23,985 bases of DNA from IMG/VR virus record IMGVR_UViG_3300035698_014425, positions 1 to 23,985 of that record. One strand, written 5' to 3'. The notes beneath the pieces are model-generated. The model was not told the origin of the DNA and made no database searches. It worked only from the letters and a program-made list of their open reading frames with translations. Made by a program: the position numbers and the translations under genes. Shown here in pieces: positions 1-23,985 of the stretch. Position 1 is the first letter of the stretch, and each line of letters opens with the position of its first letter. This DNA comes from a virus.

Positions 1-444
1 ACTTTTGAAGAAGTTGCAATTGTAAATGGTGCAGGTAATAGTAATGAAGTAATAACATATCAAATTATTGATGATAATCCTTATGAAGGAATATCATATT
101 ATAGATTGAAACAAACAGATTATAATGGTAAATATACTTATTCTGATTTAATTCTTATAGAATATATAAAAGAATCAAAATTTATATTTAAAGTATATCC
201 AAACCCTACACAAAAAGGACAAAAAACATATATTAATTTTGAAGGATTGACTCCAGGCACAATGATAAATGTAAAAGTAACTGATATTTTAGGTCAAGTA
301 AAATCATCGACAGTTATAATTTCAGATAATACAGGTTCTATAATAGAAGCAATAGATCCTTTCAATAAACTTACCTCAGGTACTTATATAATTATTAGTT
401 CGACTATGAATAAAGCATATAGTAAAATATTAATAATTAAATAA
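1..444 (+). CDS. T9SS-sorted surface/secreted protein, C-terminal part (5' end outside window)
   Basis: The reading frame is open from base 1 and ends in TAA at 442-444, giving the last 147 residues of a longer protein. An N-terminal strand-rich piece ends in SYYRLKQTDYNG and is followed by VYPNP, a DILGQ turn, an SGTYII strand and a final KILIIK. That order is the type A C-terminal sorting domain (TIGR04183-like) recognised by the Bacteroidetes type IX secretion system; the SYYRLKQTD(Y)NG block commonly precedes it. By family knowledge, the domain sends the protein across the outer membrane and is usually cleaved there. The cargo domain lies outside the window. A TTG at 106 could be read as a start, but the upstream frame is plainly part of the same domain. 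Finding it beside phage genes is unusual. Family confidence is high; cargo function is unknown. Confidence 0.88.
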   Translation, partial: TFEEVAIVNGAGNSNEVITYQIIDDNPYEGISYYRLKQTDYNGKYTYSDLILIEYIKESKFIFKVYPNPTQKGQKTYINFEGLTPGTMINVKVTDILGQVKSSTVIISDNTGSIIEAIDPFNKLTSGTYIIISSTMNKAYSKILIIK

Positions 445-534
445 TATCGAAAATCAAAAAAATATTAAAATATATTAAACTTTAATTTGTTTTTTATAAT
501 ATATAAAATTAGTTATAAATGAAAATTTTAGTAA

Positions 535-1065
535 ATGAAAATAAGACAAGGTTTTGTAAGTAACTCTTCAAGTTCTTCATTCATAGTAGATACAAACAAA
601 TATACTGTTAAAGAATTAGCTATTAATATGGCTAAAACTATGTATGAAATCTATGATTCAGAATTAATTCAAAAAATCAAAAATATGTCTGAAGATATTT
701 CATGTATTATATTAGATTATAGTGATGATTCTCAAATAGTCAAAGAAGGTAATAAATTATATGTACAATGTTCATATCATATAGATGACTGGAATTTTGA
801 CTATATTTCTTATCATGAAGAAGGAGAATTTTATGAAAAATTTGATGAAAAATATGAAAATTTCCAAGCATATTATCCAGAGTATAATATATTCGGCAAA
901 AAATGTTATATGGAGTATAGTAATTGTAATCAACCTGATTGTAATGGTGAAACATTCAAAATAAAATCAGGTGAGATTATTTGTGGAAAATGTTGGAAAG
1001 ATGAAAATGGTAAATACCCAAAACATTTAGACAGAAAATATAAATTAAATAGAATATTGAAATGA
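535..1065 (+). CDS. MKIR-SSSSSF N-terminal family protein with Cys cluster
   Basis: The 176-residue protein opens with MKIRQGFVSNSSSSSF, an N-terminus shared with four genes at 5110-7017. The middle is acidic and aromatic. Residues C124, C131, C136, C150 and C153 form a probable zinc-binding knuckle that includes GKCW. The last residues, RKYKLNRILK, match a basic motif seen in three other proteins of the window. There is no signal peptide or membrane segment. The stop overlaps the next start as ATGA at 1062-1065, so it is probably co-translated with the following gene. The start is fixed by the conserved N-terminus; another ATG at 519 is in a different frame. Function is unknown. Confidence 0.85.
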   Translation: MKIRQGFVSNSSSSSFIVDTNKYTVKELAINMAKTMYEIYDSELIQKIKNMSEDISCIILDYSDDSQIVKEGNKLYVQCSYHIDDWNFDYISYHEEGEFYEKFDEKYENFQAYYPEYNIFGKKCYMEYSNCNQPDCNGETFKIKSGEIICGKCWKDENGKYPKHLDRKYKLNRILK

Positions 1066-1343
1066 GTAAAATAAAAGAATTATTTGATAGTCTTAAAATG
1101 ACTAATCAAGATGTATTAATTATTGCGGAAACTCTTTATGAAAAACTTAATGAGCCAAAGGTAAGTGCAAAAGATAACCAAATTTGTTATATTGTTAAAA
1201 AGAATAAAACACAACATCTTCTTTTTATTGATGATATAGGTGATATAGAATATATCAAGAAAACAGGAAACGATATCGATTATAAAGTTTTTTACTTTGA
1301 AGACGGTATAAATATCGATGATATTATTAAAAAAATTAACTAA
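1062..1343 (+). CDS. small hypothetical protein
   Basis: The 93-residue product starts inside the ATGA overlap with the preceding gene and ends directly before the next start (TAA at 1341-1343, ATG at 1344), which supports an operon. The protein is mixed charged, with a helix-like N-terminal half (IKELFDSLKMTNQDVLIIAE) and a strand-rich C-terminal half containing HLLFIDDIGDIEYIKK and YKVFYFEDG. No membrane segment or metal motif is visible. It looks like a small globular soluble protein. I do not recognise the family. Confidence 0.75.
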   Translation: MSKIKELFDSLKMTNQDVLIIAETLYEKLNEPKVSAKDNQICYIVKKNKTQHLLFIDDIGDIEYIKKTGNDIDYKVFYFEDGINIDDIIKKIN

Positions 1344-1607
1344 ATGAATAAAATTGGTGACATCAAGACAAAAATAAAATTTGCATTCTTTCCTGTGAAA
1401 ATGACAAATAGATTAAAAGGTAATGATTTTATTTGGTTTAAAAAATATATAAATATTTTTGAATATAAACAAATGACAGGTCGTAGAATGTTACCTATTG
1501 AAGGGATAGCATCGGAAGATGGTAAAGCAGTTTATGATAAAAGATTTAGTAAATATAAAACATATACATATGAAAAATGGGTTAGAGTTAATAGATATAA
1601 AAAATAA
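1344..1607 (+). CDS. small basic hypothetical protein
   Basis: The 87-residue, Lys/Arg/Tyr-rich product starts at the base after the previous stop. The segment FPVKMTNRLKGNDFIWFKKY and the C-terminal YEKWVRVNRYKK are basic and aromatic, which could suit nucleic-acid contact, but that is inference only. There are no Cys clusters and no membrane segment. Its place in the tight 535-1607 run suggests co-expression with the MKIR family gene at 535. I do not recognise the family. Confidence 0.72.
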   Translation: MNKIGDIKTKIKFAFFPVKMTNRLKGNDFIWFKKYINIFEYKQMTGRRMLPIEGIASEDGKAVYDKRFSKYKTYTYEKWVRVNRYKK

Positions 1608-1644
1608 AGATAATAAAATTAAATATTAATTAAAATAAAATAAA

Positions 1645-1809
1645 ATGATTACAAAAAAAGAATACATTGAAGCAAAATTGACAATTCAACTATATGAAAG
1701 TCAAAACGAAAGTCAAAAATCAACAAAAAATATACCAAACCCACCAAAACCACCAGAAAATAGACTACTTAGAGAAGGTGAAGAGCCACCTAACCCTAAA
1801 TCATATTAA
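1645..1809 (+). CDS. short proline-rich hypothetical protein
   Basis: This 54-residue gene has the A-rich leader typical of the window (taaaataaaataaa before ATG). The product begins MITKKEYIEAKLTIQLYES, a probable helix, and ends in a Pro-rich tail with IPNPPKPPENR and EEPPNPKSY. The stop TAA at 1807-1809 lies inside the 3' end of the convergent endonuclease gene, a 14-bp overlap. It resembles small phage proteins with a helix and a disordered tail. Support is the leader, the uninterrupted frame and its place at the end of the run. Confidence 0.6.
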   Translation: MITKKEYIEAKLTIQLYESQNESQKSTKNIPNPPKPPENRLLREGEEPPNPKSY

Positions 1810-2866
1810 AATTATATTCTTCTTCTGTTTTATAATTTTTAGAACTGTTTATACATCTTTTTGTAATACATAAATTATCTACATTAGATATATCTTCCGG
1901 TGAAATATTATTGATATAACCATTATACAAACTTATTTTATGATCTACTGTTGGATAATCTTTATGGTGATATAGTAAATTAAAATTCTCTTTAATATAT
2001 TGATTATCATAATAATCATAACCTTCCCAATTTTTTAATAATTTCTTTTTTGATTTTTTTGTTAGATTTCTAACATTAGATTTGTATTTTACCCATTTAC
2101 TATATTCATTTTTGGTAATTTTAACACATTTTTCACAACCATGACCAGCTAAATGAGAACTAACTCTCTGTTCAAAAACTCCATGTTTTGGACATATTAT
2201 TTTAATTTTCTGATTAACATTCTTAAATTCAACAAATGAATAATTATATTTATTATTATGTAATTTTTTGGATCTTTCTATAAATTCATCCGTTTTCAAC
2301 CTCATATTATCAATCTTACACTCTATACAACCTCCACACAAATGACCTATTTTTGATTGTTCAAATATACCATGGATAGGACAAATTATTTTAACTTTTT
2401 TATTTTTTGTATCTACTAATGAATAATCATATTTGTTTCCGTGTATTTTAATTGATCTCTTAATAAATTCATCAATATTTATATTTCTATTTTCATTAGT
2501 ACATAATGGACAATTAACTTTCTTTGATATGTGGTTATTTGGAGTTTGCTCAAATATTCCATGAACTGGACATATTATTTTAACTTTCCTTTTATTACTT
2601 TTATACTTAACTAATGAATAATCATATTTATTATCATGTATTTTATTAGCTTTTTCAATAAAATTTACCATTTTAGAACCATCAATTATACATTTTTTAC
2701 AACCCTTGCCTCTTAAATGATTACATGACAATTGTTCAAATACACCATGAGTAGGACATATTATTTTAACTTTGATAGTTGATTTTATAAATATTGTTAG
2801 TGAATAATCATACTTATTACCATGTATTTTCTTAGACCTTTCTATGAATTTTTCCGTCTTATTCAT
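1796..2866 (-). CDS. HNH-type homing endonuclease with four DUF723-like zinc repeats
   Basis: The 356-residue protein has four repeats of the form F-IE+S-IHG-KYDYS-V-Y, KVKIICP-HG-FEQ, NHL-G-GC-KC at roughly residues 5-60, 67-122, 132-185 and 192-246. These DUF723-like zinc modules are common in phage homing nucleases and presumably bind DNA. The C-terminal ~100 residues contain GYDYYD, YPTVDHK, DNLCITKR and INSSK, an HNH-like (HNN variant) catalytic core with His in TVDHK. The same core sits on a different repeat array in the gene at 10296. The coding strand carries tttaatatataag just before ATG. The gene is divergent from the RHH gene at 2975 and overlaps the 3' end of the gene at 1645. It probably cuts DNA to spread itself; its target is unknown. 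Confidence 0.85.
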   Translation of the reverse strand: MNKTEKFIERSKKIHGNKYDYSLTIFIKSTIKVKIICPTHGVFEQLSCNHLRGKGCKKCIIDGSKMVNFIEKANKIHDNKYDYSLVKYKSNKRKVKIICPVHGIFEQTPNNHISKKVNCPLCTNENRNINIDEFIKRSIKIHGNKYDYSLVDTKNKKVKIICPIHGIFEQSKIGHLCGGCIECKIDNMRLKTDEFIERSKKLHNNKYNYSFVEFKNVNQKIKIICPKHGVFEQRVSSHLAGHGCEKCVKITKNEYSKWVKYKSNVRNLTKKSKKKLLKNWEGYDYYDNQYIKENFNLLYHHKDYPTVDHKISLYNGYINNISPEDISNVDNLCITKRCINSSKNYKTEEEYNFNMI

Positions 2867-2868
2867 AT

Positions 2869-2974
2869 CTTATATATTAAATACCAAAAGCCAAAAAATG
2901 ACATTTTTATATTATTTTTATAAAATAAACTTAACACAAATAATAATATATAAAAAGAAAAACATTTATATTTA
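2869..2974. promoter_or_regulatory. divergent control region between HNH gene and RHH gene
   Basis: This AT-rich spacer separates the minus-strand endonuclease start (2866) from the plus-strand RHH start (2975). Positions 2871-2930 align with 11718-11773, the spacer between two other RHH genes, including ataccaaaag, the following A-run and atttttatattat. At 11728-11751 the same block holds an inverted repeat, ATACCA-N12-TGGTAT; here the right arm has decayed to TGACAT. A ribbon-helix-helix operator is plausible but inferred. The minus-strand tttaatatataag at 2869-2881 is a recurring pre-ATG element. Confidence 0.5.
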
Positions 2975-3145
2975 ATGCCAAGAAAAAAGATACCAGATGA
3001 ATTAAAAAGAAAAAACATGAATGTAACAATAGATTGTGACTTGTTTAAGTTACTAAATAAATATATGGAAGAAAATAAAATATATAATAAATCAAAATAT
3101 GTGGAAAATCTTATAATACAGGATCTAAAAAATAAAAAATATTAA
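2975..3145 (+). CDS. ribbon-helix-helix (Arc/CopG-like) DNA-binding protein
   Basis: A 56-residue product, MPRKKIPDELKRKN followed by a strand (MNVTIDCDLF) and two helices (FKLLNKYMEENK and NKSKYVENLIIQDL). Strand-helix-helix with the NKSKYVENLI turn is the RHH fold of dimeric transcriptional repressors. Two paralogues, at 11533 and 11802, share the basic start, the strand ([MT]I-[ILV]D) and the S-KYIE-LI helix. It is divergent from the endonuclease at 1796, across a spacer similar to the one between the other two RHH genes, so autoregulation or control of the endonuclease is likely. It is 20 bases ahead of the M16 peptidase gene. Confidence 0.8.
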   Translation: MPRKKIPDELKRKNMNVTIDCDLFKLLNKYMEENKIYNKSKYVENLIIQDLKNKKY

Positions 3146-3165
3146 TTTAAAATAAAATAAAAAAT

Positions 3166-4284
3166 ATGAGTATAACAAATCTTAAATCACAAACATTACT
3201 TTCAGGGTTTTATGTAATATATAAAGGCAGTACAAATTTAGAGACAAAAGGAAACTATGGTATCAGTCATCTTACGGAACATCTGATGACAAAATCACTA
3301 GAGTGGATGATGGATGACTTCGATAAATTTTCAATTTCATGGAATGCATATACAACCAATGATCATATATGTTTTTACATGACAGGCTTAGATGAATATG
3401 TAAATAATTTCAAATATGATTTTATAGATAGTTTATCAAATTTTAACATATCACAAAAAGAATTTGATAATGAGAAAAAAGTGGTATTAGAAGAATTTAA
3501 AGATGTATATAATTCACAGTCCCAAAGTCATCAATTAAATTTAATGAGGAAATTATTTGATTATTATAATCCAATAGGATTAAGAGAAGATTTAGAAAAA
3601 TTAACATTGAAAGATGTTAAAGATTTTATGAAATTACAATACACTAAACCCCACCAAATTATTAATGTTTCTAAAAATAATGATTTCAAAGCTAAAATTG
3701 ATTTTGAGATTAAAATACCAGAAAAAACATTATATTATGGAGACTATAACAACACATTAGAATTAGAGAATGATTATAAAGGAAAATCATCTATAATTAA
3801 TATTTCCCAAATGATTAGAGAAGATTTCCCATATATAAAATTTGCAACATCTATGTTAGGCACAGGACTCAAATCTCCACTTTATCAGGAAATTAGAGAA
3901 AAAAGAGGTTTAGTATATTTTGTTAGATGTTATTTAAGTTCAGAAACAAATGATAGTGGTTTAATATTTATTGAATCAGAAACATCAAATGATAATGTTA
4001 TTGAATTCCAAGACACTGTTAAAATGGTTCTAGATAATCCTTCTAAATATATGACAAAAGAAAGATTTGAAATTGTTAAACAATCTTTTGAAATACAATT
4101 AAGAAAAAATGAAATCAATAGATATAGTAGTATTGGAAAATATATTACTCCTGTTGAATGGCAAGTAGAACCTATATTGAAATCTATCACATTAGATAAT
4201 GTTATGGAAGTATATGATAAATATTTCAACTTTGATACTTTTTATAAAAGCATAGACAAAGATGAATTCAAATTGGGACGATAG
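3166..4284 (+). CDS. M16 family zinc metallopeptidase (insulinase/processing-peptidase-like)
   Basis: The 372-residue protein carries the inverted zinc motif HxxEH as HLTEH (H35, E38, H39), and E109/E110 in EKKVVLEEFKD supplies the third zinc ligand expected about 70-77 residues later. The second half has the usual M16 signature: LGTGLKSPLYQEIREKRGLVYFV and a following GLIFIE strand. Both halves of the M16B clamshell are present, but the protein is shorter than typical ~420-residue bacterial members. There is no signal peptide, so it should act in the infected cell. The leader aaataaaataaaaa precedes ATG. Its role in a phage is unclear: peptide degradation, processing of a virion protein, or attack on a host factor are all possible. 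Confidence 0.88.
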   Translation: MSITNLKSQTLLSGFYVIYKGSTNLETKGNYGISHLTEHLMTKSLEWMMDDFDKFSISWNAYTTNDHICFYMTGLDEYVNNFKYDFIDSLSNFNISQKEFDNEKKVVLEEFKDVYNSQSQSHQLNLMRKLFDYYNPIGLREDLEKLTLKDVKDFMKLQYTKPHQIINVSKNNDFKAKIDFEIKIPEKTLYYGDYNNTLELENDYKGKSSIINISQMIREDFPYIKFATSMLGTGLKSPLYQEIREKRGLVYFVRCYLSSETNDSGLIFIESETSNDNVIEFQDTVKMVLDNPSKYMTKERFEIVKQSFEIQLRKNEINRYSSIGKYITPVEWQVEPILKSITLDNVMEVYDKYFNFDTFYKSIDKDEFKLGR

Positions 4285-4290
4285 AGTAAA

Positions 4291-4370
4291 ACTAACAGTT
4301 CGGTTAGACACCGATTACAAACTGTGTTAGTGGTTAGTAAATACTTTCGTAGTATGCTCATTGTTCCAAT
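4291..4370 (+). ncRNA. tRNA-like fold, possible decayed tRNA
   Basis: Positions 4292-4307 form a D-arm-like hairpin (CTAA, loop CAGTTCGG, TTAG) with the GG of a D loop. The next hairpin, at 4309-4326, has CACCG and CTGTG arms with one mismatch around ATTACAAA, which would read as TAC (Val) in an eight-base loop. A standard T arm and acceptor stem are missing: ATAC and GTAT around TTTCGTA at 4342-4356 is the best T-arm candidate. An outer pairing of 4272-4279 with 4363-4370 (attgggac with gttccaat) is also possible. It lies between the M16 stop and the clear tRNA at 4371, as expected for a degraded tRNA cluster. Low confidence. Confidence 0.3.
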
Positions 4371-4441
4371 CTTATGGTCATCTAATAGTAAGACTTTCTA
4401 CAACCATTGAAAGAATATGGGTTCAAATCCCATCCATAAGC
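4371..4441 (+). tRNA. tRNA gene with non-canonical anticodon arm (anticodon not assigned)
   Basis: The acceptor stem CTTATGG/CCATAAG is a perfect 7-bp match (4371-4377 with 4434-4440), followed by C as discriminator. The T arm ATGGG-TTCAAAT-CCCAT is exact. The D arm ATCT-AATAGTA-AGAC has three pairs and lacks the first G of the usual GG. The total of 71 bases fits a normal cloverleaf. The anticodon arm, however, would be TTCTA-CAACCAT-TGAAA, with one C-A clash and A instead of T at position 33. The alternative, CTTTC/GAAAG, gives a ten-base loop. The gene is thus a tRNA by two arms but may be decayed or specialised. The CCA end is not encoded. Confidence 0.78.
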
Positions 4442-4462
4442 CTAACCTTAAATATTAAAAAA

Positions 4463-4618
4463 ATGAGAATATTATTAAATGAAGAAGATTTCACCAAATT
4501 AACTAAAGGTGAAGTTATTAGAAAAGATGGTAATGAAATTGCATTACAAGACATTGGTTATGAAAGATTGATAAATATAATAGATGAAAATTATCAATCT
4601 TCTATAAAACAAAAGTAA
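4463..4618 (+). CDS. small hypothetical protein (51 aa)
   Basis: The start at 4463 (MRILLNEEDFTKLTKGEV) is chosen because the open frame further upstream runs through the tRNA and because aatattaaaaaa directly precedes this ATG. The product is a short acidic protein with a strand (RILLNEEDFTKL), a turn (KDGNEIALQD) and a C-terminal helix ending in DENYQSSIKQK. The last 45 bases lie within a 92-bp direct repeat whose second copy is at 5026-5117. I do not recognise the family. Confidence 0.6.
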   Translation: MRILLNEEDFTKLTKGEVIRKDGNEIALQDIGYERLINIIDENYQSSIKQK

Positions 4619-4665
4619 AATATCCAAGTATAAATATTAAATTAAATTAAATTAAAAATGAAAAT
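4574..4665 (+). repeat. 92-bp direct repeat, copy 1
   Basis: Positions 4574-4665 and 5026-5117 read identically base for base. The repeat holds the coding tail NIIDENYQSSIKQK of the 4463 gene, its stop, the spacer with TATAAATA and ttaaattaaattaaattaaa, and the first bases of the next gene (ATGAAAAT). The gene at 4658-4993 sits between the two copies. Confidence 0.95.
4629..4636 (+). promoter_or_regulatory. candidate T4-late-like promoter box TATAAATA
   Basis: TATAAATA lies 22 bases before the ATG at 4658 and matches the -10 box of T4 late promoters. Its copy in the second 92-bp repeat (5081-5088) is equally placed before the ATG at 5110. In an AT-rich genome a chance match is quite possible. 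Confidence 0.35.
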
Positions 4666-4993
4666 ATATGAAATAACAGAAGAAGAAAAAAAAATATGGC
4701 AAAGTAATGAATTATATTTAAGATATGATGATTGTTTTGACAAAAATGGTGATTTTTTACTGATAAAAAACTGGTTAGAATTTGAAAATAGATTTGAAAT
4801 TATTAAAAAGATACCAAAAGAAAAAGAATATTTATATAGTAACCTAACAAAATTAAATCCGAATCATTTATTATATGGCAAAAAGATATCACCTGAAATT
4901 GCGATTAATATAATAAGACAAGAAAAATTAGAAAGAATACTCAAATACGAGGAAGGGGATCGATATATTGTGTCCAAAATTTTTAACAAATAA
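4658..4993 (+). CDS. hypothetical protein with KLxRIL motif
   Basis: The 111-residue protein is rich in Glu, Lys and Tyr. It begins with MKIYEITEEEKKIW, a predicted helix, and includes LFKNGDF-like turns and IIKKIPKEKEYLYSNLTKLN. Near the C-terminus is IIRQEKLERILK (86-96), the basic motif also found in the products at 535, 7170 and 13904. There is no metal or membrane motif. The gene is enclosed by the 92-bp direct repeats, which makes it a recently inserted or duplicated unit. Function is unknown. Confidence 0.75.
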   Translation: MKIYEITEEEKKIWQSNELYLRYDDCFDKNGDFLLIKNWLEFENRFEIIKKIPKEKEYLYSNLTKLNPNHLLYGKKISPEIAINIIRQEKLERILKYEEGDRYIVSKIFNK

Positions 4994-5022
4994 AGAAGAG
5001 TCGTTGGGTCAAACTGTGATTA

Positions 5023-5070
5023 ATGAATATAATAGATGAAAATTATCAATCTTCTATAAAACAAAAGTAA
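5023..5070 (+). pseudogene. duplicated tail of the 4463 gene
   Basis: The bases encode MNIIDENYQSSIKQK and a stop, repeating the last residues of the gene at 4463-4618 at nucleotide identity. The rest of that gene is absent, so this is the remnant left by the duplication that made the 92-bp repeats. The preceding stretch, 4994-5022 (agaagagtcgttgggtcaaa and on), has no match in the window. Confidence 0.7.
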
Positions 5071-5117
5071 AATATCCAAGTATAAATATTAAATTAAATT
5101 AAATTAAAAATGAAAAT
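5026..5117 (+). repeat. 92-bp direct repeat, copy 2
   Basis: This is the second identical copy of 4574-4665. It supplies the leader, the TATAAATA box at 5081-5088 and the first bases of the MKIR gene at 5110. Sequence diverges immediately on both sides. Confidence 0.95.
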
Positions 5118-5595
5118 TAGAAATGGTTTTGTAAGTAATTCGAGTTCAAGTTCTTTCGTAATGTTAGGATATGAAGTTGATTCTACAAAAGAAAATAAGA
5201 AATGGTTATTAGAAAATATCTATAAGATTGATATTTCTTCATTACCAAAAGATGAATGGGAAGAAAATCCTGTATGTTGTGGTAAAAAAAGAAGTGAAAA
5301 ATTTTGTCCAGAGTGTGGCGAACAATTAGAAAAAATTAAAAGAGTAGAAGATGCAGATATAGATGAAGTGTTTTATGAATCTATATATGAAGAAGAATCT
5401 GAATTTGATATAAGAGCAGATACTGACAATGGTGCACCAAGAGACAAAATATTAATTGGCTATGATATTGCATCTGGACTTGAAGATGGTGGTGATGGTA
5501 GTTGTGTTATTGAAGAACAAATAAAAAAATTAGAAGATAATAAATTACATGAAGATGTAAAAATCAAATTATATTGGGGCTCATATTGCTGTTAA
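5110..5595 (+). CDS. MKIR-SSSSSF family protein with zinc ribbon
   Basis: The 161-residue protein starts MKIRNGFVSNSSSSSF and continues with a CC-x8-CxxC zinc ribbon (C56, C57, C66, C69 in VCCGKKRSEKFCPECG). An acidic region follows, and the end is KIKLYWGSYCC. It is paralogous along its length to the gene at 6562 (VCCNN, FCPTCG, then ILIGYDI and KIKL near the end). It is the first of four tandem genes with the same N-terminus. The leader derives from the 92-bp repeat. No signal peptide fits the N-terminus: it is polar and Ser-rich. Function is unknown. Confidence 0.85.
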   Translation: MKIRNGFVSNSSSSSFVMLGYEVDSTKENKKWLLENIYKIDISSLPKDEWEENPVCCGKKRSEKFCPECGEQLEKIKRVEDADIDEVFYESIYEEESEFDIRADTDNGAPRDKILIGYDIASGLEDGGDGSCVIEEQIKKLEDNKLHEDVKIKLYWGSYCC

Positions 5596-5624
5596 TTTGT
5601 AAAAAAAAAAAAAAATGAAATAAA

Positions 5625-6149
5625 ATGAAAATTAGAAACGGTTTTGTAAGTAATTCAAGTTCAAGTTCTTTCATATGTGATATATGTGGACATAATGAAT
5701 CTGGATATGATCTAGGTTTATCTGATGCTGAAATGACAGAATGTGTAAATGGACATACATTTTGTGATGATCATATGATAGATATTGACAGAAAAGAAAT
5801 TTGTATATCATTATTAGAAGATTCTATTAAAGGTTATGAAAAATCAATAACAAAAGATGAAGAGGATGATAATGAATATTATAAAAAATATTTAAAAAAA
5901 TATACTGATATTTTAAGTACGATTGATACATTAGATGAAGATGAAATAGAAGATCTATTAAATGAAGATTTAGAATATAGATATAATGCACCAGAAATTT
6001 GTTGTCCAATATGTCAATTACAAAAATTATCAGATACAGATGCACTAAATTATTTATTATTTAAAAATGGTATAACAGTTGAGAATCTATTGGGAGAAAT
6101 TAAAGAAAAATACACAACATATAAAAATTTTAAGGAGAAATTAAAATGA
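5625..6149 (+). CDS. MKIR-SSSSSF family protein with two Cys/His clusters
   Basis: The 174-residue product begins MKIRNGFVSNSSSSSF. Residues C18, C21, C40, H44, C47 and H50 (CDICGH, then CVNGHTFCDDH) look like a RING- or ZZ-like zinc module. A second cluster, EICCPIC (C126, C127, C130), lies after an acidic helical spacer. The stop TGA overlaps the next ATG as ATGA at 6146-6149. The upstream spacer from 5596 has a run of A and aaataaaATG. Beyond the shared N-terminus it does not resemble its neighbours, which suggests that the N-terminus is a portable tag. Function is unknown. Confidence 0.85.
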   Translation: MKIRNGFVSNSSSSSFICDICGHNESGYDLGLSDAEMTECVNGHTFCDDHMIDIDRKEICISLLEDSIKGYEKSITKDEEDDNEYYKKYLKKYTDILSTIDTLDEDEIEDLLNEDLEYRYNAPEICCPICQLQKLSDTDALNYLLFKNGITVENLLGEIKEKYTTYKNFKEKLK

Positions 6150-6562
6150 AAATAAGAAATGGTTTTGTAAGTAATTCAAGCTCAAGCTCTTTTATCATCA
6201 TAAACAAAAAAGGCGGAGAATTAAGTAAAGATAAATTAATGGAAATAATGGATGTTCATATAAATTCACCAATGTATATATTTGCAAAAGAAATAGTTGA
6301 TGTAATATATAATAGTTGTTCATCATCAAAAACATTAGAAGATTTTAAAAATGAATATTATGGTTCATATGGTACAATGGAAGATTTTAGAGAAGAAGAA
6401 CCAGACATGGTTAAAATGTTTGAAGAATGCCTTGAAAAAGGTTGGAGTTATCATCATGGTTCTGTATCTGATGAAGAAGGTGGTATGGAATCAGCACTTT
6501 GTAGTATGAATATAGATTTTGAAGATGATAACATAAAAATAGAAAAAGATGGGGGATATTAA
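6146..6562 (+). CDS. MKIR-SSSSSF family protein, acidic
   Basis: The 138-residue protein has MKIRNGFVSNSSSSSF, then a highly acidic, helical body with Met- and Glu-rich stretches (EEEPDMVKMFEECLEKGW, SDEEGGMESALCSM). It has no zinc motif, unlike its three neighbours. It overlaps both neighbours: ATGA with the gene before and one base (TAATG) with the gene after. A GGAG-like string (aaggag, 6131-6136) lies ten bases before the start, within the previous gene. Function is unknown. Confidence 0.83.
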   Translation: MKIRNGFVSNSSSSSFIIINKKGGELSKDKLMEIMDVHINSPMYIFAKEIVDVIYNSCSSSKTLEDFKNEYYGSYGTMEDFREEEPDMVKMFEECLEKGWSYHHGSVSDEEGGMESALCSMNIDFEDDNIKIEKDGGY

Positions 6563-7017
6563 TGAAAATAAGAAATGGTTTTGTAAGTAATAGTAGTTCC
6601 AGTTCATTTGTAATAATTGGAAAAAAATTAGAAAAAACACAAGATAATTGCAAATATATATGTGATAAATTTTTAATTATAAACGAAAAAGAAATAAATG
6701 AATTTAAAGAAATGGTATGTTGCAATAATGAAATAAAAAATAATTTCTGTCCTACTTGTGGTAAACACATAGATGATATCGAAGGCACAATAAATTATAT
6801 GGCATTATTAAATGAATACCAATATGATATATCTGATATAGATATTCATAGTACTGAAGATGACACTATAATTGGTATATCTATTGATTTGAATTTAGAA
6901 CATGATTCTATTGATATTGATAAATTCATAACTAAAATGAAAAATGCTAAAAAAGAAGTAGAAAAAATAGGTATTGATGGTAAAATCAAATTACATTGCG
7001 GTACATCATACACTTAA
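6562..7017 (+). CDS. MKIR-SSSSSF family protein with zinc ribbon
   Basis: The 151-residue product carries MKIRNGFVSNSSSSSF and the ribbon VCCNN-x8-FCPTCG (C53, C54, C63, C66). The acidic second half ends KIKLHCGTSYT, so it is a paralogue of the gene at 5110 (KIKLYWGSYCC). It is the last gene of the tandem array and is followed by a strong stem-loop with a T-run. Its Ser codons are AGT-AGT-TCC-AGT-TCA, different from its neighbours although the peptide is the same. Function is unknown. Confidence 0.85.
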   Translation: MKIRNGFVSNSSSSSFVIIGKKLEKTQDNCKYICDKFLIINEKEINEFKEMVCCNNEIKNNFCPTCGKHIDDIEGTINYMALLNEYQYDISDIDIHSTEDDTIIGISIDLNLEHDSIDIDKFITKMKNAKKEVEKIGIDGKIKLHCGTSYT

Positions 7018-7044
7018 AAATCTATAAAAAATATATAATAATAT

Positions 7045-7130
7045 AATCGGGACATCTCCTTACACACTTGCTGTAAATTCAGAAAATGGTTTTCTACAAA
7101 TTTGCATATTATGTCCCGGTTTTTTTTATT
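7045..7130 (+). terminator. long compound stem-loop with T-run (terminator, possibly a small RNA)
   Basis: The outer stem pairs aatcgggacat (7045-7055) with atgtcccggtt (7111-7121), then comes a T-run at 7120-7127. Inside, tgc-aaatt and agaaaa (7069-7086) pair with ttttct, aaattt and gca (7089-7105), giving one long imperfect hairpin. The outer stem is much richer in GC than the surroundings. It sits after the MKIR array, so termination is the simplest role. The 71-base body is longer than most terminators and could be a stable RNA. Confidence 0.7.
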
Positions 7131-7152
7131 TTAAAAATTTTACCTATCTTTG
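7120..7152 (+). promoter_or_regulatory. Bacteroidetes-type promoter before 7170
   Basis: A T-run (7120-7127) is followed 14-17 bases later by TATCTTTG (7145-7152), matching the TAnnTTTG -7 box of Bacteroidetes promoters. The same arrangement recurs before 8391, 12059 and 13904. The T-run also serves as the tail of the terminator. Confidence 0.5.
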
Positions 7153-7169
7153 TATTAAAATAAAAAAAC

Positions 7170-7640
7170 ATGAAACCAGAAGAAAAAATTTTAATAGATA
7201 ATTTTAATAAATGCTTTTTTATGACTCATGATGATTATCCTGATAATATATTACATGTTTATGATAAAAAAATATTAAGACAACGCAAATTAAATAGAGT
7301 TTTGAATGAAAATACTGAAATAAAATTAAAACCATCAAAGGATTCTTCAATAATTTTATTTAGACAGGATTACAAAAATAACTATTTTTGGGTAAATTAT
7401 AATGAAATTTGGTCATTATTAGAATCAAAATATGGACTTAATTACAAAGAAATCAAAGAGTTAATAAAGGATACCTTGTTGGAACCTGACAAAATGAAGG
7501 CATTAACACCTCTTGCAAATCATCTCTCGTTACCGAAGTGCTTGTTGGAACCTGACAAAATGAAGGCATTAACACCGATTATTGGGGAAACGACCTTTAT
7601 CTTGTTGGAACCTGACAAAATGAAGGCATTAACACTCTGA
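7170..7640 (+). CDS. hypothetical protein interrupted by in-frame repeats
   Basis: The first ~100 residues look like one small phage protein: an N-terminal domain with DYPDNILHVYDKK, the motif ILRQRKLNRVL (35-46), and a C-terminal part FWVNYNEIWSLLESKYGLNYKEIKELIKD. After this come three copies of LLEPDKMKALT separated by unrelated 8-10-residue pieces, and a TGA at 7638-7640. Past that TGA the frame stays open with NDATKELELVEPDKMKELF and ends in TAA at 7728-7730, overlapping the next ATG. The native C-terminus is therefore probably the part beyond 7640, and the repeats plus stop are a later change. TGA is an ordinary stop elsewhere (1063-1065). Confidence 0.65.
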   Translation: MKPEEKILIDNFNKCFFMTHDDYPDNILHVYDKKILRQRKLNRVLNENTEIKLKPSKDSSIILFRQDYKNNYFWVNYNEIWSLLESKYGLNYKEIKELIKDTLLEPDKMKALTPLANHLSLPKCLLEPDKMKALTPIIGETTFILLEPDKMKALTL

Positions 7641-7690
7641 AACGATGCCACGAAGGAGTTAGAGCTTGTTGAACCTGACAAAATGAAAGA
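7475..7690 (+). repeat. array of three identical 35-nt repeats plus a diverged fourth copy
   Basis: The 35-nt unit starts cttgttggaacctgacaaaa and ends atgaaggcattaacac. It occurs without change at 7475, 7541 and 7601. A fourth copy at 7665 lacks one G and matches only through aaaatgaa. The spacers are 31, 25 and 29 nt, unrelated to one another and visibly richer in GC than the phage. Distances between the GAA codons are 66, 60 and 63 bases, so all copies keep frame. Ordinary tandem duplication would have copied the spacers too. Confidence 0.9.
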
Positions 7691-7719
7691 ACTTTTTCAT
7701 TTTCTTCTAACACTAACAA

Positions 7720-8355
7720 ATGAAGACTAATAAAATAATAAAAAACATGAAATTTACAACAAAAATTATTTGTGACAAGTTAGATATTGATGAATCAAAG
7801 ATATTAAATATCTATCCATATGGTTCAAAGATATATGGTACTGATACAGAAGATTCAGATGATGATTTTGTTATAGTATACAAATCCTCACTATTACCAA
7901 GTGGTGCATTCAAAGACAATGCTATCTCTTCAAATGATTGGTTAATACAAGGCACTTGTTATTCAAGATCTGGGTTCTTAGATGATATTGATAAATATCA
8001 AATAAATGCATTAGAATGTATCTTCTTACCTGAAGATAAAATCATACAAAAGAAAATGAACTTCAATATTAGAAAATTTTACAAAAAAGAATTTTCTAAA
8101 AATATAATAACTACTGCTTCAGCTAGTTGGCATAACTCAAAATTATCATACATTGATGATAATATAGATAGTGCAAAGAAAAACTTCTATCATGCATTAA
8201 GAATTCTTGATTTTGGTAACCAAATATTAGAACATGGTAAAATCATAAACTACTCTAGTATGAATGAAACCAAAAAAGATATTTATAATGAAGAAAATTT
8301 CAAACCAAAAAATTGGCACAACACTTTTATTAAATACCAAAATAATTTAAAATAA
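7720..8355 (+). CDS. RlaP-like nucleotidyltransferase
   Basis: The 211-residue protein has the pol-beta nucleotidyltransferase signature: YPYGSKIYGT (G35, S36), then SDDDF with catalytic D47 and D49, in a layout typical of the predicted nucleotidyltransferases grouped with RlaP (PF10127-like). A helical C-terminal region follows. By family knowledge these transfer nucleotides to RNA or proteins; RlaP members are linked to RNA repair. The window also encodes RNA ligase 1 and a tRNA, which fits a repair role. The ATG at 7720 overlaps the extended end of the previous gene; an ATG at 7750 (after aataataaaaaac) is an alternative start. Confidence 0.75.
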   Translation: MKTNKIIKNMKFTTKIICDKLDIDESKILNIYPYGSKIYGTDTEDSDDDFVIVYKSSLLPSGAFKDNAISSNDWLIQGTCYSRSGFLDDIDKYQINALECIFLPEDKIIQKKMNFNIRKFYKKEFSKNIITTASASWHNSKLSYIDDNIDSAKKNFYHALRILDFGNQILEHGKIINYSSMNETKKDIYNEENFKPKNWHNTFIKYQNNLK

Positions 8356-8386
8356 TTTTTTATTCTAATAATAAACCTTACATTTG
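8356..8386 (+). promoter_or_regulatory. Bacteroidetes-type promoter before 8391
   Basis: T-run plus TATT at 8356-8364, 14 bases, then TACATTTG at 8379-8386, four bases before ATG. This would make a nearly leaderless mRNA if used as a -7 box. Confidence 0.5.
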
Positions 8387-8390
8387 TAAA

Positions 8391-8972
8391 ATGAAAAAAG
8401 ATAAAATCAAAGAAATTATAAAAACTGACAAATTCAAAACTACAATTATGAATATTGTTGGTCTTTCTATTGTTTGTGTTTTAGTTGGTATAATTATTTA
8501 TTTATACTATACAGGAAAAGATGTAAATGTAAATGATACTATTGTTGAAAAAGTTATAGAAAAACCAATAGACACAACTTGTATTAATATATTAGATGTT
8601 ATAATTTTTCAAAAAGATAAAGAAATTAGAAAACAAATAGCTGAACAAGAAGCAAAAGTAAAAGAAGCACAAATATTATTAAACAAAAAAAGAAATGATT
8701 ATCTAAATACTGGTGGTACAATAGATGAATGGTTAATAATCAAGAAAATAATGAACTATCAAATAGAAATCAAAAGAGCATTTGTCGAATTTGAAATAAA
8801 ATCAAACCTATTACATAAATATTTAGAAGATCAAGATTCAATTTTAACTAATATGGTTCAATACAGATATGAAAAAGAAATGTTATTAGTAAAACAAGTT
8901 CAAGATGGATTGAAAGATACGACTATAATTAAAGGAAATGACACAATAGTAATAATTAAGAATAAAGAATAA
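8391..8972 (+). CDS. membrane-anchored coiled-coil protein
   Basis: The 193-residue protein has a basic N-terminus (MKKDKIKEIIKTDKFK), one membrane span (about residues 19-41, IMNIVGLSIVCVLVGIIIYL) and a long helical region with many Gln, Glu and Lys (IAEQEAKVKEAQILLNKKRN), so it is probably inserted N-in with a coiled coil outside. The C-terminus ends in short strands (TTIIKGNDTIVIIKN). The size and layout could suit an inner-membrane spanin-like or scaffold protein, but no family is recognised. The next gene starts one base after its stop. Confidence 0.7.
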   Translation: MKKDKIKEIIKTDKFKTTIMNIVGLSIVCVLVGIIIYLYYTGKDVNVNDTIVEKVIEKPIDTTCINILDVIIFQKDKEIRKQIAEQEAKVKEAQILLNKKRNDYLNTGGTIDEWLIIKKIMNYQIEIKRAFVEFEIKSNLLHKYLEDQDSILTNMVQYRYEKEMLLVKQVQDGLKDTTIIKGNDTIVIIKNKE

Positions 8973-8973
8973 T

Positions 8974-10245
8974 ATGGGGAAAATGGGAGATAAACAAAAA
9001 GAAATCATTAGTAATATTGAACTTATTGATGGTTCTATTGCTATTGTAAAAGATACAGAAAAATACAAAGCACTAAAATCAGAAGATTATAATTTTTTCT
9101 TCAATAAGAAAGATGGTTATTTTGTAAGATGGGGAAAAGGAGATTATACTAATAAAAAAACTAAAGCTACTAAAGAAGAATTAGAACTTTATTTTTTATG
9201 GTGCTCAATTTGGAAAGAAAAATTTGATATAAACGAATTTATTAGTGATTTGGATACTGATGGGAATTTATACCAAGGTCTGCCGGAAATAGCAGATGTG
9301 GAAATTTCAACCTCGTGCCACGGAGTTTCTATAAATGGTAAAAAGGCTTCTCCTTGTAGGTTTTGTTATAAATCAAATCATCCAAGAAAAAACGGTGAAG
9401 GTAATATGACATTAGAAACATTCAAAAAAGTTTATTCAGTTTTACCAGCATCCATTGGACAAATAGCATTTGGTATAACAGACATAGATGCAAATCCTGA
9501 TATGTGGAAAATATTTAATTATACAAAATCAAACGGTATTATACCTAATGTCACAATAAATTGTGATAGAATGACAGATGAACGATTTGACAAATTAAGC
9601 CAAATATGTGGCGCAGTTGCATGTAGTTACTATGATAAAGATTTAACATTTAATGCTATAAAAGAATTAACTGACAGAGGAATGACACAAGTAAATATAC
9701 ATTATATGATTTCCTCTCAAACATTTGATGCTGCTATGCAACTTATGAAAGATTATAAAACAGATAAAAGATTGGAAAAATTGAATGCTATTGTTTTTTT
9801 AAGTTTAAAACCAAAAGGTAGTAAAAATACACATACTCGTTTAAGTGATGAGAAATTTAAAGAATTGTCAGATTATGCATTAGATAATAATATCCCTCAT
9901 GGATTTGATTCCTGTTCACAGCCCAAATATATTAAGAGTATTAAAGGCAGAAAAGATGCTTCGCATTTAGAACAATATACTGAGAGTTGTGAAAGCACGT
10001 TATATAGTTTATATATCAATTCTGGTGAAAAAAACAAAAAAGGTGAAAGTGATCCTAAATTTTATCCTTGTTCATTTTCAGAAAAAGTTGAAAATGCTCC
10101 TGGCAATTGGTCAGAAGGTATATCAATTTTAGAATGTAAAGATTTTCTAAAAGATGTATGGTTTAACCCAAAAGTCAGAATATTTCATGATGTAACAGTT
10201 GACAATAAAAATAAATGTATTGCTTGTCCTATGTATGAAATTTAA
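8974..10245 (+). CDS. radical SAM protein with SPASM-like C-terminal Cys cluster
   Basis: The 423-residue protein contains EISTSCHGVSI followed by SPCRFCYKSNHP: C115, C128 and C131 make a Cx12CxxC cluster in place of the common Cx3CxxC, a spread form known in some radical SAM groups. A TIM-barrel-like stretch follows (GQIAFGITDIDANPD, VTINCDRMT, VNIHYMIS). The C-terminus has several cysteines, including YPCSF, LECKDFL and CIACP (C415, C418), as in SPASM/twitch domains that bind extra iron-sulfur clusters. Such enzymes modify peptides or other substrates by radical chemistry. No precursor peptide gene is adjacent. The substrate is unknown. The start gives MGKMGDKQKE; the inner M4 is an alternative. 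Confidence 0.85.
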   Translation: MGKMGDKQKEIISNIELIDGSIAIVKDTEKYKALKSEDYNFFFNKKDGYFVRWGKGDYTNKKTKATKEELELYFLWCSIWKEKFDINEFISDLDTDGNLYQGLPEIADVEISTSCHGVSINGKKASPCRFCYKSNHPRKNGEGNMTLETFKKVYSVLPASIGQIAFGITDIDANPDMWKIFNYTKSNGIIPNVTINCDRMTDERFDKLSQICGAVACSYYDKDLTFNAIKELTDRGMTQVNIHYMISSQTFDAAMQLMKDYKTDKRLEKLNAIVFLSLKPKGSKNTHTRLSDEKFKELSDYALDNNIPHGFDSCSQPKYIKSIKGRKDASHLEQYTESCESTLYSLYINSGEKNKKGESDPKFYPCSFSEKVENAPGNWSEGISILECKDFLKDVWFNPKVRIFHDVTVDNKNKCIACPMYEI

Positions 10246-10257
10246 TTTTGATAATTT

Positions 10258-10307
10258 AATTGCAATATCTCTATTACACAATATCGATATTGTAATTACT
10301 TTTTTTT
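10258..10307 (+). terminator. stem-loop terminator after the radical SAM gene
   Basis: AATTGCAATATC (10258-10269) pairs with GATATTGTAATT (10286-10297) with one G-T pair, followed by a T-run at 10300-10307. A nested exact 16-nt palindrome ACAATATCGATATTGT lies at 10278-10293 and offers an alternative fold. The right arm overlaps the end of the convergent endonuclease gene. Confidence 0.65.
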
Positions 10308-11531
10308 GAATTTGTCTATAAAATCTTCTTCTGTTTTGGAATTCTTCATACTATTAATATATCTTTTTGTAATACACAAATTATCTATATTTGAAATATT
10401 TTCTATGCTTATATTATTCAAATACCCATACAGAATACTATTTTTATGGTCAACAGTTGGATATAACCTATCATTTGAATTTAATAACAAATTCTCTTTT
10501 ATATATTTATCATCATAATAATCATATCCGTCCCATATTTCATACAATTTTTTATAATTTGAATGAGACAAAGTTATACAATTTCTCTTATATTTAGAAA
10601 AATCTTTAATATTATCACTACAAACATTAAATCCATCTTCTATTAATTTATTTCTTAATTCCATTTTAAATTTATAATATTTAAAATAATTATCAACTCC
10701 ATATTTTTTTATTAATATTTTTTTAATACTTTCTTTGAAAATATCAGATAGAAAATAATGTTCTACTCCAAATCTTTTCAAAGATGTTTTTTTAATTTTT
10801 TCATTAAATTCGTCTGTTTTTGAATAATGTTCTACTCCATATCTTTTTGTACATGTGCTTTTAATTTTTTCTTTATATTCATCTGTTTTTGAATAATGAT
10901 CTACTCCATATTTTTCTAAATATGTTTTTTTAGATTTTTCAATAACTGATTTAGATTGTAATGAACAAACAACACCATATTTTTCTATATTTTTATCTTT
11001 TATTTTCTCTTTATATTCATCTGTTTGTGTATGGTGTTCAACACCATATTTTTTTAAACAAGAATTTTTGGTTTTCTCTTTTTTGTTATTACTTTGTAAA
11101 TAATATTCAACTCCATATTTCTTTAAACATGTCTTTTTATCTTTCTCTTTTTTATCAACACTTTGTAAATAATATTCAACACCATATTTTTCTAAACAAG
11201 TCTTTTTCTTTTTTGTTTTTGTAGTTTCTAATAATGCAACATTATCCACACCATATTTTTCTAAACATGTTTTTTTGGTTTTTATTCCTTTATGTTTAAT
11301 ACAGACATATGTTTTTTGATTATTGTAATTTTTATAATAATCTCTAAAAAGTAATGTTTTTTCTACACCACACACATCACAACATGCAATAACTGGAATT
11401 GTACTTCCTCTAATTAAATCTTCAGCTTTAATAATTGTTATGTCACCTATTTTAACATCATATCCCATATTTATATAATGTTCTATATTATACTTCATTA
11501 TTTTTATTTTAAAATCTACACTAATTAACAT
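10296..11531 (-). CDS. HNH-type homing endonuclease with KYGV repeats
   Basis: The 411-residue protein has about nine ~26-residue repeats, each around KTCLEKYGVEYYLQS-KKEK, between residues ~80 and 300. Such repeats are known in phage-encoded homing nucleases and probably bind DNA. The last ~95 residues (GYDYYDDKYIKEN, YPTVDHKNS, DNLCITKRYINS) are nearly the same as those of the gene at 1796, whose DNA-binding half is quite different. The start at 11531 is one base after the stop of the upstream RHH gene (TGA-T-ATG), which suggests translational coupling. An inner start at 11498 (MKYNIEHYIN) is possible. Near the N-terminus, IACCDVCG is a possible zinc knuckle. Confidence 0.83.
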   Translation of the reverse strand: MLISVDFKIKIMKYNIEHYINMGYDVKIGDITIIKAEDLIRGSTIPVIACCDVCGVEKTLLFRDYYKNYNNQKTYVCIKHKGIKTKKTCLEKYGVDNVALLETTKTKKKKTCLEKYGVEYYLQSVDKKEKDKKTCLKKYGVEYYLQSNNKKEKTKNSCLKKYGVEHHTQTDEYKEKIKDKNIEKYGVVCSLQSKSVIEKSKKTYLEKYGVDHYSKTDEYKEKIKSTCTKRYGVEHYSKTDEFNEKIKKTSLKRFGVEHYFLSDIFKESIKKILIKKYGVDNYFKYYKFKMELRNKLIEDGFNVCSDNIKDFSKYKRNCITLSHSNYKKLYEIWDGYDYYDDKYIKENLLLNSNDRLYPTVDHKNSILYGYLNNISIENISNIDNLCITKRYINSMKNSKTEEDFIDKFKKK

Positions 11532-11532
11532 A

Positions 11533-11694
11533 TCACAATATTATATTTTTTATATCATCATCTTTATCTTTAAGATCTTGATAAATTAACCATTCAATAT
11601 ATTTTGATTTATTAAAAATATGTTCTTTCATAGCATTATCCAAATTTCTATCAATAGAAATTGTTCTTTTAATTTTTTTCTTCTGTTTTTTCAT
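11533..11694 (-). CDS. ribbon-helix-helix DNA-binding protein, upstream of endonuclease
   Basis: The 53-residue product, MKKQKKKIKRTISIDRNLDNAMKEHIF and then NKSKYIEWLIYQDL, shows the basic arm, strand and two helices of the RHH fold. It shares NKSKY(I/V)E-LI-QDL with the protein at 2975. Its TGA at 11533-11535 is one base from the endonuclease start, so the two form a minus-strand operon. It is divergent from the RHH gene at 11802. It is expected to bind the inverted repeat between them, by analogy with CopG/Arc proteins. Confidence 0.75.
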   Translation of the reverse strand: MKKQKKKIKRTISIDRNLDNAMKEHIFNKSKYIEWLIYQDLKDKDDDIKNIIL

Positions 11695-11717
11695 GTTATA
11701 TTTGTCCTGTTTAATAT

Positions 11718-11773
11718 TATATATAAAATACCAAAAGTCAAAAAGTGGTATTTTTAGTATTATTTTAATAAAC
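11718..11773. promoter_or_regulatory. operator-like inverted repeat between two RHH genes
   Basis: ATACCA (11728-11733) and TGGTAT (11746-11751) form an inverted repeat with a 12-base spacer, within a block that aligns with 2871-2930. The spacing suits dimer binding by RHH repressors. Both genes start outside it, in opposite directions (11694 minus, 11802 plus). Confidence 0.5.
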
Positions 11774-11801
11774 TTTCAATATAATAAACTATAAAATAAA
11801 T

Positions 11802-11993
11802 ATGGCTAGAGAAAAATTACCAGAAGATAAGAAAAAACCAAAAATAGGCGTAACAATCAATATAGAGTTAGATGAGATTCTAAACAAATATTTAGAGAAG
11901 TCAGGCACAAATCGATCCAAATACATTGAAAATTTAATAAGAAAAGATTTTGAAAACAGGGGAATGGAAATTAAACCAGATTTCGAGAAATAA
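11802..11993 (+). CDS. ribbon-helix-helix DNA-binding protein
   Basis: The 63-residue protein begins MAREKLPEDKKKPK, then has a strand (IGVTINIELDEIL), a helix (NKYLEKSGTNR) and a second helix (SKYIENLIRKDFENRG). This is a clear RHH fold and matches the genes at 2975 (P-D--KK, then VTI-) and 11533. It starts after actataaaataaatATG and ends 66 bases before the next gene. It may repress itself and the divergent RHH-endonuclease operon. Confidence 0.8.
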   Translation: MAREKLPEDKKKPKIGVTINIELDEILNKYLEKSGTNRSKYIENLIRKDFENRGMEIKPDFEK

Positions 11994-11994
11994 T

Positions 11995-12025
11995 TTTTTT
12001 TATATTAAAAATTAAATTACATTTG
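11995..12025 (+). promoter_or_regulatory. Bacteroidetes-type promoter before 12059
   Basis: T-run after the 11802 stop, then TACATTTGTAAAAT with the box at 12018-12025. It matches the elements at 8379 and 13891 nearly base for base. It lies 33 bases before the ATG. Confidence 0.5.
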
Positions 12026-12041
12026 TAAAATAAATTAAAAT

Positions 12042-12050
12042 AGAAAGGAG
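12042..12050 (+). promoter_or_regulatory. strong Shine-Dalgarno site AGAAAGGAG
   Basis: AGAAAGGAG ends eight bases before the ATG at 12059. Most genes in the window, as in Bacteroidetes generally, have A-rich leaders with no such site, so this one stands out. Confidence 0.6.
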
Positions 12051-12058
12051 AAAAAAAA

Positions 12059-12265
12059 ATGAATACTCTGATTAAAGTAAGTGATTTGATTAAATTCCAA
12101 GACAACCATACAATTGAGGAAAAATTAGAAAAATTGAAATTGCTCAGTGAAAAGGAAGAAAAATCGGATAATATGGATTTTGAGTACTCTTTCAAATTAT
12201 TTAATACAGTGCAATATTATGAAAATTATCAACAGGAACAAAGAATTAGTAAGACCCCCGAATGA
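12059..12265 (+). CDS. small acidic hypothetical protein
   Basis: The 68-residue product is mostly helical: MNTLIKVSDLIKFQDN, then TIEEKLEKLKLLSEKEEKS, and a C-terminal part with YSFKLFNTVQYYENYQQEQ. It is led by the only clear Shine-Dalgarno site in the window and a TACATTTG promoter. There is no motif of known function. A 209-base low-complexity spacer follows before the SPFH gene. Confidence 0.65.
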   Translation: MNTLIKVSDLIKFQDNHTIEEKLEKLKLLSEKEEKSDNMDFEYSFKLFNTVQYYENYQQEQRISKTPE

Positions 12266-12284
12266 AAATCTATCTATGATATAA

Positions 12285-12371
12285 ATGAAAAAGAAAAAGA
12301 AAAAGAAAACTTATTACAAAAGTTGTAATAAAAAGAGTTCAAAACATAAAACATTAAAAAGAAATGAGTGA
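12285..12371 (+). CDS. possible Lys-rich micro-protein
   Basis: A 28-codon frame begins ATG-AAA-AAG and encodes seven lysines after Met, then TYYKSCNKKSSKHKTLKRNE. It lies in the 12266-12474 spacer behind gatataaATG. A 9-bp hairpin (ttattacaa-aag-ttgtaataa, 12310-12330) lies within it. The A-rich composition could give such a frame by chance. No other gene is seen in this spacer; the rest is A-rich leader ending aattaaataaaattaaaaatt before the next ATG. Confidence 0.25.
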   Translation: MKKKKKKKTYYKSCNKKSSKHKTLKRNE

Positions 12372-12474
12372 AATTAGAGATGGTTAGATAACAAAAACAA
12401 ACAAATAATAAATTAGATAGAATAAATTAAAAACAAACAAATAAACGAGTATAAATTAAATAAAATTAAAAATT

Positions 12475-13812
12475 ATGTTTACAACAATTGGAGTATTATT
12501 AACATTAGCAGGTCTTTTCTTGATGGTTGGACCAAAATTAGGTTTCACATTTAAAAATGTAAATTTAACAAACAAACTATCAAAAGTTATATTAGCTATA
12601 GGTGTATTTGTAATAATGATACCTTACCTATTTTTCTATTCACAACCAGGTTACCAATATGTATTGATTAACCCATTCACAGGTAACAAACACGCAGTTA
12701 TGTCAGAAGGTGTCAAGCCTAGATTCTTTGCAAAAATAATTGAAATGCAAAAATTTATTGATGTTAAAGTTGTACCTGTAAATAAAGAAGGAACACCATT
12801 AATTGATAAATCTATTTTAGATGAAATCGAAGGTGTAATGGTTCCTATCTCAGTTCGTTTTATTGACCAAGTAACAGCTACTGGTTTCGTATCAGTTAGA
12901 TTTCAGTTACCACAAGTAGAAGAAGATTTTATTAAATTAGCAATAAAGTTCCGTTCATCTACCAATTTGGTTTATAATACACTAATACCAACTATACGAG
13001 CACAGTTGAAACAAACTGGATTTATGTTCTCAGCACAGGATTATATTTCAGGTGAAGCACAAGGCTTTAGACAAACATTTGAAGAAATGCTTAAAGGTGG
13101 TACATTCAAAGTAGAGAAAACTTCTTTCAATGATACAATTATGTCACCAATAACAAATAATGATGATCAAAGAGTTATCGCTGATATACAAACTCGTTAT
13201 AGAGTTGAGAAAATGTTAGATAAAAATGGAGTACCTATTCGTATTGCTCACGAAATAACTGAAAACAAAGTTATTGTTTCTCAAGTAATAGTTGATAAAA
13301 TCAGTTTAGAATCTACATTTAAGAAACGTCTTGAAAAACAAAGAGATGAAAGTGCTAAACGTCAATTAGAACAACAAAAAATAGAAACTGCGAAAGCCGC
13401 TCAATCACGTATTAAAGCTGAAGGTGAAAGAGACAAGACTCAAGAACGTGCTACTCAAGAAGTTGCCCAAGTTAAAACTCTTATTAAAATTGAAACTAAA
13501 TTGAAACAAGAGAGAACTAATAAACAACTTGCTGAAATTGCATATGAAACTAAAAAATTGGAAGCAAAATCTCAGAAAGTTATGGCTGATGCACAATCAT
13601 ATGAAAATAGAAAATTACAAAATGCTGGACTTACACCATTAGACAAAGCTAGAATAGATAAAGAAAAATCAATTGGTGTTGCCGCAGAATGGGCAAAATT
13701 AACATTACCTGTTACCATGACATTAATAAATAGTGGTAGTAGTGGTGGAAAAGAATTAAGTGTTATAGAATCACTTATTGGTGCCAATTTAGTAAAAGGT
13801 TCATCAAAATAA
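12475..13812 (+). CDS. SPFH/band 7-like membrane protein
   Basis: The 445-residue protein has two N-terminal membrane spans (about residues 4-22 and 37-57), then a band 7-like domain (YQYVLINPFTGNKHAV, VPISVRFIDQVTATGFVSVRFQLP, DFIKLAIKFRSSTN). A long charged coiled coil follows at about 300-390 (KRQLEQQKIETAKAAQ, RATQEVAQVKTLIK). The layout is that of prohibitin/stomatin-type scaffold proteins, which form rings or microdomains on the inner membrane. The C-terminus is Gly/Ser-rich. In a phage it might reshape host membrane zones or guard proteases; that is inference. A clear terminator follows. Confidence 0.8.
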   Translation: MFTTIGVLLTLAGLFLMVGPKLGFTFKNVNLTNKLSKVILAIGVFVIMIPYLFFYSQPGYQYVLINPFTGNKHAVMSEGVKPRFFAKIIEMQKFIDVKVVPVNKEGTPLIDKSILDEIEGVMVPISVRFIDQVTATGFVSVRFQLPQVEEDFIKLAIKFRSSTNLVYNTLIPTIRAQLKQTGFMFSAQDYISGEAQGFRQTFEEMLKGGTFKVEKTSFNDTIMSPITNNDDQRVIADIQTRYRVEKMLDKNGVPIRIAHEITENKVIVSQVIVDKISLESTFKKRLEKQRDESAKRQLEQQKIETAKAAQSRIKAEGERDKTQERATQEVAQVKTLIKIETKLKQERTNKQLAEIAYETKKLEAKSQKVMADAQSYENRKLQNAGLTPLDKARIDKEKSIGVAAEWAKLTLPVTMTLINSGSSGGKELSVIESLIGANLVKGSSK

Positions 13813-13836
13813 AAGAACCAATTTTCTAAACCATAA

Positions 13837-13874
13837 AAGGTCTGATGTCAATTTGATATCAGGCCTTTTTTTTT
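13837..13874 (+). terminator. intrinsic terminator after the SPFH gene
   Basis: AAGGTCTGATGTC pairs with GATATCAGGCCTT (two G-T pairs) around the five-base loop AATTT, followed by a run of nine T. It is a strong Rho-independent terminator 25 bases after the stop at 13812. Confidence 0.9.
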
Positions 13875-13898
13875 ATTCATTATTTTGTTGTATATTTG
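13866..13898 (+). promoter_or_regulatory. Bacteroidetes-type promoter before 13904
   Basis: The terminator T-run plus ATT is followed 13 bases later by TATATTTG (13891-13898), five bases before ATG. It is the fourth member of the T-run and TAnnTTTG class. Confidence 0.5.
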
Positions 13899-13903
13899 TA
13901 AAA

Positions 13904-14428
13904 ATGAAAAAGAAAAAATACTTAGATAGAAAATATGGTTCTAGATCTTGTCAAAGATCTCCTAGAGGCAATTTAGGTTTTGGTAAGAAGAAATCTTTAG
14001 AAGAATTGCCTTTTAGAGAAAGTATGAGAATGAAAAGGCATAAACAAGATCCATGGGGAGATTTTAGATATAAAGAACAAGTTGATTGGAAACCATTTGA
14101 TGAATTTCTTATGTCAAAAATAAATACACCTTGGAATGATGTTTACTCTGAACTTCTGACTAAAGTAAAAGAAAAAAATAAATTTTGGTTGAGAGATAAT
14201 TTATATTGGATGGTATCAAGAGATCATATATATGATGAAAAAGGTAATGCTTGTCATCAAAGATATTCATATAGACATTATGAAAATTCAAGATTATTAT
14301 ATGATAGTTTATTTGTTGATAAATTTGGATATTTAAGATATTATGAAACAAAAGAAGAATTAATCTTCAATACTAAAATGATTTTAAGAGAAAAGAAATT
14401 AGAAAGGATACTTGGATTAAAAAATTAG
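13904..14428 (+). CDS. basic hypothetical protein with KLxRIL motif
   Basis: The start at 13904 (MKKKKYLDRKYGSRS) gives 174 residues. An upstream ATG at 13853 would begin inside the terminator hairpin and is rejected. The N-terminus is very basic (CQRSPRGNLGFGKKKS). The centre is aromatic (DNLYWMVSRDHIYDEKG, RYSYRHYENSRLLYD). The C-terminus ILREKKLERILGLKN carries the R-x2-KL-x-RIL motif shared with three other proteins of the window. Basic and aromatic content suggests RNA or DNA contact, but that is inference. Function is unknown. Confidence 0.75.
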   Translation: MKKKKYLDRKYGSRSCQRSPRGNLGFGKKKSLEELPFRESMRMKRHKQDPWGDFRYKEQVDWKPFDEFLMSKINTPWNDVYSELLTKVKEKNKFWLRDNLYWMVSRDHIYDEKGNACHQRYSYRHYENSRLLYDSLFVDKFGYLRYYETKEELIFNTKMILREKKLERILGLKN

Positions 14429-14439
14429 AAAGAATATTA

Positions 14440-14450
14440 TTTAATATATA
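14440..14450 (+). promoter_or_regulatory. recurring TTTAATATATA element before RNA ligase
   Basis: TTTAATATATA lies five bases before the ATG at 14456. The same string lies just before the genes at 18204 (18188-18198) and, on the minus strand, 2866 (2869-2881) and 20001 (20005-20016). It may be a promoter box or a translation leader. Confidence 0.4.
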
Positions 14451-14455
14451 GGTTA

Positions 14456-15652
14456 ATGTATAATTATAAAGCATATAGTAAAATTTTAGAAACCTTATCA
14501 AAAGATAAAACAAACATGAAATATTATATTCCAACATATGAAGATGCAATAGAAATGGTAAAATCCAAAGGTGAATTGGTTTTTTATGAAACTAAACATG
14601 AAATAGATGGCTACCAAGTATCTGTATTCAATTATAGACTTGCACAATACACAGACTTCATTAAACCAGTAAAAGGTAGAGAAGATATAATAGATGCTAA
14701 AGAGATGAGAGGATTAACATATGTATTCGATAATGGTTCTCTATACAAAAGATATATCATGTTACAGAAATTCTGGAATGTAAACCAAGTCACCGAAACT
14801 CAATACAATGTAATAAAAGATTTTAAAATAAAAGCTGTTTATAATAAAGAAGATGGTTCACTTATATCTTTTATCCAGTTGCCTAATGGTAAAATTATAC
14901 CAAAAACTAAAATGGGATTTGATAATGATCAAACAAAAGAAACACAAAAGATATATGACACTGATGAAAATATACAAAACTTCGTTAAATGGTGTTTAGA
15001 TAATGATATGGTATCTATGTGGGAATATGTATCATGGCAAAATAAAATTGTATTAAATTATAATGAACCAGAATTGATATTATTGAAAGTAAGAAATAAT
15101 ACTACTGGTGAATATATAGATATTGAAGATTTTAGAGATAGAGGTATCAAGATTGTAGAAGGTGAAAAAGTAGATAACCTTGATGATTTGATGAAGAAAG
15201 CAGAAACAGATAAAGATAAAGAAGGATGGGTTATTCAATTTGATAATGACTATTTAGTAAAGCAAAAAACAGCTTGGTATTTTTTAAAACATCGTATGTT
15301 AGATAATTTATCTCAAGAAAATATCATCATAGAAATGATATTAAATGAAACTATAGATGATGTATTATCACAGTTAGATGAAGAAAGAGATTCAGAACAA
15401 ATTGAATGGGTAGAAAATATAGAAAATAAGATAAAAACTTTTATAAATAAAAAACAAGAAGATGTTGAAAAACTACTAAAGAAATATAATAAAGATATAA
15501 GAGAATTTGCTATAAAAAACAATAAAGATATAAATTTTGGGATAGCTATACAAGTTATTAGAGGTGGAGATTTATATGATAGTATTAAAAATTATATTAA
15601 AAAACAAACACACAAATTAGAAAAAGCTAGAATATTTTTAAGAAATATCTAA
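14456..15652 (+). CDS. rnlA: T4 RNA ligase 1 family (Rnl1) tRNA-repair ligase
   Basis: The 398-residue protein has the Rnl1 order of nucleotidyltransferase motifs: AKEMRGLTY, motif I KEDGSL with the AMP-accepting Lys at about K131, motif III WEYVSWQNKIVLNY (about 189-202), motif IV KEGWVIQF (about 255-262) and motif V YLVKQKTAWY (about 266-275). The C-terminal helical region suits the Rnl1 tRNA-specificity domain. By family knowledge it seals 3'-OH and 5'-phosphate ends, as in repair of tRNAs cut by host anticodon nucleases. No polynucleotide kinase gene is visible in the window. The last 15 bases overlap the convergent GIY-YIG gene. Confidence 0.93.
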   Translation: MYNYKAYSKILETLSKDKTNMKYYIPTYEDAIEMVKSKGELVFYETKHEIDGYQVSVFNYRLAQYTDFIKPVKGREDIIDAKEMRGLTYVFDNGSLYKRYIMLQKFWNVNQVTETQYNVIKDFKIKAVYNKEDGSLISFIQLPNGKIIPKTKMGFDNDQTKETQKIYDTDENIQNFVKWCLDNDMVSMWEYVSWQNKIVLNYNEPELILLKVRNNTTGEYIDIEDFRDRGIKIVEGEKVDNLDDLMKKAETDKDKEGWVIQFDNDYLVKQKTAWYFLKHRMLDNLSQENIIIEMILNETIDDVLSQLDEERDSEQIEWVENIENKIKTFINKKQEDVEKLLKKYNKDIREFAIKNNKDINFGIAIQVIRGGDLYDSIKNYIKKQTHKLEKARIFLRNI

Positions 15653-16696
15653 TATCTCCCAATTTATACTATTTACAACATTAATTATCTTATGATTTTC
15701 TCTGAGTTTCTTACTTATTTTTCCTTTATTTATATTTTTAAGAAAAGTAAAATAACTTAAATTATTTTCATTACAAAATTTACTAATATTATTAATAAAA
15801 GTAATTTCACCATTAGGTGAAATTGCTTTCCATTTTATTGGCACTATACTTTCCCATGATTTAATTCTACCATCTTTTTCATAATTAATAAATTCCCAGT
15901 TCTCACAATTTAATACTTCAACTTTATTTGTTCTTTTTTTTATTATTTTTATTTTACCATTATTTCTATTTCTACTAATTGTCCTGATATCTAAATTATA
16001 TTCATTACAAAATAAATGTATTTTATTAAATTTATATTCTTTTCCATTAGGATCAACTAAAACATATTTATATTTTTCTATAATAGGAATATCATCTCTT
16101 ATTACTTCCCAACCATTACAATTTATTGTTTCTTGTTTAGGACTAAATCCACTATTATTTAATTTTATTTTACCTCTATTTACAAACTTTCTCAATTTAT
16201 GAAAATTCAATTCATTCTTTCTACAGAAATCACTCAAACATACATTTTCATATCTTTTATTATCTGGACTAATTAGAATAAAATTCTTATTAACTCTTCC
16301 TTTTCCAGAAACTGATAACTTCTTTTTTGTTTCTTCTGTATGTTTATAACCTTCTTGTACATGAATTCCACCATAATTTTCATTAGTTAATATATCTAAT
16401 CCTATTTTCTTTATTGTTTTTCTTTCTAATTTTAATGATTCTAACTCTTTTAGATTTTCTTTTATCTTTATTATTATAGGTTCCATATCTGAATATAATA
16501 TTTCTCTTATGGTTTTATATTTCTTACTATCTTTATATTTATTTTTATTTTTAACTTGTATTAAATGTCTATAACATCTATCATTTTTACCTTTACCTAT
16601 ATAAAATGGCTTATATTTATATTCTATACCATTATATATAAATTGTCCTTTTTCTCTTGGATCTAAATAAGCATATACATAATATTCATTTTCCAT
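15638..16696 (-). CDS. GIY-YIG homing endonuclease with repeat DNA-binding tail
   Basis: The 352-residue protein starts with a GIY-YIG nuclease: YYVYAYLDP (5-13), PFYIGKGKNDRC (30-41) and a later ESLKLERKTIKKIG helix with the expected Glu. Next is HTEETKKKLS (NUMOD3-like). Three repeats then follow, each with a P-[DN]-[GN]-x-[YF] strand, an FC-x-N-x-L helix turn and RNRGK-like basic ends (about 140-200, 215-275 and 287-345), probably a modular DNA-binding tail. Its 3' end overlaps the last 15 bases of the RNA ligase gene. The start codon lies in a hairpin that may limit translation. Confidence 0.9.
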   Translation of the reverse strand: MENEYYVYAYLDPREKGQFIYNGIEYKYKPFYIGKGKNDRCYRHLIQVKNKNKYKDSKKYKTIREILYSDMEPIIIKIKENLKELESLKLERKTIKKIGLDILTNENYGGIHVQEGYKHTEETKKKLSVSGKGRVNKNFILISPDNKRYENVCLSDFCRKNELNFHKLRKFVNRGKIKLNNSGFSPKQETINCNGWEVIRDDIPIIEKYKYVLVDPNGKEYKFNKIHLFCNEYNLDIRTISRNRNNGKIKIIKKRTNKVEVLNCENWEFINYEKDGRIKSWESIVPIKWKAISPNGEITFINNISKFCNENNLSYFTFLKNINKGKISKKLRENHKIINVVNSINWEILDIS

Positions 16697-16710
16697 ATTA
16701 TTAAATATGG
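16693..16710 (-). promoter_or_regulatory. hairpin burying the GIY-YIG start codon
   Basis: CCATATT-TAAT-AATATGG on the coding (minus) strand is a perfect 7-bp hairpin, and its right arm contains the ATG (16694-16696). Start-site hairpins are known to hold back homing-endonuclease translation in T4, as for I-TevI. Confidence 0.6.
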
Positions 16711-16801
16711 TACTTCCAAATACACATATTTATATATATTTATATGGTATTTTTTTATAATTAAATTTTTATATATAACAACAGAAAAAACAATTAATTA
16801 A

Positions 16802-17239
16802 ATGGAATACATTAATATAATTCTATTAAATATTAAATCATCGTCTTGGATATTAAAAATTTTAACTGTATGTTTAGGTTTTTTTGCTCCTATTCATTTA
16901 AGTTTAGTAACTATGTTAGTATTAATAAGTGTTGATCTTATAGTTAAATTATGGGCATTGAAAAAAACAGGAGAAAAAATAAGATTTAGTAGGTTAGTTA
17001 GAGGTACAGGAAATAAATTAACTGCATATTTATTATCAATTTTATCATTATTCTTATTTCAATCAACATTTTTCTTAGAAGGTATGTGGGATTTTACAAC
17101 TATATTAGTAGGTTTATTATGTGCTGGTGAAATAAGTTCCATTTTTAATAATATGTTTATCATAACAAATAATAAAACGTTCTTATTTATAAAAGATAAA
17201 TTAGACGGATGGATAAAAAATAAAAAATCCCAAAAATAA
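16802..17239 (+). CDS. phage holin (Phage_holin_4 family-like)
   Basis: The 145-residue protein has three or four hydrophobic spans: about residues 18-31 (LKILTVCLGFFAPI), 32-52 (SLVTMLVLISVDLIVKLW), 73-91 (LTAYLLSILSLFLFQS) and 95-112. It ends in a basic tail (KDKLDGWIKNKKSQK). The spacing, the D-x-I-x-K-x2-A-x-K-K turn and the GEISSIFNNM segment resemble the toxin-secretion/phage-lysis holin group (PF05105). The holin makes the membrane lesion that starts lysis. It comes next to the lipoprotein and near the two cell-wall hydrolases on the other strand. Confidence 0.8.
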   Translation: MEYINIILLNIKSSSWILKILTVCLGFFAPIHLSLVTMLVLISVDLIVKLWALKKTGEKIRFSRLVRGTGNKLTAYLLSILSLFLFQSTFFLEGMWDFTTILVGLLCAGEISSIFNNMFIITNNKTFLFIKDKLDGWIKNKKSQK

Positions 17240-17264
17240 TAGTTTGGCACCATATTTGTATCTT

Positions 17265-17286
17265 TATAAATAAAAACTTATAAATA
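17265..17286 (+). promoter_or_regulatory. TATAAATA boxes before the lipoprotein gene
   Basis: TATAAATA occurs at 17265-17272 and again at 17279-17286, the latter overlapping the start codon. The first is placed as a T4-late-like -10 box, which would suit a lysis gene. CATATTTG at 17251-17258 is a weak host-type alternative. Confidence 0.35.
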
Positions 17287-18173
17287 TGAAAAAATTATTA
17301 TACCTTTTAATCCCAATTTTACTTTCAAGTTGCACAATAAATAAATATTATACAACATCTACACAACAAACAACAGATGATGTATACTATAAAAGAAGTG
17401 AAAATCCAAAATACACTAAAACAGAAACATATATAGAAACTAAAGATACTACCGAAATCACAAATATAACAAATAATTATTATGAAGATAACTATTCTTA
17501 TACATCAAGAATAAATAGATTCCATAGACCTTATGTAGGATTAAATTATTATAGTTATTATCATACACCTTATTATTTAGGTAATGTTTATAATTATTCA
17601 TGGTATAATCATAACTATTCTTATTCTTGGTATAACCCTTATTACCATAATTATTCTTATAATAAATATTCTTGGTATAAACCATATTATAATCATAATT
17701 ATTATTCATATAATAAACCATATAATCATACACCAAGAAATAGATATTATGGACCAAGAAAATCTGCAACAAGAAATGGCACAAGAAAACCTACAACTAC
17801 AAGAAAAACTATAACACCAGTTAAAAGTTCTACACGAAGTACTGTAATAAAAACTATAAAAACTACACCAAGAAGTTCTATAAAAACTACACCAAGAAGT
17901 ACTAGAACTCAAACAAAAACTTATAATAAACCTGTAAGATATAACCAGTCTAGAAAAACATATAATACACCTAGAACAAGAACTAGAAGCTCTACGCCTG
18001 TCAAAAGGTATTCACCTGCTAGAAGCTCTACGCCTGCTAGAAGCTCTACGCCTGTTAAAAGGTATTCAGCACCTGCTAGAAGTTCTACACCTGTTAAAAG
18101 GTATTCAGCACCTGCTAGAAGTTCTACACCTGCTAGAAGTTATAATAGAAGTTCATCACCTTCAAGAAGATAA
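17286..18173 (+). CDS. repeat-rich phage lipoprotein (possible outer-membrane lysis factor)
   Basis: The 295-residue product starts MKKLLYLLIPILLSSCTIN, a lipoprotein signal with LSSC and lipid-bearing C16. Residues ~60-150 are dominated by Tyr, Asn, His and Trp in short repeats (YNYSWYNHNYSYSWYN). Residues ~150-295 are Thr-, Ser-, Arg- and Pro-rich with repeated ARSSTPVKRYSAP units, a very basic tail. The signal sends it to a membrane; its place after the holin suggests a lysis role such as outer-membrane spanin, though it is longer and more repetitive than usual spanins. A surface-binding role is the other option. Confidence 0.75.
   Translation: MKKLLYLLIPILLSSCTINKYYTTSTQQTTDDVYYKRSENPKYTKTETYIETKDTTEITNITNNYYEDNYSYTSRINRFHRPYVGLNYYSYYHTPYYLGNVYNYSWYNHNYSYSWYNPYYHNYSYNKYSWYKPYYNHNYYSYNKPYNHTPRNRYYGPRKSATRNGTRKPTTTRKTITPVKSSTRSTVIKTIKTTPRSSIKTTPRSTRTQTKTYNKPVRYNQSRKTYNTPRTRTRSSTPVKRYSPARSSTPARSSTPVKRYSAPARSSTPVKRYSAPARSSTPARSYNRSSSPSRR
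17988..18141 (+). repeat. tandem coding repeats in the lipoprotein tail
   Basis: Units of 18 bases (agaagctctacgcctgct) and 39 bases (adding aaaaggtattcagca) alternate and encode ARSSTP and VKRYSAP. Earlier copies use agc, acg and cct; later ones use agt, aca and cct, showing two rounds of duplication. Confidence 0.85.
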
Positions 18174-18203
18174 TTTCACAATCTTATTTTAATATATAGA
18201 TAT

Positions 18204-18590
18204 ATGGATTCTTACAGTAAATTTGTATCAGATACTCCTAGTAAAGGAAAACTTTTTATAGAAACAGATGATGGTGAATATTCAGAAGATTGGAAATTAA
18301 CCATAGACTTATCTAAAATATGGAAAGATCATACTGAAAATATTAAAACATTATTAGATTTCAATAATGAATATGCAACAACTCTTACAGAGAATAGTGA
18401 AACTATTGCTAAAACTTGTGGAGAACAATGCTGGAATGAAATAGAACCAATAGCAATTAATAAATTAAAAGAAGCTACAAATAATGAAGAATCAGAATTA
18501 ATATATAATAACCTATATGACATATATGATAAATATGAAATATTAATAAAAACAGACAATATACAGAATGAAACACCTGAAAACGTTTGA
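18204..18590 (+). CDS. acidic hypothetical protein
   Basis: The 128-residue protein is acidic and helical. It starts MDSYSKFVSDTPSKGKLFIETDDGEYSEDWK and continues with LSKIWKDHTENIKTLLDFNNEY. Two cysteines (CGEQC) lie in the centre. The TTTAATATATA element precedes the start. The last 23 bases overlap the next gene in another frame, so both are probably co-translated. I do not recognise the family; a virion-assembly role is possible from location only. Confidence 0.72.
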   Translation: MDSYSKFVSDTPSKGKLFIETDDGEYSEDWKLTIDLSKIWKDHTENIKTLLDFNNEYATTLTENSETIAKTCGEQCWNEIEPIAINKLKEATNNEESELIYNNLYDIYDKYEILIKTDNIQNETPENV

Positions 18591-18945
18591 TATTTATAAT
18601 GAAAGTAATGATGATTTTAATTCATTTGTAAATGGAGATATAGTTAGATTAATTTGGAATAAAGAAGAACATATAGCCAGAATAGTAAACAAAAAATCTA
18701 ACAATTCTTATATAGTAAATATACAAAGAAATAACCATTTCTTGCCTAAAGGTGTTCTAGTTAATGGTGATGATATTATTGAATTAGTTACTGGTAATTC
18801 AGAACCGGCTGAAGGAGATTCATGGACCAAATTTAAGATGGGCAAGGTTAGCAATGATATGGCTATTAATAACTATGGCTCAGGTGGCAATGATAGTGTA
18901 ACTAACATAGATACTGCTGGAGGCTTAGGTGTCGCAGGACCATAA
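18568..18945 (+). CDS. hypothetical protein with KTFD-x-YNES N-terminus
   Basis: The 125-residue product begins MKHLKTFDIYNES. From memory, a MK-[HY]-[IL]-KTFE/D-x-[FY]-NES start is common among unknown proteins of large tailed phages. Next is a strand-rich domain (GDIVRLIWNKEEHIARIVNKK, GVLVNGDDIIELV) that looks like a small SH3/KOW-type barrel. The C-terminus is Gly- and Asn-rich (NNYGSGGNDS, AGGLGVAGP), probably disordered. The stop lies inside the end of the convergent endonuclease gene (21-bp overlap). Confidence 0.7.
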   Translation: MKHLKTFDIYNESNDDFNSFVNGDIVRLIWNKEEHIARIVNKKSNNSYIVNIQRNNHFLPKGVLVNGDDIIELVTGNSEPAEGDSWTKFKMGKVSNDMAINNYGSGGNDSVTNIDTAGGLGVAGP

Positions 18946-20001
18946 ACATTCAAGTTTATCTTCAATATTTTCTTTATAACTTATTCTTATAAGTTTTATA
19001 TCATTTTCTTTACAATATACCGTTTTAATATTATCTCTTATTTTTATATTTTTAAATTCTTTTTCTCCACCCCATTCGTTTATTGGTTCATAATGTTGTC
19101 TACCATCATATTCTATACATATATTATATTCTGGTAAATAAAAATCAAATGACAATTTCTTAATATTAATACAACCTTTAAATTTTTGTTGTCTCTCATA
19201 TTTAATTTTATAATCATCTAATATATTTGATATTTTAATCTCTCCTTTACTTTCTCTACAAGTAGGACAACCTGAACCACCTAAATGGTTATCAGGTTTC
19301 TGTAAAAATTCTCCATGTTTATTGCAAATAATTTTTACTTTAGTTCCACAATTTTCATATTCAACCAAAGAATAATCATATTTATCACCGTGTATATTAA
19401 TTGATTTTTCTATAAATTCTTCTGTATTTGATTTATAATTACCTGCACAATAAATACAGCCTTTACCTCTGAGGTGATTGTTTGGTATTTGTTCAAATAT
19501 ACCATGTTCTGGACAAATTATCTTAACATTATCTAACCAATTTTTATATTCTACTAAAGAATAATCATATTTATCTCCATGAATTTCTTTAGATTTTATT
19601 ATAAATTCTTCTGTATTAGATTTATAATTACCAGAACACTTAGAACAACCTGCACCATTCATATGATTACAAGCAATTTGTTCAAATATACCATGTTCTG
19701 GACAAATAATTTTCACTTTTTTCTTATTATTATAATATTCGACAAGTGAATAGTCATATTTATTATCATGAATAATTTTTGATTTTTTAATGAAATTTTT
19801 TTCTTTAGTTTTTATATTTTTTGTACAAATTTGACAACCTCTACCATATAAATGATGTTTAGGACTTATCAAAAAAACACCATGTTCTGAACAAATAATC
19901 TTTACTTTCATAGACGAATTTATATACTCAACTGATGAATAATCATATCTATCTCCGTGAATATTAATTGATTTTTCTATAAATTTAATTGTTTTGATCA
20001 T
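18925..20001 (-). CDS. Vsr-like (EDxHD-type) homing endonuclease with four DUF723-like repeats
   Basis: The 358-residue protein has four repeats of KYDYS-VEY, KVKIIC-EHG-F, NHL-G-GC-C type (about 5-60, 68-121, 132-186 and 197-251). The nuclease at ~255-350 reads FDFYLPEYNICIEYDGRQHYE, then IRDNIKTVYCKEN-IKLIRISY. The EYDG-QHY and RD residues fit the Vsr-fold EDxHD nucleases such as I-Bth0305I. Its repeats match those of the gene at 1796, but the nuclease half is unrelated. A tttaatatataa element lies before the start. The 3' end overlaps the convergent gene at 18568. Confidence 0.88.
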   Translation of the reverse strand: MIKTIKFIEKSINIHGDRYDYSSVEYINSSMKVKIICSEHGVFLISPKHHLYGRGCQICTKNIKTKEKNFIKKSKIIHDNKYDYSLVEYYNNKKKVKIICPEHGIFEQIACNHMNGAGCSKCSGNYKSNTEEFIIKSKEIHGDKYDYSLVEYKNWLDNVKIICPEHGIFEQIPNNHLRGKGCIYCAGNYKSNTEEFIEKSINIHGDKYDYSLVEYENCGTKVKIICNKHGEFLQKPDNHLGGSGCPTCRESKGEIKISNILDDYKIKYERQQKFKGCINIKKLSFDFYLPEYNICIEYDGRQHYEPINEWGGEKEFKNIKIRDNIKTVYCKENDIKLIRISYKENIEDKLECLWSCDT

Positions 20002-20059
20002 ACATTATATATTAAATTTTATAGACCAAAAGATTGGGAAAAACTCAAAATGGGTAATT

Positions 20060-20701
20060 TTATAATTCCAACTGTTTATTAACAATAATATTATAAGGAT
20101 CAATTTTTTTACCATCTCTTATTATTTCATAATGTAAATGTACTCCTTTAGCTCTACCACTTCTACCAGCAAAACCAATAAGATCTCCTTGTTTCACAAT
20201 AACATTTCTTTTTATATTTTTAGGTTTTTTATTAAGATGAGCATATAAACTTTTGTAACCAATAGCATGTTCTATTATAACACAACGACCATATCCACCT
20301 TTTCTACCAGAAAATATTACTTTTCCTGAACCAGTAGCATATATAGAATCATTAAACCGAGTATATAAATCTAAACCACTATGAAATTTTATAGTAGAAT
20401 CAAATGGATCTCTTCTATATCCAAATCTTGATATAATTACAATAGAATCTAATGGTAAACCAAATGGAAGGATACTTAAATACTTTTGGTATTCAGTGTT
20501 ATTTTTTTCTAATTCATTAATTTTATTAACTAATTCAATTTCTGTACTTGTGTAGATTTCATTAATACTTTTTAATTCAGAATCTTTATCATATAATAAA
20601 AAGAAAGATACTAATATTATAATAAAAAAACCCAACAACAATAAATACATTGTTTGGTTTCTCTTTTTTATTTTTTTTCTAACATCGTCAAATTTACTCA
20701 A
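20060..20701 (-). CDS. membrane-anchored M23 peptidoglycan endopeptidase
   Basis: The 213-residue protein has a basic start (MSKFDDVRKKIKKRNQ), one membrane span (about 18-37), a short coiled coil and then an M23/LytM domain from about residue 88 (SRFGYRRDPFDSTIKFHSGLD). Zinc ligands are H107 and D111 (HSGLD) and H190 in HLHYE, with H155 in YAHL as the catalytic His. It should cleave peptide bridges in peptidoglycan. With the holin at 16802 and the gene at 21098 it forms the lysis set. Membrane anchoring makes it an envelope-facing enzyme, not a free cytosolic endolysin. Confidence 0.92.
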   Translation of the reverse strand: MSKFDDVRKKIKKRNQTMYLLLLGFFIIILVSFFLLYDKDSELKSINEIYTSTEIELVNKINELEKNNTEYQKYLSILPFGLPLDSIVIISRFGYRRDPFDSTIKFHSGLDLYTRFNDSIYATGSGKVIFSGRKGGYGRCVIIEHAIGYKSLYAHLNKKPKNIKRNVIVKQGDLIGFAGRSGRAKGVHLHYEIIRDGKKIDPYNIIVNKQLEL

Positions 20702-20713
20702 AATGTTTTCTTT

Positions 20714-21101
20714 TTATATATTAATAAATTCTAATGCTTCTTTCAATCCGAATTCTAATGCTTCTTCATAAGAGGTTGTTTTATTATTATCTCCCTTAAT
20801 AAAATTATCATAATCATCATTAACTAATATTTCATAATTATAATGATTTTCATATACAAAACAAGGATAAGCATTTATATCAATTTTGTGATTTTCTCTT
20901 AACCATTTCCGATTGTGTAGGTCTATAACAATCAAATGTATATCCTTCACCAATCAAACCAGTATATTCATCAATATATTTTCCTGTATCAGATTGCACA
21001 AAACATTCTACACAATAAACATCATGTCCTTTTTTCTTTGCTAATTGTGCTGTTTCAACACTAATTAGTTTATCATTATATTCATTAAATTCTTTCATCA
21101 T
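20714..21101 (-). pseudogene. small phage protein gene split by a +1 frameshift
   Basis: Two overlapping minus-strand frames together make one protein. The first (21101 to 20880) reads MMKEFNEYNDKLISVETAQL and on to YRPTQSE. The second (in frame to 20714) continues WLRENHKIDINAYP, TSYEEALEFGLKEALEFINI. The join PTQSE-WLREN is the kind of sequence seen in one intact small phage protein family (PTQ-x-L-x-KWLRE-H, then ALE-GL-EAL). The crossing point lies near 20905-20908, at gaaatgg. Each piece alone lacks half of the domain. A mutation, sequencing error or programmed +1 shift could explain it. The 5' end abuts the transglycosylase gene. Confidence 0.7.
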
Positions 21102-21883
21102 TTTAATTCTAGTCTATATCTACCAAATTGTTGTAAATAATCTGTTCCTCTTTTACCATTTCCATCCAAAGGTATATATTTACCTTTTTTCTTCAAAAAT
21201 TTTTTTACATTACCTGCACCAACTAAATGAGCCATAGCAATAAGTCCTGATTCTGTTATGTAATAGTTTCCTATCCATTTTCCATTATATTCTTTTATCT
21301 CTTTTTTCAACATTAGTTTCACTCTATTTAACCATTTCAACATATATTCCTCTTGTAATGTAGAATCATTAAGAAAAATATGCATTGGAGAATTACAATC
21401 TATATCTGTCCTTGCCATTTTACCTAATTGATATCTGCCCCAATAATTAGAATAGACTATTCGTTCTTTATCTTCTTTATAAATTCTACACTTACTATAA
21501 TCTCTTCTAGACTCTACATAAGCTAATTGATATAGAAAATCACTCCTACTATCACAACCTATATCCTTAACATAAACTATCTTAGCAGGCGAATAAACAG
21601 GAACAAATTGAGTATCAGGGTGTTTGATATATAAGTTATATAACAATATAATTATTATTATATATGCTATGTTTTTTGAAGTGATTATCCATTTATATTC
21701 ACCAAACTTCCAGAAATTCCTAATTCGTCTCAAACAAAGCTTAAAAAACACATCTCTCTTACGTTTTAGTAAACTCTTATACTCAGCCATCATCTTATCA
21801 AGATCATCGTCCTTATGTTCTGGGAACTTCTTAAAGATGTATTCATAAAATGTTTTTAACAAGTAAATTAAGTAAAATTTCAT
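21098..21883 (-). CDS. lysozyme/transglycosylase-like protein with membrane anchor
   Basis: The 261-residue protein has a basic N-terminal half and a membrane span at about 68-86 (SKNIAYIIIIILLYNLYI). The outer domain has AYVESRRDYSK (possible catalytic E124), YWGRYQLG (148-154) and a C-terminal GLIAMAHLVGAGNVKKFL block ending in DYLQQFGRYRLELK. This is the layout of phage lysozyme-like muramidases of the transglycosylase fold. It would cut glycan strands, complementing the M23 peptidase. The stop overlaps the next start by four bases. Substrate and catalytic residue are inferred. Confidence 0.78.
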   Translation of the reverse strand: MKFYLIYLLKTFYEYIFKKFPEHKDDDLDKMMAEYKSLLKRKRDVFFKLCLRRIRNFWKFGEYKWIITSKNIAYIIIIILLYNLYIKHPDTQFVPVYSPAKIVYVKDIGCDSRSDFLYQLAYVESRRDYSKCRIYKEDKERIVYSNYWGRYQLGKMARTDIDCNSPMHIFLNDSTLQEEYMLKWLNRVKLMLKKEIKEYNGKWIGNYYITESGLIAMAHLVGAGNVKKFLKKKGKYIPLDGNGKRGTDYLQQFGRYRLELK

Positions 21884-21932
21884 ATTTTATAGTTTTGGTT
21901 AATAATATACAAATATAGGAAATCATTTAAAC

Positions 21933-21960
21933 AAAAAAAACCTAGAACAACTCTAAGTTT
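21933..21960 (-). terminator. intrinsic terminator after the 21969 gene
   Basis: On the minus strand AACTTAGAG pairs with TTCTAGGTT (G-T pairs allowed) around TTG and is followed by eight T. It lies nine bases past the stop of the 21969-22889 gene and separates it from the transglycosylase-like gene. Confidence 0.75.
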
Positions 21961-21968
21961 CATTTTTA

Positions 21969-22889
21969 TTATCTTAATCTTATAAATTTACATTTAAGAT
22001 AATTTGTTATTTCATCTTGTCTTCTCTTGTCTTTTTCATTAAGATTACCATACTTATCAAAATGATGTGTTTCATCATATTCATATACAATATTATTTTC
22101 TTCATCATATCCGTCCAACCAATACCCTAATTCTTTTATGTAATACTCACCACCATTCATTGCATGTTGTATGTGTATTGATTCCTTTTTACTAATACTA
22201 TCAAATATTCCACAAGCATATTTATTATAATTTGGAAAAATTTGAAATCCATTTTCCAAATTTTTATTTATTCTTTCTATTGTCTTCGTCCTAACACTTC
22301 TAATACCACAAATTCTACATCCATAACCTTTATCAGTATGGTTAAAAGGATATTGCAAAAAATATTTATTACAAGTATTACAATATATTTCAACTTTTGT
22401 TTTTGCATTAATATATTTTGTTTTATCATAATTATATTTGTCACCGTGAATATCTTTTGATCTTCTAATAAACTCACTATTTGTTAAATTTTCATGATTT
22501 GTGCAAAATTTACAAGAATGTTTATTATATAAATGATTACTAGGTGACTGTTCAACAATTGACCCGCAATCATTACAATATAATTTAACCTTTGTTGTTA
22601 CATTTTTATATACAACAAAATCATATAAATACTTGTCACCGTGAATATCTTTTGATCTTCTAATAAACTCATCTTTTGATAATCTAATATTACCCGCACA
22701 TTTAGGACACGCTTTAGGGTTAGTTTTATGTGTATGGTTATTTGGACTTTGTTTAAAAATGCCATGTATAGGGCAGATTATATTAACCTTAGTCATAGTA
22801 TTTATATACTCAACTAATGAATAATCATATTTTTCACCATGAATTTCTTTGGACTTATTAACAAATTCTTCACATGTTAATCTTGGCAT
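21969..22889 (-). CDS. Vsr-like homing endonuclease with three DUF723-like repeats
   Basis: The 306-residue protein has three zinc repeats: KYDYSLVEYI, then KVNIICPIHGIF and CPKC; KYLYDFVVYK, then KLYCNDCG; and KYNYDKTKYI, then EIYCNTC. The C-terminal ~110 residues include GYWLDGYDEENNIVYEYDETHH, then KDKRRQDEI and CKFIRLR, a PD-(D/E)xK/Vsr-like core. The nuclease half is different from that of the gene at 18925 except for the E-YD-xxH and RQD/RD pattern. The start follows the previous stop directly (TAA-ATG). It is probably a mobile gene placed between the 22890 gene and its terminator. Confidence 0.85.
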   Translation of the reverse strand: MPRLTCEEFVNKSKEIHGEKYDYSLVEYINTMTKVNIICPIHGIFKQSPNNHTHKTNPKACPKCAGNIRLSKDEFIRRSKDIHGDKYLYDFVVYKNVTTKVKLYCNDCGSIVEQSPSNHLYNKHSCKFCTNHENLTNSEFIRRSKDIHGDKYNYDKTKYINAKTKVEIYCNTCNKYFLQYPFNHTDKGYGCRICGIRSVRTKTIERINKNLENGFQIFPNYNKYACGIFDSISKKESIHIQHAMNGGEYYIKELGYWLDGYDEENNIVYEYDETHHFDKYGNLNEKDKRRQDEITNYLKCKFIRLR

Positions 22890-23291
22890 TTATTTATATA
22901 ATATTTTTATTATATCTTCTGTTAAAACACCTATTAACTTTTTACCATCTATATCTACATTTGGTATATTTCTAATAATAGAAAACTTATCATTACCTTC
23001 AATTACTAAATTTTTTACATGTTCTAACATTTTATCATTCTTTTTATAATATTCTTTTAATGATTCAATGAATTTTTGGCAATCTATCCCACTACGGTTG
23101 TTATATTTAATCAACTGTAATTCTTCTACATTATTATCATTAACAACAGTTTCCTTTTCAATAATAAAGTACCATAATTTCTTTTTCGGTATTCTAATAT
23201 TTTCAAGGAAATTAAAAGCTTTTGATGCTTTTATATTTTTTGGAAACTTTGCTACTTTTCCATAAAAATCTACTTTTTTATTTTCAGTCAT
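22890..23291 (-). CDS. hypothetical phage protein (FYGKVAKFPKN type)
   Basis: The 133-residue protein reads MTENKKVDFYGKVAKFPKNIKASKAFNFLENI, then LWYFIIEKE, LQLIKYNNRSGIDCQKF and VIEGNDKFSIIRNIP. It looks like a compact alpha/beta protein. From memory, similar proteins occur in Bacteroidetes phages, but I know no function. The start is preceded by a minus-strand TATAAATA box at 23319-23326, 27 bases upstream. Its stop directly abuts the start of the Vsr-like endonuclease. Confidence 0.72.
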   Translation of the reverse strand: MTENKKVDFYGKVAKFPKNIKASKAFNFLENIRIPKKKLWYFIIEKETVVNDNNVEELQLIKYNNRSGIDCQKFIESLKEYYKKNDKMLEHVKNLVIEGNDKFSIIRNIPNVDIDGKKLIGVLTEDIIKILYK

Positions 23292-23318
23292 TGAAATCGT
23301 TATTTTGTTTATCTTATA

Positions 23319-23326
23319 TATTTATA
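23319..23326 (-). promoter_or_regulatory. candidate TATAAATA box before 22890-23291
   Basis: TATAAATA on the minus strand, part of attataaatatataag, 27 bases before the start at 23291. It matches the T4-late-like box at 4629, 5081 and 17265. Confidence 0.35.
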
Positions 23327-23349
23327 ATGAAAGGTCTAAAAATTCTATT

Positions 23350-23985
23350 TTAAGATTTATAATTAAATTTTAAGTTACCAGCATTATAAATGCGGTATAT
23401 TTTTCTTTCTAACATTATTTCATGTTCACTTTTATTTGGATCAAATCCTTCTTTGATTAATACATCTTTTCTGTAATTAAATCTATATCTTCTAATACCA
23501 TCAACTATATAATGATAATTTGGTGATGTTTTATGAATAAAATTGAACCCCAATTGTTTATATAAATTACCATTTGAATGACTTCTGTCCGCATATGTTA
23601 AGATTTCATTATATTTATAATTCTTTGTAAAATATTTGAATAGTCTTGATGCACCACCAACTATATTAGTATTAATTTTATTGCAGAATCTAAGTAATTC
23701 ATATTCTCCATCTTTACTTGAAGAATTTTGACTAATTCTTTTTTTACCAAATGTCATCAAAGAAACTAATTCATCATTGAAATACAATCCTATTTTTACT
23801 GAAGAACCAATAAAACCTTGTAAATGATTTTCATCTAAAAACTTTCTTATCAATTTATTGTCAGTTACTTCTTTTATTTTACATTTTCTAGCATAAATTT
23901 TATTTGGTGTCTTACCTAACTTATTCAATATCATTGACTTAACTATATCTTGTTTGTAATTCCAATCATCTTCCCATATATGAAT
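23350..23985 (-). CDS. homing nuclease with Mom-like/GNAT C-terminal domain, 5' end outside window
   Basis: The frame is open to the window edge. The first residues visible are IHIWEDDWNYKQDIVKSMILN, a segment that in phage Vsr/EDxHD-type nucleases joins the nuclease core to a C-terminal domain. That domain follows: RKCKIKEV, NHLQGFIGSSVKIGLYFNDELVSLMTFGKKR, ELLRFCNKINTNIVGGASRLFKYF, ILTYADRSHSNGNLYKQLGF. It resembles a Mom-like GNAT fold. An ATG at 23934 could be mistaken for the start, but the upstream frame is coding. The nuclease itself lies outside the window, so its type is inferred. Confidence 0.78.
   Translation of the reverse strand: MHIWEDDWNYKQDIVKSMILNKLGKTPNKIYARKCKIKEVTDNKLIRKFLDENHLQGFIGSSVKIGLYFNDELVSLMTFGKKRISQNSSSKDGEYELLRFCNKINTNIVGGASRLFKYFTKNYKYNEILTYADRSHSNGNLYKQLGFNFIHKTSPNYHYIVDGIRRYRFNYRKDVLIKEGFDPNKSEHEIMLERKIYRIYNAGNLKFNYKS

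Follow-up and report, generated by a model that had tools for sequence, protein, structure and literature searches.

Why should five proteins of one viral locus begin with the same residues and then diverge, and what in the cell would make use of such a start? The locus lies in a 23,985 nucleotide stretch of viral DNA (IMG/VR record IMGVR_UViG_3300035698_014425), the whole of which was analysed and is referred to here as the window. Five of its predicted proteins, all encoded on the + strand, start with MKIR[N/Q]GFVSNSSSSSF, termed the tag below.

Five proteins of the window share an N-terminal tag

The tagged genes are as follows.

535..1065, + strand: tagged protein 1, 176 aa; tag MKIRQGFVSNSSSSSF at 535-582; body with Cys residues
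5110..5595, + strand: tagged protein 2, 161 aa; tag at 5110-5157; zinc-ribbon-like body
5625..6149, + strand: tagged protein 3, 174 aa; tag at 5625-5672; zinc-finger-like body (ICDxCGxxxSGxD...CPIC)
6146..6562, + strand: tagged protein 4, 138 aa; tag at 6146-6193
6562..7017, + strand: tagged protein 5, 151 aa; tag at 6562-6609; zinc-ribbon-like body

A first-pass annotation of the window had reported these five shared starts, and all were found again: a degenerate DNA pattern for GFVSNSSSSSF matched at exactly the five sites and nowhere else, with none expected from 100 dinucleotide shuffles. The last three tagged genes are tightly packed, the starts of 6146 and 6562 overlapping the preceding stop codons.

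The same annotation had described the bodies behind the tag as unrelated. This holds for three of them, but tagged proteins 2 and 5 are distant homologues (27% identity between the bodies, E 7e-7), so that the five proteins carry four distinct bodies. No family match above cut-off was found for the body of protein 1, and that of protein 5 has a weak likeness, below cut-off, to the zinc domain of the MqsA antitoxin. The body of protein 4 is homologous to the tagged protein of bacterial defence-like cassettes described below (phmmer; L129, L155, L154 and L139), while about 35 tagged proteins elsewhere form one family with that of protein 3. No known domain was detected above cut-off on the tagged bodies, and a search for untagged homologues of the window bodies in phages returned zero matches. 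An AlphaFold (AF2) model of protein 3, built on 34 relatives, has a pLDDT of 90.9 and shows a well-folded body with its first strand from residue 13, whereas residues 1-10 are of low confidence, as expected for a disordered end. A fold search with this body against the PDB gave no significant match.

The tag is conserved as a peptide and is carried by many different bodies

When scanned for exactly, the pattern ATG-Lys-x-x-x-Gly-Phe-Val-x-Asn-(Ser/Thr-like)5-Phe was present in at least 120 viral stretches, and 84,980 genomes of bacteria and archaea contained 32 stretches with it. Isolates that carry the tag include the T4-like phages RB16, RB43 and KP15. The collected loci yielded 454 tagged proteins, mostly of 60-390 aa. 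Since the Met lies exactly five residues ahead of the Gly in 313 of the 333 proteins of the first set, and the remainder mostly have apparent GTG or TTG starts, we conclude that the motif occurs strictly at the N-terminus. Hydrophobic residues fill positions 17-18 in about 95% of copies, which extends the tag to approximately 18 residues.

The commonest 16-mer, MKIRNGFVSNSSSSSF, occurs in 92 copies with 89 different DNA spellings. Across S11-S15, 30 patterns of AGY and TCN codons occur, and both codon classes are mixed at every Ser. It is therefore the peptide, and not the DNA, that is conserved, as had been suggested from the swapped Ser codons of the window copies. Tags are more alike within a genome than between genomes, and because the same is true of their Ser codons (likeness of codon class 0.63 within a stretch vs 0.53 between stretches) local duplication could explain this.

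Of the bodies, 444 have at least 50 aa; BLAST groups these into 115 components, and HMM-HMM comparison reduces the 36 larger body groups to 17 superfamilies without profile links; by this measure, at least 17 profile-unlinked body superfamilies carry the tag. No Pfam domain is common to more than one of 144 tagged representatives, and the concern that the bodies might prove to be a single domain family, with the shared start merely part of its fold, is not borne out. The diversity counted over the 444 bodies, together with the modelled disordered end ahead of a folded body, instead supports the earlier proposal of a portable N-terminal tag. In composition, 96% of the bodies are net acidic and many are rich in Cys and aromatic residues; no shared motif was found.

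The protein group phrog_7397 is matched by 126 of the 144 representatives, and on the window proteins these matches cover essentially the tag alone. A single representative matches phrog_132. The KP15-like tagged protein is annotated as 'head-tail adaptor' in some Klebsiella phage records (L118 and related); this label was probably transferred through phrog_132 and is possibly a misannotation.

A radical-SAM enzyme gene accompanies the tag

One further gene of the window, overlooked in the first-pass annotation, bears on the role of the tag.

8974..10245, + strand: radical-SAM enzyme, 423 aa; Cx12Cx2C motif (C115, C128, C131); candidate auxiliary-cluster cysteines C314, C339, C366 and C418

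It lies on the strand of the tagged genes, 1,957 nt past the last of them, with three same-strand ORFs between, and elsewhere relatives of the enzyme share operons with tagged genes. When stretches were fetched by the tag alone, as pieces of 1-15 kb, the enzyme was present in about 60 of 152 (61 with the window), and in these 156 of 158 tags were on the enzyme strand, with the nearest tag at a median of 61 bp. Whole tag-bearing viral records were also searched with profile A1, built from tag-linked enzymes. The enzyme was found in 38 of the 45 records of at least 100 kb and in 14 of the 39 shorter ones, a gap that is what fragmentation of short records predicts. Seven tagged records of more than 100 kb have no enzyme and may be incomplete or use another copy. 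A contig of 132,519 bases (L072) carries eight tags, mostly with Asn, Ser or another residue rather than Gly at position 6, and the enzyme is absent from the record; it may be a partial genome or may use a divergent enzyme.

The converse search, with the enzyme profile alone, fetched 80 viral loci, of which 74 have a tag within 6 kb by a relaxed expression and 70 by the strict one; in three of the remaining six records tags lie at a greater distance. Every tag in the enzyme-fetched loci (299 of 299) is on the enzyme strand, and the relaxed variants SFVANSS, DFVTNSS and DYITNSS adjoin more divergent enzymes. Among 57 control viral stretches picked by a random 15-mer, few of them contigs over 100 kb, there were no tags and no enzymes, and 29 whole random records and two T4-like relatives had neither. 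The difference between 74/80 and 0/57 is highly significant (Fisher p 4e-32), with the qualification that these counts are not fully independent, because the enzymes behind A1 were themselves tag-linked and the phages are related by descent.

In RB43, 24 kb separate a tagged gene (68.6 kb) from the enzyme (92.8 kb). Among 50,697 annotated phage records, 172 have the enzyme and 174 have one tagged protein of RB43, and the counts of enzyme and tagged protein match by organism (Klebsiella 110/114, Enterobacter 20/20, Cronobacter 14/14, Citrobacter 11/11, Escherichia 9/9). The link thus goes beyond adjacency, although the 172/174 co-occurrence represents one lineage rather than many events, since these phages are close relatives. 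The RB43 enzyme itself is split into ORFs RB43ORF169c and 168c in different frames (L265, RB43 92,712-93,858), and is one open frame in RB16 and KP15.

Outside phages, a plasmid search by the bacterial enzyme alone found eight records. In all four close relatives examined (Agrobacterium pAt and pAt2, Rhizobium and Rhodobacter) the adjoining gene, annotated by depositors as a hypothetical protein, starts with MK[IL]K[ML]DFVSNSSSTSF[IV]Y; the fifth record examined, a 26%-identical outgroup, has no tagged gene next door. The bacterial enzyme type occurs with T9/T14 in the tag and the phage type with S9/S14, a co-variation that is expected if enzyme and tag meet. We conclude that there is a near-obligate genetic link between the tag and this radical-SAM enzyme family.

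Predicted structure and relatives of the enzyme

C115, C128 and C131 are nearly invariant in 35 enzyme sequences, and the motif they form carries a variable insertion, reading Cx3-15Cx2C across the family, or Cx7Cx5C in one bacterial group. The match of the window enzyme to PF04055 falls just under the cut-off (E 8.5e-6). That of the enzyme from Lachnobacterium bovis (L145), where a radical-SAM/SPASM gene directly follows a tagged gene, has an E of 9.8e-15, and the two enzymes are homologous (25% identity, E 2e-27). The bacterial type also scores above the cut-off for the SPASM family PF13186 (27.0 vs 21.5 bits); the phage type has four conserved C-terminal Cys residues, fewer than the full SPASM set.

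An AF2 model of the window enzyme (pLDDT 85.8) has a β-rich N-terminal region and matches the folds of SuiB (Z 24), SkfB (21), anSME (19.5) and CteB (19), followed by viperin, BlsE, PqqE, ChlB, TigE and EpeE. On the strength of its three-Cys 4Fe-4S motif and the predicted TIM-barrel core, the protein can be assigned to the radical-SAM superfamily, and its putative auxiliary-cluster cysteines are those expected of radical-SAM/SPASM maturases. No match to a family of the RRE, the winged helix by which such maturases bind the leader, was found in the enzyme, the β-rich N-terminal region having been modelled only within the whole protein.

Sequence libraries say little about this family. The window enzyme has no NCBIfam match, it is matched by phrog_7293, for which no function is given, and a search of solved structures by sequence with the phage-type enzyme gave only weak matches to BtrN and SkfB. 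Depositors mostly label the enzyme hypothetical, and sometimes 'radical SAM protein' or 'Fe-S oxidoreductase'.

Bacterial loci place the pair beside Avs-like NTPases

Bacterial tag loci share a gene order of STAND NTPase, protein of approximately 140 aa, tagged protein and radical-SAM enzyme (L126, L133, L138, L145, L151, L130, L129, L155 and L144). The 140 aa protein is of a GMRKGSFA type in several loci, and some cassettes add a protein of approximately 300 aa. The piece fetched for Veillonella (L151) does not extend as far as the enzyme; the same genome encodes it, near a tag. Avs2 models match six of the seven cassette NTPases scanned (E 7e-12 to 5e-29), with none for L130. The NTPases have NACHT matches and trypsin or SMEK N-termini, and L126 and L151 encode an extra Avs1a-like metallo-β-lactamase. 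Judged by these matches, the cassettes have the defining feature of Avs systems, an Avs-related STAND NTPase whose N-terminal effector can be swapped, and they look like a candidate anti-phage system. Plasmid loci L328-L330 and L332 are candidates of the same kind. No dedicated PADLOC or NCBIfam model was found for the cassette tagged protein or enzyme, and no PADLOC model for the whole cassette.

Other features of the window

Among the plus-strand genes lie minus-strand genes with a common motif.

1796-2866, 10296-11531, 15638-16696, 18925-20001 and 21969-22889, - strand: proteins with the repeat motif HGxKYDYSLVxY...KIICPxHGxFEQ and HNH-like ends or a GIY-YIG-like start

These are probably inserted mobile or homing elements. 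At 7472-7698 there are four copies of a repeat of approximately 34-38 nt (CTTGTTGGAACCTGACAAAATGAAGGCATTAACAC), spaced by 60-66 nt with unique stretches between and the last copy degenerate. The repeat has no Rfam match, and is either a CRISPR-like mini-array or a coding repeat (LLEPDKMKALTP) in ORF 7170-7640. ORF 106-444 ends in a sequence (YPNPTQ...GTYIIIS) that resembles a type A sorting tail of the T9SS and, if it is one, would point to a host among the Bacteroidota. The product of 12475-13812 matches phrog_11908 and appears SPFH/prohibitin-like. The gene at 3166-4284 encodes an M16-type peptidase (HLTEHL), in a phage; considered as a partner of the tag, it was rejected, as among the tag loci it is present in only one other (L099).

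A proposed two-part system for modification of the tag

We consider it likely that tag and enzyme form a two-part system, in which a trans-acting radical-SAM enzyme recognises and modifies the shared N-terminus. Since a dedicated enzyme gene nearly always accompanies the tag, the tag is probably both its recognition and its modification site, and since in phages the tag has no further conserved partner gene (no third gene above 10 of 81 loci), an enzyme acting through the tag is the simplest reading. The first-pass annotation had guessed at four functions, and modification of the Ser run is favoured among them because of the genetic coupling between the tag and a radical-SAM enzyme.

Which residues would be involved can be judged from 276 tags of the enzyme-fetched loci. 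S11, S12 and R4 are invariant, with one exception at N10 and four at K2, although this invariance is relative only, as the search expression demanded S/T at 11-12, R/K at 4 and N/D at 10. Position 7 is F, Y, H or W, position 8 is V or I, and position 16 is F or Y except once. Position 6 varies (G/S/D/N/K/C/Y), positions 13-15 are tolerant (T, A, G, C, E, N and others), and position 9 takes S, A or T, which makes Ser9 an unlikely target.

We infer the action of the enzyme on the tag, with its site, chemistry and purpose, as follows. A single enzyme per phage, in the window that of 8974-10245, would serve in trans up to about ten otherwise unrelated small proteins, through a shared substrate element consisting of MKxRxGFVxNSSSxSF and two hydrophobic residues. 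The flexible N-terminus would enter the enzyme, so that recognition signal and substrate would be one. The enzyme may grip the MKxR and the Phe-hydrophobic-hydrophobic end, while the 5'-deoxyadenosyl radical and an auxiliary Fe-S cluster would change one of the strictly kept central residues, Asn10-Ser11-Ser12 being the likeliest region. The product may be a crosslink with one of the neighbouring Phe residues (Phe7 or Phe16), an aldehyde formed by oxidising Ser, as happens when sulfatases mature, or an epimerised residue; all three are candidates, and the crosslink is our first guess. The modified end might lend the diverse bodies a common property, for example a reactive, protease-resistant or partner-binding N-terminus.

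Phage-host conflict is a likely setting, given that the tagged proteins of large phages are small, acidic and quick to diverge and lie in tandem arrays, and that the bacterial context is Avs-like. More tentatively, it is possible that in large phages one enzyme rewrites the tag on proteins of host takeover or counter-defence, that the bacterial Avs-like pair matches this, and that the modified tag is a contested signal; we would not yet favour this extension.

The tag could instead be a leader-like recognition handle only, with the docked enzyme modifying residues in each body, which we regard as improbable. Classical RiPP maturases do hold an N-terminal leader and act C-terminal to it (PMC8326336), and the many Cys- and aromatic-rich bodies would be in keeping with such targets. 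However, as the bodies have no common motif, the enzyme would need hundreds of different sites, and the strictest residues, N10, S11 and S12, are ones that a plain handle need not keep.

A role of the tag in assembly or localisation (as a signal for packaging into the virion or for a phage nucleus or shell), with the enzyme linked for another reason, is very unlikely. The tag carriers are large phages, and the T4 capsid-targeting sequence (CTS) is a known short conserved N-terminus for packaging, one that is cut at (L/I)xE by the prohead protease. The 454 tagged proteins have no conserved Glu in positions 1-22, though, and so no conserved (L/I)xE site. Neither a structural nor a protease gene is conserved with the tag, which leaves the suggested virion packaging and cleavage by a phage protease without support. 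The tag and enzyme family also occur in bacterial and plasmid cassettes that lack virion genes, and targeting to a compartment is likewise without support. Finally, a DNA- or RNA-level device (recombination arm or translation signal) or a recent 5'-end duplication, which the common tandem arrays and the slightly closer Ser codons within a stretch might recall, is largely refuted and close to negligible in view of 89 spellings in 92 copies, mixed Ser codon classes and conservation across phages, bacteria and plasmids.

With modification of the tag by the enzyme as the preferred reading, hundreds of phage proteins of unknown function gain a shared and testable biochemical partner, and the presence of the pair in long-known T4-like phages (RB16, KP15) makes it immediately testable. 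If true, this would be a new way of modifying proteins, by a trans-acting radical-SAM enzyme and a portable N-terminal tag, and the tag might be a genetically encodable one for protein labelling.

Comparison with known systems

A literature search for the tag, the tag-enzyme pair, phage radical-SAM or RiPP enzymes and AVAST with radical-SAM, in which subscription papers were thinly covered, returned nothing relevant, and no curated family describing the tag-enzyme system was found. The groups phrog_7397, for the tagged proteins, and phrog_7293, for the enzyme, exist already, unannotated and with no stated link between them.

In fold, 4Fe-4S motif and candidate auxiliary-cluster Cys residues the enzyme is like the radical-SAM/SPASM maturases of RiPPs (SuiB, SkfB, CteB, PqqE, ChlB, TigE and EpeE), and as in those systems its gene adjoins a substrate recognised, as proposed here, at the N-terminus. 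It differs in the variable insertion of the cluster motif, and in that the place of one short leader-core peptide is taken by many folded proteins, constant in the tag and variable in the body, as candidate substrates. No conserved peptidase or transporter was found beside the tagged genes. Since the putative substrates are diverse folded proteins and no export or cleavage genes are conserved beside them, this is not a classical RiPP cluster.

Anaerobic sulfatase-maturating enzymes (anSME) work in trans on many large proteins, at a Ser or Cys within a short internal motif (C/S-x-P/A-x-R). The structural match and the proposed service in trans to many proteins are points of likeness, whereas the Ser run here is N-terminal and the sequence family is different. 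With the T4 CTS the tag shares the form of a short conserved N-terminus on diverse phage proteins, those of T4 being internal proteins, but it has no (L/I)xE site and is present outside phages. The bacterial cassettes are like AVAST/Avs systems in having an Avs2-like NACHT NTPase whose N-terminus is of trypsin or SMEK type, and in the Avs1a-like metallo-β-lactamase of two loci. Unlike those systems they add a tagged protein and a radical-SAM enzyme, and the pair within Avs-like cassettes raises the question of what such immune systems sense.
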